This document shows, piece by piece, positions 1 through 64,000 of a stretch of DNA of 64,000 bases (within the stretch, counting starts at the first letter, position 1; each line of letters starts with the position of its first letter). Position numbers and translations under genes: made by a program. The stretch lies in contig NZ_CP119791.1 in the NCBI RefSeq assembly GCF_029338295.1, positions 744,001-808,000 of the forward strand. Reading direction: 5' to 3'. The notes under the pieces are model-generated. The model searched no databases and had not been told where the DNA came from. It was given only the letters and a program-made list of their open reading frames with translations. The stretch comes from Haladaptatus sp. QDMS2 (lineage in GTDB: Archaea > Halobacteriota > Halobacteria > Halobacteriales > Halococcaceae).

Positions 1-1
1 C

Positions 2-721
2 GCGGTCATCCGCCCGGACGGGACCGCCCTCTGGACGACGAACCTCTCTACGTACGTGTGGGGTCAACCCGCCGTCGCGGACTTCGACGGCGACGGGGAG
101 GGGGCAGAAATCGCCCTCAGTCTGTCGAATGGCGAGATTCGCCTGTACGAAGCGGACGGGACGGAACAGTGGACGAAACAACCGTTCGACGGGTCGATAA
201 CCTGGATGACCACCGGGCAGGCAGACGACGACCCACAACACGAAATGGTCGTGGCGACAACCGCCGGAGTGGTCGGAATGGTCGATGGGGCGGACGGCAC
301 AATCGAGTGGGAGCACTCCTTTGGCCGTCTCGCTGCGGTTCACGCCTTTGGCGACGGCGACCGCGACGGCGACTCAGAGGTGTACGCCACGGCCAAGGAC
401 GGGAAACTCCGAAGCATGGACGCCGCCACGGGCGACATCGAGTGGGAGACGACCCTCACCACCGAGTCGGTCCAGATGATGCCGCCGCCGAAACTCGGCG
501 ACGTGGACGGCGACGGCGAGGACGAACTGGTCGCCGTTTCGAACGACGGTATCGTGTCGGTCGTCGACCCAGTTTCGGGCGACGTCCTCGGCTCTAGCCA
601 GCGGGACGTGCAGATTTTCACCCACCCGGCGCTCGCGGACACAGACGGTGACGGAAAAGCAGAAATTTACGTCATGTACGGCGACGGACGGGTCTTTGCC
701 TTCGACTACGACGAGCGCTGA
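2..721 (+). CDS. Beta-propeller repeat protein (FG-GAP/PQQ-like), 5' truncated
   Basis: Only the 3' part is present: the frame is open from the second base of the window, so the N-terminus is missing. About 240 residues are visible. Four Asp-rich loops of the DxDGDxxxE kind (near visible residues 27, 120, 168 and 213) alternate with strands such as GTIEWEHS and GDIEWETT. This is the pattern of calcium-binding FG-GAP/VCBS or PQQ-like propeller blades, usually found in secreted or surface proteins. It converges on the neighbouring p19-like lipoprotein gene with a 16-bp 3' overlap. The exact role cannot be told; a surface or electron-transfer scaffold next to metal-binding lipoproteins is a guess. 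Confidence 0.75.
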   Translation, partial: AVIRPDGTALWTTNLSTYVWGQPAVADFDGDGEGAEIALSLSNGEIRLYEADGTEQWTKQPFDGSITWMTTGQADDDPQHEMVVATTAGVVGMVDGADGTIEWEHSFGRLAAVHAFGDGDRDGDSEVYATAKDGKLRSMDAATGDIEWETTLTTESVQMMPPPKLGDVDGDGEDELVAVSNDGIVSVVDPVSGDVLGSSQRDVQIFTHPALADTDGDGKAEIYVMYGDGRVFAFDYDER

Positions 722-1758
722 AACGTCATCGGTTCCATGTCGATGAACGCGGTTTCGTACCCTTCGTGGCGGGCGACCTGCGGGACGATGTCCACGGTGA
801 CGCCGAGTTCGTCCCACGAGGCGTCCGCGTCTACGAGGGCTCCGTAGTGGTAGTTCAGAGCTGGGTCGAGCGTCCGCGTGAACTGGAGTTCCGAAACCGT
901 CTCACCGGCCGCAGAGAGCGTTCCAGAGAGCCCCATCGCAGGGATGACGTACTGATTGTACGGCGTCCGCGCGGACAGGGCGAGGTAGGCGTCGCCGTCA
1001 ATTCCCGCGGGTACCTCGTCGCCCGAGAGCAGAGTCGCGAGGAAGAAGGCATCCCCGCTCGTCGCCTCACCGACGAGCGTCCCCGGAAGGTCGTCTTTCG
1101 CCGGGACGGTGCCGTTCGGCATCATCTCCATGTTCATCGGTTCGAGCGCCCCGCGATTTCCAGCCTCGTCTTCGAGGAGACGGTAGGGCAGTTCCTCCAG
1201 TTTCGATTGGCTGAACTCGAAGTCGATATCGACGGACGCCGGGTCGCCGAATTTGTCCTGGAACGCGCCGGTTCGGCGGATGTTGATCCCGCCCACCGAG
1301 ATGGTCGCGGTGTAGGTGCCGTCACCGGACAGCGGCATGTTGTCCCCGTAGTGGAAGCCCATCTGCTGGGCGAGCATCGGGTAGATAACCTCCTCTTCGC
1401 CGTCGATTTCGACCGACAGGCCCGTCTCGGGGAGGACGACGCCCGTTTCCGGGTCCCAGACGGTGGCCATCAGGTGAACCGAATCGTCAGACTGTGCGTC
1501 CGTCCGCTGGGTAGCGCCCTCGTTCATGTTCCAGAAACGGTGGGGATAGCTGTACATCAGGGCGAACTGGTAGTCCCCGGATTTGCCCATGCCGACCATC
1601 TCCATGCCCTCTGCGTGCGTTGGAAGATAGACCGCGTTCGGGCGGAAGTCAGCGAGTGGGGGTTCGCGGACCGACCGAGTTTCGAACATCCCGGTACAGC
1701 CCGCGAGCGCGGCGGTTCCGACGACGCCGCTCGCCCGGAGAAAGGTGCGCCGATTCAT
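706..1758 (-). CDS. Tat lipoprotein of the p19/Tp34-like (Fe2+ transport protein) family, copy 1
   Basis: 350 residues. The N-terminus has a twin-arginine motif (RRTFLRA) and a lipobox ending in Cys21, so the protein is probably a lipid-anchored surface protein. A Met-rich segment (EGMEMVGM, residues 50-57), VHL (94-96) and GFHYGDN (134-140) followed by GDGTYTATI resemble the core of bacterial p19, the periplasmic protein that binds copper and helps ferrous iron uptake. The C-terminal half (about 190-350) has no family that I recognise. A paralog lies at 2985-4061, separated by a PGF-CTERM surface protein. A role in binding iron or copper is inferred from the family resemblance only. Confidence 0.7.
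   Translation of the reverse strand: MNRRTFLRASGVVGTAALAGCTGMFETRSVREPPLADFRPNAVYLPTHAEGMEMVGMGKSGDYQFALMYSYPHRFWNMNEGATQRTDAQSDDSVHLMATVWDPETGVVLPETGLSVEIDGEEEVIYPMLAQQMGFHYGDNMPLSGDGTYTATISVGGINIRRTGAFQDKFGDPASVDIDFEFSQSKLEELPYRLLEDEAGNRGALEPMNMEMMPNGTVPAKDDLPGTLVGEATSGDAFFLATLLSGDEVPAGIDGDAYLALSARTPYNQYVIPAMGLSGTLSAAGETVSELQFTRTLDPALNYHYGALVDADASWDELGVTVDIVPQVARHEGYETAFIDMEPMTFQRSS
1241..1314. repeat. 74-bp perfect direct repeat, copy 1 (inside p19-like gene 1)
   Basis: These 74 bases are identical to 3517-3590 in the second p19-like gene, in the same orientation. Flanking codons differ between the paralogs at synonymous as well as non-synonymous sites, so the perfect block suggests recent gene conversion. 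Confidence 0.85.
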
Positions 1759-2000
1759 TGCCGATTTCTTCGAACGGGCAAAGAAAGACGCTTCTGGTTC
1801 AGTTATCGAATGCGTGAACCAGTCTCATGCGACGGGGTTGAGAGGACGGTGGTTCGCTGCCAACCACGTCGAAAGCCCATCGAGGCCCGGAAAGAGCGTT
1901 CGGTGGTTGACGTTAGAGCGGTCGTGCCGGGCGCGAACCTCCCGTTTTCGCTCGGCGAGAAATTATCCTGGGCGGCTTTCGACTCTCGACAGCCCGGTTT

Positions 2001-2948
2001 TCACCGCTTGCGCCCGAGGAGGACGCTGAGGAGGGTCACGCCAGCGATGGCGCTCAACAGCCCGAAACCAGGCCCGTCGGTCGAAGTCGTCGTGGTTGCG
2101 GCGGGTTCTGTCGTCTCGGTGGCCGACTGGGTAGCGGTCGCAGACGGTGTGTTCACCAGTCCCCCGTCGCCGTTGTCGTTTCCGAGTGGCTTTTTGACCG
2201 TGAACAGCGACGCGACGGGTTGGTCGCCTGCGGTCACGAGTCGGTCCGTCTCGGGGTCGAACGTCCCGTCGCCGTCGTCAGCGTACACCGTCGCCCAGAG
2301 TAGGAACTGAGCCTGCTGGTCGTCGTAGTAGGCCAGGTCCACCGCGACAGAGACGTTGGTCGTCGTGCCGGCTTCGAGGGCGGTGTGGCCGACGATGGTC
2401 CCGGGCTGGCCATTCGTGTTCGTCTTCAGGACGACGAAACTCGACTGGCTCGTGGTGATCTGCGGGAGGAACACGGTGCCGTTCTGTGCCTCCTTCACGC
2501 TAAACCCGGAGGCAGCGACGGCGACTGACCCTGCACCCTTCCGGACGGTAATCGGGGTGGCAGCGGCTCCGCCAAAGCCCTGGAGTTCGCCATCGGTTTC
2601 GGGGTCGAACGTGCCGTCGCCGTTGTCCTCGTGAAGCACTGCCCACACGGTTTCGTTGCCGCTCATCGACCCCCAGAACTCGTCGCTCATGTTCACGCTA
2701 ATCGGCGAGTGGAAGCCGCGGCGTAGTGGCTTGTGGCCGATGACCTCCCCCGGTTCGCCTTCGTCGTCTGCGTGCAGGACGAGGTACGAGTCCTGGTCGA
2801 CGAACAGTCGTTCCACCATCACCGACCCGTCGCCGGATACCTGGCTGTCGGCACTGAGGTGGTTTCCGTGAGCGCTAACCGCTGTGGCTCCGGCGAGGAG
2901 GGACGCCGCGACGACCACTGCCACGACCACTCGACTGGCGCGTTTCAT
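2001..2948 (-). CDS. PGF-CTERM surface protein with two beta-rich repeats (DUF7282-like)
   Basis: 315 residues with a Sec-type signal peptide (about residues 1-26, ending AVSA). Two similar domains of about 100 residues each carry phrases such as SYLVLHADDEGEPGEVIGHK and SSFVVLKTNTNGQPGTIVGH, the look of the haloarchaeal DUF7282 repeat. A Thr/Ala-rich linker then leads to a C-terminal GPGFG motif, a hydrophobic helix and a short basic tail (GRKR). That tripartite end is the PGF-CTERM signal cleaved by archaeosortase A, so the mature protein is expected to be lipid-anchored on the outer face and glycosylated. It lies between the two p19-like lipoproteins. The function of the repeats is unknown. 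Confidence 0.8.
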   Translation of the reverse strand: MKRASRVVVAVVVAASLLAGATAVSAHGNHLSADSQVSGDGSVMVERLFVDQDSYLVLHADDEGEPGEVIGHKPLRRGFHSPISVNMSDEFWGSMSGNETVWAVLHEDNGDGTFDPETDGELQGFGGAAATPITVRKGAGSVAVAASGFSVKEAQNGTVFLPQITTSQSSFVVLKTNTNGQPGTIVGHTALEAGTTTNVSVAVDLAYYDDQQAQFLLWATVYADDGDGTFDPETDRLVTAGDQPVASLFTVKKPLGNDNGDGGLVNTPSATATQSATETTEPAATTTTSTDGPGFGLLSAIAGVTLLSVLLGRKR

Positions 2949-2984
2949 CGATTGTCGCCACGTTCTCGTTCGGCAGATAAAACC

Positions 2985-4061
2985 TCACTGCCCGGTCAGT
3001 GAGATTTCCATCTCACGCATCTGGAGGAACGCCTTCTCGTAGCCTTCGTGACGGGCGACCTGCGGCGGCGTGTCCACCGTCACCGTCAGCGTATCGCCCG
3101 GTTCGACGCCGGAGACGCCCGCTCCATAGTGATAGTTGAGCGTCGGGTCAAGCGTCCGTTCGAAGGTTCCACTATAAATCTCTTCGCCACCGCGCGAAAG
3201 TGTTCCACTGAGCGCCATCGCCGGGATGACAAAGCGGTTGTAGGGCGTGCGCGCCGAGACGGCGAGATAGTGGTCGGCGTCGATTCCCGCCGGTACTTCG
3301 TCGCCTTCGAGGTGGGTCACGACGAACACGGCGTCGTCGCTCGTCCCCTCGCCGAGGACAGTTCCCGGCAGTTCCTCGCGGGTCGGCGCATAGCCGAGGG
3401 GCATCATCATGTCCATCGGTTTGACCGCGCCGGGGTCCCCCGCCTGCTCGATTTCGGTGATTGAAATCTGCTCGCGGGTGTCCTTGTTGAACTCGAAGTC
3501 GATGTCCGCGCTCGCGGGGTCGCCGAATTTGTCCTGGAACGCGCCGGTTCGGCGGATGTTGATCCCGCCCACCGAGATGGTCGCGGTGTACGTCCCGTCA
3601 CCCGAAAGTGGGATGTTGTCCCCGTAGTGAAACCCCATTCGCTGGGAGAGCATGGGGTAGATAACCTCCTCCTGCCCATCGACCTCGACGGAGACGCCGG
3701 TTTCGGGCAACACAGTTCCCGTTTCGGGGTCCCAGACCGTAGTCATCAGGTGAACCGAGTCGGATTCCTCGATGGTCGTCTTGCTCAGTTGACTCCCGTT
3801 TACGTTCCAGAAGTCGTGGGTGACGGTGTACATCAGGCCCACCTTGTACGGGCCAGCGTCGGCCATCCCGGCCATGTGCATCCCCTCGACGAACGACTGG
3901 ATGTAGACGCCGTCTGCGTCAGGTTGTCCGGTGGTCGTCGGGGACTGGTCGCCGGCCGTCGTCGTGGCTGTGTCGGTTTCAGCGGGAGTGCCCTGGTCCA
4001 GACACCCCGCGAGGCCGACGCTGCCGAGGGCGCAGAGATGGAGGAGGTGGCGGCGATTCAT
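2985..4061 (-). CDS. Lipoprotein of the p19/Tp34-like family, copy 2
   Basis: 358 residues, clearly paralogous to the 706-1758 product over most of its length. It has a lipobox ending in Cys20, then a Thr-rich linker (about 21-50) typical of surface-exposed haloarchaeal lipoproteins. The p19-like hallmarks recur: EGMHMAGM (59-66), VHL (103-105) and GFHYGDN (143-149). The C-terminal extension is shared with copy 1 as well, including the ARTPYN and PQVARHEGYE segments. The gene lies upstream of the PGF-CTERM gene in the same direction, with a 36-bp gap, so the two may be cotranscribed. Metal binding is inferred from the family; the metal is not known. Confidence 0.72.
   Translation of the reverse strand: MNRRHLLHLCALGSVGLAGCLDQGTPAETDTATTTAGDQSPTTTGQPDADGVYIQSFVEGMHMAGMADAGPYKVGLMYTVTHDFWNVNGSQLSKTTIEESDSVHLMTTVWDPETGTVLPETGVSVEVDGQEEVIYPMLSQRMGFHYGDNIPLSGDGTYTATISVGGINIRRTGAFQDKFGDPASADIDFEFNKDTREQISITEIEQAGDPGAVKPMDMMMPLGYAPTREELPGTVLGEGTSDDAVFVVTHLEGDEVPAGIDADHYLAVSARTPYNRFVIPAMALSGTLSRGGEEIYSGTFERTLDPTLNYHYGAGVSGVEPGDTLTVTVDTPPQVARHEGYEKAFLQMREMEISLTGQ
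3517..3590. repeat. 74-bp perfect direct repeat, copy 2 (inside p19-like gene 2)
   Basis: Partner of the block at 1241-1314. It encodes the YTATISVGGINIRRTGAF region, which is identical in both proteins. Confidence 0.85.
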
Positions 4062-4171
4062 GCCTGAGTGCGTGTGACCATGCTACATAGTCATTCTGGT
4101 CGGATTGTCGAACGGCCCGGAAAACAGTGAGAAGCGCGCATTTTTTACAGTCAGTTTACCTAAACCCGGAC

Positions 4172-4681
4172 ATGGCCAAGTACTCGACCGGCAGCAACCG
4201 CGGGGGCGGCGGTGGCGACTCGTGTGAGCTCTGTGGCAAGACCACCGGCGATTTGCGGACGGAAACGATAGCCGGGGCTGAGTTACTCGTCTGTCGCGAC
4301 TGTGCGCCCCACGGCGACTCGAAGCGCGAACGAAAGGAGCGCGCAAACGAACCCGAGGAGCGCCGCGAAAGCCGCAAGAAACGCGCCGCACGGAACGTCG
4401 CGCGGATGGCGGATGCGCGAAAGGGGGACCCGACCCACTGGGAGAAAGAGGGAACCCACTATGACGAGGACCCACTTCCGTACCTCGTGAAGGGATACGG
4501 CGACCTCGTGACCGCCGCGCGCCAGGAGGCGGGTCTCACGGTCTCGGACCTCGCTGAAGACCTCGAACTCGACGAAGACGACGTCCTTGCGGTCGAACAG
4601 GGTCGCGCGACGAGTGCCGGCGTCGGCGGGTCGGTCATCGAAGCCCTGGAAGAACGCTTCGACCTGACGCTCGCCGAGTGA
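4172..4681 (+). CDS. MBF1-like zinc-ribbon/helix-turn-helix transcription factor
   Basis: 169 residues from the ATG at 4172; an in-frame upstream ATG at 4127 would add 15 residues that do not look like the family. The N-terminus has two CxxC pairs (CELC and CRDC) forming a zinc ribbon, then a highly charged linker, then a Cro/XRE-type helix-turn-helix (about residues 110-165, VTAARQEAGLTVSDLAEDLE). This architecture is that of archaeal multiprotein bridging factor 1, thought to link transcription or translation factors. It stands alone between the lipoprotein cluster and an acyl-CoA dehydrogenase gene. Confidence 0.85.
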   Translation: MAKYSTGSNRGGGGGDSCELCGKTTGDLRTETIAGAELLVCRDCAPHGDSKRERKERANEPEERRESRKKRAARNVARMADARKGDPTHWEKEGTHYDEDPLPYLVKGYGDLVTAARQEAGLTVSDLAEDLELDEDDVLAVEQGRATSAGVGGSVIEALEERFDLTLAE

Positions 4682-4723
4682 GGAAAGGGGCAACTTTTTC
4701 GACCCGCACTCCAGATTGTGGGT

Positions 4724-5851
4724 ATGGAACTCACGCCAGAACAACAGGCGATACAGGAGGCCGTCCGCGAGTTTTCGCTAAACGAGATTCGGCCCACCGC
4801 CGAGGAGGCAGACCGCGAGCAGGTATTCCCGGAGGAGGTCTGGCAGGGCCTCGCCGACCTCGACCTGCTCGGGCTCAACATTCCCGAGGAGTTCGGCGGG
4901 TTCGGTGGCGACCGGATGACCTACAGCATCGTGAACGAGGAAGTCGCCTACGGGATGCTGGCGGCGGCGACGGCGATGTCCGTCCAGTACCTCGTAAACG
5001 CCTGTATCGACGAGTTCGGCAGCGACGACCACCGCGAGCAGTGGCTGCCCCGACTGGCGAGTGGCAAATCCATCGGCGCGTTCTGTCTCTCTGAACCAGG
5101 TGCGGGTTCGAACCCGGCACAGATGGAAACCGAAGCCAAGCGCGAGGGCGACGAGTACGTCATCAACGGCAAGAAACAGTGGATTACGAACGGCCAGCGT
5201 TCGGACGTCGCGGTCGTGTTCGCCAAAACTGACCGCGCCGACCCCCGCAGCGTCACGCAGTTCCTCGTCCCGAAGGACACCCCGGGCGTCGAAGTCGGGA
5301 AGAAAGAGGACAAACTCGGACTTCGGGCGAGCGACACGACGGGCCTCCTGTTCGACGACGTGCGTATTCCGGCGGAAAATCGGCTGACAGAGGAGGGCAA
5401 AGGCCTCTCGGCCGCACTCTCGATTCTTACGGGCGGGCGCATCGCCATCGCCTCACAGGCAGTGGGCGTCGCTCAGTCAGCGCTCGACGAGGCCGTCTCG
5501 TACGCACAGGAACGCGAGCAGTTTGGCAACCCCATCTCCGAGATTCAGACAATCCAGCACAAACTCGCCGACATGCAGACGAAAGTGCAGGCGGGGCGGT
5601 TGCTCGCTCGCGACGCCGCCCGCCGCGACGACGCCGGCGAGGACGTTCAGATGGCCGCGAGCATGGCGAAGTACTTCGCGAGCGAGAACGCCGTGCAGGT
5701 AGCCAATCAGGCCGTCCAGATTCACGGCGGTTACGGCTACACCACCGATTTCCCCGTCGAACGGATGTACCGCGACGCGAAGGTTACGACCATCTACGAG
5801 GGAACGTCGGAGATTCAAAAATTGGTCATCGCCCGGAACCTGCTCGGGTGA
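4724..5851 (+). CDS. Acyl-CoA dehydrogenase
   Basis: 375 residues, the usual length for the family. FAD-dependent alpha,beta-desaturation of acyl-CoA thioesters is expected. Visible signatures are the flavin/substrate segment GAFCLSEPGAGSNP, the KQWITNG strand, the C-terminal QIHGGYGYTTDFPVERMYRD and the YEGTSEIQKLVIAR end, in which the Glu after YEGTS is the catalytic base position of short-chain members. The ATG at 4724 is preferred over the GTG at 4718. The electron acceptor is probably ETF. Substrate length cannot be told, and no beta-oxidation operon surrounds it. Confidence 0.93.
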   Translation: MELTPEQQAIQEAVREFSLNEIRPTAEEADREQVFPEEVWQGLADLDLLGLNIPEEFGGFGGDRMTYSIVNEEVAYGMLAAATAMSVQYLVNACIDEFGSDDHREQWLPRLASGKSIGAFCLSEPGAGSNPAQMETEAKREGDEYVINGKKQWITNGQRSDVAVVFAKTDRADPRSVTQFLVPKDTPGVEVGKKEDKLGLRASDTTGLLFDDVRIPAENRLTEEGKGLSAALSILTGGRIAIASQAVGVAQSALDEAVSYAQEREQFGNPISEIQTIQHKLADMQTKVQAGRLLARDAARRDDAGEDVQMAASMAKYFASENAVQVANQAVQIHGGYGYTTDFPVERMYRDAKVTTIYEGTSEIQKLVIARNLLG

Positions 5852-5891
5852 GCGTCTGACACCAGGAAACACGACAATCAGCTATACAGCA

Positions 5892-5900
5892 ACCTTTTAT
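5892..5900 (+). promoter_or_regulatory. TATA-like promoter, leaderless
   Basis: A CTTTTATC-type box lies about 27 nt before the ATG at 5925, the spacing of a leaderless haloarchaeal transcript. Confidence 0.6.
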
Positions 5901-5924
5901 CAATCTCCCGCGAAGGGTGTGTAA

Positions 5925-6332
5925 ATGGTTCTCACGGGAACACCGTCGGTCGTCGGCTTCGACGTCGAATCGGCCATCGAAGCCGCACACGCCGTCGTCG
6001 GTGACGACCTGCTCATCGGCGTTGAGTACGATCGCGAGGCGTTCAACATCCTCTACGTCACCGAACCCGTCTCGTCGCTCTACACTGACGATGCGCAGAT
6101 GGAGTCACACTTCGACAGCATCCACTCCTACGTCCACCTCGATTTCACCGAACGCGAACTGTTCAAAGACCTGTTCGTCGACCCCGTGGGCGTCCGGGCG
6201 TTCGTCACCTACATGGGGAACATGATTGCCATCCGGTTCATGGCCGGTGAGGATGGACTGTTTCTCGGGCTCGCGCCCGGAGCCGAAGTGACCGACGTGG
6301 TCTCGCAGGTGGAAGCCGCCATCGAAACCTGA
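5925..6332 (+). CDS. Conserved haloarchaeal protein of unknown function (DUF7522-like)
   Basis: 135 residues, acidic and without membrane segments. I do not recognise a catalytic motif. The sequence mixes alternating beta strands (LLIGVEYDREAFNILYVTE) with helices and ends in a short amphipathic helix, which could be a small sensory or roadblock-like fold. Similar small haloarchaeal proteins carry the name DUF7522 as far as I recall. The promoter box at 5892-5900 supports the ATG. It sits directly upstream of a HAD phosphatase gene in the same direction and may be cotranscribed with it. Confidence 0.7.
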   Translation: MVLTGTPSVVGFDVESAIEAAHAVVGDDLLIGVEYDREAFNILYVTEPVSSLYTDDAQMESHFDSIHSYVHLDFTERELFKDLFVDPVGVRAFVTYMGNMIAIRFMAGEDGLFLGLAPGAEVTDVVSQVEAAIET

Positions 6333-6367
6333 TGGCCGAAGGGGTTTTGAGCGGAGGGATGGATGAT

Positions 6368-6922
6368 ATGGCTGTGAATTCCTCCTCGCTCGCGTCGGCG
6401 GATGCGATCGTGTACGACCTCGACGGGACGCTGGTACGACTCGATGTCGATTGGAAGGTGGTTCGGGACAACGTGACCGCGGCGCTCGAAAAGAAGGGCG
6501 TCGAGACGAATGGCGAGGACCTCTGGGGCCTGCTCGACCTCGGGAGAGAGACGGGCAACGGCCCGCTCGTCGAATCGATAATCGCCGACCACGAGCGAAC
6601 CGGCGCACAGACCTCGACGCGCCTCTTTCTAGCTGATGCGATTCCGACGACCGTGCCGGTTGGTGTCTGCTCGCTCAACTGCGCTTCTGCGGTCCACATC
6701 GCGCTCGAAGCCCACGACCTCACAGAGCGCGTCGCTGCTGTCGTCGGCCGCGACTCGCTCCCGGAGCAAAAACCCCATCCAGACCCGTTGCTCGCGGTCA
6801 TCGAGGAACTGGGCGCTGACCCGGAGAACACGGTGTTCGTCGGGGATTCGAAGAGCGACGCAGAGACGGCAGAACGAGCGGGGACGAAGTTCGTCTACGT
6901 CGAGGCGCTTCGCCGGGCGTAG
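6368..6922 (+). CDS. HAD-superfamily hydrolase (phosphatase)
   Basis: 184 residues from the ATG at 6368, chosen because a GGAGG-like sequence lies 8-13 nt upstream; ATGs at 6332 and 6359 are alternatives, and 6332 overlaps the preceding stop. Motif I is DLDGTL near the N-terminus, motif II the VPVGVCSLN region, and motif III/IV the KPHPDPLLAVIEELG ... VFVGDSKSDAETAERAG segment. The cap domain is short and helical. The family hydrolyses phosphate esters such as phosphoglycolate or sugar phosphates; the substrate here is not known. Its 3' end overlaps the convergent small membrane gene by 28 bp. Confidence 0.88.
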   Translation: MAVNSSSLASADAIVYDLDGTLVRLDVDWKVVRDNVTAALEKKGVETNGEDLWGLLDLGRETGNGPLVESIIADHERTGAQTSTRLFLADAIPTTVPVGVCSLNCASAVHIALEAHDLTERVAAVVGRDSLPEQKPHPDPLLAVIEELGADPENTVFVGDSKSDAETAERAGTKFVYVEALRRA

Positions 6923-7131
6923 GTGTAGACGGAAAGCGCCGTGCAAATCCAGATGATGGCACCGATGCGGATGGCGAACGAGGCGCGGGCCGACCACGTC
7001 GGGAGCGAGTAGGGAATCGAGAGGACCGTCACGACGGGCGCGCCGATGAGGATGGTGAGGACGAACGTGACCTGCATTATCCACGTGTAGTCGATACCAT
7101 CGACTTCGGTCGTCTCGACGCGTGTTGGCAC
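6895..7131 (-). CDS. Small two-helix membrane protein (DUF5822-like)
   Basis: 78 residues with two hydrophobic helices (about 19-41 and 52-72) and a short polar N-terminus containing VDGIDYTWIMQVTFV. This looks like the haloarchaeal family DUF5822 as I remember it. No enzymatic motif is visible. It converges on the HAD gene with a 28-bp overlap and is divergent from panB. The role is unknown. Confidence 0.7.
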   Translation of the reverse strand: MPTRVETTEVDGIDYTWIMQVTFVLTILIGAPVVTVLSIPYSLPTWSARASFAIRIGAIIWICTALSVYTYARRSAST

Positions 7132-7196
7132 AGGGTGACGTAGCGGGGGTGGGAGGTTAACGGTTGCCGTTTCGGGCCTGTCGGCGACCGAATACG

Positions 7197-7202
7197 TTTA
7201 AT
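7197..7202 (+). promoter_or_regulatory. TATA-like box for panB
   Basis: TTTAAT lies 24-29 nt before the ATG at 7226, giving a leaderless transcript. Confidence 0.65.
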
Positions 7203-7225
7203 CCTCCCCCATCCACGTTTGGGAT

Positions 7226-8041
7226 ATGCCCACGACGGTCACGGATATCCGCAAGATGGCGGGCACGGCGCGCATCGCGATGATGACGGCGTACGATGCG
7301 CCGACCGCGAAAATCGCGGACGAACAGGGCCTCGACATCCTCCTCGTCGGCGACAGCCTCGGGAACACCTCCCTCGGGTACGATTCGACGCTGCCGGTGA
7401 CGGTAGACGACACGGTTCGCCACACGGCGGCGGTCGCGCGCGCCGCGAAAAACGCACTCGTCGTCGCCGACATGCCGTTTCTGAGTTTCGGCGTGGACGA
7501 CGCAGAAAGCGTCACGAACGCCGGACGGATGATAAAAGAGGCCGGCGCGAAGGCGGTCAAAATCGAGAGCGGACCGCACACCGTCGAACTCACGCGCAAG
7601 CTGACCCAGCTCGGAATTCCGGTCATGGCGCATCTCGGGTTGACGCCCCAGCAGGTGAACCAACTCGGCGGGTACACCCGGCAGGGGACGACTCGCGAGT
7701 CAGCGACCCAGATTCTCGACCTCGCAAAACATCACGAAGAGGCGGGCGCATTCTCGCTCGTCCTCGAACACGTCCCGGCCAACCTCGCCGCGCAGGTGAC
7801 CGAGGCGCTCGAAATTCCTACTATCGGCATCGGTGCGGGCCCGGACACGGACGGGCAGGTGCTCGTCGTGGACGACGTCGTCGGCTTGAGCGACTGGCAA
7901 CCGCCGTTCGCAAAACAGTTCGGCAACGTCCGCAAGGAGATGGAGCAGGCAATCGGAACGTACGCAGACGAGGTCCGGTCCGGGTCCTTCCCCGACCCCG
8001 AACACAGCCACGTCGAAGAAGACTTAGACGACCTCTACTGA
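7226..8041 (+). CDS. panB: 3-methyl-2-oxobutanoate hydroxymethyltransferase
   Basis: 271 residues, full length for the family. It makes ketopantoate from 2-oxoisovalerate and a methylene-folate donor, an early step toward coenzyme A. Recognised by the TIM-barrel PanB signatures: MMTAYDAPTAKIADEQGLD with the metal-binding LLVGDSLG, then VVADMPFLSFGV, AKAVKIE and the catalytic-Glu region VLEHVPANLA, followed by IGIGAGPDTDGQVLV. The leaderless promoter at 7197 supports this start. Its 3' end overlaps the convergent hydrolase gene by 7 bp. No other pantothenate gene is in the window. Confidence 0.95.
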   Translation: MPTTVTDIRKMAGTARIAMMTAYDAPTAKIADEQGLDILLVGDSLGNTSLGYDSTLPVTVDDTVRHTAAVARAAKNALVVADMPFLSFGVDDAESVTNAGRMIKEAGAKAVKIESGPHTVELTRKLTQLGIPVMAHLGLTPQQVNQLGGYTRQGTTRESATQILDLAKHHEEAGAFSLVLEHVPANLAAQVTEALEIPTIGIGAGPDTDGQVLVVDDVVGLSDWQPPFAKQFGNVRKEMEQAIGTYADEVRSGSFPDPEHSHVEEDLDDLY

Positions 8042-8805
8042 GCGAGGAAGCGTTCGATTGCGTTCGCGAACGCAGCAGGTTGTTCTATCATCGCGAGATG
8101 GGCCGCATCTTCTATCATGGCAAGCGTCGCGTTCGGCATGTGTTCGACCAGATACTCGTGGTAGGACACGGGTGTCAGCCGGTCGTATTCGCCGACGAGC
8201 GCGAGCGTCGGCGTCTCCACGTTGTCGAGTTGGTCGCGAACGTCGAATCGGTGGCAGGTACGAAAGTCACGCTCTGTGACCGCGCTTCCGACGGCGTTCA
8301 TCGTGGCTTTCGAATGGTCGACGACCGTGCTCGTGGTGTCGTGAAACAGCATGTCTTCGCCGTGGAGGAACTCGACCGCTCGCTCGTAGTCGTCGTCCAG
8401 CCAGCGGAGCAAGTCGTCGAGGACGGAGAGTTTCGCGCCCGTCCCCGCGAGGACGGCGGCTTCGAGTTCGACGTCGCGCTCGACCAGCAGGTGGAGGATG
8501 ACCGCGCCGCCGAGTGAGTTGCCGACGAGGACGGACGCGCCCGTTTCTTCGACGACGGCGAGCACGTCGTCAGCGTAGGCCGCGAGCGTGCTAAAGCCAG
8601 GCTCTGCGTCGATGTCGTCGGATTCGCCGTGGCCACTCAGGTCGAGGGCGACGGCGGGTCGAGTATTCGCCCGCCGGCCATAGATGCCCGTCCACACGCG
8701 GTGGGTTCCACCGCTCCCGTGGACGTAGCAGATTGGCTGGCCAGCGTCGCCGAAATCGGTGCGTCGATACGCCGTCTCGCGGCCGTGGTGGGAAACTGTC
8801 TTCAT
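8035..8805 (-). CDS. Alpha/beta-fold hydrolase
   Basis: 256 residues. Family signatures are the oxyanion-hole HGSGGTHRVW near residue 29, the nucleophile elbow GNSLGG (Ser of the triad), the acidic residue in LALVGEYDRLTPV and the terminal His in EDAAHLAMIEQP. The protein is cytosolic with no signal peptide. Similar haloarchaeal proteins are esterases, epoxide hydrolases or lactonases; the substrate cannot be read from sequence. The gene converges on panB. Confidence 0.88.
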   Translation of the reverse strand: MKTVSHHGRETAYRRTDFGDAGQPICYVHGSGGTHRVWTGIYGRRANTRPAVALDLSGHGESDDIDAEPGFSTLAAYADDVLAVVEETGASVLVGNSLGGAVILHLLVERDVELEAAVLAGTGAKLSVLDDLLRWLDDDYERAVEFLHGEDMLFHDTTSTVVDHSKATMNAVGSAVTERDFRTCHRFDVRDQLDNVETPTLALVGEYDRLTPVSYHEYLVEHMPNATLAMIEDAAHLAMIEQPAAFANAIERFLAQ

Positions 8806-8905
8806 ACCGGACCAACACAGGCGCGATAGATAAATTTAGGACCCCTGAACCGCAATACTACCACAATCGATCGACCCCGTGCAGTACGCCGATTACCGGC
8901 GACAG

Positions 8906-8939
8906 TTTTAAATATTAATATGACTAACTTAATGTTAGT
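8906..8939 (+). promoter_or_regulatory. Promoter and inverted-repeat operator candidate of the hsp20-like/cdc48 operon
   Basis: A strong TATA box (TTTTAAATATTA, 8906-8917) is followed by the perfect inverted repeat ACTAAC-TTAAT-GTTAGT (8923-8939), which ends on the base before the ATG at 8940. A repeat between TATA box and transcription start is a typical archaeal repressor site. Confidence 0.6.
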
Positions 8940-9185
8940 ATGAAAATCTCGCTACACGACAGTCCGAGCGGCGATGAGGGGGCATTCACCCGCTACGACT
9001 ACGCCGGGACGACCGTCTTCGCGGCGGACCTCGGCATGCGCGGTAACGCGTCGGTCGATCTCGTCGACCACACCGCAATCGTCGTCTGGGACGACGACGA
9101 ACAACTCGAATTCGAGATTCCCGTCGAGGGTGCGGCACGAGCGTTTATCAAAAATGGCGTGCTAACAATCGAGGTAGACCGATGA
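8940..9185 (+). CDS. Small Hsp20-fold (alpha-crystallin-like) protein upstream of Cdc48
   Basis: 81 residues. The C-terminal strand [11 protein letters not shown] is the conserved NGVLTI element of the Hsp20/alpha-crystallin domain, and the rest fits a short beta sandwich. At 81 residues it lacks the N-terminal arm and C-terminal IXI tail of a full chaperone. The stop codon overlaps the cdc48 start by 4 nt (ATGA), so translation is coupled. That pairing suggests an adaptor or cofactor of the AAA ATPase; this is inference. The start is leaderless, downstream of the TATA box at 8906. Confidence 0.8.
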
Positions 9186-11449
9186 AGCTCACCGTCAAGC
9201 CCCTGAAGCAAAAAGACGCCGGCCGCGGTCTGGCCGCCATCGACCGCGCAGCAATGGCCGAACTCGATCTCGAAAACGGCGATTACATCGTCATCGAAGG
9301 GAAAGACGGCGGCCGCGCCGTCGCACGCGTCTGGCCCGGCTATCCGGAAGACGAAAATCGCAACATCATCCGCATCGACGGCCGCCTCCGTCAGGAAGCC
9401 ACCGTTGGCATCGACGACCGCGTGACGGTCGAAAAGGCGGACGTAAAGCCCGCCAAGAAGGTTACTGTCGCCCTCCCACAGAATCTTCGTATCCGCGGAA
9501 ACATCGGCCCGTACATCCGCGACAAACTCGCTGGACAGGCCATCACGAAGGGGCAGACGGTCCCCTTCTCGCTCGGCTTCGGCCCGATGACGAGCATGTC
9601 GAACCAGAAGATTCCGCTGCGCATCGCTGGCGTCTCCCCCTCCGGGACGGTCGTGGTGACCGACTCGACGGAAATCGACATCAGCGAGAAGCCCGCGGAG
9701 CAGATTTCGGGCGCAGAGCGCACCAGCCCGCTCGGCGGCCCCTCCATCACCTACGAGGACATCGGCGGCCTCGACAAGGAGTTAGAGCAGGTTCGCGAGA
9801 TGATCGAATTGCCGATGCGCCACCCGGAACTGTTCAAACAACTCGGCATCGAACCGCCAAAGGGCGTGCTCCTGCACGGCCCACCGGGGACGGGCAAGAC
9901 GCTCATCGCGAAGGCCGTCGCCAACGAAATCGACGCCACTTTCGAGACCATCTCCGGCCCCGAAATCATGTCGAAGTACTACGGGGAATCGGAAGAACAA
10001 CTCCGTGAGGTGTTCGAACGCGCAGAAGAGGGCGCACCGGCCATCGTCTTCATCGACGAACTCGACTCCATCGCGCCAAAGCGCGGTGAGACGTCGGGTG
10101 ACGTCGAACGTCGCGTGGTCGCCCAACTCCTGTCGCTCATGGACGGCCTGAACGAGCGCGGACAGGTGACGGTCATCGGTGCGACCAACCGTCTCAACGC
10201 CATCGACCCGGCGCTGCGCCGCGGCGGCCGGTTCGACCGCGAAATCGAAATCGGCGTCCCCGACAAACAGGGGCGCAAGGAAATCCTGCAGGTCCACACC
10301 CGCGGGATGCCCCTCGCAGACGGCATCGAACTCGACATGTACGCCGCGAACACGCACGGGTTCGTCGGCGCGGACTTAGAATCGCTCGCCCGAGAGGCGG
10401 CGATGAACGCGCTGCGACGTATCCGCCCCGAACTCGATCTCGAGGCCGACGAAATCGACGCGGACATCCTGGAGACGATTCGCGTTACCGAAGACGACTT
10501 CAAACAGGCACTCAAGGGTATCTCGCCCTCGGCGCTTCGCGAGGTGTTCGTCGAAGCCCCGGACGTGACCTGGGAAGACGTCGGCGGTCTCGAGGACACC
10601 AAAGAACGCCTCCGCGAGACCATCCAGTGGCCGCTCGAATATCCCGAAGTGTTCGAGACCATGGGCATGGAAGCCGCAAAAGGCGTCCTCCTCTACGGCC
10701 CACCGGGCACGGGGAAGACGCTGCTCGCGAAGGCGGTCGCCAACGAGGCGGAGTCGAACTTCATCTCCATCAAAGGCCCCGAACTGCTCAACAAGTTCGT
10801 CGGCGAATCGGAGAAGGGTGTCCGCGAAGTGTTCGCCAAAGCCCGCGAGAACGCCCCGACGGTGGTGTTCTTCGACGAAATCGACTCCATCGCCTCCGAA
10901 CGCGGCCAACGCATGGGTGATTCGGGCGTCTCAGAGCGCATGGTTTCACAGTTGCTGACGGAACTCGACGGCCTCGAAGAACTCGAAGACGTCGTCGTCA
11001 TCGCGACGACCAACCGGCCTGACCTCATCGACTCGGCGCTCCTTCGACCGGGTCGCCTGGACCGCCACATCCACGTGCCCGTCCCGGACGAAGACGCCCG
11101 TCGCGCCATCCTCGACGTCCACACCACGGACAAGCCAATCGCCGACGACGTGGACTTAGACTGGCTCGCAAAGGAGACTGAGGGATACGTCGGGGCCGAC
11201 TTAGAAGCGCTCGTCCGCGAGGCGTCGCTGGCCGCAAGCCGCGAGTTCATCAAGAGCGTCTCGAGAGAAGAGGTCGCAAAGAGCGTCGGCAACGTTCGCG
11301 TCAACCGCGAGCACTTCGAGAAGGCGCTCAAGGAGATTCAACCGTCGGTCACCGACGAGACGGTTCGCCGCTACGAGGAAATCGAACAGCGCTTCCAACA
11401 GCGCGAACCCGAAACCGAAGAGCGGGAGTTCAGCCGGACGTTCCAATAG
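9182..11449 (+). CDS. cdc48: Cdc48/p97-type AAA+ ATPase
   Basis: 755 residues, the usual length for archaeal VAT/Cdc48. An N-terminal double-psi barrel and substrate domain (about 1-190) precede two AAA modules. The first has Walker A GPPGTGKT at 233-240 and Walker [14 protein letters not shown]; the second has Walker A at 506-513 and [14 protein letters not shown]. Both have the arginine-finger and sensor segments ([20 protein letters not shown]). The hexamer unfolds proteins and feeds them to the proteasome. It is coupled to an Hsp20-like gene by a 4-nt overlap. A T-run follows the stop. Confidence 0.97.
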
Positions 11450-11755
11450 CAACTTTTTGAGTGCGCGGCACGAGTCCGCGCACCAAAAACTTGCATGAAA
11501 AAACCGCTGTGATGGGCGTGTATTCCCCTCGCAATTTGAAAACGTTCATAGAAGCAGGAGACCTGCTTCGAGCCCTCGTTCGCTACGCTCACGAAGACGT
11601 GAAAAAGGGTTGCGAGCACTCCGTGCTCGCACGAAGAGGGTTCGAGATACGACTTTTGATTATTGAGCTTTGAGATTGTTGAAGTTCGAGATTGTAGAGG
11701 TTTGAGGATAGCCGTGTCGAGAGAATTCGCTTTGGGGAGCCGCCTGTAACGCGGT
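11450..11755. other. Convergent intergenic region with three strong hairpins
   Basis: There is no convincing gene in these 306 bases between cdc48 and the HTH gene, both of which end here. A T-run at 11453-11458 may end the cdc48 transcript. Three perfect inverted repeats follow: 11461-11483 (8-bp arms, 7-nt loop), 11551-11569 (GAAGCAGG/CCTGCTTC, 3-nt loop) and 11611-11631 (TGCGAGCAC/GTGCTCGCA, 3-nt loop). A loosely repeated GAGATTGTwGA motif lies at about 11670-11700. This could be terminators, RNA-stabilising hairpins or a worn miniature element. Confidence 0.55.
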
Positions 11756-12151
11756 TCAGCCCTGCGCTTCGACTTCTTCGTGGTCGTACTTCGTCCGGAA
11801 CTCCTGGATGAGCGTTCCCATCTTCGCGTACCAGTCGTTGAGCAGTCGCTGGAGGTCGTCTGCGACATCGTCTGCGTTCGCAATCTTGTACACGTGGTGG
11901 TAGCCGCCCTGTTCGTAGTTCACCTGCTCTTTCTGGACGAAACCTGCCGTGAGCAATCGCTGGACGGCCCGGTAGGCGGTCGATCGCTCGCGCCCCACGC
12001 GGGTCGCGATTTCGTCTATCGTGAGTGGTTCGTCGGTGGTCGCGAGCACCTGAAAGCATTCCCGGTCGAGTTCGCGAAGGCCGTGGAAACATTCGAGGAG
12101 CCCCTCACACTCCATGTCCTTTCGCAGTAGTTCTGCCATCGAGTCGGGCAT
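11756..12151 (-). CDS. Winged-helix transcriptional regulator (TrmB-like)
   Basis: 131 residues. A winged helix spans about residues 28-85 with the phrase TIDEIATRVGRERSTAYRAVQRLLTAGFV, typical of TrmB-family DNA-binding domains. The tail (about 95-131) is a helix that may dimerise. No sugar-binding effector domain is present, so it is a stand-alone DNA-binding protein like many haloarchaeal TrmB-type regulators. It is divergent from the rhodanese/metallo-hydrolase gene, 108 bp away, which is a plausible but untested target. Confidence 0.8.
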   Translation of the reverse strand: MPDSMAELLRKDMECEGLLECFHGLRELDRECFQVLATTDEPLTIDEIATRVGRERSTAYRAVQRLLTAGFVQKEQVNYEQGGYHHVYKIANADDVADDLQRLLNDWYAKMGTLIQEFRTKYDHEEVEAQG

Positions 12152-12259
12152 CGGTTATCACTACCTACTCGGCGGAACGGCAATAATGGTTCGTATGCGG
12201 ACCGTTGGAGGGTGTCGGGCGACCAATCATTCATCTCGCCAGTGCGCGAAGTATCTGGT

Positions 12260-13420
12260 ATGGTTGCTCGCATCTCCGCTTCGGATCTCCGTCGGCTCGT
12301 CGACGACGACGCCGATTTCGAACTCATCGACACGCGCCCGCCGGACAACTTCGCGGCGTGGCACGCCCCCGGTGCGCGAAACGTGCCGTTCAAACCGGGA
12401 GACGTAGACGTCGCCCAACGGCTCCGCGAGCAAACCGGGCTCGAACCCGACGCCCGAATCGTCACCATCTGCGCGATGGGTATCACCTCGGACCACTTCG
12501 CCACGGCACTCGAACAGGCAGGCTACGAGAACGTCACCGTCGTCGAGGGTGGAATGCGCGCGTGGAGCGCCGTCTACGACACGGTCACCGTCCCGACAGA
12601 CGCAGACGACGTGACCATCATTCAGGTTCAACGCCGGGCGAAGGGTTGTCTCGGCTACCTCGTCATCTCCCGTCGAACCGGAACCGCCGCGGTCATCGAC
12701 CCGACCAGACACACGGCCGAGTTCGTCTCGCTCGCAGACCGCCACGAGGTCGAAATCACGGACGTCTTCGACACCCACGTCCACGCAGACCACATCAGCG
12801 GTGGCCGAAAACTCGCGGACGAAGTCGGGGCGACGTACCACCTCGGCGAACGTGCGACGGAGCGTGGCGTCCAGTACGAGTTCGACCCGCTCTCGCGAAA
12901 CGACGTCGTCACTGTGGGCGACCTCTCGATAAAGGCGCTCGCCGTGCCGGGACACACCACCGAAATGGCGAACTATCTCGTAAACGACGTCGCCGTCTTC
13001 ACCGGGGATACGCTGTTCACCGCGTCGGTTGGGCGAACGGAACTCCAATTTGGCGACGCGGCGGCCGCAGACGGTGCGGCGCTCCTCTACGACTCACTCC
13101 ACGGCACCCTGCTCGCAGAACCGGACAGCGTCCTCGTCTGCCCTGGGCATTTCGCCCTCGAAGCCGACGGAACGTCCTCCGAGGTGACGCCGGGCGAACC
13201 GGTGTTCGCGACGATTCGAGCCCTCCGCACGGCGGCTCCGTTGCTCCAGTTGCCCGAGGCAGAGTTCGTCGCTCGACTCACGGCCAACCTCCCGGAGAAA
13301 CCGCCGAACTACGAGACGGTCATCGCCATCAACACGGGGGCGCGGGACCTGACGGACGAACAGGAGGCGACGAAGTTGGAACTCGGGCCGAACAACTGCG
13401 CGATAGCCGAACAGACCTAG
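12260..13420 (+). CDS. Rhodanese-metallo-beta-lactamase fusion (persulfide dioxygenase-like)
   Basis: 386 residues from the ATG at 12260; a GTG at 12212 would extend it by 16. The N-terminal rhodanese domain (about 1-100) has its active-site loop at TICAMGITSD with the sulfur-carrying Cys, preceded by LIDTRPPDNF. A second domain (about 120-345) is a metallo-beta-lactamase fold with THVHADHISGG as the metal motif, PGHTTEM and FTGDTLF. The second domain resembles ETHE1-type persulfide dioxygenases or glyoxalase II. Together they suggest sulfane-sulfur oxidation or detoxification. The domain order, rhodanese first, is the reverse of the common bacterial fusion. Confidence 0.88.
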   Translation: MVARISASDLRRLVDDDADFELIDTRPPDNFAAWHAPGARNVPFKPGDVDVAQRLREQTGLEPDARIVTICAMGITSDHFATALEQAGYENVTVVEGGMRAWSAVYDTVTVPTDADDVTIIQVQRRAKGCLGYLVISRRTGTAAVIDPTRHTAEFVSLADRHEVEITDVFDTHVHADHISGGRKLADEVGATYHLGERATERGVQYEFDPLSRNDVVTVGDLSIKALAVPGHTTEMANYLVNDVAVFTGDTLFTASVGRTELQFGDAAAADGAALLYDSLHGTLLAEPDSVLVCPGHFALEADGTSSEVTPGEPVFATIRALRTAAPLLQLPEAEFVARLTANLPEKPPNYETVIAINTGARDLTDEQEATKLELGPNNCAIAEQT

Positions 13421-13433
13421 CTGAAGAATAGCC

Positions 13434-14303
13434 CTAGTTGAGTGGTTCCGCCGCGTCGCGGTCGACGAGCGGTTTTGCGTTCGCAGACGGCAGCGTCACC
13501 ACGTCTTCGGCCGAGAGGAAGTAGGTTCGCTGGTCGATACCGAAGATTTCGCCGATGTCCTTCGTGATGCGGACGGTCGTGCGCTCGTCGTCTGCGTCGG
13601 CAGCCGATTCGTCCGCGTCCTCCGGCGATTCCTCGCCGTCGGTTGCTGTCGGTGCGTCTCCGGCGACCGCATCCGCTTCGGCCTCCTCGACGGCGTCCGG
13701 TCGATTCCCGTCCGGGTGTTCTGGCTCGTCTGGTGGCACTTCGGGTGTGGGGTCGTCCGGGGCTGGTTCGTCCGGCGGAATCGGTTGCGTCTCGTGGTCG
13801 GTTGCTGTCTCGTCGCCCGCGCCCATCATTTCGGCGGCGCTCACGCCGCCGGTCGATTTCGTCGGCTCCGATTCTGGGTCCGCGTCCGGTTCCGGGCCGT
13901 CGCTCGACTGTGGGCCTTCACCTGCAAGCACTGAGAGGACGTGGGCACGATTTTCCTCGATGGCGGTGACGAGCGTCTCGTAGACGCCCTGTTCCTCTGC
14001 GGTCAGGCCGTCGTCGTCCACCGGCATCCCGGCGGCGTCGAGACTCGCCATCTTCACGAGTTTCCCGATTCGACGCTCGTAGACGGCTTCGACGGTGCTC
14101 TCTGCGGTTTTGATGTCGTCCGAGAGCCGCCTGACCTCCGGTGAATCGAAGGGGTCGTCGGCACGCGCGGCGGCGGCCTCGCGCTCGTCGCGTAGCGACT
14201 GGATGAACTCCGCGGCATCTGCATAAAAGGTCTCGCGAAGATGCTGCAGGCTGTCCTTTTGGCGCTCTTTGCTCCGGACAGATTGCAGGTCGTCTAAATT
14301 CAT
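13434..14303 (-). CDS. gins51: DNA replication factor GINS, GINS51 subunit
   Basis: 289 residues. The N-terminal helical A domain (about 1-125) is followed by a long acidic Pro/Asp/Glu linker (about 130-235) and a C-terminal beta B domain starting near TVRITKDIGEIFGID. This order A-linker-B is that of archaeal GINS51, which joins MCM and Cdc45/GAN in the replicative helicase. The start codon overlaps the end of priS by 4 nt, a linkage known across haloarchaea. The acidic linker is unusually long but common in this lineage. Confidence 0.85.
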   Translation of the reverse strand: MNLDDLQSVRSKERQKDSLQHLRETFYADAAEFIQSLRDEREAAAARADDPFDSPEVRRLSDDIKTAESTVEAVYERRIGKLVKMASLDAAGMPVDDDGLTAEEQGVYETLVTAIEENRAHVLSVLAGEGPQSSDGPEPDADPESEPTKSTGGVSAAEMMGAGDETATDHETQPIPPDEPAPDDPTPEVPPDEPEHPDGNRPDAVEEAEADAVAGDAPTATDGEESPEDADESAADADDERTTVRITKDIGEIFGIDQRTYFLSAEDVVTLPSANAKPLVDRDAAEPLN

Positions 14304-15475
14304 TCTTTCCCCTTCTCGGCACGCCCTCTGGCCATGAGGAAGATGCCGAGATACTCTGGAACTGTAACATCTCCTTCTGACAGTGTAAAACTATCGCCAC
14401 CGAGTTCGACCTCGCCGCCCGTTGTCACTTCGACCGTGATATCGTGTCCGACGAACGTGTCCGGAACCGCGGCGCGGAGCGGGTCGAAGTCGTCGAGTTC
14501 GTCGCGTTCGAGCCTGAGAACCTGCAAGCCACTGCCACCGTGGAGGCTCCCCGGCAGGCGGATGAGTCGGTTCGTGTCAGTCGTCACCGGTTCGTCGATG
14601 GGTGCGTTGTCGAGTTCGACGACCTCTGTCATCACGCTGCGGGCGATGCGGTAGAAGGCGGCGTGAACGTCGATGTTGCCTGTGGCGATGGCGTCTCGAT
14701 TCGACTGGATTGCCGTGTAGGCGGCTTTCGCTCGGCCCTCGCCGACGCCCTCGATTGACTGGAGTCGAGCGAGCGCCGCCTCTTCTTCTGCTTCCAGCAC
14801 GTCGTCTACGAACGCCATGAGGTGGCGGTGTGCTCGCTTGCCCCAGCCACCTCGGGTGCGGAGGGTTCGTTTGTCTGCGGGCGTCTTTCGACCCAATCCC
14901 TGAACCGATTCGGTCGCGATGAGTTCGTCGAAGTCGAGGCCGATGCCGCGGACGTAATCGACGATTTCGCGCCGTTCCTCGCGTTCGAGTGCGTTCACGC
15001 TCTCGTCTCTGACGTGGACGTGGTAGCCTCGGCCGCCGGAGAAGACCACCTGCATATTCGAAAACCCGAAGTCGTCTTCGAGAAACGAGAGCAGGCGAAG
15101 GAGTGCTGCCTTACATTTCGCGAGCATCTCCGCGTAGGAGTCCTCCCCGAGCGTCACTGCGGGCAGGTGGTCCGCGTCGAGGTCGAACACGAGGTCGGAG
15201 CCCTGCCAGCGTTTCTTCTGCATCGAGTTCGCACTCGGGTCTGCGTACTGCCCGGCCGAGAAGTAGACGTGGCGCGGACGCTTGTGTCTGAGAAACTCAC
15301 CGAGGTCGCCTAAATCGAGCAGCGACCGGTGGCGAACCATCGTCGTGCCCGGACTGTCGGTCCACGGGATGAATCCCCACTCTCGCTCGTGGGCGTTCGG
15401 TGGTGGCGTTATCTCGTGGCGTCTGTAGTAGTCGCGAAAGCGGCCACGGAGATACGCACGCGTACGCTCTTCCAT
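14300..15475 (-). CDS. priS: DNA primase small (catalytic) subunit
   Basis: 391 residues, normal length. PriS synthesises RNA/DNA primers with PriL. The catalytic Asp motif is VFDLDAD at 96-102; SGGRGYHVHV, with the active-site Ser/His, follows. Zinc-stem sequence and the C-terminal RLPGSLHGGSGLQV motif are also present. It is the first gene of the pair with gins51 (ATGA overlap), so primase and a helicase factor are made together. priL is not in this window. Confidence 0.95.
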   Translation of the reverse strand: MEERTRAYLRGRFRDYYRRHEITPPPNAHEREWGFIPWTDSPGTTMVRHRSLLDLGDLGEFLRHKRPRHVYFSAGQYADPSANSMQKKRWQGSDLVFDLDADHLPAVTLGEDSYAEMLAKCKAALLRLLSFLEDDFGFSNMQVVFSGGRGYHVHVRDESVNALEREERREIVDYVRGIGLDFDELIATESVQGLGRKTPADKRTLRTRGGWGKRAHRHLMAFVDDVLEAEEEAALARLQSIEGVGEGRAKAAYTAIQSNRDAIATGNIDVHAAFYRIARSVMTEVVELDNAPIDEPVTTDTNRLIRLPGSLHGGSGLQVLRLERDELDDFDPLRAAVPDTFVGHDITVEVTTGGEVELGGDSFTLSEGDVTVPEYLGIFLMARGRAEKGKE

Positions 15476-15514
15476 CGACCGGGATTCGTCGTACGGTTAG
15501 AAAGGACTTGCCCT

Positions 15515-15997
15515 TCACCGTCGCATGAACTCGGAGAATCGACTCGTAATCGAGTTGTTCCCGAGTCGCAAGTAATAGGCCGCACCGCCGTCTTCGTAGT
15601 AGTTCGTGACCTCCCGGACCACCCGGAAGCCGACGTGTTTGTAGAAGCCGAGCGCCCGCTCGTTCGTCGTCCGTGCGTGGCAACTCACCGACCCGTACTC
15701 CTCTGCGACAGCGCCGATGAGTTGTTCGGCGAACCCTTCGCCGCGATAGTCGGCGTCGATTGCGAGAAAGAGTATGTACCCGTCACGACGGACCGAGCAG
15801 AAACCGACGAGTTTCTCGACCGGTCCGTCTTCGATGAGGAGGTACGCCGTAGACCGGCGGTAGGCGTCCATGAAAAAGCCACGTCGCTGGCGCAGGAACC
15901 CCTCGTTCTTACGGATGTGTTCTTTGAGCTCCCAGGCCTCCTCCGCGAAAGCGTCATTGCCAGGCCCGGCGACGCGCAGTTCGATGTTGACGCTCAC
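15515..15997 (-). CDS. GNAT-family N-acetyltransferase
   Basis: 160 residues from the GTG at 15997, chosen because a TATTATATC box lies 25-33 nt upstream. Acetyl-CoA-binding motif A is ILFLAIDADYRGEGFAEQLIGAV (the R/QxxGxG/A loop as YRGEGFA), and the C-terminal ERALGFYKHVGFRVV is the second family signature. RimI-like proteins of this size acetylate protein N-termini, small amines or antibiotics; the substrate is unknown. It is divergent from the DUF502 gene. Confidence 0.82.
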   Translation of the reverse strand: MSVNIELRVAGPGNDAFAEEAWELKEHIRKNEGFLRQRRGFFMDAYRRSTAYLLIEDGPVEKLVGFCSVRRDGYILFLAIDADYRGEGFAEQLIGAVAEEYGSVSCHARTTNERALGFYKHVGFRVVREVTNYYEDGGAAYYLRLGNNSITSRFSEFMRR

Positions 15998-16020
15998 TAC
16001 CACGGATGATAGCGACGGAG

Positions 16021-16030
16021 TTGATATAAT
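16021..16030 (-). promoter_or_regulatory. TATA box for the GNAT gene
   Basis: On the minus strand ATTATATCAA sits 24-33 nt before the GTG at 15997, consistent with a leaderless GTG start. Confidence 0.6.
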
Positions 16031-16082
16031 ACCACCGCCCCTGCCACAACATTTTCGGTAGTGCACCCATTCGACATGGCTA

Positions 16083-16898
16083 ATGGAATCCGGAGACGGC
16101 GAAGCGAATCTACAACGCGGTCACGCGCAGGGGGCCAAACAACGGCTCCGTCAAGTGTTTTTAAGCGGTGCGGCGTTGACGATTCCACTCATCATCACGT
16201 TCATCGTTCTGGGATTCGTCATCAGATTCGTTTCTGACATTTTGGCTCCGTTCGTGATGGTCGCGAACATGGTCTGGACCATCAACATGCCGGGGTATCT
16301 GGTGCAGGCGACGGCAATCGTCGCGACGGTCATGCTCATCTTCATCGTCGGCATCATCTCCGAAGGGACGAGCGGCCAGCACATGGCCGACCGTTTCCAC
16401 ACGCTCGTCGAAGCCATCCCAGGCGTCGGCGGCGTCTACCACAGTTTCCGACGGATGAGCGACGTACTCATCGAGAGCGACACCCAGAGTTTTCAGGAGG
16501 TCAAAATCGTCGAGTTCCCACACGAAGGGGCCTACACCATCGGTTTCCTCACCGCGGACACACCCGAAGAAATCGAGACGGCTGCGGGTCACTCCGACAT
16601 GCAGACGCTGTTTCTCCCGCTCGCACCGAATCCCGTGATGGGCGGGTTTCTGGTTCACCTTCCGGCCGACAAAGTCCACGACGTGGACATGACCGTCGAG
16701 GAAGGCGTCCGGGCCATCGTCACGAGTGGGGTCGCCGTGGGTAAATCCGGGGAGTCACACGCCGCGCTCTCCTCTGACCAACTCACCCGTCTCACGGGGA
16801 TGTCCACGGCGGGCGAAGTCGAACCTGACGACAGCGAACAGGGCGTCACCGCACCGAATTCGGAGGGAACCGGCGGACAGAAAGGCGACGGTAGCTAA
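16083..16898 (+). CDS. DUF502-family integral membrane protein
   Basis: 271 residues. Two transmembrane helices (about 27-52, IPLIITFIVLGFVIRF, and 68-92) precede the DUF502 hallmarks IPGVGGVYHSFRRMSDVL and VKIVEFPHEGAYTIGFLT. The C-terminal part is soluble and probably cytoplasmic, with an acidic tail. The family is widespread in bacteria and archaea, with no settled function. It is followed at 9 bp by archease and then rtcB in the same direction, so an operon is possible. Confidence 0.85.
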   Translation: MESGDGEANLQRGHAQGAKQRLRQVFLSGAALTIPLIITFIVLGFVIRFVSDILAPFVMVANMVWTINMPGYLVQATAIVATVMLIFIVGIISEGTSGQHMADRFHTLVEAIPGVGGVYHSFRRMSDVLIESDTQSFQEVKIVEFPHEGAYTIGFLTADTPEEIETAAGHSDMQTLFLPLAPNPVMGGFLVHLPADKVHDVDMTVEEGVRAIVTSGVAVGKSGESHAALSSDQLTRLTGMSTAGEVEPDDSEQGVTAPNSEGTGGQKGDGS

Positions 16899-16907
16899 TT
16901 GGGCAAT

Positions 16908-17336
16908 ATGACCGATTCCGAGGACGCACGATTCGAACTCCGTGAACACACCGCAGACGTCGGCGTCGCGGCCACGGGCGACACCCTCGGCGACCTCTTT
17001 GCGGCCTTCGGTGACGGCCTCACCGCCTGCATGTGTGACGCGTTTCCGGACACCGGCGAACGCTTTTCGTTTACCGTCCGCGCAGAGAACCGCGAGGCCG
17101 CCCTGTTCGACTATCTGGACCAACTCATCTACGAACGCGACGTGCGCCTCGTCCTCCCCGTGGACAACGAAGCGATCGTCAGCGAGGAGGACGGCGAGTG
17201 GGTCGTCGAGGCGAGCGCCCGCGGCGTCCCGCTCGCCGACGTCACCGCCCGCGACATCAAGGCGGTCACGTACGCCGAGATGCGAATCGAGGAGACGCCA
17301 GCGGGCTGGGAGGGCTACGTCGTATTTGACGCCTGA
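16908..17336 (+). CDS. Archease (RtcB ligase activator)
   Basis: 142 residues from the ATG at 16908. The archease signature HTADVG near residue 14 contains the conserved Asp that helps RtcB guanylylation, and DIKAVTYAEMRIE near the C-terminus holds the second conserved acidic/His cluster. Archease raises RtcB turnover and broadens its nucleotide use. The rtcB gene begins 45 bp downstream, so partner genes are adjacent. A non-ATG start at 16899 is possible but not needed. Confidence 0.93.
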   Translation: MTDSEDARFELREHTADVGVAATGDTLGDLFAAFGDGLTACMCDAFPDTGERFSFTVRAENREAALFDYLDQLIYERDVRLVLPVDNEAIVSEEDGEWVVEASARGVPLADVTARDIKAVTYAEMRIEETPAGWEGYVVFDA

Positions 17337-17381
17337 CCGGGAGATGAAAACCTAAACCGGGTGGCGCTCGTAGAGTCAGCT

Positions 17382-18842
17382 ATGACTACCTACGAAGCCG
17401 GTGACATCACGCTTCACAAGGTGCGCGAGTTCGTCTGGGAGATTCCCAAAGAAGGCGACATGCGCGTCCCCGCTCGCGTCCTCGCGAGCGAAGCCCTCTT
17501 AGACGAAATCAGCGACGACCTGACCCTCTCGCAACTCAAAAACTCGACGCACCTGCCGGGTATCCAGAAGCACGCCGTCTGTATGCCGGACGGTCATCAG
17601 GGGTACGGCTTCCCGGTCGGCGGCGTCGCCGGTATCGACACCGAAAACGGCTGTATTTCGCCCGGAGCGGTCGGGTACGACATCAATTGCGGCGTCAGAA
17701 TGATGAAGACGAACCTCACCTACGACGACCTCAAAGGCCACGAGGAGGAACTCGTAGACGCGCTGTTTCGGGCCATCCCGTCGGGCCTCGGCGGCGGCGG
17801 CGTCGTCGAAGACGACATCGACACGGTGAACGACGTGCTCGAAAACGGGATGCGGTGGGCGTTAGAAAACGGCTTCGCAACCGAAGCCGACCTCGCCCAC
17901 TGCGAAGACGAGGGATTCCGCCCGGACGCGCAACCGGATAAGGTCTCCGAGAAGGCGAAAAACCGTGGCCGAAACCAACTCGGGTCGCTCGGCTCTGGGA
18001 ATCACTTCCTCGAAGTCCAGCGCGTGACCGACGTGTTCCGTGAGGACGTGGCAGAAGCGTTTGGCCTGTACGAGGACCAAATCGTCGTCCTCATCCACTG
18101 TGGGTCGCGCGGCCTCGGGCACCAGGTCTGTACTGATTACCTGCGGAAAATCGAGAAACAACACAGCGGCCTGCTCTCGCAGTTGCCCGACCGGGAACTC
18201 GCCGCCGCGCCCGCCGGGAGCCAACTGGCCGAGGACTACTACGGCGCGATGTGTGCGGCCATCAACTTCGCGTGGGTGAACCGCCAGCTCATCATGCACC
18301 GCACCCGGCAGGTGTTCGCACAGGTGTTCGACCGGCCGTGGGAGGACATGGAGATGGAACTGCTCTACGACGTGGCCCACAACATCGCCAAGAAGGAGCT
18401 GCACGACGTAGACGGCGAACAGCGCGAACTGTACGTTCACCGGAAAGGGGCCACGCGGGCGTTCCCCGCCGGGCGACCGGAACTCCCGCCCGCCTACCGG
18501 GACGTGGGCCAGCCAATCATCATTCCGGGGTCGATGGGCACCCACAGCTACATCCTGCGGGGCGGGGAGAACTCCCTCGACCTCACCTTTGGCTCGACCG
18601 CTCACGGTGCGGGCCGAGTCATGAGTCGGACGAAGGCGAAACAGCAGTTCTGGGGTGAGACGGTCCAGGAGGAACTGCGCGACCAGCAACAGATTTTCGT
18701 CAAGGCCCAGTCCGGCGCGACGGTGGCCGAGGAGGCCCCCGGCGTGTACAAGGACATCGACGAGGTCATCCGCGTCTCGGACGCGCTCGGCATCGGCGAC
18801 CGCGTCGCCCGCACGTTCCCCGTCTGCAACATCAAGGGGTGA
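17382..18842 (+). CDS. rtcB: RNA-splicing ligase RtcB
   Basis: 486 residues from the ATG at 17382. RtcB joins 2',3'-cyclic phosphate and 5'-OH RNA ends, sealing tRNA exons after intron removal and repairing broken RNA. Active-site features: GYDINCGVRM with the metal-binding Cys, HCGSRGLGHQ, the GSLGSGNHFLE loop and FGSTAHGAGRVMSR near the C-terminus, which includes the guanylylated His. No intein interrupts it. It follows archease and precedes an eIF2B-like gene by 46 bp. Confidence 0.97.
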   Translation: MTTYEAGDITLHKVREFVWEIPKEGDMRVPARVLASEALLDEISDDLTLSQLKNSTHLPGIQKHAVCMPDGHQGYGFPVGGVAGIDTENGCISPGAVGYDINCGVRMMKTNLTYDDLKGHEEELVDALFRAIPSGLGGGGVVEDDIDTVNDVLENGMRWALENGFATEADLAHCEDEGFRPDAQPDKVSEKAKNRGRNQLGSLGSGNHFLEVQRVTDVFREDVAEAFGLYEDQIVVLIHCGSRGLGHQVCTDYLRKIEKQHSGLLSQLPDRELAAAPAGSQLAEDYYGAMCAAINFAWVNRQLIMHRTRQVFAQVFDRPWEDMEMELLYDVAHNIAKKELHDVDGEQRELYVHRKGATRAFPAGRPELPPAYRDVGQPIIIPGSMGTHSYILRGGENSLDLTFGSTAHGAGRVMSRTKAKQQFWGETVQEELRDQQQIFVKAQSGATVAEEAPGVYKDIDEVIRVSDALGIGDRVARTFPVCNIKG

Positions 18843-18888
18843 GACGCGGACCCAGAAGTTCTTTTGCCCCGAACGAGAAGCCTCAGGT

Positions 18889-19740
18889 ATGATAGACGAG
18901 ACGGTCGAGGAGATTCTCGAGATGCAGACCCACAGCTCCTCGGTGGTCGCGGTGAAAGCCGCAACTGCGCTCGCAGACCTCACGGACCGCGAGTTCGTAA
19001 CCGTAGAGGAGTACATCCGTGACCTGGAACGAAACAGCAGCGCGCTTCGCCGGGCGAACCCCTCGCACGCCTCGCTGTTCAACACGCAACGGCAGATCGT
19101 CGACCTCGTCACGGAGGGCAACCCCGAATCGGTCGAGGAAGCGAAAAAGCTCACCATCGCCGCCATCGAGGAGGTCGTAGACCAGGTCGAGAAGGCAAAA
19201 GACCGCGCCGCGGAGAACGCCGCGAACGCCATCGAAGACGGGATGACGATTCTCACCCACGACTACTCCTCGACCGTCCTCGAAGCCATCGAACTCGCGG
19301 TCCGCGACGGCAAGCACCTGACGGTCTACGTCACCGAGGCCAGACCACGCTACCTCGGACGAAAGACCGCCCGCGTCCTCTCGGGGATGGACCGCGTCGA
19401 AACGCACCTCATGGTCGACAGTGCATGCGGTCACTTCCTGCCCGACTGTGACGTGGTGCTGTTCGGGATGGACTGCATCGTCGGCGACCAGTTTTACAAC
19501 CGCGTCGGCACGTTCCCGATTTCTGCGACGGCCGCGCAGGTGGACGTCCCTGTCGTCGTCATCGGGTCGCGGGCGAAAATCATCGAGGACGGCTTCGTCT
19601 TCGAAAACGAGATTCGCTCGGGCAGCGAGGTCATGCTCGAACCGGCAGAGGGCTTCAAACTGGAGAACCCCGCCTACGACGCGACGCCGATTCGCCTCAT
19701 CGAGTCCGTCATCACCGACCACGGCACCCAGCAGTTCTAG
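18889..19740 (+). CDS. eIF2B alpha/beta/delta-like protein (aIF2B or ribose-1,5-bisphosphate isomerase family)
   Basis: 284 codons from the ATG at 18889; the frame is open much further upstream inside rtcB, but family members begin here. An N-terminal helical domain (1-110) is followed by a Rossmann-like domain with YVTEARPRYLGRKTARVL, DCDVVLFGMDCIVGDQFYNRVGT and VIGSRAKI. These match the eIF2B regulatory subunits and the archaeal R15P isomerases. Which of the two roles applies cannot be decided here; no RuBisCO or AMP phosphorylase gene is nearby. It overlaps the next gene 3' to 3' by 4 bp. Confidence 0.85.
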   Translation: MIDETVEEILEMQTHSSSVVAVKAATALADLTDREFVTVEEYIRDLERNSSALRRANPSHASLFNTQRQIVDLVTEGNPESVEEAKKLTIAAIEEVVDQVEKAKDRAAENAANAIEDGMTILTHDYSSTVLEAIELAVRDGKHLTVYVTEARPRYLGRKTARVLSGMDRVETHLMVDSACGHFLPDCDVVLFGMDCIVGDQFYNRVGTFPISATAAQVDVPVVVIGSRAKIIEDGFVFENEIRSGSEVMLEPAEGFKLENPAYDATPIRLIESVITDHGTQQF

Positions 19741-20393
19741 CCGAGCAGTTTCTCTTTGAGGTCGGCCGGTCCGTTCGCCACGTCGTCTGCTGCCGTGAGA
19801 TTCTGCCCGGGTGAATCGGGTGCGTAGCCGATGCAGTACATCCCCGCCGCAACGGCCGCCTGGACGCCGTGGGTCGAATCTTCGACGACCACGCAGGCCG
19901 ACGGCTCGACAGAGAGCCGTGAGGCGGCGTGGAGGAAGATGTCCGGTTCCGGCTTGCTCGCGCCGTCGATGTCCTCTGCGCTCACGACGAGGTCAAACGC
20001 CTCGTGTAAGTCGAATCGGTCGAGGACCATTTCGATCCAGTCGTGTTTCGACGAGGAGACGAGGGCGACTTTCACGCCCGCCGCTCGCAGCGAGGCGACG
20101 AGGTCGCGAAAGCCCTCCATTAGCGCGACTTCTTCGCGGTAGATGTGAGAGGCTGCGGTGTCGTAGCGACCGAGGAACTCGGCCTTCGACACCAATGTCT
20201 CGAACTCCGCGTCGAGGAAGTCGTAGATGTCTTCGACGTTCATTCCGGTCGTTTCTTCGGGTGTGATGTCACCTTCGACCGTCTCCGGGAAGATGTGGTC
20301 ACGTTCCTGTTGTATCCAGTAGCGTTCCGAATCGACTATGACGCCGTCCATGTCGAACAGCACGGCTTCAGTCTGGTTCACACCGTGTCCCAC
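19737..20393 (-). CDS. HAD-superfamily hydrolase (beta-phosphoglucomutase/phosphatase type)
   Basis: 218 residues from a GTG; a second GTG at 20381 is an alternative start. Motif I is LFDMDGVIVDSE, followed by a helical cap of about 70 residues (type IA), motif II VALVSSSKHD, motif III Lys in GASKPEPDIFLHAA and motif IV VVVEDSTHGVQAAVAAGM. That pattern is shared by beta-phosphoglucomutase and sugar-phosphate phosphatases. The substrate is undetermined. It ends 4 bp inside the convergent eIF2B-like gene. Confidence 0.88.
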   Translation of the reverse strand: MGHGVNQTEAVLFDMDGVIVDSERYWIQQERDHIFPETVEGDITPEETTGMNVEDIYDFLDAEFETLVSKAEFLGRYDTAASHIYREEVALMEGFRDLVASLRAAGVKVALVSSSKHDWIEMVLDRFDLHEAFDLVVSAEDIDGASKPEPDIFLHAASRLSVEPSACVVVEDSTHGVQAAVAAGMYCIGYAPDSPGQNLTAADDVANGPADLKEKLLG

Positions 20394-20450
20394 CGCAGAT
20401 TCGATAAAATAACTACCGGGCGTGGGTTCGTCTCCCTCCCGCGTCCCGCC

Positions 20451-21200
20451 TCACATGTACATTCGGTCTTCGGGTTTGGCCTTCGATTCGACCTTTTCGA
20501 GCCGATTCGCGAGGTCGGCGTAGTGTTGCTGGACGGCCTTCGCGAACGATTCGAGCGGCTCTGTGTCCACCTTCAGGTCGTACACCTGGTTCATCGCCTC
20601 TAACAGTCTGAGCGCGGCTTCCACGTCGGGGGCCTGCCCGTGGACTGGCGTCGTGTAGACGCAGGCGGAGAGCGACGAGTCGATGCCGCGCTCGATGATG
20701 CTCCCGTTGATGCCGTCGAGATAGCCGTTTGCCATTGCGGGGATGGTCGCTCCGTCGAGTCTGCGCTTTCTGTAGTCTTCCGTCGCGATGTAGAACGTGC
20801 GGTGGTCGTCCGGTCCGTGAGGGACGGGAACGCCCGAGAGGATGCAAATCTCGTCGACGTCGCTTTCGTCTGCCCACTTGAGAATCGCGTCCGCGAACGG
20901 GTCGGCCGCCCAGACGGGGACGAACAGTTCGCCCACGAGGAACGTGATGTCGAGGCCATCGCGGGAGAACAGTCGCGTGTGGTGGCGCGGACGACCGTTT
21001 TTGAACGGCGTTATCGACGGCAGGGCGTCGGTCGTGATGTAGCCGGTCTGGCGGAGGTCGAGATGTTCGACGAGGTAGTCGACCGCCGTCAGGCCGGCGA
21101 GTCCTGGCTGGGAGAACCCCGCGACGAGCGTCGAGGACGGCTCTTCTTCCTGTGTGACATTGAACATGCGTTCGAAGGCGGCAGGCATTCGATAGTCCAT
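20451..21200 (-). CDS. PAC2-family protein (proteasome-assembly-chaperone-like)
   Basis: 249 residues from the ATG at 21200; the open frame runs further upstream but overlaps the divergent MscS gene and does not resemble the family. Features are STLVAGFSQPGLAGLTAVDYLVEHL (the family's opening), ILSGVPVPHG and the acidic/helical tail containing YDLKVDTEPLESFAKAVQQHY. PAC2-fold proteins in archaea are relatives of proteasome assembly chaperones; their activity is not settled. It is divergent from the MscS-type channel gene. Confidence 0.85.
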   Translation of the reverse strand: MDYRMPAAFERMFNVTQEEEPSSTLVAGFSQPGLAGLTAVDYLVEHLDLRQTGYITTDALPSITPFKNGRPRHHTRLFSRDGLDITFLVGELFVPVWAADPFADAILKWADESDVDEICILSGVPVPHGPDDHRTFYIATEDYRKRRLDGATIPAMANGYLDGINGSIIERGIDSSLSACVYTTPVHGQAPDVEAALRLLEAMNQVYDLKVDTEPLESFAKAVQQHYADLANRLEKVESKAKPEDRMYM

Positions 21201-21285
21201 AGGTTCGTGTTCACACGCAACCCGTTTAGTCGTTGTCGCGGGGCGGTACGCAACGCTTTTTTCGCCGGCCGGTGACGGGGTGAAC

Positions 21286-22251
21286 ATGACGAGACTGGGA
21301 TGGGTGGTGCTCCAGAGTACGGAGACGACGACGGCAGCGGGCGACCAGCCGTCGCTGTTCGACGGACTCCCCGGATTCATCCCTGAGATTATTCCGAGAA
21401 TAATCATCGCTGTCGCCATCGTCGTGGTGGCGTATTTCGCCTCACGGACGCTCGTCCAGTTACTGAGTCGCCGTATTGCGCGGCGCTTTCGTCGGCCCAG
21501 CCTCACGCGAACCGTCCTGCGGTCGATTCAGACCCTCATTCTGCTGGCCGCCGGGTTCCTCGCCATGTTCATTCTCGGGCTCGAAATCTCTGACCTCACG
21601 CTCTCTGTGACCGTGTTCTCCGCAGCGGTCGGTTTCATCCTCGCGCCCATCATCGGGAGCATCGTAAACGGCCTGTTCGTCCTCTCTGACCAGGCCTACG
21701 AAATCGGCGACATGATCGAACTCGTAGACCGGGGTCAGACTGGCTTCGTCGAGGACATCACGCTCCGGTACACCAAGATTTTCACTCTCGACAACACCTT
21801 CCTCGTCATCCCGAACGGACAGATTCGGGACCGCGACGTCGTCAACTACTCCGCGGAGGACGAACGGACCCGGCTCGCTCTCGACATGACGGTCACCTAC
21901 GAGGGGGATTTGACCGAGGCCCGCAGGCTCATGGAACAGGCGGCAGCGGAGGTCCCCGACGTCATCGAAGGCGGCCCGGACATCCGCATCGGGAGCGCCC
22001 GGTATCCCGCGAAACCCACCTGTTACATCGACACCTTCGCAGACCACGGGGTGAACCTGCGGCTTCGTTACTGGGTGAAACAGCCGTACAAACTGCTCTC
22101 TGCGCGGTCTGCGGTTCAGGAGAACGTGTGGGAACGCCTCGACGAAGCCGACGTGTCGATTCCGTACCCCCACTCACACGTGGTGTTCGACGAGACGAGC
22201 GGCGAACTCAACGTCTCGATGGACGAGGGACTCAGGCAGCAGACGCGGTAA
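21286..22251 (+). CDS. mscS: MscS-family mechanosensitive ion channel
   Basis: 321 residues from the ATG at 21286. Three transmembrane helices (about 35-60, 85-107, 112-135) precede the pore-lining segment VGFILAPIIGSIVNGLFVLSDQAYEIGDMIEL, a variant of the Gly/Ala-rich MscS TM3b. The beta domain FVEDITLRYTKIFTLDNTFLVIPNGQIRDRDVVNYS is highly typical. It should open under osmotic downshock, important for a halophile meeting rain. Its 3' end overlaps the convergent stress-protein gene by 20 bp. Confidence 0.93.
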   Translation: MTRLGWVVLQSTETTTAAGDQPSLFDGLPGFIPEIIPRIIIAVAIVVVAYFASRTLVQLLSRRIARRFRRPSLTRTVLRSIQTLILLAAGFLAMFILGLEISDLTLSVTVFSAAVGFILAPIIGSIVNGLFVLSDQAYEIGDMIELVDRGQTGFVEDITLRYTKIFTLDNTFLVIPNGQIRDRDVVNYSAEDERTRLALDMTVTYEGDLTEARRLMEQAAAEVPDVIEGGPDIRIGSARYPAKPTCYIDTFADHGVNLRLRYWVKQPYKLLSARSAVQENVWERLDEADVSIPYPHSHVVFDETSGELNVSMDEGLRQQTR

Positions 22252-22636
22252 TCACTTTGCAGTCTAACTTTTCGTTCAGGTAGCGCTCGATGTCCGGGTC
22301 GTCGATGAGCGCCCGAACCATGCGCCGCCAGCGACTCACCTGTTTGCGTCCGATGACGACCACGTCCGCGCCCTCCGCGGCGACTTCGTCGAGGATGGTC
22401 TCCTCTACGAGAAAGCCCTCACGGGTGACGTAGCGGGCGCGGGGCAGGCGTCCGAACTCGCGTTCGACGGCGGCCTTCAGGTCCGTGCGAGAGATGTGCC
22501 GACCGGACTGGTAGAGATTCACGTGTAACACCGTGAGGTCTGCGTCCTGCTCGTCTGCGACCTGAATCGCTTTCTCGACTGTAGCGCGTGAGTGCTCGGT
22601 CAGTGGGAACCGGACAGGGACGATGACGAGCGTCAT
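22232..22636 (-). CDS. Universal stress protein (UspA-like, non-canonical)
   Basis: 134 residues from the ATG at 22636. The fold is suggested by the first strand MTLVIVPVRFP, VADEQDADLTVLHVN and ADVVVIGRKQVSRWRRMVRALIDD. The usual ATP-binding G-2x-G-9x-G(S/T) motif near the C-terminus is absent, so it may not bind ATP. It is opposite to the mscS gene with a 20-bp 3' overlap. Confidence 0.78.
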   Translation of the reverse strand: MTLVIVPVRFPLTEHSRATVEKAIQVADEQDADLTVLHVNLYQSGRHISRTDLKAAVEREFGRLPRARYVTREGFLVEETILDEVAAEGADVVVIGRKQVSRWRRMVRALIDDPDIERYLNEKLDCKVITASAA

Positions 22637-22727
22637 TGCCTGTGCGAACACGGGCGAACGGCCTGAACCTTTTGTTTACGGCCCACATCGTTTGACACGT
22701 TTCGCCACAAGCGGAGATGGGACAGTT

Positions 22728-22734
22728 CTTTATC
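22728..22734 (+). promoter_or_regulatory. TATA-like box fixing the start of the zinc-ribbon gene
   Basis: CTTTATC lies 24-30 nt before the ATG at 22758. It is too close to the in-frame ATG at 22737, so 22758 is preferred. Confidence 0.55.
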
Positions 22735-22757
22735 GAATGCCGTCGAAACTACCCGAC

Positions 22758-22997
22758 ATGGACGCGATTGCGACCGATAGCGGTGAGACGCTCTACGTGA
22801 CAGAGTCGAATGCCGAGCGCGGGTCTAAGGGTCCGTTTTTCGTCGTCTTCGAATCTGAGAGTGGCGAGGAACGCTGGGGCTACTACTGTACGAACTGTGA
22901 GTCGCTGAACACGGCCATGGATTCGATGGGCCGAATCAAGTGCAACGACTGTGGGAACCTCCACAAAGCCGACGAGTGGGACGCGGCCCACGAGTAA
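22758..22997 (+). CDS. Small zinc-ribbon protein (DUF5816-like)
   Basis: 79 residues. Two CxxC pairs (YYCTNCES and IKCNDCGN) form a likely zinc ribbon in the C-terminal half; the N-terminal half includes ERGSKGPFFVVFESE. I recall this layout as haloarchaeal DUF5816. The start was chosen from the TATA box at 22728-22734. Function is unknown; small zinc-ribbon proteins in haloarchaea often act in regulation. Confidence 0.78.
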   Translation: MDAIATDSGETLYVTESNAERGSKGPFFVVFESESGEERWGYYCTNCESLNTAMDSMGRIKCNDCGNLHKADEWDAAHE

Positions 22998-23072
22998 GGC
23001 ACCTGGCTGCTTGCGTGCGGTTTCTGGAACGGGCCGAACAGTTAAGAGCCTCGCCGTGGTAAAATATGTCGA

Positions 23073-23393
23073 ATGGGGCCTGTTAACACGCCACCAGTCG
23101 AGGAGGCGCGGTCGATTTTCACCACGCTCGGATACACGGTGTCCGGGTCCGGCACTGAGTTCACGGCGGAGCGCAAGTGGCGCACGGTAAACGTCACTGC
23201 CACCGACGGCGAGGGACGACTACCGTCGTCCGGCACATTGCGTTGTTTCGTGACCTGGCGACAGCGCGCCGACCCGCTGCGCCGTCGCCTGCTCGAAGAA
23301 AAACCGGACTACGACTGGGCGATTATCAGCGTCGACGCAGACGACGATTACGAGGTCATTCACCCTGTCGTCGGCCCAGCCCCCGTCGCGTAA
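23073..23393 (+). CDS. Conserved haloarchaeal protein of unknown function (DUF7116-like)
   Basis: 106 residues, soluble. The start VNTPPVEEARSIFTTLGYTVSGSG and the charged C-terminal half (RQRADPLRRRLLEEKPDYDWAI, shown only as the landmark) suggest a compact alpha/beta fold without a catalytic motif. From memory similar haloarchaeal proteins are labelled DUF7116. It ends 1 bp from the convergent aminotransferase gene. Confidence 0.65.
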   Translation: MGPVNTPPVEEARSIFTTLGYTVSGSGTEFTAERKWRTVNVTATDGEGRLPSSGTLRCFVTWRQRADPLRRRLLEEKPDYDWAIISVDADDDYEVIHPVVGPAPVA

Positions 23394-23394
23394 C

Positions 23395-24573
23395 TCAGAG
23401 CGCGTCGTTCGCCGCGGCGAGGCCCGCAGACACGTCCACGTCGACACCCTTTTCGTCTAAGACGCTTCCGAGCGCCCCGAGCAGCGAGAGCACGTTCTTC
23501 GGGCGCGCTGCGTGTCCCATACAGCCGATGCGGAAGATTTCTCCGGAGAGGTCACCGAGACCGCCCGCGATTTCGATGTCGTACTCGTCGAGGAGCGCCG
23601 AGATGACTTCGCCGTCGGTCACGCCGCCGGGAACGCGCACGGCATTCAGACTCGGGAGCCAGTACTCGTCGGGGGCGTTCATTTCGAGGCCCATCGCTTC
23701 GACGCCCGCTTTGAGGCCGCCTGCGACCCGACGGTGGCGGCTCCACCGCTCTTCGATACCTTCCTCTGCCACGAGTCGCAACGCCTCACGCAGCGCGTAG
23801 ACGTTCGTGATGGGCGCGGTGTGGTGGTACGACCGGTCGTCGCCCCAGTAGCCCTGCAACAGCGAGAGGTCGAGGTACCACGAGCGGGTGTCTTCTTCGC
23901 GGGAGAGCACCTTGTCCATCGCCTGGTCGTTGAGCGTGAGCGGGCTCGCTCCCGGCGGACAGGAGAGACACTTCTGTGGCCCGGAGTACGCGACGTCTAC
24001 GTCCCAGTCGTCGACGCGCAGTTCGACGCCGCCGAGGCTGGTGACGGTGTCTGCGATGACCAGCGCGTCGTGGTCGTGGGCGATGTCCGTGAGTTCGGGG
24101 ACGTTCGGCTGGAGGACGCCCGTGCTCGTCTCCGCGTGGACGAACCCGAACACGTCCGGCTGGTGTTCGTCGAACGCGGCTTCCACGTCCGCCGGGTCGA
24201 GCGGTTCGCCCCACGGTGCGTCCACCTCGACGACGGACCCGCCCGCCCGGCGCGCCATCGAGGCCATCCGGCCGCCGAAGTAGCCGTTCGTCGGCACGAG
24301 GACGGTGTCGCCGGGTTCGGTGAGATTACCGATGGCCGCTTCCATGGCGGCGGAACCGGTCCCGCTAACCGGAATCGTCCACTGGTTCTCCGTCCGGAAC
24401 GTGTACCGAAGCAAGTCCTGTACCTCGGTCATGATGTCGATGAAGTACGGGTCTAGGTGGCCCACGAGGGGCGTGCTCATCGCTTTGAGGACGCGGGGGT
24501 GTACGTCGCTCGGCCCGGGACCCATGAGCGTCCGCTCAGGGGGTGCTAACTCGTCTACGTCAGGTCGCTTCAT
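23395..24573 (-). CDS. Class V aminotransferase (alanine-glyoxylate/serine-pyruvate type)
   Basis: 392 residues. Fold-type I PLP enzyme: the Schiff-base lysine is in YSGPQKCLSCPPG, the cofactor Asp in ALVIADTVTSLGG, and the N-terminal LMGPGPSDVHPRVLKAM and SGTGSAAMEAAIGNL are typical of the AGT/SPT group. It moves amino groups among alanine, serine, glyoxylate or pyruvate; haloarchaeal members may also serve in serine degradation. It is a single gene with no pathway neighbours. Confidence 0.9.
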   Translation of the reverse strand: MKRPDVDELAPPERTLMGPGPSDVHPRVLKAMSTPLVGHLDPYFIDIMTEVQDLLRYTFRTENQWTIPVSGTGSAAMEAAIGNLTEPGDTVLVPTNGYFGGRMASMARRAGGSVVEVDAPWGEPLDPADVEAAFDEHQPDVFGFVHAETSTGVLQPNVPELTDIAHDHDALVIADTVTSLGGVELRVDDWDVDVAYSGPQKCLSCPPGASPLTLNDQAMDKVLSREEDTRSWYLDLSLLQGYWGDDRSYHHTAPITNVYALREALRLVAEEGIEERWSRHRRVAGGLKAGVEAMGLEMNAPDEYWLPSLNAVRVPGGVTDGEVISALLDEYDIEIAGGLGDLSGEIFRIGCMGHAARPKNVLSLLGALGSVLDEKGVDVDVSAGLAAANDAL

Positions 24574-24664
24574 ATCACGCCAGACGAACTGATGGGCAAA
24601 AAATGATGGCTCCCCGGCAGACGGCCACGGGAATTAATGGCGCACCTCTCACAATGTAGGATAC

Positions 24665-25213
24665 ATGATAGCTCTGCAGACTGGAACAGAGTTGGTACAG
24701 ACCGCTTTCGACCAGTTCATCTCCAACATCACGACGGCGCTTCCGGACCTCATCAGCGGACTCGTCTTCCTCGTCATTGCGGGCACGTTCGTCCAACTAA
24801 TCATGTTCGTGGTGAAGTCGTTGTTGAAACGAACAATCGCGGGTGATTCGCCCGTCTACCGCCAGTTCATCGCGACGGTTATCGCGGTTTTCCTCTGGTT
24901 CGGCGTCGCCCTGTCGTTTCTCTCCATCGTCGGCCTCACGGCCATCGCCGCCTCCCTCGGGACGGCGACGGGCTTTCTCGCCCTCGGCGTCTCCTACGCG
25001 CTCTCGGGGATGATAAAGGACGCCGTCGCGGGCGTCTACCTGCTTCGCGACCCTGATTTCATGCCCGGAGACACGGTGAAGACGAGCGACACCGAAGGCA
25101 TCGTCAAGTCCATCGAACTTCGCAAAACGCGCCTCTCGGTGGATGGTAACACCGTCATCCGGGCCAACGGCGATATCGAACAAAAGTGGACGAAAGTCGA
25201 CGACGAGACGTAA
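24665..25213 (+). CDS. Short MscS-like membrane channel protein
   Basis: 182 residues. Helices span about 30-52, 70-92 and 95-120; the last, GTATGFLALGVSYALSGMIKD, is a Gly/Ala-rich pore helix as in MscS TM3. A truncated beta domain follows (FMPGDTVKTSDTEGIVKSIELRKTRL) and ends without the large cytoplasmic vestibule. This is the minimal MscS layout of some archaea. It is the second MscS-type gene in the window, after the one at 21286. Confidence 0.85.
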   Translation: MIALQTGTELVQTAFDQFISNITTALPDLISGLVFLVIAGTFVQLIMFVVKSLLKRTIAGDSPVYRQFIATVIAVFLWFGVALSFLSIVGLTAIAASLGTATGFLALGVSYALSGMIKDAVAGVYLLRDPDFMPGDTVKTSDTEGIVKSIELRKTRLSVDGNTVIRANGDIEQKWTKVDDET

Positions 25214-25269
25214 TCGTGCCACGCTGACCCCCGCGAAGTTTATATTTTTCCTCGTCGCAGTTGCATGCG

Positions 25270-26214
25270 ATGTTCGTCGGTCACGCGATGGTCGCGTTCG
25301 CCATCGCCGCCGCCGTTGGCGCGCGATTTGGGCTTCCGAGAGAGCGCGCGCTCGCGCTCGGCTTCGCCGCCGGAGCGTTCGCCACCGTCCCCGACGTGGA
25401 TATGAGCTACGCCGTTTTCGGTCTCGTCAAGACGAGTACGACCGGCGTGTTCGACGCGGCGGAGACGTTCTGGGCGTCGAGTACGCTCGTCCACCGCGTC
25501 GTCACCCACTCGCTCGTCGTGGGGTTCGTCGCGGCAATTGGCGTCGCCGCGTGGAGTCGCGCCGATGCTGGCGACTGGTGGGCCTACCCGGTGACCGGCC
25601 TCGTCTTCGCGGGCTTACTCGTCGCGGCGTTCGCCACCACCGGCCTCCTCGGGGGCGCTGTCATGCTCGCCTTCGTCGTCGCCGCACTCGCCGTGACGAC
25701 CGCGATGCGCCGTCTCGCAGGGCTCTCGGGTTCCGTTCTGTTCGCCACCGCTCTCCTCGGCTTCTTGAGCCACCCGTTCGGTGACCTCTTTACGGGGAGT
25801 GCCCCGCACTTGCTCTACCCGCTCGACATGACCGTACTGGCCGGACGGGTGACGCTCCACCCCGACCCGACGGTGCACCTCGTCTGTGCGTTCCTCGTCG
25901 AACTCACAACTATCTGGCTCGCCCTCTGGGTGTACCTCTCGCTCGACGGGCGCTCGCCGGTCGCCTATCTGAACCAGCGAGCGACCCTCGGTGGCGGGTA
26001 CGCCGCGGCCGCCTTCCTGCTCCCCGCACCCACGCTCGATACGTCCTATCACTTCGTGTTCAGCGTCCTCGCGCTCGGCGTCGTCGGAGTGCGTCCCCGG
26101 CGGCCGACCCGGTGGTCGATTACCGAACCCAACCTGCTCGAAACGCTGGTGACTGGACTCGCGGCAATTACCATCGCCGTGGTTGGCTACACCGCGGTGT
26201 ATCTTGCGCTTTGA
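25270..26214 (+). CDS. YdjM-like (DUF457) membrane-bound metal-dependent hydrolase family
   Basis: 314 residues from the ATG at 25270. It opens with MFVGHAMVAFAIAAAVG, then FATVPDVDM, HRVVTHS and HPFGDLFTGSAPHLLYPLD. These spaced His/Asp motifs inside hydrophobic helices define the YdjM/DUF457 family, which resembles phospholipase C and is called a membrane-bound metal-dependent hydrolase. Seven or so transmembrane helices are likely. Substrate is unknown. Confidence 0.82.
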   Translation: MFVGHAMVAFAIAAAVGARFGLPRERALALGFAAGAFATVPDVDMSYAVFGLVKTSTTGVFDAAETFWASSTLVHRVVTHSLVVGFVAAIGVAAWSRADAGDWWAYPVTGLVFAGLLVAAFATTGLLGGAVMLAFVVAALAVTTAMRRLAGLSGSVLFATALLGFLSHPFGDLFTGSAPHLLYPLDMTVLAGRVTLHPDPTVHLVCAFLVELTTIWLALWVYLSLDGRSPVAYLNQRATLGGGYAAAAFLLPAPTLDTSYHFVFSVLALGVVGVRPRRPTRWSITEPNLLETLVTGLAAITIAVVGYTAVYLAL

Positions 26215-26251
26215 GGGAAGGTTACTAACCCCTCCGCCCTATAGTGAATGT

Positions 26252-26860
26252 ATGGCACGGACGGGAAAACTCGGGAGCGTCGTCGAAGATGCGAGTCTCA
26301 ACGCCGTTCTCTCGTGGTTTCTAGTTGGATTCGTCCTGGTCGTAATCGGCGAAAGTTTGCTCGGTGGCGACCTCCTCTGGGCAGTGTTCGCGCTGGGCGT
26401 GGCCGTGCTCGCACTCATTCCCGCCATTTCGTACCGAAACCCGCGAGCGATGCTTCCGTGGGAAGTGCTCGTCCTCGCCGTCCTCCCGATGCTTGGGAGG
26501 GCGTTTTCGACCATCCCGGTCACGGGCGAACTCGCCACCTACCTCTCTGTGGCCGCGCTCGCGCTCATCGTCGCGGTGGAACTCCACGTGTTCACGCCCG
26601 TCCAGATGACCCACGGGTTCGCCGTCCTGTTCGTCGTCATCGCGACGATGGCCGCCGCGGGCGTCTGGGCTGTGACCCGATGGGTCGCAGACCTCTACCT
26701 CGGAACGGGCTTCATCCTGAACGAGGAGGCGCTGATGTGGGAGTTCGTCTGGTCGACGGCGGCAGGCGTGCTCGCAGGCATCATCTTCGACCTCTACTTC
26801 CGGCGTCGGGCACCCATCGAGGTTCGCCTTCCGGACGGCCTCGGAGGGATGGGTCGATGA
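26252..26860 (+). CDS. Polytopic membrane protein of unknown function, first of a coupled pair
   Basis: 202 residues from the ATG at 26252. Five or six hydrophobic helices fill most of the protein, ending at FDLYFRRRAPIEVRLPDGLG, a basic cytoplasmic tail. I do not recognise a family motif. The stop overlaps the next start by 4 nt (ATGA), so the two membrane proteins are probably made together and may form a complex. It follows the YdjM-like gene by 37 bp. Confidence 0.75.
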   Translation: MARTGKLGSVVEDASLNAVLSWFLVGFVLVVIGESLLGGDLLWAVFALGVAVLALIPAISYRNPRAMLPWEVLVLAVLPMLGRAFSTIPVTGELATYLSVAALALIVAVELHVFTPVQMTHGFAVLFVVIATMAAAGVWAVTRWVADLYLGTGFILNEEALMWEFVWSTAAGVLAGIIFDLYFRRRAPIEVRLPDGLGGMGR

Positions 26861-27528
26861 AACTGCGCCACCGACTCGGCATCTCGAAGCATCGCCAGCG
26901 CCAGCTCACCCGCCTGATGGAGATTCTGCTCGTCGGGATGTTCTTCATCGGTCTCGAACGTCGTAACGGTGGTATCATGGTCAACACGGCCGTCGCGCTC
27001 CTCGTCGTCCAGCTGCCGCCGCTGCTCGAACGCGACTACAACATCCCGATGGATGCCGGTCTGACGCTCTGGATCACTTCCGCGGTGTTCCTCCACGCAC
27101 TCGGCACAGTCGGCATCCCCGGCACCGGAATCGAGAGTTTCTACCGATACACCGGCACCTGGTGGTGGGACCACCTCACCCACGCCCTCTCGTCGTCCAT
27201 CGTCGCCGCCGTCGGCTACGCCACCGCGCGGGCCATCGACGAGCACTCGGACAACATCACCCTGCCGCCGAAGTTCATGTTCGTCTATATCCTGCTGTTC
27301 GTCCTCGCCTTCGGCGTGTTCTGGGAGGTCATCGAGTTCACGCTCGACCAGACCGCACGCATGCTCGGCGTCGGGGGCGTCCTCACCCAATACGGCCTCG
27401 AAGACACCATGCTCGACCTCATCTTCGACACCATCGGTGCGGTCGTCGTGGCCATCTGGGGCACCGCCCACCTCACGGGTGTCGTCGACGCGGTGCGGGT
27501 CAGACTGGATTCGCGGACCGCCGATTAA
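26857..27528 (+). CDS. Membrane protein resembling the YjdF/DUF2238 family
   Basis: 223 residues with five to six helices. The segments WWWDHLTHALSSSIVAAVGY, FGVFWEVIEFTLDQ and the late YGLEDTMLDLIFDTIGAVV follow the D-H, W-E, D-x3-D pattern of YjdF/DUF2238 membrane proteins, whose conserved acidic and His residues lie within the membrane and hint at metal or proton handling. It is coupled to the preceding membrane gene by a 4-nt overlap. The function is not known. Confidence 0.75.
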   Translation: MKLRHRLGISKHRQRQLTRLMEILLVGMFFIGLERRNGGIMVNTAVALLVVQLPPLLERDYNIPMDAGLTLWITSAVFLHALGTVGIPGTGIESFYRYTGTWWWDHLTHALSSSIVAAVGYATARAIDEHSDNITLPPKFMFVYILLFVLAFGVFWEVIEFTLDQTARMLGVGGVLTQYGLEDTMLDLIFDTIGAVVVAIWGTAHLTGVVDAVRVRLDSRTAD

Positions 27529-27546
27529 TTGCGATTGGCGACTACC

Positions 27547-27556
27547 TTTTTAAAAT
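27547..27556 (+). promoter_or_regulatory. TATA box for dodecin
   Basis: TTTTAAAATA lies 22-31 nt before the ATG at 27578, giving a leaderless start. Confidence 0.65.
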
Positions 27557-27577
27557 AGTATCACGAACCATCACTCG

Positions 27578-27775
27578 ATGGTCTTCAAGAAGATAACGCT
27601 CATCGGGAGCAGCGAGGAGAGTTTCGACGAAGCCGTAGACGACGCCGTAGAGCGCGCAAAGGAGACGCTCAACAACGTCCAGTGGGTGGAAGTAAAAGAA
27701 CTCAGCGTCGAAGTTGCCTCTGTCGAGGGGCACCAGTACCAGGCAGAAGTAGAAGTCGCGTTCAGACTCGAATAG
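27578..27775 (+). CDS. Dodecin (flavin-storage protein)
   Basis: 65 residues, the normal dodecin length. Dodecamers bind riboflavin or FMN pairs between tryptophans; the aromatic clamp is W36 in NNVQWVEVKEL, and KKITLIGSSEESFDEAVDDAV is the family opening. In haloarchaea dodecin stores riboflavin and protects it from light. It converges on the Fe-S protein gene with a 3-bp gap. Confidence 0.94.
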   Translation: MVFKKITLIGSSEESFDEAVDDAVERAKETLNNVQWVEVKELSVEVASVEGHQYQAEVEVAFRLE

Positions 27776-27778
27776 GCT

Positions 27779-28144
27779 TCAGGTGCGGAAGCTTTCGCCG
27801 CAGCCGCACTCACTCACGACGTTCGGATTTTCGACGTGGAACCCGGCACCCTGGAGGCCGTCCTCGAAGTCGAGGACGCTCCCCTGGATGTAGTTCATAC
27901 TCGCCGGGTCCACGAAGATTCGCAGGCCGTGGTGGGTGAACACCCGGTCGTCTTCTTCCGGTTCGGTGTCGAATCGCATCCCGTAGGAGAGGCCGGCACA
28001 GCCGCCTTGCTGGACGTACAGACGGAGGCCCGCCTCGTCGGTCGGGAGTCCCTCGTTCTCGATGAGTGAGAGGGCTTTCGCCGCCGCAGGCTCGGTCACC
28101 TCGATGAAGGTCTCAGAGCCGCTTTCGGCCGTACCTGTGCTCAT
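27779..28144 (-). CDS. A-type iron-sulfur carrier (IscA/ErpA/HesB family)
   Basis: 121 residues. The three Fe-S ligand cysteines are in QQGGCAGLSYGM and the C-terminal SECGCGESF. The family takes Fe-S clusters from the scaffold and delivers them to apoproteins. A short acidic N-terminal extension is typical of halophiles. A NifU-like protein at 49168 and an Mrp ATPase at 50548 in this window belong to the same process. Confidence 0.93.
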   Translation of the reverse strand: MSTGTAESGSETFIEVTEPAAAKALSLIENEGLPTDEAGLRLYVQQGGCAGLSYGMRFDTEPEEDDRVFTHHGLRIFVDPASMNYIQGSVLDFEDGLQGAGFHVENPNVVSECGCGESFRT

Positions 28145-28187
28145 AGCTACCTATTCTTGGTCCACGGTGTTAACCCTGACGCCGATT

Positions 28188-28651
28188 TCACGCCGTCGCC
28201 TCGGTCGATGGCGTCGATTCGAGTTCGCCCTTGAGAATTTCTAATTCCTTCCCGAGTTGCCCGGCCATCAGCCGGCGCATCAACGGCCCGAGGACGGTGA
28301 ACATGACCTTCGTGAACCGGCCGTCGGCACCGGCATCGATGCTGTTCGTGACGCGCGTCCCGGTGGGCGTCGCGGTGAGCAGCAACTCGCCTTCGAACGG
28401 GAACGGTCCCGTCCCGACCATCGCAAAGCGGTTCGGTGGCTCTACGGCGGTGATTTCGTAGGACATCTCCGTCGTCCGCCCGCTGTAGTGTACTCGCTCG
28501 TGTACGTCGCGCCCACCTCGTTTTCCGCGCCCGAGACGTACCGAACGTTGCGCACGCCATCCGCCCAGTTCGCCATGTTCTCGACGTTCGAGATGTAGGC
28601 GTACACGTCTTCTATCGGGCGGTCTACGGTGATGGATGCAGAAGATTGCAT
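28188..28651 (-). pseudogene. SRPBCC (START-like) protein, frameshifted
   Basis: The N-terminal frame starts at 28651 with MQSSASITVDRPIEDVYAYISNVE, the opening of polyketide-cyclase/SRPBCC ligand-binding proteins. It breaks near 28488, after the SEYT codons. The rest, from YSGRTTEMSYEITAVEPP to the stop at 28188, continues in a different frame with a typical C-terminal helix (LMRRLMAGQLGKELEILKGEL). Restoring one missing base at about 28487/28488 gives one protein of about 154 residues. It is either a true pseudogene or a sequencing error. The intact family binds lipids or hydrophobic ligands. Confidence 0.82.
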
Positions 28652-28735
28652 TGGTCGTTCTCCGGCAGGAAAGACGCGTTGTGAGGGTAATTCGGTTGTG
28701 CCTGGGGTGAAAGTGGTCGATGTTCGTTCCAGAAA

Positions 28736-28766
28736 ACTTATCATTTGATGTCGAATCAACGACATC
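28736..28766 (+). promoter_or_regulatory. TATA box and inverted repeat abutting a leaderless start
   Basis: ACTTATCA (28736-28743) lies about 27 nt before the ATG at 28767. Between them GATGTCG-AATCAA-CGACATC (28747-28766) is a perfect inverted repeat that ends on the base before the ATG. It is a likely operator, in the intergenic space shared with the divergent SRPBCC gene. Confidence 0.55.
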
Positions 28767-29345
28767 ATGGACCGCCGCCACTTTCTCGCCGCCGCTGCTG
28801 GCGCGAGCACCCTCCCCCTCGCTGGCTGTCTCGGGTCGTCCGAACTGGATTGGAAACGGCTACCCGACGAAGACCTGGGTGGTCTCGTGTTCTACGAGAG
28901 CGGGACGCGAACCGCAGCGTTCTCCGTGACCGAACGCCGAATCGAACCTGAAAACGGACGCTTCGGGCTCGCGCTCAACCTTTGGCACCGTGAAGACACG
29001 CACCTCGACTCGCTTCGCTACGAATTACGCGCCCCCTCGAATCCGAACGGGCCGCAGGTCGCCGTGTGGCTCGAACGACCTGGTGCGAGTCCCTGGCCGG
29101 AGATGACGTTCGGCAAGGGTCGGGACCTACACACCACTATAATCGACGTTCCGGAAGTCGGGTCGGTCGGCGTCGGCTCGCTTGGCATAGAACTCCGCCT
29201 CGAAGCCACTGAGATGCCGGATACGCTCCCGGCCCGCCTCGACCTCTCGTTCGACCTCTCCCACGAAGACCGCCTGTTCGAAACGTATACCGCAGAATCG
29301 TCCCTCGAATTCGACCTCCACCGAAACCCGAACGCTCAGTCCTGA
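28767..29345 (+). CDS. Lipoprotein of unknown function
   Basis: 192 residues. A twin-arginine-like start (MDRRHFLAAAAG) leads to the lipobox LAGC with Cys21, so it is a Tat-exported, lipid-anchored surface protein. The mature part is beta-rich (LALNLWHREDTHLDSLRYEL and similar) with no known motif. It overlaps the convergent hisD gene by 10 bp. The operator at 28747-28766 suggests regulation. Confidence 0.72.
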   Translation: MDRRHFLAAAAGASTLPLAGCLGSSELDWKRLPDEDLGGLVFYESGTRTAAFSVTERRIEPENGRFGLALNLWHREDTHLDSLRYELRAPSNPNGPQVAVWLERPGASPWPEMTFGKGRDLHTTIIDVPEVGSVGVGSLGIELRLEATEMPDTLPARLDLSFDLSHEDRLFETYTAESSLEFDLHRNPNAQS

Positions 29346-30607
29346 AGTCGCGTCCGGACGCTTTCTGCGTGCGCCTCCAACCCTTCTGCCTCGGCGAGCG
29401 TCGTAATCGTCTCAGAGAGGTCTGCGAGTGCATCCTCGTTCAGTCGCTGCACCGTCGTCGAGCGCATGAACGTGTCCACGGAGAGGCCGCCGGTGACCTT
29501 CGCCTGCCCGTTCGTCGGCAGGACGTGGTTCGTCCCGGAAGCGTAGTCGCCGGCCGCCACGGGCGTGTACGGGCCAAGGAAGACGCTTCCAGCACTGGCG
29601 ATGCGCGCTAAGATGGACTCGTCGTCGTCGGCCTGAATCGAGAGGTGCTCTGGGGCGTACTCCTCTGCGAACAGAATCGCCTCGGACATCGAGCGGGCGA
29701 CGAACAGGCCGCTCGCGTCGTTGTCGAGTGCCTCGCGGATGATGTCCTCGCGTTCGCGCTCCCCTGTCTGTTTCTCGACTTCCTCGGCGACGGCGTCGGC
29801 GAGGTCCTCGCTGTCGGTGACTGCCGCGACGGCCGCGTTCGGGTCGTGTTCGGCCTGCGCGACCAAGTCGGCGGCTACGAACTTGGGGTTCGCCGTCTCG
29901 TCTGCGACGACGAGAATCTCGCTCGGCCCGGCGAGCATGTCGATTTCCACGTCGCCGCGGACTTCAGCCTTCGCGGCGGTGACCCACTTGTTGCCCGGCC
30001 CGACGATTTTCTCGACGCGGGGGAGGGTTTCGGTCCCGTAGGCGAACGCGGCGATGGCCTGCGCCCCGCCGACCTGATAGACGGCGTCTGCGCCGGCGAT
30101 GTGGATGGCCGCGAGCGTGACCGGGTTCACCTTCTTCGCCGGTGGGGTGGCGACGGCAATTTGGTCCACGCCGGCGACGTTCGCGGGGATAACCCCCATG
30201 AGGGCGCTCGACGGGTACGCCGCCGCGCCGCCGGGGACGTAGACGCCGACGCGCTCGATGGGTCGAAACCGTCGGCCGAGTTCGCGGCCGTCGTCCGCGA
30301 CGCGCCAGTCGTCGGGGACCTGGCGCTCGTGGAAGGCGCGAATGTTTGCGGCGGCCGTTTCGATGGCCGAGCGGATGTCGTCGTCTATCGCATCGGCGGC
30401 GCGTTCTGCCTGGTCCGTCATGTCGAGGTTGCCGACGTCCACGCCGTCGAACTCCTTCGAGAACTGGCGCAGGGCTACGTCGCCCTCGTCTCGGACCCGA
30501 GAGACGATGTTCGCGACGTCACTGCGAATCTCGTCGATTCCCGCATCGCGGGAGAAAAGCGCGCGTCGCTCCCCGGGGCCGAGGTCTGCGACGGGTGTAG
30601 GTTCCAT
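29336..30607 (-). CDS. hisD: Histidinol dehydrogenase
   Basis: 423 residues from the ATG at 30607; an upstream start at 30646 would add 13 residues and leave no gap to the previous gene. HisD oxidises histidinol to histidine in two NAD steps with zinc. Visible motifs are VYVPGGAAAYPSSALMGVIPA, YQVGGAQAIAAFAYG, EIDMLAGPSEILVVAD, VAQAEHDPNA and EEYAPEHLSI, all from the active site. It stands alone, as haloarchaeal his genes are scattered. It follows an ArsR-type regulator gene at 39 bp. Confidence 0.96.
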   Translation of the reverse strand: MEPTPVADLGPGERRALFSRDAGIDEIRSDVANIVSRVRDEGDVALRQFSKEFDGVDVGNLDMTDQAERAADAIDDDIRSAIETAAANIRAFHERQVPDDWRVADDGRELGRRFRPIERVGVYVPGGAAAYPSSALMGVIPANVAGVDQIAVATPPAKKVNPVTLAAIHIAGADAVYQVGGAQAIAAFAYGTETLPRVEKIVGPGNKWVTAAKAEVRGDVEIDMLAGPSEILVVADETANPKFVAADLVAQAEHDPNAAVAAVTDSEDLADAVAEEVEKQTGEREREDIIREALDNDASGLFVARSMSEAILFAEEYAPEHLSIQADDDESILARIASAGSVFLGPYTPVAAGDYASGTNHVLPTNGQAKVTGGLSVDTFMRSTTVQRLNEDALADLSETITTLAEAEGLEAHAESVRTRLQD

Positions 30608-30646
30608 GCCCGGGCCTTCGGGCGAGACGGGAAAAACGGTTTCCAC

Positions 30647-31288
30647 TCAGGCTTGCTGGTAGGCCCACCACGAGATGGCGAGCAGAATGATAAACGACCC
30701 GCCGAGGAAGAACGCGAGCGCCGGGTCGAGGAAGGGAGCCGACTGTGCTGCGGATTCGGCGGCGACTTGCGTGGTCTCCTGGGCGGCCATCGCGCCGTCT
30801 GCACCCCCGCTGCTTGCGTCTGCCGACGGCCCGCCGGCCGACTGTGCGAAGAAGTTCGCGAGTGCGTACTGCAAGCCGAGGGTCGCTCCTGCGAGCAGAA
30901 CGATTGCACCGACCAGTCGAGTGAGGACGCCGCGAAGCAGCGACTGCTGGCGCTCGTCGCCCGCGAACAGTACGACAGACTCGCTCGTCGGTGCGAAGAC
31001 GGTCATCTCCTTTCCCTTCTCCGAGTAGCCCGTCCCCGCCGCGGTGATGAGCCCGGCGCTCTGGAGTTTGTCGAGGTGGTAGTGGACGTTCTGGAGTGAC
31101 GTTCCGACTTCCTCTCGAATCTCTGTCGGGGTGCGTGGGCTTTCATAGAGGACAGCGAGGATGCGACGTGCGGTGCGCGAGGAGAGCGCCTCGAACACCT
31201 CGTCTGCGGCCTCGCTGTCTACGTCCACCAGCCGGGGGTCCCCCGGCGCGACTTCCGGGTCCGCCCGGAGCGGAAGCAAACGGGCCAT
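30647..31288 (-). CDS. ArsR-type helix-turn-helix regulator with C-terminal membrane helices
   Basis: 213 residues. A winged helix (about 28-90; TPTEIREEVGTSLQNVHYHLDKLQSAGLI) is followed by a beta segment and two hydrophobic helices (about 122-145 and 190-210), the second at the very C-terminus. A membrane-tethered ArsR-like regulator is implied: DNA binding in the cytoplasm with a membrane sensor or anchor. The ligand is unknown. It lies upstream of hisD in the same direction. Confidence 0.85.
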   Translation of the reverse strand: MARLLPLRADPEVAPGDPRLVDVDSEAADEVFEALSSRTARRILAVLYESPRTPTEIREEVGTSLQNVHYHLDKLQSAGLITAAGTGYSEKGKEMTVFAPTSESVVLFAGDERQQSLLRGVLTRLVGAIVLLAGATLGLQYALANFFAQSAGGPSADASSGGADGAMAAQETTQVAAESAAQSAPFLDPALAFFLGGSFIILLAISWWAYQQA

Positions 31289-31372
31289 TGTGGCTGACTA
31301 CGATACCGTAGAAAAAGGCCCTTCGCATAATTCAAATGGCCATTTGACTCTTCAAATCCCGATTTGAGGCTT

Positions 31373-31588
31373 TCACTCCTCTCGAATTTTGACGACGCCG
31401 AGCGCAGAGAGGGTCCCCCGTGCGAGCAGATAGACGACGAGTACGAAGGCAGCGAACGTCGTCGGCGCGGCGAGTATCCGCGCGGTCTCGTAGGGGAGGA
31501 CGAGCCGTGAGAAGCCGAGAATCACGAAGCTCACGAGGATGAGACCGAAGGCGAGCGCCGCGAGCTTGACGAACTGGTTTTGGTTCAT
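31373..31588 (-). CDS. Small two-helix membrane protein
   Basis: 71 residues from the ATG at 31588. Two hydrophobic helices (about 8-30 and 40-62) are joined by VLPYETARILA, and the protein ends VVKIREE. I recognise no family. It is an orphan between an ArsR-type regulator and a disrupted flavin reductase, all on the minus strand. Confidence 0.65.
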   Translation of the reverse strand: MNQNQFVKLAALAFGLILVSFVILGFSRLVLPYETARILAAPTTFAAFVLVVYLLARGTLSALGVVKIREE

Positions 31589-31647
31589 GGCGTCGTCTGT
31601 GTCGTCTCGGCAACGCGCCCCAACAAAACCGTTTCTACTCCAGTAGG

Positions 31648-32355
31648 TCACTCGTCTGCGGCGTCCGACTCCCACCCTTCTGTGTAGATATTTGCCTCGT
31701 CTACGCCCGCATCGACGAGGAGGTCCTCCGTCTCGACGACCATCTCGGGGACGCCACAGATGTAGAAGTCGGTCTTTTCGAGGTTATCGAGCAGGTCCGG
31801 GAGGTGGTCCTGGACGTGTCCGGTGGGACCGTCCCACGCTTCGTCGGCGTCGGAGAGGACGTAATCGACGGTCAGCGTCTCGTTTTCAGCCTGCAACTGG
31901 TCTACACTCTCGCGAAAGATGATGTGTTCGCGGTCACGCTCTCCGAAGACGAGGTGGGCGTGACCCTCACCGTCTGCGGCGTACTGTCTCACCATCGGGT
32001 AGAGTGGCGTAATGCCGGTTCCGGTGGCGATGAACACGGCGTCTCGGTCGGGGTTCCGAAGGTGGAGGTTGCCGTCTATCTCCTCGATTTCTATCTCGTC
32101 CCCGCGCTCGCGCTCGTGCATGAAGACGGAGCCGTTTCCGTCGTCGTACCGCTTGATGACGAGGACGAGTTCGTTCGTCCCCGGGAGGGTCGCCGCCGTG
32201 TAGGGGCGGGCTTCCTCCTCGCCGTCGTTCTCGAAGTGAACCATCGTGTGCTGGCCGGGTTTTTACTCGAAGGTGTGGTCCTTGGCGACGAGGCGGAATT
32301 GCTTCACGTCAGGCGTCAACTGGTGGACGTCGGCGACCGTGACAGTGAGCGTCAT
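31648..32355 (-). pseudogene. FAD/NAD(P)-dependent ferredoxin-reductase-like protein with in-frame stop
   Basis: The full frame opens at the ATG at 32355 (MTLTVTVADVHQLTPDVKQF) and carries the FNR flavin motif RPYTAATLPG, the NAD(P) motif ATGTGITPLYPMVRQY and the late CGVPEMVVETEDLL with terminal YTEGWE. A TAA at 32263-32265 interrupts it where family members have Tyr before KPGQH (Phe-Glu-stop-Lys-Pro-Gly). The rest stays in one frame, so one base change explains it. Translation could restart at the ATG at 32244, but the protein would lack the first FAD strand. It overlaps the preceding small ORF by 4 nt (ATGA). Confidence 0.8.
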
Positions 32356-32543
32356 TGTAGTCGCAGATTAGGTTGACGGAAGTAAAGGCGTGGTGGCAGG
32401 AGTCTGCTGGAGAAATCGGTCGTCACTCTGATAATTTCTTCGAGTGGAGCGACCGCCGCGACAATACACAGCGTCCCGAAGATGACCATGAGGATATACT
32501 GGACACGTGTCTCTCGGTTCGCACGCCGTATCTCTGACAACAT
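32352..32543 (-). CDS. Possible small one-helix membrane protein upstream of the flavin reductase
   Basis: 63 residues with one hydrophobic stretch (YILMVIFGTLCIVAAVAPL). The stop overlaps the reductase start by 4 nt, and a TTAAC box about 28 nt before the ATG at 32543 would give a leaderless start, both in favour of a real gene. The composition is not strongly gene-like and no family is known, so doubt remains. Confidence 0.4.
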   Translation of the reverse strand: MLSEIRRANRETRVQYILMVIFGTLCIVAAVAPLEEIIRVTTDFSSRLLPPRLYFRQPNLRLQ

Positions 32544-32846
32544 AGACGTGGATGTAGGGGTTTTCGGCGTTAAGCGTGCACCCTAACCACTCCGGTTGTC
32601 GCCGCGTGGGTTCGCGCATTTTGGCGCGTTTCGGCGATTAGTCTCGTGGAGAAGAACGATATTCACCGCGTGAAAATATTCACTAGATAAGTACACCTTT
32701 CCGACTGCTGACTGTCAATGTGCTAAGAGGCGAACCTTGCAAACCGGTCGGCGAACCAGTGATTCGACGGTGGCGCCCGCTGTTGCCTGCCGGGAATCGT
32801 GTTCGCACCCGTCGGCGAGTTCGTCGCTTGGTGGCACGTGATCGAA
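32544..32846. other. Intergenic region with an inverted repeat, TTCAC-N3-GTGAA
   Basis: There is no convincing gene in these 303 bases between the minus-strand small ORF and the plus-strand cupin gene. It is AT-richer around 32655-32715. TTCAC-CGC-GTGAA lies at 32662-32674 with a further ATTCAC at 32678-32683. The same arms recur at 38350-38364. The site is a candidate operator for the cupin gene or its divergent neighbour. Confidence 0.4.
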
Positions 32847-33242
32847 ATGATTCAAAACAAACAGGCGGTACCGGTGAGCATCGATTCGCCGGACGCCGTC
32901 GCGCGACAGCAGATGAACTTCGGCGACACGAGCGGCTACGGGGATTTCAGTGGCGAATACTTCACGCTCGCTGCCGGGACAGATATCACACCACTCCTTG
33001 AGGGACTCGAAGACGACCACTGCCAGTGCCCACACTGGGGCTACGTCATCGAAGGCAGACTCACGACGAGGTATTCTGACGGGCGCGAAGAGGTAACGCA
33101 AACCGGCGACCTCTTCCACTGGCCGCCCGGCCACACGGTCAGCGCGAACGACGATTCCGCATTCGTCATGTTCAGTCCACAGGAGGAACACGCCGCAGTC
33201 ATCGACCATATCTTGAAGAAAATGGGTGGGCAGGAGCCATGA
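32847..33242 (+). CDS. Small cupin-fold protein
   Basis: 131 residues from the ATG at 32847. HCQCPHWGYVIEGRLTTRY and the later TQTGDLFHWPPGHTV form the two beta-barrel cupin motifs, with His and Glu available as metal ligands. Similar small cupins are enzymes or ligand sensors; the substrate is unknown. Its stop overlaps the start of the zinc-binding gene downstream by 4 nt, so the two are coupled. Confidence 0.75.
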   Translation: MIQNKQAVPVSIDSPDAVARQQMNFGDTSGYGDFSGEYFTLAAGTDITPLLEGLEDDHCQCPHWGYVIEGRLTTRYSDGREEVTQTGDLFHWPPGHTVSANDDSAFVMFSPQEEHAAVIDHILKKMGGQEP

Positions 33243-33433
33243 GCGAACGCACGCTTTCCCAGACGCTGGAACTGGTCGCAGAAGTCTCCTGTCCCCACTG
33301 CGAACAACCGGTAGACGTTCCCGTGCCGAATCGGGACGTCGAACTGAACGTGCGACCGTACGTCGCCGCGTTTGGGGACCACCGCGTCGTCAACTGTCCC
33401 GCAGACCACCGGTTCTGGGTCTACTTTTGTTGA
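33239..33433 (+). CDS. Small Cys-rich (zinc-binding-like) protein
   Basis: 64 residues with VSCPHCEQPVDVPVPNRD near the N-terminus (CPHC), then VVNCPADHRFWVYFC at the end. Four Cys and one His could hold one zinc in a ribbon. It overlaps the cupin gene by 4 nt (ATGA), which points to a shared role. No family name comes to mind. Confidence 0.7.
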   Translation: MSERTLSQTLELVAEVSCPHCEQPVDVPVPNRDVELNVRPYVAAFGDHRVVNCPADHRFWVYFC

Positions 33434-33481
33434 ACGTCGTCTGCCCTCTCCCAGTCCAGATTTTTGTCTGGAACCAAGGAT

Positions 33482-33510
33482 TTTATAGCTGCTATGCTAT
33501 TCTTTAGCAT
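33482..33510 (+). promoter_or_regulatory. TATA box and inverted repeat over a regulator's start codon
   Basis: TTTATA (33482-33487) lies 22-27 nt before the ATG at 33509. ATGCTA-TTCTT-TAGCAT (33494-33510) is a perfect inverted repeat that runs into the ATG, as expected for autoregulation of a DNA-binding protein. Confidence 0.55.
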
Positions 33511-34354
33511 GGATTCCGCGATTCGGGCCATCGAGTTTTTGGCGCGGTCAGAACACCGTCTCGCGGTACTGGAGGCGCTTTCTGAGGACCGATACGACCG
33601 ACGGGACTTGCGCGAAGCGACTGGTGCGTCAGACCCCACTATCGGTCGCATCGTTCGAGACTTCGAGGACCGCTCGTGGGTAACCCGCGTGGGACCATCC
33701 TACGAACTCACACCACTGGGTACGTTCGTGAGCGAGCGATTCTTCGAATTACACGAGGGAATGCGAACCAGCGAGACGCTTAGCGAGGTCTGACGGTGGC
33801 TTCCGCGCGAGATGGAGGGATTCGCCGTCGAACACTTCGAAGATACGGTCGTCGCGTACCCCGGGCCAAACTATCCGTACACACCCGTCGAACGAGTCAC
33901 GCACCTTCTCGAATCGACCGACTCCATCCGAGGGCTCGGAACGACCATCTACAAGTCGGGCAACCTCGACGTGTTTTGTCGGCGGGTCATCGAGGGGATG
34001 GAGATGGAGTACATCTATTCGCTCCCGGTCCTCAAAGCTATCATCGACTGGAATCCCGAGTTGGTTGCGCGCGCCTTCGAGCGTGATAACTGCACGGTCT
34101 ACCTCCACGACGGCCTTCCCGACGACTCGCGATGCGGCCTCAACATCATGGACGACTGTATCGGAAATTGCGGCCACGACCCAGAGACGGCCCAACTCGA
34201 AGCCGTAATCGACACGACCTCTCCTGAGGCCCGCGAGTGGGCGACCGCCGTCTACGAGCGATGTCTGGCTGAGGCGCGACCGTTCGATGTACAGGAACTG
34301 GACACTTCTGGGGACGGTTCACGGGACGAAACGTATCAGGTCGAACCGGACTAG
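33509..34354 (+). pseudogene. FilR1-like winged-helix regulator with in-frame TGA
   Basis: Both parts lie in one frame. The N-terminal part (33509-33793) is a winged helix (AVLEALSEDRYDRRDLREATG, then TIGRIVRDFEDRSWVTRVG). It stops at TGA 33791-33793, after LSEV. The same frame continues RWLPREMEGFAVEHF and a domain like the haloarchaeal FilR1-type effector domain (YPYTPVERVTHLLEST, GLGTTIYKSGNLDVF, CGLNIMDDCIGNCGHDPET). Homologs I remember have Trp or a similar residue at that point, so TGG to TGA would explain it. Ligand and targets are unknown. It is either a pseudogene, a split gene or a sequencing error. Confidence 0.8.
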
Positions 34355-34404
34355 CAACCGGTCGAAATTAGCCTTCGCTCAACAAGCAGTTCTCACCTAA
34401 GTGG

Positions 34405-34583
34405 AGTGTGTCGCCCAGGACACTAACGGCCGGCGTCATCCCGAGGCGGCGTGCCGCGTCAGCCGGGAAACCCTCGTGCCAGGCGCCGTCGATTGACGGA
34501 GTCTCCGAATGTCGCGTGCCTGGGTTCGCCGCGCAGTCATTGCACCCTGAACAGGTACGCTCGGGCGGGGACTAATGGCACGC
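34405..34583 (-). ncRNA. Probable H/ACA guide RNA with two hairpins (sR-h45-like)
   Basis: On the minus strand a TATA-like box (34608-34613) precedes a folded region. Hairpin 1 has a perfect 7-bp basal stem (34577-34583 with 34514-34520). An ACA (34510-34512) follows one base after it, and the upper stem begins 15 nt before that ACA, the canonical H/ACA spacing. Hairpin 2 also ends in GCG-ACA (34409-34414) and holds CCGGC/GCCGG arms (34430-34466) with CTGA/ATGA, like a kink-turn site for L7Ae. The right pocket of hairpin 1 (AACCCA) would pair with UGGGUU just 5' of E. coli 23S U2604/U2605. Haloarchaeal sR-h45 is known to guide that site; its sequence was not compared. Confidence 0.6.
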
Positions 34584-34607
34584 AGAAATCCGTAGGCGGC
34601 CCGGCCG

Positions 34608-34613
34608 TTTAAG
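34608..34613 (-). promoter_or_regulatory. TATA-like box for the H/ACA RNA
   Basis: Read on the minus strand, CTTAAAC lies about 27 nt before the 5' end of the predicted RNA, 5 bp after the end of the geranylgeranyl reductase gene. Confidence 0.5.
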
Positions 34614-34618
34614 CCTTC

Positions 34619-35986
34619 TCAGGCGGTGTACTCGTCTTCGCGAATCTGGACGTACGAGTGGTTCCGGTAGCCGAGTTTTATTTTGCGATACTTCGCGAGG
34701 AGCTTCGCCCCGGAGATACCCGAGGAGATGGCCTGTGTGGTGCTGTAGCCGCCGCGGTCGAGCAGGCGGTCCACGGTCCGGAACGTGTGGTCCCAGTCGC
34801 GGGGCGTAAAGTTCGTGACGTAGTCTGCCATCGCAATGCTCCGCAGAACCTCGTCGCCGAGGGCGCGTTTCCAGGCGGTGTTGTACGACCGCAGCGTTCC
34901 GCTCGCGGCCATCGCGCCGGCGAGTTTCCCGGTTCGAACCGCGACGTGGTCGCCGCCCTCGTGGAAGTGGGAGGTGCCGCCCATCGCACCGCCGGTCACG
35001 GCGATGTTCGCGGCCACGGGCGAGTCGATTGGTCGCGTCGAGGAAATCGGATAGGCTTCGGTTCCGCCGCTCTTGCCGCGGTCCTCCACGAGCGGGAAGT
35101 CGTCCTCGATGTCGTACTCGTCGCCGTAGAGCATTTCGAGCAGGCGTCGGAGGTACACCCGGCCCGGCGGAAGCTGCCGGTCGTCGTGGCGCAGCAGTTT
35201 GTATTCGTGTGGGTATTCGATGTTCCCCATTTCCATCCCGATGGGCATCGTGAGGCCGACGCGCTGGACGTTCCCGTCGTTGGGGAAGACCCACGGGTAG
35301 GCGGTGTGGCCGGGGATGACGCCCCACCAGAACTTGATGAGGTTGTCCTCGACCAGTTCTGTGGGGAACTCGCGGTGTTCCTGATACGCGATGTGATTCG
35401 CCTTCTTCGGGCCGAGGTAGTCGGCCACCGACCGTCCCGCGGGCATGAACTGGTCGACTGTTTCGAGGGTGACCTGTCGCTGGGGGCCGTCTGCGAGAAT
35501 GAGGTATTCCGCTTCGATTTCAGCCCCGTCGCGCAGCGTCAGCGTGTGTTTCGGGCCGCTCGCGAGCGTGGTCGTCACGTCCTTGACCGCCGCTTTCACG
35601 CGGTACTCGGCCCCGGCTGCCTCCGCTTCGTCGCGAAGCCAGTCGTCGAACCGGGCCCGGTGGAAACAGAAGCCAAAGCCGTCGTACTTCGCCGGAATCC
35701 CGGTCTCCTGGAGCGTAAACTGCTCCGTGGGACCGATGAACTGCGCGCCGTCGAGTTCCGAGAGGATGGCCTCCTCGGGGAACTCGTGTGGCTCCATGTC
35801 CATCAAGTCGATCCAGTAGTCTAGCATCCCGGCGGCGTCGGTCGAGTCGGGACCGAGTCGCTCGCGGTCTGCTCGCGGCACCCCCTTTTCGAGAACGACG
35901 GCATCGGCACCCCGTTGGGCCGCCGCCTTCGCCGCCGAGGAGCCAGCAGGCCCCCCGCCGACTATCGCAACGTCAACGCGCTCCAT
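34619..35986 (-). CDS. Geranylgeranyl reductase-family flavoprotein
   Basis: 455 residues from the ATG at 35986. The protein opens with the FAD-binding motif VDVAIVGGGPAGSSAAKAAA, has the mid FAD segment GAMGGTSHFHEGGDHVAVRTGKLAG and a long C-terminal part with FTPRDWDHTFRTVDRLLDRG. It belongs to the family that saturates the geranylgeranyl chains of archaeal ether lipids or the side chains of menaquinone. The window also carries mvk, ipk and idsA, which make the substrate. The frame is open further upstream, but the FAD motif fixes this start. Confidence 0.88.
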   Translation of the reverse strand: MERVDVAIVGGGPAGSSAAKAAAQRGADAVVLEKGVPRADRERLGPDSTDAAGMLDYWIDLMDMEPHEFPEEAILSELDGAQFIGPTEQFTLQETGIPAKYDGFGFCFHRARFDDWLRDEAEAAGAEYRVKAAVKDVTTTLASGPKHTLTLRDGAEIEAEYLILADGPQRQVTLETVDQFMPAGRSVADYLGPKKANHIAYQEHREFPTELVEDNLIKFWWGVIPGHTAYPWVFPNDGNVQRVGLTMPIGMEMGNIEYPHEYKLLRHDDRQLPPGRVYLRRLLEMLYGDEYDIEDDFPLVEDRGKSGGTEAYPISSTRPIDSPVAANIAVTGGAMGGTSHFHEGGDHVAVRTGKLAGAMAASGTLRSYNTAWKRALGDEVLRSIAMADYVTNFTPRDWDHTFRTVDRLLDRGGYSTTQAISSGISGAKLLAKYRKIKLGYRNHSYVQIREDEYTA

Positions 35987-36170
35987 ACCACTACCCGTGC
36001 GTGGCGGGGTTAAATTCCTGACCCTTTGGGCCATCCCCTGATACGAATCTGCCGTCGCAGTATGGCATCCGGTAATGGTCGGCCTAATCTCTAGCCGTTC
36101 CAATCCTTTCAGCGATTACCGCCCGGATAACAATGTATCACATGGTGCTTGCTAGCATCGGAGTCAGACA

Positions 36171-36320
36171 ATGCCAGCATGCAACAACTGCGGTGCGTTC
36201 GTGACGCCCGACTTCGCCCGCGTGTTCGGGGACAACCACAACCAAGTCAGTGCGTGCCTCGACTGTGAGACGCGTAACGTGCTTCAGGCAGGCGGCGCGA
36301 ACGCCCGTCGAGCGAACTGA
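36171..36320 (+). CDS. Zinc-finger microprotein (DUF7563-like)
   Basis: 49 residues, starting at ATG 36171 with MPACNNCGAFVTPDFARVFG; the stop is at 36318-36320. Two CxxC pairs (CNNC and CLDC) can bind one zinc. The phrase GAFVTPDFARVFG matches what I recall of haloarchaeal DUF7563. It lies between geranylgeranyl reductase and an enoyl-CoA hydratase-family gene, with a 41-bp gap to the latter. It is easily missed by gene finders because of its size. Confidence 0.75.
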   Translation: MPACNNCGAFVTPDFARVFGDNHNQVSACLDCETRNVLQAGGANARRAN

Positions 36321-36361
36321 ACGACGCTACAGTTTTCCCGGTGCCAAACACTCTGTGTGCC

Positions 36362-37150
36362 ATGTCCGAATACGAGTACGTCTCGACCGACCAGACGGAC
36401 GCCGTCCACACCATCCGCATCGACCGCCCAGCGGCGCACAACTCCTTCGACCGCCAACTCGCCGCAGAACTGCGCGAAGCCACCTACGACGCCGTCTCCC
36501 GCGACGACGTTCGCTGTCTCGTCCTCCGCGGCACGGGAGCGACGTTCTGTACTGGCGCGGACCTGGGCACGCTTGACGGCGATGAAACCGATGAGTCTCG
36601 TCTTCGCCACCTCGCCACCGACCTACACGCCATCGTGAGCGCCCTCGTCCACGCACCGATGCCCGTCGTGACGGGCGTAAACGGCGTGGCCGCCGGTGGG
36701 GGCCTCGGCCTCGCGCTGTGCGGCGACATCGTCCTCGCTGCCGAGTCTGCTCGGTTCGAGTTCGCCTACCCGCGCATTGGCCTCTCCGGGGACGGGGGTT
36801 CGACCTACTTCCTGCCGCGCCTCGTCGGCCTTCGGCAGGCCCAGCGACTCACCCTCCGTGACGAACCGGTCGGCAGCGAGGAAGCCGTAGACCTCGGACT
36901 CGTCACCGAACGGGTCGCAGACGAGGCGTTCGACGCGCACCTCGCGGACCTCGCCGCGAGCGTAGCGAGCGGGCCGACGGCCGCCTACGCTGAGACACGG
37001 CGATTGCTCCACGAGAGCTTCGACAACACCCTCTCGGAGCAACTCACGTCGGAACTCGACCGCATCGCGGGACTGGCGAACACCGACGATTTCACCCGCG
37101 GACACGACGCCTTCTTCGAGAAATCCCCCGCAGAGTTCGAGGGTCGATAG
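36362..37150 (+). CDS. Enoyl-CoA hydratase/isomerase family protein
   Basis: 262 residues from the ATG at 36362. The crotonase fold is clear: GAFCTGADLG-like oxyanion segment (TFCTGADLGTLDG), VNGVAAGGGLGLALCGDI and IGLSGDGGSTYFLPRLVG. The Glu residues that activate water in true hydratases seem replaced (FAYPRIG where hydratases have a PEI motif), while the Asp in GDGG is of the kind seen in enoyl-CoA isomerases such as PaaG. So an isomerase or another crotonase activity is more likely than hydration. No operon partners are visible. Confidence 0.88.
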   Translation: MSEYEYVSTDQTDAVHTIRIDRPAAHNSFDRQLAAELREATYDAVSRDDVRCLVLRGTGATFCTGADLGTLDGDETDESRLRHLATDLHAIVSALVHAPMPVVTGVNGVAAGGGLGLALCGDIVLAAESARFEFAYPRIGLSGDGGSTYFLPRLVGLRQAQRLTLRDEPVGSEEAVDLGLVTERVADEAFDAHLADLAASVASGPTAAYAETRRLLHESFDNTLSEQLTSELDRIAGLANTDDFTRGHDAFFEKSPAEFEGR

Positions 37151-37156
37151 GCGGGA

Positions 37157-37162
37157 TATATA
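37157..37162 (+). promoter_or_regulatory. TATA box upstream of the D-2-hydroxyacid dehydrogenase gene
   Basis: TATATA lies 24-29 nt before an ATG at 37186 that is out of frame with the gene. The in-frame start is a GTG at 37197. Confidence 0.6.
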
Positions 37163-37196
37163 GGCGTCGGCGAAAACCTCGTCGTATGCAAGTGAG

Positions 37197-38165
37197 GTGG
37201 TCACACTGACCAACGACCCGGACGTGCTGATACTGCGCCGGTGCGTCCACGGCATGCCCGTCGAGGAGTACGCCGCGGCTCTCCGGGCGCGACTCCCCGA
37301 CCACGATATCGCGGTTGCGAGAACTCCATCGGAAGAACGCGAGCTCATCGAACACGCGCCGGTCGTCACGGGCGGCGTCATCGACGAGGAGTTGCTCGAC
37401 GCCGCGGAGAACCTCGAACTGTTCGCCTGCGTCTACGCCGGGTACAACCACCTGCCACTCGAAAAACTCGCTGCCCGCGACATCGCCGTCACCACCGCCT
37501 CCGGCGTCCACGGCCCGAACATCGGCGAGCACGTCGTCGGGTCGATGCTCGCGCTCGCCCGATCGTTCCCCGAAGGCTGGCGACGCCAGCAGACGCGCGA
37601 GTGGCGCCACTACGAGACCCGTGAACTGAAGGGTTCGACGGTGACCATCGTCGGCCTCGGAGCGATTGGCACGGCCGTCACGGAGCGGTTGCAGGGTTTC
37701 GACGTCACGACGCTCGGCGTGCGCTACTCGCCCGAGAAGGGTGGCCCAACCGACGAGGTGGTCGGATTCGACGACCTCCACGAGGCACTCGCCCGGACCG
37801 ACTACCTCGTGCTCGCCTGCCCACTCACGGAGGAGACGCGGGGACTAATCGGCCGCGAGGCGTTCGCCACGCTCCCCCCGGAAGCCGTTCTCGTGAACGT
37901 CGCCCGTGGCCCCGTCGTGGACACGGACGCGATGGTCCGGGCGATTCGCCTCGGAAAACTCCGCGGGGCGGCCCTCGACGTGACCGACCCCGAACCGCTC
38001 CCGGCAGACCACCCGCTCTGGGGGTTCTCGAACGTCATCATCTCGCCGCACAACGCGGGCCACACGCCAGCGTACTACGAACGGCTTGGAGACATCGTGG
38101 CGCGGAATCTCCAGACGGTCGCAGAAACTGGTCGGTACGAAACACTCGAAAATCAGGTTCGCTAA
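37197..38165 (+). CDS. D-2-hydroxyacid dehydrogenase
   Basis: 322 residues. NAD-binding motif GLGAIGTAV, catalytic Arg in VNVARGPVVDTDAMV, Glu in DVTDPEPLPADHPLW and His in ISPHNAGHTPAYYE are all present, so the enzyme should reduce a 2-keto acid or oxidise a D-hydroxyacid. Relatives are phosphoglycerate, glyoxylate or hydroxypyruvate dehydrogenases; this one lacks an ACT domain. The only in-frame early start is GTG 37197. The TATA box points to an ATG at 37186 in another frame, so the 5' end may have changed. Confidence 0.88.
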   Translation: MVTLTNDPDVLILRRCVHGMPVEEYAAALRARLPDHDIAVARTPSEERELIEHAPVVTGGVIDEELLDAAENLELFACVYAGYNHLPLEKLAARDIAVTTASGVHGPNIGEHVVGSMLALARSFPEGWRRQQTREWRHYETRELKGSTVTIVGLGAIGTAVTERLQGFDVTTLGVRYSPEKGGPTDEVVGFDDLHEALARTDYLVLACPLTEETRGLIGREAFATLPPEAVLVNVARGPVVDTDAMVRAIRLGKLRGAALDVTDPEPLPADHPLWGFSNVIISPHNAGHTPAYYERLGDIVARNLQTVAETGRYETLENQVR

Positions 38166-38349
38166 CGCAAAACGACCGCCCCTCAGGCCGTTTCCCTACC
38201 CACCCCGTGACGGAACCGCCAGACCGTACTCGTTTCCATTCGGCGCGGAAACCACAGCACACGTGTGCGCAATCCGGAGCAACCCCCATTGCAAACGGAT
38301 GCAAGTTGTACTAACACCGAGTAGATGATATACTCATTTACTGTTCACT

Positions 38350-38364
38350 GTTCACGCCGTGAAC
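38350..38364. promoter_or_regulatory. Inverted repeat GTTCAC-GCC-GTGAAC
   Basis: A perfect palindrome with 6-bp arms and a 3-nt spacer lies in the 237-bp space between two convergent genes. The preceding GATATACTCATTTACTGTTCACT stretch (shown as landmark only in part, 38328-38349) is AT-rich. The arms match the repeat at 32662-32674. No gene is seen downstream, so the role is open. Confidence 0.4.
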
Positions 38365-38402
38365 ACGACACAATACCTGAACACGGGAGCCACTTCTTTG
38401 TT

Positions 38403-39437
38403 TCAGAGATAGTCTCTGTCGAGAAGAAGTTCGCCGTTCAGCACGCTCGCGCCCGCCGCGCCGCGAATCGTGTTGTGCGCGAGACAGTTGTATTGCAGCC
38501 CGAACGTTGACGCGGAGAGGCCACCGACAGAGATGCTCATGCCGTCGCCGAGGTCGCGGTCGAGGCGTGGCTGTGGGCGGTCGAACTCCTCGAACACCTG
38601 GATGAACGGGTCCGGGGACAGCGGGAGGTCGAGGCCCGGATAGTCGCGCATGGCTTCGGCGGCGGCCTCGGGCGTGAGTTCCTCGCTGGCTTCGACCCAG
38701 ACGTTCTCTAAGTGGCCGTCGAGCGTCGGAATCCGGTTACACGAGGCGGAGACTTCCACGTCGTGGAGGTTCACTTCGGCCCCGTCGAACTCGCCGAGAA
38801 GTCGGCGCGATTCAGTTTCTAACTTCTCCTCTTCGCCGCCGATGTGCGGGATGGCGTTGTCGATGATTTCCATCGACGTGACGCCGTCGTAGCCCGCCCC
38901 AGAGACCGCCTGCAGGGTTGCGACGTGGACGCGCTCTAAGCCGAAGTCGGTGAGCGCGGCGAGCGTCGGCGTGAAGGTGATGGTCGAACAGTTGGGGTTC
39001 TTCACGATGGCGCCGTCCCAGCCGCGTTCGTCCTGCTGGACTTCGAGCAGGCCAAGATGGTCTGCGTTCACTTCGGGAATGATGAGCGGCACGTCCGCGG
39101 CCATCCGCCAGTTCGAGGAGTTAGAGGAGACGACGTAGCCCGCTTCGGCGAAGCCTTCTTCGACGGCGGCCCCGACCGACGAGGGCAGCGAGGAGAACAG
39201 CAGGTCCACGTCGTTGGGTACCTCGTCGGGATTGGTGTCGGTGACGGTGAGGTCCGCGACGGAGTCTGGGATGGGCGTGTTGACCCGCCACTTTGCGGCG
39301 TCGCGGTACGACTTGCCCGCGCTATCCGCGCTCGCGGTGAGCGCGGCGATTTCGAACTGGTCGTGCGGTTCCAAAAGCTGAATGAGCCGTTGCCCTACGG
39401 CACCGGTGGCTCCAAGAATGCCTACCTTGACAGTCAT
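38403..39437 (-). CDS. asd: Aspartate-semialdehyde dehydrogenase
   Basis: 344 residues from the ATG at 39437. NADP motif GILGATGAVGQRL, catalytic Cys in KNPNCSTITFTPTL, and the segments QAVSGAGYDG and SCNRIPTLDGH are those of the archaeal/fungal-type Asd. It reduces aspartyl phosphate to the semialdehyde, feeding lysine, threonine and methionine synthesis. It follows rps17e on the minus strand with a 118-bp gap and a probable own promoter. Confidence 0.95.
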   Translation of the reverse strand: MTVKVGILGATGAVGQRLIQLLEPHDQFEIAALTASADSAGKSYRDAAKWRVNTPIPDSVADLTVTDTNPDEVPNDVDLLFSSLPSSVGAAVEEGFAEAGYVVSSNSSNWRMAADVPLIIPEVNADHLGLLEVQQDERGWDGAIVKNPNCSTITFTPTLAALTDFGLERVHVATLQAVSGAGYDGVTSMEIIDNAIPHIGGEEEKLETESRRLLGEFDGAEVNLHDVEVSASCNRIPTLDGHLENVWVEASEELTPEAAAEAMRDYPGLDLPLSPDPFIQVFEEFDRPQPRLDRDLGDGMSISVGGLSASTFGLQYNCLAHNTIRGAAGASVLNGELLLDRDYL

Positions 39438-39555
39438 CACCTGACGTAGAGAGAGGCCTGTTCAAAACAATTGTGGAACCTGCACTTGTTACTGCCCGCA
39501 GCCGGGGGACGAGGCCGTCGCTCGGGGGCGGGAAACGCGCAGAGAGGAGAACTGA

Positions 39556-39744
39556 TTACGCTGCCGACGTCTTGATCTTGCGGGTGACGTAGCCCGCGAT
39601 GCGGTTGCGAACGCTCTTCGACTCGATGTTGGTGAGCTCTTCGACGGTGTCCTTGTTGTGCTCGAAGTCCGTGTTGAAGGCTTCTGGGTACTTCTCCATC
39701 AGTCGGTGGCCGGTCTTCTTGACGTAGGCGGGTTTGATTGCCAT
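39556..39744 (-). CDS. rps17e: 30S ribosomal protein S17e
   Basis: 62 residues. MAIKPAYVKKTGHRLMEKYP and ESKSVRNRIAGYVTRKIK are diagnostic of S17e, a protein of the archaeal and eukaryotic small subunit. The archaeal form is shorter than the eukaryotic one. A CGTTTTTAG box about 30 nt upstream suggests its own promoter within the minus-strand block. Confidence 0.97.
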   Translation of the reverse strand: MAIKPAYVKKTGHRLMEKYPEAFNTDFEHNKDTVEELTNIESKSVRNRIAGYVTRKIKTSAA

Positions 39745-39785
39745 TACCGTCTGGTTCCCCGTTCAGCGACTAAAAACGTTCGTTC

Positions 39786-40361
39786 TCACTCCCACGAGAC
39801 GAGCGACCGCAGACGCTTCAGCGCCTCGCGTTCACGCGGTCCGCCACAGGTTTCGACCACGTCTGCGAGATACGACAGCCGTGCGGCCAGCGTCTCGGTG
39901 TCGTACTCGAGCACGTCGAGGCGTGAGGCGGCCACCGTTGCCTCGATGACGGCGTTGAATCCCCGATTGATGGTCGGGACGGCGGCCGCGACCTCGGCAG
40001 ACTCGACGGGCGTGAGTTCCCACGTCTCGACTGTTATCCCACCGCGCGCTTCTTCGCTCACCCGTTTCGTCTCCACGCGTGCCCATGCGGAGGCGCTATC
40101 GAGAATCGGGTCGGCCACCTCGTACACCGACAGTGCCCCCGCGACGAAATCGACGGGGTCGGTCGGAAATTGCACGTATCCCTCGCCGCGTGCGTGGAAG
40201 TTACGCCAGGTGCGCGTCCGACCGAAGGTTCGCGCGGTCACCGGGCCGCCCGCGTGGAGGCCGAGGGCCGCGACGTTCCACTTCCCGTTCGGGCCGCGCG
40301 TCGTGACGAGCGATTCGGTGACGCCGCGCAGTTCGACGGGCCATCCTGGCTCCATCGTCAC
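39786..40361 (-). CDS. DUF447 family protein
   Basis: 191 residues from a GTG that overlaps the previous stop by 4 nt (GTGA); the ATG at 40355 is an alternative. The start WPVELRGVTESLVTTRGPNGKWNVAALGLHAG and the middle FVQFPTDPV-like segment (YVQFPTDPVDFVAGALS) resemble the flavin-reductase-like split barrel of DUF447. In methanogens and methylotrophs the family is linked, as I recall, with methanopterin-type C1 pathways. Here it closes the cofD operon. The function is unassigned. Confidence 0.82.
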   Translation of the reverse strand: MTMEPGWPVELRGVTESLVTTRGPNGKWNVAALGLHAGGPVTARTFGRTRTWRNFHARGEGYVQFPTDPVDFVAGALSVYEVADPILDSASAWARVETKRVSEEARGGITVETWELTPVESAEVAAAVPTINRGFNAVIEATVAASRLDVLEYDTETLAARLSYLADVVETCGGPREREALKRLRSLVSWE

Positions 40362-41188
40362 ACCTTTACGCCCCGTTCAAGGGCGATGAACAGCGCGGCC
40401 GCGACGATGTCTGCGGTGGTTCCCGGGTTGATTCCTTCTTTCACGAACTGGTCTGCCAGTTTCTCGGGGTCCGCCTTTCGCCGGAGATAGGCTTGCGCGC
40501 GCTCACTTGCCTCCTCGGCCACCTCGCGCCCGTGGTGCTTCTCGACGAACGTGTCCGGTTCGTCGGCGAGCAGTTCGAGGAACACCTGGGCCGCTCGGTC
40601 GGTGACCGGACCGTCGAGGCGACGGAGGCGTTCCGCACCGGCGAACGAACGCTCGAACCCGGTCGTCCACTCCTTCGCGACGCCGTCGGTCGGGGCGCTC
40701 ATCTTCATGATATCGTACAGCGTGAGCTCGCGCGCTTCGAGCGTCGGAATGGCCCTCCGTCCGCGCCGTACGTCAAGGTCGTCTGCGTCTGCTGGCGGGT
40801 CGCTCACGAACACGTCCACGTGCTCGAAGGCGCGGTAGAAGTTTGCTGCATCCTCTACGGTCGTGTCCCTGACGAGGCGCTTTGCGGCCGCTGGAGAGAA
40901 CTCGCCGGTCGCGGTTCGGACGAGCGGAACGAGCAAGTGGAGCGCCCCGAACTGGGTGTTCCCGCCGCGCTGTTCAGCCATGCCGGCCACCGCGCGTTCG
41001 AAGGCGTGACCGAGCGGTTCGCCCGCAGCGGCGAGTTGGAGACCGTTCTGCGCCCCCACCGCGCCGGCGAGGAAGTGCTCGAATCGCAGGTCCGCGTGGT
41101 CGCGGTGGCGGTCTACGTTGCCGGGCTTTGGGGTACTCGCCACTTCGAGGAGCAAGGCGAGTTCGGCGTTCTGTGCCGGCGTTCTCAT
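40358..41188 (-). CDS. CitG-like protein (triphosphoribosyl-dephospho-CoA synthase family)
   Basis: 276 residues from the ATG at 41188, which overlaps the preceding gene by 4 nt. Motifs TPKPGNVDRHRDH near the N-terminus, GGNTQFGALHLLVPL and the late GINPGTTADIVAAALFIALE match the CitG/MdcB family. Citrate lyase or malonate decarboxylase genes, the usual clients of CitG, are not nearby, so a different nucleotide or phosphoribosyl-transfer role is likely. Archaea and methylotrophs carry such homologs beside DUF447 genes. Confidence 0.85.
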   Translation of the reverse strand: MRTPAQNAELALLLEVASTPKPGNVDRHRDHADLRFEHFLAGAVGAQNGLQLAAAGEPLGHAFERAVAGMAEQRGGNTQFGALHLLVPLVRTATGEFSPAAAKRLVRDTTVEDAANFYRAFEHVDVFVSDPPADADDLDVRRGRRAIPTLEARELTLYDIMKMSAPTDGVAKEWTTGFERSFAGAERLRRLDGPVTDRAAQVFLELLADEPDTFVEKHHGREVAEEASERAQAYLRRKADPEKLADQFVKEGINPGTTADIVAAALFIALERGVKV

Positions 41189-41922
41189 GGCCGCCCTCCG
41201 AACCACTGCTGGGTCGCCCGCCGAACGCGAGCGAGCACCGTCGGATTGTCACTCGGGCGGCCCACGCTCACGGCGTCGGCCCCGAAGGCGAGGTACTCCC
41301 GCACCGTTTCTGTGCCCCGAACGCCGTTGTTGGCGATGACGAACAGGTCCGCGTTCGACACCTTCGCGATGACGGCCTCAGAGTCCATCGCATCGACGTG
41401 CAGGATGTCCGCGCCGGCGGTTTCGACCCCGCTGGCCGTCTCCGCGAGGTCTACACCTTCGACTTCGGCGCGGACTTTCACGCTGACCGTCGCGCCGGTT
41501 TCCGCCGCCACGTCGACGTACTTACAGAGGCGCTCCGTATCTGCAAGCAGCGTCTCTCCGGCCCCGACGGCGCACATTTCGTCCTGTCGACAGTGGGCGT
41601 TCAGTTCGAGGATTGCGTCGTGGCGTTCGCACACGGCCGCCGCCTCGCGCACCGGTTCTGCGGTGACGGTCCGGACGTTCACGCCCGGTTGGAGTGTCGT
41701 CTCTGCGAGCGCGCCGAGTTCGGTATCGATGAACGCGATGGGGTCTGCGGGCAGGAACTCCGTTCTGTCCCGGGCGACCAGTTTTCGGGCCGCGTCCCGT
41801 GTCTGGTCGTCGAGTGAGACGCCGCCGAGAAACGCGGCCCCAGCGTGGGCGGCTCCACGACGTGCCCACTGGGCGTCTGACTCCCCGGAGAGGCTCGCGA
41901 GGGCAACGCGCGGTTCGAACAC
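41185..41922 (-). CDS. Dihydrouridine-synthase-like TIM-barrel protein
   Basis: 245 residues from a GTG directly after the cofD stop. It opens RVALASLSGESDAQWARRGA and has ILELNAHCRQDEMCAVGAGE, VSVKVRAEVEGVDL and IANNGVRGTETVREYLAFGADAVSVGR, which match the flavin-binding barrel of tRNA-dihydrouridine synthases in order. It lacks the C-terminal RNA-binding domain and is short, so a flavoenzyme acting on a small molecule is as likely as tRNA modification. Coupled to the CitG-like gene by ATGA. Confidence 0.78.
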   Translation of the reverse strand: MFEPRVALASLSGESDAQWARRGAAHAGAAFLGGVSLDDQTRDAARKLVARDRTEFLPADPIAFIDTELGALAETTLQPGVNVRTVTAEPVREAAAVCERHDAILELNAHCRQDEMCAVGAGETLLADTERLCKYVDVAAETGATVSVKVRAEVEGVDLAETASGVETAGADILHVDAMDSEAVIAKVSNADLFVIANNGVRGTETVREYLAFGADAVSVGRPSDNPTVLARVRRATQQWFGGRP

Positions 41923-42912
41923 TCAGACCACCTCCAGTGCGTCTGCGACGGCGTCTACGACGCGCCTCGAATCGGCTTGTGTGTCCATTCGCGTATCCGT
42001 CCTGACCACGGGACGGTCGAGTCGCGTGCCGTCTTCGGTGTCGAGGACGAATGCATCCGCGAACGGGTAGGCCGCTGCAACCCCCGCCGTGCTGGGGTCG
42101 TAGCCCGACGCCGCCATCAACTCTGCTGCCGGGCCAGAGAAGACAGTGTCCTCGACGAACGGCGAGACGGCGACCACGGTTGTCGCTTCGAGCGCCTCGC
42201 GAATCTCGTCGATGGCGAGCATGGGCCCGATGCTCGTGATTGGGTTCGACGGGCCGATGACCACCGGTTCGGAGAGCGCGTTGAGAACCTCTTTCGTGGC
42301 GCTCGCCTCCGCTTCCCCGCGGAATTCGACGCGCTCGACTTCCGGCGCGGCGCGGTGGCCGACCCAGAACTCCTGGAAGTGCAGCTCGCCGTCCTGCGTG
42401 TGAACGATGGTCGCCACGGGGTCGTCGCTCATCGGGAGCAACGAGATGTCGAGGCCGTACGCGTCCGCGAGCGTCTGGGTGACTTCGGTGAGCGAGTTAC
42501 CCTCGTCCAGCAGGCTCGTCCGGGTGATGTGAACCGCCCGGTCGCGGTCGCCAATCGTCATGAACTCGGCGACGCCGGAAAATCGTCGCCAGCGGGCCAA
42601 TCTTCGCCCGGCAGTCTGGGCGTCGTCCGGGAGGTAGCGCGGGCCGGTTTCGAGGCCCGCGTCCGCCGCGAGTTCGAACAGTGCGTGATTCGTCTCGTCC
42701 GTGTCGTCTGCGATGCCCCACCACCGGTCGGTGTCGAGGACGCCGCCGCGTGAGAAGAGGACGGTGTCCACGTCGGGGCAGACGAGCAGGCCGCCGAGTT
42801 CCACGTCGTCCCCGGTGTTGCCGATGACGGTGGTATCGGCGGGCGAGAAGACGGCGTCGGCACCCCAGAGTAGCTTGGGGGTGCCAGTGCCGCCTGCGAG
42901 AAACGTGACCAT
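41923..42912 (-). CDS. cofD: 2-phospho-L-lactate transferase (coenzyme F420 synthesis)
   Basis: 329 residues from the ATG at 42912, supported by a GTTTAAC box 25-31 nt upstream. The Rossmann motif [14 protein letters not shown] opens the protein; [22 protein letters not shown] and [13 protein letters not shown] are typical CofD segments. It transfers phospholactate or phosphoenolpyruvate to FO to make F420-0. It is the first gene of a minus-strand operon with three enzymes of unknown role. Confidence 0.95.
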
Positions 42913-42936
42913 GCGAGAGTGGTGACTGGCCGGCAG

Positions 42937-42943
42937 GTTAAAC
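42937..42943 (-). promoter_or_regulatory. TATA-like box for the cofD operon
   Basis: GTTTAAC on the minus strand lies 25-31 nt before the ATG at 42912, giving a leaderless start. Confidence 0.6.
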
Positions 42944-43020
42944 GCTCCCCCTCGAACGTGGAGCATCTGAACACCGTCTGTACCCGCGCCGAAAATTAGT
43001 AACAAGAACGTCGAGGCGGC

Positions 43021-43257
43021 TTACGCGCCGTTCAGCAGTTCGGCTTTACCTTCGAAGGCGTCGTCGTCGAATTCGAGAACGCGGACGCGCACTTTCTCGT
43101 CGACGTGGGCTTCCGTGGCCCCGTCGACGAAGAGGCGGGTGTCGCCCACGCGAGCGACAGCCCCGTCAGTGTCATACCCAGTGATGAACACCGAGAATTC
43201 CTGGCCCGGCTCGAACGACGGCGTGGAGGTCCGAAACAGGTTCGAGAGGAAGCTCAT
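43021..43257 (-). CDS. Small TRAM/OB-like protein (DUF7513-like)
   Basis: 78 residues. The core PGQEFSVFITGYDTDGAVARVGDTRLFVDGA and KVRVRVLEFDDDAFEGKAEL reads as a five-strand TRAM or OB barrel that could bind RNA. I recall the haloarchaeal label DUF7513. It is coupled to the NhaC gene: its start overlaps the antiporter's stop by 4 nt. Confidence 0.72.
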   Translation of the reverse strand: MSFLSNLFRTSTPSFEPGQEFSVFITGYDTDGAVARVGDTRLFVDGATEAHVDEKVRVRVLEFDDDAFEGKAELLNGA

Positions 43258-44864
43258 ACGCGGGCCACCTCCTTCGATTCGCGGTCAGGAATGTACTCCC
43301 GCCCGTACCCGGTGAGGGCGGCGAGCAGGAACACGCCGACGAGGAACCAGCCGTGGAAGACGAACGGAACCACGTCGATGGCGTTCACGACCATGTCCGT
43401 GGTGAACCACGAGAACTGTCCCTCGTTTGCGGCGAGTTGCTCCATCTGAGTCACGCCGACGAGGACGCCACCAGCCCACGGGAAGATGTACCCGAGTGCG
43501 GAGGTGTTCGCGTCCAGGATGTTTGCCCGGCGGTAGCCGTTGATGTTGAACTTCTCACCCATACGAGAGATGTACGGCGCGATGGCGATTTCGGCGGCCG
43601 TGTTGATGGTAATCATCGCGTTCACGGACGCGGTGCCGAGTACCATCGTCGTCTCCGCACGGCGCACATTCGTCGCCACGGCGCTCAGCAGGAAGTTCTG
43701 GAGGGCTTCGAAGCCACCACCGCGAATCATGATCTGCGCACCGGCGACGATGAGCAGGGTCAAGACGATGAGCGGGAAGAACCCGGAGGCTCCGGTGACG
43801 AGTGCGCCACCGACGCCGGCGCTTACGTCTGCGCCTTCCGCGAACGTCTCGACGAACGGGAGGAATGCGAGCTGCGTGGCGAATGGCGCGCCCTCAGGGG
43901 CCGTGAACACCAGCATGTCGGTGACGGAGGCGAGACCGAGGCTGAGGTTCGCGATGAGGGCAGTAATGATCCCCCAAGAGATGGCCTCGACGATGTGGCG
44001 ACCCCTGATGGCCGTCACGATGACGATCCCCATCGAGAGGAGGTGTACGAGACCGAGCGGGTTGCTCTGTTCTGCGAGCAACTGCTGGGCGTTCTGCCCG
44101 ATGTCGATTCCCGGCATCGACATGCCAAGGACGATGTAGGCGGTGAAGGCCATGACGGCGGCGACGATTGCATACTTAAAGCGCGACTGCACGACGCCAC
44201 CGATGTCGGAGTCCTGCGTGACAGCACTCACGATGGTCGTGTCGCTCACTGGGGCGAGATTGTCGCCGAACACTGCGCCCGAGAGAATGGCACCGAACAG
44301 GAGGACTGGATTCGCTCCGAGCAGGAGACCCGCCGGGAAGAACAACCCGGTGAACGCGATGGTGGTCCCGTAGCCAGTCCCGATACCCGTCGCGAGGAGT
44401 GCGGCGAGGATGAACGTCACTGCCGGGAAAATCTGTGGCAGAAGCGTCTCGCTTACGGGAAGCACCTGTGCCGCCCAGACGAGGCCGTCGACGAAGCCGC
44501 CGTCCTGGAGCGCCTGGGCGAACATGCCGGCCCAGAGCCAGGCGACGATGGCCGTCGCCGCGACCCGACGGGTCATGCCCTCGAAGATGGTGTTCGCGTA
44601 ATCTTTCCAGTTGCCTTTGACGAACAGCATCCCGACGGTCAGGGAGACGAGCATTCCGATAGCAAGCCCTGTTGTGTCACCGATTCCCAGCAGCCCACTC
44701 TGGAAGATTGCCCAGGCGATGAACAATGCGATAGGGAGGGCGCTCATCCACTTCCCTCCGTAGAATTCTAATTTCGGCCCGGATTGACCCGACGCCCCCG
44801 CCAACTCCTGGCGGAGATTCTCGTCGAGTTCGTCGGACCCGGCTTGCTTGTCACTAGACATCAT
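43254..44864 (-). CDS. nhaC: Na+/H+ antiporter, NhaC family
   Basis: 536 residues with eleven or twelve transmembrane helices and a polar N-terminal tail of about 35. LATGIGTGYGTTIAFTGLFF and GAVFGDNLAPVSDTTIVSAVTQDSDI carry the family's conserved Asp/Ser/Thr in the ion path, and FAINTAAEIAIAPYISRM-like sequence (MITINTAAEIAIAPYISRMGEKF) is the second half signature. Expelling sodium is central to a salt-in halophile. Two tandem ATG codons begin it (44864 and 44861). Confidence 0.92.
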   Translation of the reverse strand: MMSSDKQAGSDELDENLRQELAGASGQSGPKLEFYGGKWMSALPIALFIAWAIFQSGLLGIGDTTGLAIGMLVSLTVGMLFVKGNWKDYANTIFEGMTRRVAATAIVAWLWAGMFAQALQDGGFVDGLVWAAQVLPVSETLLPQIFPAVTFILAALLATGIGTGYGTTIAFTGLFFPAGLLLGANPVLLFGAILSGAVFGDNLAPVSDTTIVSAVTQDSDIGGVVQSRFKYAIVAAVMAFTAYIVLGMSMPGIDIGQNAQQLLAEQSNPLGLVHLLSMGIVIVTAIRGRHIVEAISWGIITALIANLSLGLASVTDMLVFTAPEGAPFATQLAFLPFVETFAEGADVSAGVGGALVTGASGFFPLIVLTLLIVAGAQIMIRGGGFEALQNFLLSAVATNVRRAETTMVLGTASVNAMITINTAAEIAIAPYISRMGEKFNINGYRRANILDANTSALGYIFPWAGGVLVGVTQMEQLAANEGQFSWFTTDMVVNAIDVVPFVFHGWFLVGVFLLAALTGYGREYIPDRESKEVARV

Positions 44865-45017
44865 GGTCGCTTTGCCAATCCGCCGTTAACAATCTACCTA
44901 TTTTTTCCGAAACTTCTCAGCGAATTGAATGAGGCGTGTTCTCAACCCTCACGAATAATCATCATCTGCCCGATTGCCGGCCACGATGTTTTGTACCAAG
45001 GCGGCGAAGGGTGGCGT

Positions 45018-46241
45018 ATGAAGCACATCAAGGATAGCGTCCACGACCACATCGAGGTCGCGGGCGTCGCCCAGGCGTTGCTCGATACGCCAGCAGTCCA
45101 GCGACTGCGCCACATCAAGCAACTGGGCACCGCCGGGCTGGTCTATCCTTCTGCGAACCACTCTCGGTTCGAACACAGCCTCGGCGTCTATCACCTGGCG
45201 ACGCAGGCGCTTCGCCATCTTCGGGTCGAAGGGCGACAGGCAGAACGGGTCCGAGCCGCGGCACTGCTCCACGACGTTGGTCACACTCCCTTCTCTCACA
45301 ACATCGAGACCATCATCGAACACCACACGGGCAAGTACCACGACGACGTTCACGAACTCCTCGCGACGGGAGCGGTCGGTGACGTGCTTCGGGCGCACAG
45401 TCTCGACCCCGACAAAGTGGCTGACCTCGTCGCTGGCGAGGGAGAACTGGGGCAACTCGTTTCTGGCGAACTCGACGTCGACCGGATGGACTATCTCGTG
45501 CGCGACGCCCACCACACGGGCGTCCCCTACGGAACAATCGACCACGGCCGACTCGTCCGAGAACTCCGGTTCGTGGACGGTGAACTCGTCCTCGGCGAGG
45601 GGAACGTCCAGACCGCAGAGAGTCTGTTGCTCGCCCGTGCGTTGATGAATCCGACCGTGTACAACCACCACGTCGCCCGCATTAGCAAGACGATGCTCCG
45701 GCGGGCGACCGAACACCTCCTCGAAAACGACGTGGTCACGCCGGACACCCTGCGCCGGATGGACGACCACGACCTCATCGTCGCCCTTCGGGAGTTCGCC
45801 GGAACGAAGGAGTTCGCAAATAGGCTCACGTACCGAAACCTGTACAAACGCGGCGTCTGGGCGGAGATGCGCGACGTTTCGGATGCCGTCATCGACGCCT
45901 CCCGGGAACAGATTCACGAGTGGGAGACGGACATCGCGGTGCAGGCGGAGGTGGACGTAGACGAGGTGCTCCTCGACGTCCCGAAACGGCCGAAGATGAA
46001 AGAATCCTCGACGCGCGTCATCGTCAACGGCGAAATCCGCCAGTTAGACCAGCAATCGACGCTCGTGAGTGCGCTCGAAACCGCCCAGCTCGACCAGTGG
46101 CGACTCGGTGTGTACGCCCCAGAGGGAGTCGCTGAACGGGTCGGCAATGCAGCCGTGCGCGAACTGGGCCTCGACATCGACGGTTCACTCGTCCAGGACG
46201 TGCGCCACGGCTTGCACGCTCGACTCGACGAGTTTGAATAA
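45018..46241 (+). CDS. HD-domain phosphohydrolase (dGTPase/SAMHD1-like)
   Basis: 407 residues from the ATG at 45018. Near the N-terminus SANHSRFEHSLGVYHLATQAL supplies the first metal-site His and LLHDVGHTPFSHNIE the HD pair; GELDVDRMDYLVRDAHHTGV follows. This is the archaeal branch of HD proteins related to SAMHD1 and dGTP triphosphohydrolases, so nucleotide hydrolysis is likely but unproven. The frame is open further upstream without family likeness. The gene is divergent from nhaC. Confidence 0.9.
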   Translation: MKHIKDSVHDHIEVAGVAQALLDTPAVQRLRHIKQLGTAGLVYPSANHSRFEHSLGVYHLATQALRHLRVEGRQAERVRAAALLHDVGHTPFSHNIETIIEHHTGKYHDDVHELLATGAVGDVLRAHSLDPDKVADLVAGEGELGQLVSGELDVDRMDYLVRDAHHTGVPYGTIDHGRLVRELRFVDGELVLGEGNVQTAESLLLARALMNPTVYNHHVARISKTMLRRATEHLLENDVVTPDTLRRMDDHDLIVALREFAGTKEFANRLTYRNLYKRGVWAEMRDVSDAVIDASREQIHEWETDIAVQAEVDVDEVLLDVPKRPKMKESSTRVIVNGEIRQLDQQSTLVSALETAQLDQWRLGVYAPEGVAERVGNAAVRELGLDIDGSLVQDVRHGLHARLDEFE

Positions 46242-46263
46242 GGTGGCCCGGAAAACTGCATCC

Positions 46264-47277
46264 ATGGAACTCACGGGTACGATACTTACCGGTCGGTCGT
46301 TCGACCCGATAGAAGGTCGCGTCGTCGTGGAGGATGGACGAATCACCGCGATAGAGGAGACATCGACGGATTCGACTGATATCATCCTCCCAGCGTTCGT
46401 CAACGCCCACACCCACATCGGCGATTCGATTGCCAAGGAGGCAGGCGGTGGCCTCTCGCTCGACGAACTGGTCGCGCCGCCCGACGGGCTGAAACACCGT
46501 CTCCTGCGAGCCGCAGACCGTGCCGACCTCGTGGCTGCGATGCGTCGGTCGATTCAGTTCATGGCGCAATCGGGAACCGCGTCGTTCATCGAATTCCGCG
46601 AAGGAGGCACGGACGGAGTCGAGGCGCTTCGCGACGCCGCAGACGGCCTGCTGGTCGAGCCAGTCATCCTCGGGCGCGAAGAAATCGAAGCGATGGAACT
46701 GGCAGACGGGTATGGCGCAAGTGGGGCGCGAGACGCCGAGTTCAGCCGCGAGCGAACCGCCACCAAGAACGCCGGCAAACTGTTCGGCATCCACGCGGGC
46801 GAACGCGACGAACTCGACATCAACGCGGCACTCGACCTGGAGCCAGACTTTCTGGTTCACATGGTTCACCCGAAATCGATTCACTACGAGCGCGTTGAGG
46901 ACAATGAAATTCCCATCGTCGTCTGCCCGCGGTCGAATCTCGTGACGAAGGTGGGGCTGCCGCCTATCGCCGAATGGGTCGAGCGAACGACGGTCGCCCT
47001 CGGGACGGATAACGTGATGCTCAACAGTCCCTCGATGTTCCGCGAAATGGAGTTTACGGCGAAACTCACGGATGTTCCAGCCGCTGAAATTCTCCGCATG
47101 GCGACGGTGAACGGGGCCGAAATCACCGGCCTCGACTACGGCGTCGTCGAGGAGGGCAAACGGGCGAAACTCCAGGTTCTCGACGGCGACTCGCACAATC
47201 TCACGGGAGCCAAGGAACTCGTACGCGCCGTTGTCAGACGGGCCGGTGCGAGCGACGTCAAAGACGTCGTCCTCTAG
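46264..47277 (+). CDS. Amidohydrolase-family protein
   Basis: 337 residues from the ATG at 46264. Metal motif FVNAHTHIGDS (HxH), a later His in LFGIHAGE, MVHPKSIHYER and the catalytic Asp in ALGTDNVMLNSPSMF mark a cytosine-deaminase-like or chlorohydrolase-like member. The C-terminal LDYGVVEEGKRAKLQVLDGDS is the small beta domain. Substrate is unknown. It follows the HD gene by 22 bp and both may act in nucleotide or base turnover. Confidence 0.87.
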   Translation: MELTGTILTGRSFDPIEGRVVVEDGRITAIEETSTDSTDIILPAFVNAHTHIGDSIAKEAGGGLSLDELVAPPDGLKHRLLRAADRADLVAAMRRSIQFMAQSGTASFIEFREGGTDGVEALRDAADGLLVEPVILGREEIEAMELADGYGASGARDAEFSRERTATKNAGKLFGIHAGERDELDINAALDLEPDFLVHMVHPKSIHYERVEDNEIPIVVCPRSNLVTKVGLPPIAEWVERTTVALGTDNVMLNSPSMFREMEFTAKLTDVPAAEILRMATVNGAEITGLDYGVVEEGKRAKLQVLDGDSHNLTGAKELVRAVVRRAGASDVKDVVL

Positions 47278-47580
47278 TTACAAGAACACGCCAACGAGCA
47301 CGCCGACCGGCCCCGCAACGAAGAGTAGGATGTCGAGCAGTTCGAGCGGATTTTCGAACGCACACGAGGCGATTCCCACGAGCAAGTCGAGAAGCGTGAG
47401 CGGGAGCAAGAACAGCGCGATGATGCTGTCGAGGCTGATGGTCCCGCCACTGAGGAGTGCAGCCATCGTCTCGAAGAGCATGCCCACCGCGTCCAGTTGC
47501 TCCGGAAGCGAACGACAGGCAGGTTCGCCGGCGGGTTGCTCAGTCTGCTTCACCACTTCGCCGAGAATGTCCACACCCAT
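47278..47580 (-). CDS. Small membrane protein of unknown function
   Basis: 100 residues. The first 35 are polar (EVVKQTEQPAGEPACRSLPE), the remainder holds two long hydrophobic helices (about 48-72 and 80-100). There is no recognised motif. It abuts the convergent amidohydrolase gene and shares a 173-bp intergenic region with the universal stress protein gene. Confidence 0.6.
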   Translation of the reverse strand: MGVDILGEVVKQTEQPAGEPACRSLPEQLDAVGMLFETMAALLSGGTISLDSIIALFLLPLTLLDLLVGIASCAFENPLELLDILLFVAGPVGVLVGVFL

Positions 47581-47643
47581 TTCTCACACCCAGAGATACA
47601 TAGTTTCGGTTACACGATAAACGAAACGTAACTATCAGAATAA

Positions 47644-47661
47644 AATTACTATCCAGTAATT
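47644..47661. promoter_or_regulatory. Inverted repeat AATTACT-ATCC-AGTAATT in a divergent promoter region
   Basis: Perfect 7-bp arms with a 4-nt spacer lie in the AT-rich space between a membrane-protein gene (minus) and the stress-protein gene (plus). It is a plausible operator for either. Confidence 0.45.
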
Positions 47662-47735
47662 CGTCGTTTCAACGAAGCAAAACGAGTGGTCGGTGGCGAT
47701 TTTCGCTACAACAGTTAAGAGGCGTCGGCCTAAAT

Positions 47736-47752
47736 GTGTTATCGACTAACAC
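47736..47752 (+). promoter_or_regulatory. Inverted repeat GTGTTA-TCGAC-TAACAC before the stress-protein start
   Basis: Perfect 6-bp arms, 5-nt spacer, ending 1 base before the ATG at 47754. A GTTAAG box at about 47714-47719 could be the TATA element, so the repeat spans the transcription start. Confidence 0.5.
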
Positions 47753-47753
47753 G

Positions 47754-48194
47754 ATGTACGAGCGCATCCTCGTTCCAACTGACGGCTCTGAGGGGATGGA
47801 CGGCGTCATAGAACAGGCCGTAGAGTTGGCCACGGTTCACGACGCGACGATACACGCCGTCTACGTCATCAACACCGCAAGCTTCGCAAATCTCCCGATG
47901 GAGACGTCGTGGGACGGCGTGAGCGAGATGCTCTCGAACGAAGGCAACGCCGCGCTCGACGAAGTGGAAACGCTCGTCGACGGTCGGGTTCCGCTCGAAC
48001 GGTCGTTGCTGGAAGGAGCACCAAGCCGGGAAATCGTCCGCTACGCGGAAAACGAAAACTGCGACCTGATTTTCATGGGCACCCACGGACGGGGCGGCAT
48101 CGACCGATTGCTCCTCGGGAGCGTCGCAGAAAAAGTCGTCCGCACCTCGGACGTTCCGGTGTTGACGGTACGCGTCTCCCATGACCGGGACTAA
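47754..48194 (+). CDS. Universal stress protein (UspA family, ATP-binding type)
   Basis: 146 residues from the ATG at 47754. ILVPTDGSEGMDGVIEQAVELA opens the fold, and GTHGRGGIDRLLLGSVAEKVV carries the full G-2x-G-9x-G(S) ATP-binding motif, followed by the PVLTVRV end strand. It is a cytosolic dimer in the family. The repeat at 47736-47752 and the one at 47644 suggest control by a repressor. Confidence 0.93.
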   Translation: MYERILVPTDGSEGMDGVIEQAVELATVHDATIHAVYVINTASFANLPMETSWDGVSEMLSNEGNAALDEVETLVDGRVPLERSLLEGAPSREIVRYAENENCDLIFMGTHGRGGIDRLLLGSVAEKVVRTSDVPVLTVRVSHDRD

Positions 48195-48200
48195 CCTGAA

Positions 48201-49133
48201 CTACACCGGCCGGAGGTGGTCACAATCGCCCGACGAAACCCTGACCAGGCCCTCGTCCGTTTCAATACAGAGGGTTCCGGGGAACTCGACGTCGACAGCT
48301 TTGCCAACGACGTCGCCGTTTGGCGTTTCGACTCGCACTCGCTGGCCGAGCGTGTGAGCGTATTCGCGCCACGCCGAAAGAATGTCGTCGCTTTCGCTGA
48401 CTAAATCATGGAACTCTTCGAGGACGCGCTGGACGAATACGCGTCGATTCACCTCACCGCGCTCGACGAGCAGGCTCGTCCCCGTCTCCGGAATCTGGTC
48501 CCGTGTGAGGTTCGCGTTGACACCGATTCCGACCACGACCCAGGAGACGCGGTCTGCTTCCCCTGACATCTCGGTGAGGATGCCACACAGTTTCTTCTCT
48601 CCGTCATCAGTGGTCACGAGCACGTCGTTTGGCCACTTGATGACGGCTTCGACGCCCGCCTCTCTGGCTGCCCGGGTGACGGCAACTGCCGCGCCAAGCG
48701 TCAACAGCGGTGCGTGAGCGGCCGGAAGGTCGGGTCGAATGACGACGCTCATCCAAATGCCACCAGCCGGCGCGACCCACTCACGATTCAACCGCCCGCG
48801 TCCGCCGACCTGTTCGTCCGACAGCACGACGACGTTCTCGGCACCGTCCTTCGCGAGGTCTCGCGCCCGGCGGTTGGTACTGTCTATTGAATCATGGTAC
48901 TCAATCGTGTACGGGGCTTCGAGGCCGTATTCGACGGCGGGACCACCGTACTCCGGAACGTCCGCGATGATGTACCCCTCGTCGCCCGATTCGATCGTGA
49001 ATCCGGCGTCTCTGAGCCCCTCTACGTGTTTCCAGACCGCGGCCCGGGAGATGTCGAGTGAAGCGGCGAGTTCAGGACCGGACACCGGGCCTGCGGCGAG
49101 TGCCGCTAAGACTCGCGCTCTCGTTTCGTTCAT
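48201..49133 (-). CDS. birA: Biotin-protein ligase with DNA-binding domain
   Basis: 310 residues from the ATG at 49133. The N-terminal helix-turn-helix (about 1-65; GPELAASLDISRAAVWKHVEGLRDAG) is the repressor domain. The ligase core has VVLSDEQVGGRGRLNREW (biotinyl-AMP loop), VIKWPNDVLV and a C-terminal SH3-like domain with GTLCIETDEGLVRV. It attaches biotin to carboxylase subunits and probably also represses biotin genes. No biotin biosynthesis gene is nearby. Confidence 0.95.
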   Translation of the reverse strand: MNETRARVLAALAAGPVSGPELAASLDISRAAVWKHVEGLRDAGFTIESGDEGYIIADVPEYGGPAVEYGLEAPYTIEYHDSIDSTNRRARDLAKDGAENVVVLSDEQVGGRGRLNREWVAPAGGIWMSVVIRPDLPAAHAPLLTLGAAVAVTRAAREAGVEAVIKWPNDVLVTTDDGEKKLCGILTEMSGEADRVSWVVVGIGVNANLTRDQIPETGTSLLVERGEVNRRVFVQRVLEEFHDLVSESDDILSAWREYAHTLGQRVRVETPNGDVVGKAVDVEFPGTLCIETDEGLVRVSSGDCDHLRPV

Positions 49134-49167
49134 ACCTCGAGCAACGTACCGGGAGGTAAAAAGGCGT

Positions 49168-49500
49168 TTAGAAGGGGGCCTGTGGGCGGTTCTCGTCGTC
49201 GTCACGCCCCGAGAACGACGGCATCGAGGGTGCGGCGTCCATCCCGGTGTAGGCATGGACGGTGGTGATTTCGGGAATCTCCATGACCAGTCGGTGCTTG
49301 AGTGCCTGTACCGTCATCGGCGAGATACCACACCCGCTGCACGCCCCGCCGAGTGAGATAGACACTTCGCCCGTTTCGAGGTCGAGGTCCTGAATGGCCG
49401 CACTCCCGCCGTGCATCTGAATTTGTGGGAAGTTGCGCATCATGAACAGGCGGATCCGTTCCATAACGTCCGCTTCTGTCGTTTGCGTCTCTGTGCTCAT
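49168..49500 (-). CDS. NifU-like iron-sulfur scaffold protein
   Basis: 110 residues from the ATG at 49500. The NifU C-terminal domain is complete: FMMRNFPQIQMHGGSAAIQDLD and the cluster-binding GACSGCGISPMTVQALKHRL with CxxC. It can hold a transient [4Fe-4S] cluster for delivery. It lies 35 bp from birA on the same strand; biotin synthase-like clients need Fe-S clusters, so a link is possible but not shown. Confidence 0.92.
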   Translation of the reverse strand: MSTETQTTEADVMERIRLFMMRNFPQIQMHGGSAAIQDLDLETGEVSISLGGACSGCGISPMTVQALKHRLVMEIPEITTVHAYTGMDAAPSMPSFSGRDDDENRPQAPF

Positions 49501-49567
49501 GACTGAACGAAGGAAGTCCACAGATATAGCGCTTCGCACCGGTGAGGCGGCTGTTCTACCCGATTAG

Positions 49568-49753
49568 TCACGTCCCGCGAGCCAGCCAAAAACCCGTGAG
49601 CGCGATGGAGAGGGCGACGCCCACACCGACGCCCAGTCCACTCGGGAGACTCGCCGCGAAATCTTTCGTCAACATCCCGATACCTGTGGCCAGCAGGAAC
49701 GCGACGACCCCCGCGACGAACGCCCGGCGAAGAACTCCACGGTAGATAGACAT
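49568..49753 (-). CDS. Small two-helix membrane protein
   Basis: 61 residues from the ATG at 49753. Two helices (about 8-27 and 36-56) are separated by TKDFAASLPSGLG. No family recognised. It lies upstream of the NifU-like gene on the same strand and next to the AT-rich islet. Confidence 0.62.
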   Translation of the reverse strand: MSIYRGVLRRAFVAGVVAFLLATGIGMLTKDFAASLPSGLGVGVGVALSIALTGFWLARGT

Positions 49754-49889
49754 ACTGCTACCTGGACGCCGGGAGGTAAAAATGAGCGGGAAGGGACCGG
49801 TCGGCAAACATTGAATGAAGATAAGTTTCTGACCCCTTCAACCCTTTCCAGTAGAAAAATCAATAAATAAGGCAAATGGACATTTTTGT

Positions 49890-50105
49890 ATGGGGAGACT
49901 GGTCGATAACTTGAAAATATACGGTGTGTTGCTAATTGCCACCTTTTTGATTTTGAGTGTTGCAGGTATCTGGGATGATTTTGGATTTGGAGGGCCGTTT
50001 GGTGCGTTGAAATCGTTTATGAACCTGATATGGAACCCAATAATACATGGATTCCTGATTATCTCACTTGTTGCATTGATAGTCATTGACCATATTGAAG
50101 GATGA
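49890..50105 (+). CDS. Small membrane protein in AT-rich islet, first of a pair
   Basis: 71 residues. Two hydrophobic helices (about 9-28 and 46-67) surround a loop with DDFGFGGPFGALKS. No family recognised. Its codon use differs from the rest of the window. The next gene starts 9 bp downstream with GATGAGAAG just before it as a possible ribosome site, so the two are likely cotranscribed. Confidence 0.6.
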   Translation: MGRLVDNLKIYGVLLIATFLILSVAGIWDDFGFGGPFGALKSFMNLIWNPIIHGFLIISLVALIVIDHIEG

Positions 50106-50114
50106 TGAGAAGAA

Positions 50115-50321
50115 ATGGAAATACAACAATTTTTGGCTGCGGCTATTACTATATTGGTGTCAATATTTGTATTTGATTGGATTGTTTCCAATCCTACGAT
50201 AGCAAAAAGCCAAGCTGATGTCGCAATTTTGCCTCCAGAAACACTTGGTTTACTAATATTTATTGGAACTCCGACAACTGCGCTGTTGATATTTGCGGTC
50301 CGAGTGCTATTTTCTAATTAA
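50115..50321 (+). CDS. Small membrane protein in AT-rich islet, second of a pair
   Basis: 68 residues with hydrophobic helices at about 4-24 and 44-66. The linker contains NPTIAKSQADVAILPPETLG. No family recognised. Same unusual AT-rich codon use as the preceding gene. Paired tiny membrane proteins of foreign composition can be phage, plasmid or toxin-like genes; nothing here proves any of these. Confidence 0.6.
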   Translation: MEIQQFLAAAITILVSIFVFDWIVSNPTIAKSQADVAILPPETLGLLIFIGTPTTALLIFAVRVLFSN

Positions 50322-50335
50322 CTTTGACAAGATTA

Positions 50336-50545
50336 TCAGCGCTCGAGCGTCCCGCGTTCGACCACTTTCAGGATGAACTTCATGTTGAGGTAGATGTCCT
50401 GTGGGGTGGTCTCTTCGTCTGGATCGTAGAGGTCGCTCACGCGGTACAGGAGCGCGGAAATCTTGTCGGCCTCGTCTGACCCGTCGCGGATTTCGTCTGC
50501 GATTTCCCGGATGGTTGCCATCCGTTCGGTGTCTTTCTCGACCAT
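50336..50545 (-). CDS. Small acidic protein of unknown function
   Basis: 69 residues, helical and charged (REIADEIRDGSDEADKISAL). An internal ATG at 50521 would shorten it to 61. The start is 2 bp after the Mrp ATPase stop, so it is the second gene of that operon. Normal GC-rich codon use distinguishes it from the adjacent islet. No motif is known. Confidence 0.7.
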   Translation of the reverse strand: MVEKDTERMATIREIADEIRDGSDEADKISALLYRVSDLYDPDEETTPQDIYLNMKFILKVVERGTLER

Positions 50546-50547
50546 GG

Positions 50548-51585
50548 TTACTGCATTCCGCGACGGAGCAGAATTCCGATGTTCGTGGCAGTAGTCTCCG
50601 TAAACGCTCGAAATGCCGCGCCGGTCTCAGAGTCCTCGTCCATGACGACTGGTTTGCCTTCGTCACCGCCCGTACGCACGTGGGGGTCGAGGGGGATTTT
50701 CCCGAGGAACGGCATCTCGACTTCGTCGGCGAAGCGTTCGCCGCCGCCCTCACCGAAGATGGCGTGTTCACCACCGCAGTCGGGACAGCGGAAGGAACTC
50801 ATGTTCTCGACGATGCCGAGAACGGGGGTCTGGTGTTTGCCGAACATCCGGAGCGCCTTGCGAGCGTCGTCGAGGGCGACTTCCTGCGGTGTGGTGACGA
50901 TGACGGCACCGGTGACGGGAACGGTTTGGAGGAGGGTGAGTTGGGTGTCGCCGGTTCCGGGTGGGAGGTCGATGACCATGTAATCGAGGTGGCCCCACTC
51001 GACGTCCTCCCAGAGCTGGGTGAGGAGCTTGTGAACCATCGGGCCGCGCCAGATGACGGGGTCGTCCTCGCCCGTGAGCATGGCCATGCTCATGAGTTTC
51101 ATGCCGTACTTCTCGGGTGGGACGATTTTTTCCTCGGCGGTGGCCTTCGGTCGTTCGTCAGAGCCGACCATCCGGGGGACGTTCGGCCCGTACACGTCGG
51201 CGTCGAACAGTCCGACGCGTGCGCCCATCTGCGAGAGGCCAGCGGCGAGATTCACCGCGACGGTCGATTTTCCGACGCCGCCCTTTCCGGAGGCGACGGC
51301 GATGATGTTCTTGACGTTCGGGAGGATGCTCTCTTCGGGGGTGATACCGCGGTCTACGTCCGCAGAAAGTTCCGGTTCGATGCCTTCCTTTGCGAGTACT
51401 TCGCGGACGCGAGCGGCGATTTGCGATTCGTGTGGCGAGTAGGGAGCTCCGAGTGCCAGGGAGATGTGGACGGTTCCGTCGGCGTCTGTCGTGACCTCGT
51501 TTACGAGATTCAGCGAGACGATGTCGTCGCCGAGGTCGGGGTCCTCGACGGTGCCGAGCAGGTCGAGGATTTCCGCTTCGTTCAT
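50548..51585 (-). CDS. Mrp/NBP35-family Fe-S carrier ATPase
   Basis: 345 residues. An N-terminal MIP18/DUF59 domain (about 1-80) precedes a deviant Walker A (SGKGGVGKSTV, 99-109), the Switch I DADVYGPNVPRM and the late MSSFRCPDCGGEH CxxC that binds a bridging [4Fe-4S] cluster. It delivers Fe-S clusters to apoproteins. It complements the IscA-type (27779) and NifU-like (49168) genes in the window. The next gene on the plus strand is a radical SAM enzyme that needs a cluster. Confidence 0.95.
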   Translation of the reverse strand: MNEAEILDLLGTVEDPDLGDDIVSLNLVNEVTTDADGTVHISLALGAPYSPHESQIAARVREVLAKEGIEPELSADVDRGITPEESILPNVKNIIAVASGKGGVGKSTVAVNLAAGLSQMGARVGLFDADVYGPNVPRMVGSDERPKATAEEKIVPPEKYGMKLMSMAMLTGEDDPVIWRGPMVHKLLTQLWEDVEWGHLDYMVIDLPPGTGDTQLTLLQTVPVTGAVIVTTPQEVALDDARKALRMFGKHQTPVLGIVENMSSFRCPDCGGEHAIFGEGGGERFADEVEMPFLGKIPLDPHVRTGGDEGKPVVMDEDSETGAAFRAFTETTATNIGILLRRGMQ

Positions 51586-51743
51586 GGTCGCATGTACATC
51601 ACGACGCGGCGATAAGGCTTGTGAAGGGTTTCACTACCAGCTGGTTTGACGTGTTGACGTCTCTGACAATGCAAGAGCTGCTAGTTTCAACGATACTCGA
51701 TTCGTAACTGGTTGTGGTTACGTCCCCCCCGATTTGTCCCGCC

Positions 51744-51751
51744 AATTTAAG
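51744..51751 (+). promoter_or_regulatory. TATA box for moaA
   Basis: AATTTAAG lies 24-31 nt before the ATG at 51775, leaderless spacing. Confidence 0.65.
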
Positions 51752-51774
51752 CGGACGGAGGAGTAGTGTGTGAT

Positions 51775-52749
51775 ATGCTCACGGACGATTTTGGCCGCGA
51801 GGTGACGGGTGTCAGGGTCTCCCTCACCGACCGGTGTAACTTTGATTGCGTCTACTGTCACAACGAGGGGCTGGGCGACACGCGAGGGCCGATGGACCCA
51901 CAGGACAACGAGATGAGCGCGGACGACGTCGTTCGCTTTCTCGAAGTGGTCGAGGAGTTCGGCGTAGAGAAGGTGAAGTTCACAGGTGGCGAGCCGATGT
52001 TGCGCCAGGACTTAGAGGAGATAATTCGGCGCACGCCAGAGTCGATGGAAGTCTCGCTCACCACGAACGGGACATTTCTACCGGGGCGGGCAGAAGGGCT
52101 GAAGGAGGCGGGTCTCTCGCGCGTAAACGTTTCACAGGACGCCCTCGACCCGACGGAGTTCGCGGAGATTACGAAATCGGGGGCATACGACCGGGTGTTA
52201 GAGGGCGTTCAGGCAGCCCTCGACGCTGGACTCGACCCAGTGAAGTTGAATATGGTCGTGTTCAAGCAGACGGCCGGCTACGTTCCCGAGATGGTTGACC
52301 ACGTCGCGGAGAACGAAGGCCTGCAATTACAGCTCATCGAGTACATGCCCGAGTTGACGGGACACGACGAGTGGGCCATCGACATCCAGCGCGTTCACGA
52401 TTGGTTGGCTGAGCAAGCAGACCACGTGGAGCGACGGGAGATGCACGGGCGAAAGCGGTACTACATCGGGAAGGGGATGGTCGAAATCGTCGACCCGGTC
52501 GGGAACAAGAGCTTCTGTGCGAACTGCCATCGCGTGCGCGTGACGCACGAAGGGTATCTCAAAGGTTGTCTCAATCGCAACGACGACCTGCGGCCGATGG
52601 GTGCGATGACGAAACCCGAGATTCGCGAGGCGTTTCGTGAAGTCGTGGCGAACCGCGTTCCGTACTACGGCGAGTACCTCATCGAGGAGGACGGCGAATG
52701 GGTGGTTAACGAAAAATACCTCCCCGACCAGAAACCGGCTGGCGCGTGA
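51775..52749 (+). CDS. moaA: GTP 3',8-cyclase (MoaA), molybdenum cofactor synthesis
   Basis: 324 residues from the ATG at 51775. Radical SAM motif CNFDCVYC near the N-terminus, the SAM-binding [11 protein letters not shown] and the C-terminal cluster site [19 protein letters not shown] are typical of MoaA, which builds the pterin precursor of molybdopterin from GTP. The usual C-terminal GG motif is not seen at the very end (KPAGA), although archaeal members vary. The promoter box at 51744 supports this start. Confidence 0.93.
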
Positions 52750-52826
52750 ACGGGTAACACGGAAGGCCGGTTCAGTCATGCGGTTTTCTCGGTGATAATT
52801 TCACTACGCGGTCGACTTCTTTCGTT

Positions 52827-52837
52827 GTGTTTAAGTA
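52827..52837 (+). promoter_or_regulatory. TATA box of the ribosomal-protein/RNA-polymerase operon
   Basis: GTGTTTAAGTA lies upstream of tRNA-Ser with transcription start near 52862. The transcribed leader includes GGGGC-CCGC-GCCCC, a short hairpin near 52877-52890, ahead of the tRNA. Confidence 0.6.
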
Positions 52838-52921
52838 CCCCAACCGGGTTGGTATCAACGTAAGCGAATAGCTGTAGGGGCCCGCGCCCCGAGTCCAGCC
52901 GGGCGAAGATACTGAGCGCAG

Positions 52922-53006
52922 GTCGTGGTAGCCAAGTCTGGCCCAAGGCGCAGGGTTGCTAACTCTGTGGCGTCAAGCCTCCGGGGTTCGAATCCCCGCC
53001 ACGACG
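52922..53006 (+). tRNA. tRNA-Ser (GCT anticodon)
   Basis: 85 nt. The acceptor stem pairs GTCGTGG (52922-52928) with CCACGAC (52999-53005). The anticodon stem CAGGG/CTCTG closes the loop TTGCTAA, anticodon GCT. A long variable arm (GGC-GTCAA-GCC) and the T stem GGGG-TTCGAAT-CCCC follow. Reads AGC/AGU codons. No intron. It stands at the head of the rps13 operon and may be cut from its transcript. Confidence 0.93.
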
Positions 53007-53075
53007 TCTCGAACGTCCACTAACGGACACTTTCGACCGAAGCAATGAACTTGCTTCATCAACCATCCAGCAACA

Positions 53076-53564
53076 ATGAGTGCAGAAGAACCCAACGCGG
53101 ACGAAGAACAAGACGACATTAGATACTTCGTTCGCATCGGACAGACAGACCTCGATGGGACCAAAAGCATCGAGCGCGCACTGAGCGAGATGAACGGCAT
53201 TGGCCGACGGACGGCCCGCATCATCGCGAACAAAGCCGGCATCGACCGACGTGAAACGTTTGGCCGCCTCGAGGAAGACGAGATCGAATCGATCGTCACG
53301 CTCGTAGAGGACTACGCTGACGAGGTGCCAGTTTGGCTCACCAACCGTCAGTCTGACTTCTACACAGGGCAGACGAAACACATCACCGGCAACGACGTGA
53401 GTCTCACGCGAACCCGTGACATCAATCGCATGAAGATGATCAACTCCTACAAGGGCGCACGCCACAAGCGCGGCCAGAAGGTCCGCGGGCAGCGCACCAA
53501 GTCCACCGGGCGTTCGGAGGGGACCATCGGTGTCAACGTCGAAGCCATCAAACAGGAGGAATAA
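53076..53564 (+). CDS. rps13: 30S ribosomal protein S13
   Basis: 162 residues. IRYFVRIGQTDLDGTKSIERAL, INGIGRRTARIIANKAGI-like sequence (MNGIGRRTARIIANKAGID) and the basic C-terminal KGARHKRGQKVRGQRTKSTGR are S13 hallmarks; the protein contacts P-site tRNA on the small-subunit head. It has an acidic N-terminal extension. First protein gene of the archaeal alpha operon: rps13, rps4, rps11, rpoD. Confidence 0.98.
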   Translation: MSAEEPNADEEQDDIRYFVRIGQTDLDGTKSIERALSEMNGIGRRTARIIANKAGIDRRETFGRLEEDEIESIVTLVEDYADEVPVWLTNRQSDFYTGQTKHITGNDVSLTRTRDINRMKMINSYKGARHKRGQKVRGQRTKSTGRSEGTIGVNVEAIKQEE

Positions 53565-53567
53565 CGT

Positions 53568-54098
53568 ATGTCGCTTCCCGGACAGAATACGAAGTTCTAC
53601 GAAACCCCGAATCACCCGTTCCAGGGCGAGCGAATCGCCGAAGAGCACGGTCTCCTCGGCCGCTACGGCCTGAAGAACAAAGAAGAACTCTGGAAGGCGC
53701 AGTCGGAACTGCGTAACTACCGCCGCGAAGCCCGTGAACTGCTCGGGCAGACGCAGGGTGACACGGAAGCCGCGACCGAACTCGGCTCGCCGTTCCTCAC
53801 GCGTCTCAAGCGCATCGGCGTCCTCTCCGAGGACGACGGCCTCGACGACGTCCTGAGTCTCGACGTGAACGACGTGTTAGAGCGCCGTCTCCAGACGGTC
53901 GCCTATCGCAAGGGCCTCGGCCACACGCCGAAGCAGGCACGCCAGTTCATCGTCCACGGCCACGTCACCGTAAACGGCAGCCGCGTCACGTCGCCGTCCG
54001 CGAAAGTGTACGTCGACGACGAGGACTCGGTCGCGTTCGACGAGACCAGTCCGCTCGCAGACGACCTGCACCCTGAGCGCTCGGAGGACCAACAATGA
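53568..54098 (+). CDS. rps4: 30S ribosomal protein S4
   Basis: 176 residues. The start [20 protein letters not shown] is typical of archaeal S4; an S4 RNA-binding domain follows near residues 100-165 with [34 protein letters not shown]. It binds the 5' domain of 16S rRNA early in assembly. It begins 3 bp after the rps13 stop and overlaps rps11 by 4 nt. Confidence 0.98.
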
Positions 54099-54481
54099 GT
54101 TCTGAAGAAAAGAAATGGGGCATCGCCCACGTCTACGCATCGTTCAATAACACCATCATCACCGTCACCGACCAGACCGGCGCCGAAACCATCGCCAAGT
54201 CCTCTGGTGGGACGGTCGTCAAGCAGAACCGTGACGAGGCATCCCCGTACGCGGCCATGCAGATGGCAGAGACCGTCGCCGAGGAGATCAAGGCGGCCGG
54301 CATCACCGGCCTCGACGTCCGCGTTCGCGGTCCCGGCGGGAACCTCCAGAAGAACCCCGGACCCGGTGCGCAGGCGACCATCCGCGCTCTCGCTCGTGCC
54401 GGTCTCGAAATCGGTCGTATCGAAGACGTAACGCCAATTCCGCACGACGGTACTCGCGGTCCCAAGAACAGCGGGTTCTAA
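54095..54481 (+). CDS. rps11: 30S ribosomal protein S11
   Basis: 128 residues. [21 protein letters not shown] opens it; [47 protein letters not shown] is the S11 signature (landmark only, residues 77-122). S11 lines the E-site region of the platform. Coupled to rps4 by 4 nt and followed by rpoD after 2 bp. Confidence 0.98.
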
Positions 54482-54483
54482 CA

Positions 54484-55230
54484 ATGGCTATCGACTACGA
54501 AGTGGAGTTCATCGACTACACGGATCGCAGGTCGCGATTCCTCGTCCGTGGGGTCACCCCGGCATTCGCCAACGGCATCCGCCGAGCGATGATTACGGAC
54601 GTCCCCACGATGTCGATCGACACGGTTCGGTTCATCGAGAACTCGAGTGTCATGTTCGACGAGATGATCGCCCTGCGGCTGGGGCTCGTCCCTCTCACCT
54701 CGCCAATCGGCGAGTTCGAGCTGGGTGAATCGGTCACCCTGAGTCTCGACGTGCAGGGGCCGGCGACGGCGTACTCTGGTGACCTCGTCTCGGCTGACGA
54801 CCTCGTCCAGCCGGCGGACCAGAACGTGCCCATCGTCGAACTCAAAGAGAACCAGCGTCTCGAATTCGAGGCCGACGCGGTCCTCGACACCGGCAAATCC
54901 CACGCGAAGTTCCAGGGTGGGGTGGCCGTTGGCTATCGTCACCTCCAGCGCGTGGAGGTCGTCGGCGACGCGGGTGAGTTCGAAGACGACGAACCGAACA
55001 TCCTTCGTGGTGTCATCGAAGCGGACGGGGAACTGGTCGGCACAGAGGAGTTCGACCACGACCTCACGCAGCGGTACCCCGGCAAGGAAGTGCAGGTCAC
55101 CGACGTTCCGAACGCGTTCGTGTTCGACGTCGAAACCGACGGGTCGTTCTCCGTCGCCGACCTCGTCCTCGCCGCCGCCGACAGTCTCGGCGACCGTGCT
55201 GCGGAACTCGAAGAAGCAGTCCAGCTGTAA
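54484..55230 (+). CDS. rpoD: DNA-directed RNA polymerase subunit D (Rpo3)
   Basis: 248 residues. [30 protein letters not shown] (landmark only) contains the alpha-like motif for assembly, and [20 protein letters not shown] belongs to the insert domain. Subunit D pairs with L, like bacterial alpha, to nucleate the enzyme. In many archaea D also binds an Fe-S cluster; here the insert lacks the Cys cluster. Located between rps11 and the embedded tRNA-Leu. Confidence 0.97.
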
Positions 55231-55351
55231 CACAGACAAATGATACCTTCAAACCACATTCAGACCCGGACGCCCGCCCACAAAACCACCGGCGGGACCG
55301 GGTGCGCAATCGAAACAGGTTTGAAGGGCAACCCAAAACACATGAACACGA

Positions 55352-55436
55352 GCAGGGGTAGCCAAGTCAGGCCAACGGCGCAGCGTTCAGGGCGCTGTCT
55401 CGTAGGAGTCCGCAGGTTCAAATCCTGCCCCCTGCA
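55352..55436 (+). tRNA. tRNA-Leu (CAG anticodon)
   Basis: 85 nt. Acceptor GCAGGGG (55352-55358) pairs with CCCCTGC (55429-55435). The anticodon loop reads TTCAGGG, anticodon CAG, for CUG codons. A class II variable arm and T stem GCAGG-TTCAAAT-CCTGC follow. No intron. It sits between rpoD and rpl18e, inside the operon, as in other haloarchaea. Confidence 0.93.
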
Positions 55437-55462
55437 CTCAGTTTTCCATCAGGAGCGATATT

Positions 55463-55813
55463 ATGAGTAAGACGAATCCGAGGCTCGCCAGTCTCATCGC
55501 CGACCTGAAGTCGACCGCCCGTGATTCGGGCGCAGACGTCTGGAGCGATGTTGCTGACCGGCTCGAAAAGCCCCGGCGTAACCACGCGGAGGTTAACCTG
55601 GGTCGCATCGAGCGGTACGCGAAAGAAGACGAAACCGTCGTCGTGCCTGGAAAGGTGCTCGGCAGCGGGATTCTTCAAAAGTCGGTCACCGTCGCTGCAG
55701 TCGACTTCTCGTCGTCCGCAGAGACGAAGATCAAGCAAGTCGGTGAGCCAGTCAAGCTGGAACAGATTCTAGAACAGAACCCCAACGGGACGAACGTCCG
55801 GGTGATCCAATGA
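55463..55813 (+). CDS. rpl18e: 50S ribosomal protein L18e
   Basis: 116 residues. [46 protein letters not shown] and [11 protein letters not shown] fit L18e, an archaeal/eukaryotic large-subunit protein. Overlaps rpl13 by 4 nt (ATGA). Confidence 0.97.
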
Positions 55814-56247
55814 GCGCAACCGAATTCGACGTCGACATCGTCGTCGACGCTCGCGACTGCATCATGGGCCGTGTGGCCAGTCAGGTCGCACAGCGCGCGC
55901 TCGACGGCGAGCGTGTCGCCGTGGTGAACGCGGAAGAAGCCATCATCACCGGGAGCAAGGAAGACGTGTTCTCCGTCTACGAGAAGCGCGTCGAGGTCGG
56001 GTCCGACCAGGGTCCGTACTACCCAAAGCGACCGGACATGATCTTCAAGCGTGCCATCCGTGGGATGCTTCCGTACAAGAAGTCCCGCGGCCGCGAGGCA
56101 CTCGAATCCGTCCGCGTCTACGTGGGCAACCCGTACGACGAAGACGGCGAGGTACTTGACGGTACGTCGCTGGATCGCCTGTCGAACATCCGCTTCGTCC
56201 AGCTGGGCGAAGTGAGCGAAAAACTGGGAGCCAACGTCACATGGTAA
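55810..56247 (+). CDS. rpl13: 50S ribosomal protein L13
   Basis: 145 residues. [23 protein letters not shown] opens it, and [32 protein letters not shown] is typical of archaeal L13. It binds early to 23S rRNA. Its last 7 bases overlap rps9. Confidence 0.98.
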
Positions 56248-56636
56248 CGAACACGAGTGGTAAGAAGAAGACGGCCATCGCCCGTGCAACGGTCAAAGAG
56301 GGCGAGGGTCGCGTGCGTATCAATTCCCAGCCAGTCGAACTGGTCGAACCGGAGCTCGCCCGCCTCAAGATGCTGGAACCGTTCCGAATCTCCGAAGGCC
56401 TGCGCGACACGGTCGACATCGAAGTGCACGTCCAGGGCGGCGGCGTCGTCGGCCAGGCCGACGCAGTCCGCACCGCTATCGCACGTGGACTGGTTGAGCA
56501 CTCCGCGGACGCCGAACTCCGCGACGCGTTCATGGAGTTCGACCGTTCCCTGCTGGTGAACGACGTTCGCCAGTCTGAACCGAAGAAGTGGGGTGGGCCC
56601 GGCGCTCGCGCCCGCTACCAGAAGTCCTACCGTTGA
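56241..56636 (+). CDS. rps9: 30S ribosomal protein S9
   Basis: 131 residues. [40 protein letters not shown] and the conserved end [14 protein letters not shown], whose last Arg reaches the P-site tRNA, identify S9. Followed by rpoN at 12 bp. Confidence 0.98.
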
Positions 56637-56648
56637 GGTGACCACGCC

Positions 56649-56843
56649 ATGATGATACCAGTCCGGTGTTTCACGTGCGGCAAGGTTGTCGGCGAACACT
56701 GGGAAGAATTCGAAGCACGCGCCTTAGAGGGCGATGAAGACCCCGAAGAAGTACTCGACGACCTCGGGCTGGACCGCTTCTGCTGTCGGCGCATGCTTGT
56801 GTCGCACCGCGACCTCGTCGACGTCGTAGCCCCATACCAGTGA
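56649..56843 (+). CDS. rpoN: DNA-directed RNA polymerase subunit N (Rpo10)
   Basis: 64 residues; ATG-ATG start, the first chosen. The zinc-binding motif is [14 protein letters not shown] plus [12 protein letters not shown]. Subunit N, equal to eukaryotic Rpb10, ties subunits D and L to the core. Confidence 0.97.
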
Positions 56844-56848
56844 TATCC

Positions 56849-57025
56849 ATGCAACGATACAGCCGGTACGAGAAAGCACGCATCCTCGGGGCACGCGCCC
56901 TGCAGGTGTCGTACGGCGCACCCGTCCTCATCGAGACGGACGAATCCCAGCCGATTCTCATCGCGGCCGAGGAGTTCGACGCAGGCGTCCTGCCGTTCAC
57001 CGTCAATCGGGGTGGACCGCAGTGA
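56849..57025 (+). CDS. rpoK: DNA-directed RNA polymerase subunit K (Rpo6)
   Basis: 58 residues from the ATG at 56849 (a GTG at 56840 overlapping the previous stop is the alternative). [26 protein letters not shown] is the Rpb6/omega signature. It overlaps the enolase start by 4 nt. Confidence 0.96.
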
Positions 57026-58218
57026 CCCTCATCTCCGAGGTTCGCCTTCGCGCGATTCTCGACTCGCGGGGGAACCCGACAGTCGAGGCTGACGTGCGTA
57101 CAGAGAGCGGCGGATTCGGCCGTGCAGCAGCCCCGAGCGGGGCGAGCACGGGTGAATTCGAGGCCATCGAACTTCCTGTCGAGGAGGCCATCGCGGCCGC
57201 CCGTGAACACGCCGTCCCACGACTCGTGGGGAACGTGTACGCAGGCGACCAGCGCAGTGTCGACGCGGCCCTGCGCGCCGCAGACGGGACGGACAACTTC
57301 TCCGAGATTGGTGCGAACAGCGCCGTTGCCATCAGTATGGCTGCGGCGAAGGCGGCCGCCGACCTGCTCGGTGCGCCCCTCTATCAGCACCTCGGAGGCA
57401 CGTTCCGCGGGAACACGTTCCCCGTCCCACTCGGCAACGTCATCGGCGGCGGCGAACACGCCACCGACGCGACGTACATCCAGGAGTTCCTTTCGGCCCC
57501 CGTCGGCGCACCGAGCGTCGAGGACGCGGTGTTCGCAAACGCAGCGGTTCACGACACGGTCAAAGAACTGCTCGCAGACCGCGACATTGCGGCAGCCAAA
57601 GGCGACGAAGGTGCCTGGGCGCCCGCGATCGACGACGCAGAGGCGTTCGACATCATGGCTGCGGCAACCGACGCGGTCGAAGACGACGTCGGCTTCGAGA
57701 TTCGGTTCGGCCTCGACGTGGCCGCCTCCGAACTGTTCGAAGACGGCGCGTACCACTACGGCGACATCACGCGCACGCCCGACGAGCAAGTCGAGTACAT
57801 CGCCTCGCTCGTCACCGACTACGACCTCGTGTACGTAGAGGACCCCCTCGACGAGAACGACTTCGACGGCTTCGCGGCGCTCACCGAGCGCGTCGGCGAC
57901 CAGACGCTCATCTGTGGCGACGACCTGTTCGTCACCAACACCGAGCGACTCGCCGACGGCATCGACATGGGCGCGGCCAACAGCATCCTCATCAAGCCAA
58001 ACCAGATTGGCACGCTGAGCGACGCTTTCGACGCCGTCGAACTCGCCGTCCACAACGGGTACGACCCGGTCATCTCCCACCGCAGCGGTGAGACAGAGGA
58101 CACGACGATCGCACACCTCGCTGTCGCGACTGACGCACCGTTCATCAAGACCGGTGCCGTCGGCGGCGAGCGCACTGCAAAACTCAACGAACTCATCCGA
58201 ATCGAGGCAAACGCATGA
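57022..58218 (+). CDS. eno: Enolase
   Basis: 398 residues starting at GTG 57022. 2-Phosphoglycerate dehydration in glycolysis. Signatures: [19 protein letters not shown], the catalytic Glu in [11 protein letters not shown], metal Asp/Glu in [13 protein letters not shown], the active Lys in [14 protein letters not shown] and the end [18 protein letters not shown]. Moderately short, as archaeal enolases are. Cotranscribed with the ribosomal block in haloarchaea; overlaps rps2 by 4 nt. Confidence 0.98.
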
Positions 58219-58991
58219 GCGACAACGAACAAGAAGAAGGCCTCGAGGCGGCCGAAGAGGAGATCGACCAGGAGCCGACCGGCGAGTCCGGTGCGGAACC
58301 CGCGGTCGACCCCGACACGGACGTCCGAGAGGCAGACGAAGAAGAGCCGGCCGCGGAGGCCGAAGAAGAGAGCCCCGTGCTCGACGAGGACGTGATGGAC
58401 AACCAGGAGGAAGCAGACCTCCTCATCCCGGTCGAGGATTACCTCGCCGCTGGTGTCCACATCGGTACCCAGCAGAAGACCAAGTACATGGAGCGGTTCA
58501 TCCACCGCGTCCGTGACGACGGTCTGTACGTGCTGGACATCTCGAAGACCGACCAGCGCATCCGCACCGCCGCGGACTTCCTCGCCGAGTACAACCCCGA
58601 ACAGATTCTGGTGACCTCCAGTCGCCAGTACGGTCGGTTCCCCGCCGAGAAGTTCGCCGACGCGGTCGGCGCACGCGCTCGCACGGGCCGGTTTATCCCC
58701 GGAACGCTGACCAACCCGGACTACGCGGGCTACATCGAACCGGACGTCGTCGTGGTGACTGACCCAATCGGTGACAGCCAGGCCGTAAAAGAGGCTATCA
58801 CCGTCGGGATTCCCGTTATCGCGATGTGCGACTCCAACAACTCGACCAGCAACGTCGACCTCGTCATCCCGACGAACAACAAAGGTCGCAAAGCGCTGTC
58901 GGTCGTCTACTGGCTGCTGGCCAACGAGACGCTCGACCGCCGCGGCGCAGAGCCGTCCTACGCCCTCGACGACTTCGAGAGCGACATTTAA
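58215..58991 (+). CDS. rps2: 30S ribosomal protein S2
   Basis: 258 residues. The first 70 are an acidic extension full of Glu/Asp, common in haloarchaeal S2. The core starts [27 protein letters not shown], with [22 protein letters not shown] and [24 protein letters not shown]. Last gene of the block; a T-run follows at 58997. Confidence 0.98.
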
Positions 58992-58996
58992 GCGAA

Positions 58997-59009
58997 CCTT
59001 TTTCGTTTC
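58997..59009 (+). terminator. T-rich terminator after rps2
   Basis: CCTTTTTCGTTTC directly follows the rps2 stop, typical of archaeal oligo-T termination, between convergent rps2 and NUDIX genes. Confidence 0.5.
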
Positions 59010-59572
59010 TAGTCCTCGTCCGCGAGCGACGGCGTTCGCTCGGGGAGTGGCAACTGGTGTAACTCCGGATGCTGGAGCCGTGTCGGCAGCACGTCCCACC
59101 ACTTGACGGCGGCGACTTCGCCCGGTTCGGGCGTGGGTGTTCCCGAGAGATGCTGACCGTCGAAGACCACAGAGAGGTTGAACAGCGTCGGTCGAGTGGG
59201 GTCTGTGGCGTCGGTGACCGCGGTGACGTGGACCTGATTCAGTCCGGTGAGCAGGCATTCGACGCTCGTCTCCTCGCGGACCTCCCGGCGGGCGGTCTGC
59301 TCGTAGGTCTCGTCGGGATTGATGTAGCCGCCGGGGGCGGTCCAGGTGGTCTCGCCGTCGCGCTGGATGAGGAGCACCTCGCCGTCGCGGTTCGAGAGCC
59401 AGACGCCGGCCCCGCCGAGGTCGCCGGTTTCGTCGAAGTGGGCGGCGGCCTCGTCGTAGCGCTCGGTCGACCAGGTGGCCTCCTTCTCTACGATTTCGTA
59501 GGTGCCGTAGGCCGCGTCGAATCGTCGAATCGTCTCCTCGACGTGGCGACGCATTCGCGCGGTGATGGACAT
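59009..59572 (-). CDS. NUDIX hydrolase
   Basis: 187 residues from the ATG at 59572, about 27 nt after a CAATTCAA box; an ATG at 59593 would add seven residues. The NUDIX box is complete: GGYINPDETYEQTARREVREET, following Gx5Ex7REUXEE (landmark, near residues 100-121). An N-terminal helical segment of about 70 residues precedes it. It would hydrolyse a nucleoside diphosphate linked to some other group; substrate unknown. Divergent from mvk. Confidence 0.9.
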   Translation of the reverse strand: MSITARMRRHVEETIRRFDAAYGTYEIVEKEATWSTERYDEAAAHFDETGDLGGAGVWLSNRDGEVLLIQRDGETTWTAPGGYINPDETYEQTARREVREETSVECLLTGLNQVHVTAVTDATDPTRPTLFNLSVVFDGQHLSGTPTPEPGEVAAVKWWDVLPTRLQHPELHQLPLPERTPSLADED

Positions 59573-59670
59573 ATCTCCACGAATGGTAGTCATCACTATT
59601 GAATTGTAAGGAAACTGGGCGAAGGGACAAATCCGCAACTACTGTTACGCCTCGCGCCTACGGGCACGTA

Positions 59671-60663
59671 ATGACCATTTCAAGTGCTCCAGGCAAGGTC
59701 TATCTCTTTGGTGAGCACGCCGTCGTCTACGGGGAACCGGCAGTCCCCTGTGCCATCGAACGACGGGCGCGAGTCACCGTCGAGGCCCGCGACGACAACC
59801 GATTGCGCGTCGAGGCGGCCGACCTCACCCTCGATGGGTTCACCGTCGAATACAGCGGCGATGCCGACGGCGCGCCGGACGTGGACGTGCCAAGCGGCCT
59901 CGTTCGTGCGGCGATGGGCTACATCGACGGAGCCATCTCGACGGCCCGCGAGGCGGCCGACGACCCCGACGCCGGCTTCGACATCACCATCGAGAGCGAC
60001 ATTCCGCTCGGGGCCGGACTTGGATCCTCTGCGGCCGTCGTGGTCGCCGCCATCGACGCCGCCACCCGCGAACTGGGCGTCGAACTCACGAAAGACGAAC
60101 TCGCAGATAGGGCGTATCAGGTCGAACTCGCCGTCCAGGACGGTCAGGCCTCGCGGGCGGACACCTTTTGCTCCGCGATGGGCGGGGCGGTTCGGGTCGA
60201 GGGCGACGACTGTCGCACCATCGAGACGCCCGCGAATCTCCCGTTCGTCATCGGCTACGACGGTGGGGCGGGCGACACCGGTGCGCTCGTCGCGGGCGTT
60301 CGCAAACTCCGCGAGGAGTACGATTTCGCGGCGAACACCGTCGCGGCCATCGGCGACATCGTCCGCCACGGTGAGCAGGCGCTCGCGGACGGTGACCTCG
60401 AGGAACTCGGCCGACTCATGAACTTCAACCACGGCCTGCTCGAAGCCCTCGGCGTCTCCTCGCGCTCGCTCGATACGATGGTGTGGGCGGCCCGCGACGC
60501 CGACGCACTCGGGGCGAAACTCACGGGCGCGGGCGGCGGTGGCTGTATCGTCGCGCTCGACGAGACGGACGCGACGACGACGGCACTGCGCTTTACGATG
60601 GGCTGTGAAGACGCCTTCCGGGCGGAACTGGACACCGAAGGCGTTCGGGTGGAGGAACGATGA
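59671..60663 (+). CDS. mvk: Mevalonate kinase
   Basis: 330 residues from the ATG at 59671. GHMP-kinase motifs: SSAPGKVYLFGEHAVVYGEP, the ATP loop IPLGAGLGSSAAVVVAA and the end KLTGAGGGGCIVAL. It phosphorylates mevalonate, the entry of the archaeal isoprenoid pathway. It overlaps ipk by 4 nt. Followed by RNase J and idsA. Confidence 0.96.
   Translation: MTISSAPGKVYLFGEHAVVYGEPAVPCAIERRARVTVEARDDNRLRVEAADLTLDGFTVEYSGDADGAPDVDVPSGLVRAAMGYIDGAISTAREAADDPDAGFDITIESDIPLGAGLGSSAAVVVAAIDAATRELGVELTKDELADRAYQVELAVQDGQASRADTFCSAMGGAVRVEGDDCRTIETPANLPFVIGYDGGAGDTGALVAGVRKLREEYDFAANTVAAIGDIVRHGEQALADGDLEELGRLMNFNHGLLEALGVSSRSLDTMVWAARDADALGAKLTGAGGGGCIVALDETDATTTALRFTMGCEDAFRAELDTEGVRVEER

Positions 60664-64000: not shown

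Follow-up and report, generated by a model that had tools for sequence, protein, structure and literature searches.

Evidence for a two-hairpin box H/ACA guide RNA gene in the haloarchaeon Haladaptatus sp. QDMS2, an ortholog of the Haloferax HP1/HP2 RNA

The closest described system is a two-hairpin RNA predicted in Haloferax volcanii and other halobacteria, in which hairpin 1 (HP1) was assigned to Psi2621 and hairpin 2 (HP2) to Psi1956 and Psi1958 of the 23S rRNA (Grosjean 2008, PMC2584109). The folds of the H. volcanii hairpins were refined as Hvo1 and Hvo2 (PMC4652768), and the same three target sites are given in both papers. HP1 was likened to stem II and HP2 to stem III of Pf7, and in eukaryotes the sites equivalent to Psi1956 and Psi1958 are served by the U19/snR191 H/ACA snoRNA (PMC2584109). 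For archaeal H/ACA guides, a rule of 14-16 nt between the upper-stem closing pair and the ACA box has been given, along with rules for the ACA box and the K-turn (PMC4652768).

The window, the whole 64,000-nucleotide stretch of Haladaptatus sp. QDMS2 DNA that was analysed, contains a locus that we read, with a probability of roughly 0.95, as a haloarchaeal gene for a box H/ACA guide RNA with two hairpins, an ortholog of the HP1/HP2 RNA of Haloferax. The hairpin order and the three 23S target sites are like those of the H. volcanii RNA, and the window RNA was taken as its ortholog because these targets coincide with those given for the Haloferax RNA. It is an additional member of an already described kind and not a novel class. 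The H. volcanii RNA is presumably the sR-h45 of Blaby 2011, a study that reportedly included an experimental test of sR-h45. In Haloferax prahovense, H. massiliensis, H. sulfurifontis, H. larsenii, H. elongans and H. marinum, the pockets and ACA boxes were the same as in the window RNA. The Thermococcales RNAs Pab40/Pf7 (stems II and III) and Archaeoglobus Af4.3 differ from it in having adjacent hairpins and a third hairpin, whereas U19/snR191, compared here by its target sites, has the eukaryotic H/ACA architecture.

The RNA is housed in a 264-nt intergenic gap between an FAD oxidoreductase gene (34619-36103, minus strand) and the end of a regulator gene at 34354 (plus strand). This HVO_A0261-like regulator (33464-34354) has an HVO_A0261_N domain and a FilR1_middle domain with an in-frame stop between them (LSEV*RWLPREMEGF); the stop may mark a pseudogene or a split gene, or may stem from an error in sequencing. 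All of the H/ACA features were found on the minus strand, with HP1 at 34583-34510 and HP2 at 34485-34409, and both hairpins have a basal stem, an internal pocket, an upper stem and an ANA box. The basal stem of HP1 is 7 bp long (GCGUGCC/GGCACGC) and is followed by G and the ACA box (34510-34512), which is ACA or AUA across all aligned sequences; that of HP2 is CGCCUGG/CCUGGGCG, followed directly by its ACA box (34409-34411, alignment A2). The distance from the upper-stem closure to the ACA box was 14-15 nt in HP1 and 15 nt in HP2, in keeping with the 14-16 nt rule, and the upper stem of HP1 includes C-C mismatches. A K-turn with tandem GA is present in each upper stem, as GA opposite RAU-GA. 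In HP1 (34537-34562), the GA at 34562-34561 is opposite AAU-GA at 34541-34537 (CCGA/AAUGA), at about 10 layers from the pocket, and L7Ae may bind here. In HP2 (34436-34460), the GA at 34460-34459 is opposite GAU-GA at 34440-34436 (CUGA/GAUGA). The GA and AUGA elements are invariant in alignments A1 (HP1) and A2 (HP2). An earlier note, prepared from the DNA letters alone, had pointed to the GCG-ACA ends of both hairpins, the 7-bp stem of hairpin 1 with 15 nt to its ACA, and kink-turn-like elements, and each of these was recovered.

Single-sequence folding of the whole 179-nt region gave z = -0.7 with a minimum free energy structure that was not the H/ACA fold, and neither strand gave support for the region as a whole, while HP1 folded alone gave z = -2.3 and largely matched the drawn structure. 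Because of this weak single-sequence folding, covariation was relied upon for the structure. In the first alignments (14 sequences for HP1 and 15 for HP2), 98.8% and 94.7% of the cells were paired under the named structures, two-sided changes were present in 6 and 4 pairs, respectively, and the covariation score was matched by none of 500 shuffles for either hairpin and was far above that of slid versions. Larger alignments of 91 HP1 and 88 HP2 matches, which included six Haloferax species and Halobacterium salinarum and which, being fitted to the model, are biased toward it, had two-sided changes in 15 of 18 HP1 pairs and 11 of 19 HP2 pairs (0/500 shuffles). The covariance models matched the window with E = 5.4e-17 (HP1) and E = 2.8e-17 (HP2), the window itself being among the sequences from which both models were built.

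A DNA search within the family to which this genome belongs gave matches to the whole element or to a single hairpin in 17 of 18 genomes. Of 391 haloarchaeal genomes searched with the covariance models, 385 were positive for HP1 and 383 for HP2, and each hairpin was detected in 84 of 86 genera. The same RNA is present in the six Haloferax species and in Halobacterium salinarum. In every inspected locus with both hairpins (86/86), these were on the same strand with HP1 first. The covariance search proposed in the earlier note and the covariation in relatives that its reading required both came out in its favour, and its description of the RNA as unannotated is plausible, as an Rfam search of the RNA matched no family; the family is apparently absent from Rfam. 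Among the 391 genomes, G051, G298 and G385 had no clear copy of one hairpin. The HP2 of G189 (L074, G189:C19:28861-28958) is split by a transposon-adapter-like stretch, AGATGTGTATAAGAGACAG, which is probably an assembly artefact, the HP1 of G276 sits close to a contig end, and the hairpins of G038 and of the f11 genomes are diverged and nearly adjacent. Two copies of the HP1-HP2 locus were present in G205 of family f4 (G205:C1:1714670-1714851 and 3469978-3470159), identical across the stretch shown and in the flanks, which suggests a large duplication; the third hairpin described below was also present twice in this genome. In G011, a diverged second HP2-like hairpin, possibly a paralog, was located about 310 nt downstream of HP2 (L009:1116-1188, minus strand, 44.6 bits).

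The hairpins of the window RNA are separated by a linker of only 24 nt (34486-34509), in contrast to the long spacer stressed for H. volcanii and other halobacteria (PMC2584109). It contains a mini-hairpin, CCGUC-AAUC-GACGG (34499-34486), which folds alone and for which a compensatory CCGCC/GGCGG was seen in two congeners. Beyond the genus, linker length was not conserved: across 86 loci it had a median of 41 nt and extremes of about 0 and 261 nt, a variation that rules out a special role for the 24-nt linker. Since spacer length varies freely within the class, the long spacer is a trait of some members of the family and not a defining one. In genus g2 (L017:1574-1747, L018, L010, L007), the linkers are 67, 117 or 174 nt long and have a variable number of mini-hairpin modules, whose hairpins contain tandem GA/GA motifs. 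HP1 and HP2 were directly or nearly adjacent in the divergent families f6 and f11 (L061-L064), as in Thermococcales, which suggests that the linker was acquired later.

Guide pockets were scanned against the single 23S gene detected in this genome. The 3' guide of HP1, AACCC (34522-34526, invariant in A1), pairs with (U)GGGUU, a match lengthened by the A at 34521, and has a single target in the 23S rRNA of this genome. The U that follows this target (own position 2616, E. coli U2586) is itself followed by A and then by GAC, with which the 5' guide GUC (34570-34572; GUCC invariant in A1, target AGAC) pairs, contributing just 3 bp. The best site for HP1 was U2586, with a score of 10 versus 6 for the next site, and none of 300 shuffled 23S sequences reached it. 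In HP2, for which the earlier note had offered no role, the 5' guide GAGGGU (34470-34475; AGGGUUU invariant in A2) pairs with ACCCUC of the genome's own helix 69, and the 3' guide GUUAGU (34422-34427; GUUAGUGU invariant in A2) pairs with UAAC for U1915 or with ACUA for U1917. Its best sites, in two registers, were own U1951 and U1953, equivalent to E. coli U1915 and U1917; these matches are weaker on their own, as several guide registers were tried and each site was reached by 10 of 300 shuffles, but they coincide with the literature sites. In the literature numbering, U2587 is E. coli 2552 and G1950 is E. coli 1909, and these offsets (e.g. 35 for Psi2621) place Psi2621, Psi1956 and Psi1958 at E. 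coli 2586, 1915 and 1917, the very targets found here. The RNA is most likely a guide for pseudouridylation of U2586, U1915 and U1917, as predicted from pocket complementarity.

The reading of the locus as a two-hairpin H/ACA guide orthologous to the Haloferax RNA had already been put forward in the earlier note, and on covariation, distribution, promoter and target match it held. The complementarity of the pocket AACCCA to UGGGUU of 23S rRNA was also borne out; the target number, E. coli 2604/2605, was not. The sole UGGGUU in the 23S rRNA of this genome aligns with E. coli 2580-2585, immediately before U2586, while E. coli 2604 and 2605 correspond to own G2634 and U2635, neither of which matches the pocket, and the literature offsets likewise yield 2586. 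The number 2605 does occur in the Haloferax literature, where we take it to be in H. volcanii numbering, and it is scarcely conceivable that HP1 directs a pseudouridine at E. coli 2604/2605. A different possibility is that the H/ACA RNP acts mainly in rRNA folding or assembly, comparable to eukaryotic snR30/U17, and not in pseudouridylation. Pairing by itself could serve as a chaperone, and H. volcanii can do without Cbf5 (PMC7991803). Against this, the pockets, with 14-15 nt to the ACA, have the geometry of catalytic guides and every target is a U with pairing on both sides, so that a predominantly structural function appears very unlikely, and guiding of pseudouridylation is preferred.

The RNA begins 35 nt past the stop codon of the oxidoreductase gene on the same strand, and synteny with this gene recurs in some relatives, as would be expected if the hairpins belonged to that gene, as a terminator or structured 3' UTR, and were not an independent RNA. 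However, a TATA-like element, CTTAAA (34608-34613), is present 25-30 nt upstream of HP1 at the position of an AT peak in relatives, and a TA at -11/-10 (34593-34594), a putative promoter-proximal element, coincides with another conserved AT peak, near -11. When 86 distinct upstream sequences were compared, the AT content was maximal at -31 to -28 from HP1 (0.72 versus a background of about 0.33), and the spacing of both peaks was fixed although the upstream sequences differ. The element is retained where the upstream sequence is different, and its invariant guides match 23S rRNA. A 3' UTR or terminator is on these grounds extremely improbable, and read-through from the upstream gene as the sole origin of the RNA is disfavoured by the conserved promoter. 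The fixed distance of the peaks points to a start at about the first base of HP1 (about 34583), and argues for an independent gene, the transcription of which we infer to be under its own promoter.

As a guide, the RNA would be transcribed on the minus strand from this start, and each hairpin would assemble with L7Ae at the K-turn and with Cbf5-Nop10-Gar1 at the stems and ACA box. A Cbf5 gene was detected above the curated cut-off in the same genome. Pairing of HP1 with UGGGUU and GAC would bring U2586 (E. coli numbering) into the active site, while HP2 would pair around U1915 and, with the register shifted by two, present U1917, both in helix 69. The expected outcome would be pseudouridines at the three sites.

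A further single-hairpin H/ACA element was traced in one family, where the HP1 model gave weak second matches. The model of this third hairpin was positive in 278 of 391 haloarchaeal genomes, including the present one (G000:C1:2685087-2685157, L243:2788-2858, minus strand, E = 9.3e-11), where it is located 751 nt upstream of the 16S rRNA gene. Of 29 third-hairpin loci examined, 26 had the 16S gene within reach, and in all 26 of these testable loci, from several families, the hairpin was 545-845 nt upstream of the 16S gene on the same strand. TATA-like and -11 peaks were present with the same spacing as for HP1, and covariation was strong, in 11 of 17 pairs and with a score reached by none of 500 shuffles. 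A copy at the head of the rRNA operon was also seen at L265:500-570 (plus strand), probably in the genus Haloferax. For the pocket, CCUCC with UCAU/CAC, the best match in 23S rRNA is GGAGG-U-C-GUG(A), at the position of E. coli 2572 (25/300 shuffles), and the prediction of this position as its target is suggestive only. In Haloferax, a fourth Cbf5-dependent pseudouridine is, as we assume, at the E. coli 2572 position. We lean, with some reserve, towards a haloarchaeal two-gene H/ACA set for 23S rRNA, in which the HP1/HP2 RNA would serve 2586, 1915 and 1917 and the operon-head hairpin would serve 2572, the latter being syntenic with the operon whose product it would modify.

The analysis confirms a near-universal haloarchaeal non-coding RNA, apparently without an Rfam family, and the long spacer of the literature becomes a freely varying linker and not a fixed trait. 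The class-wide alignment with covariation, the promoter position and the corrected E. coli target numbers are sufficient for the annotation of hundreds of genomes. If the assignment of the operon-head guide is true, every Cbf5-dependent site of the 23S rRNA would have its matching guide hairpin, the fourth of these sites being presumed.
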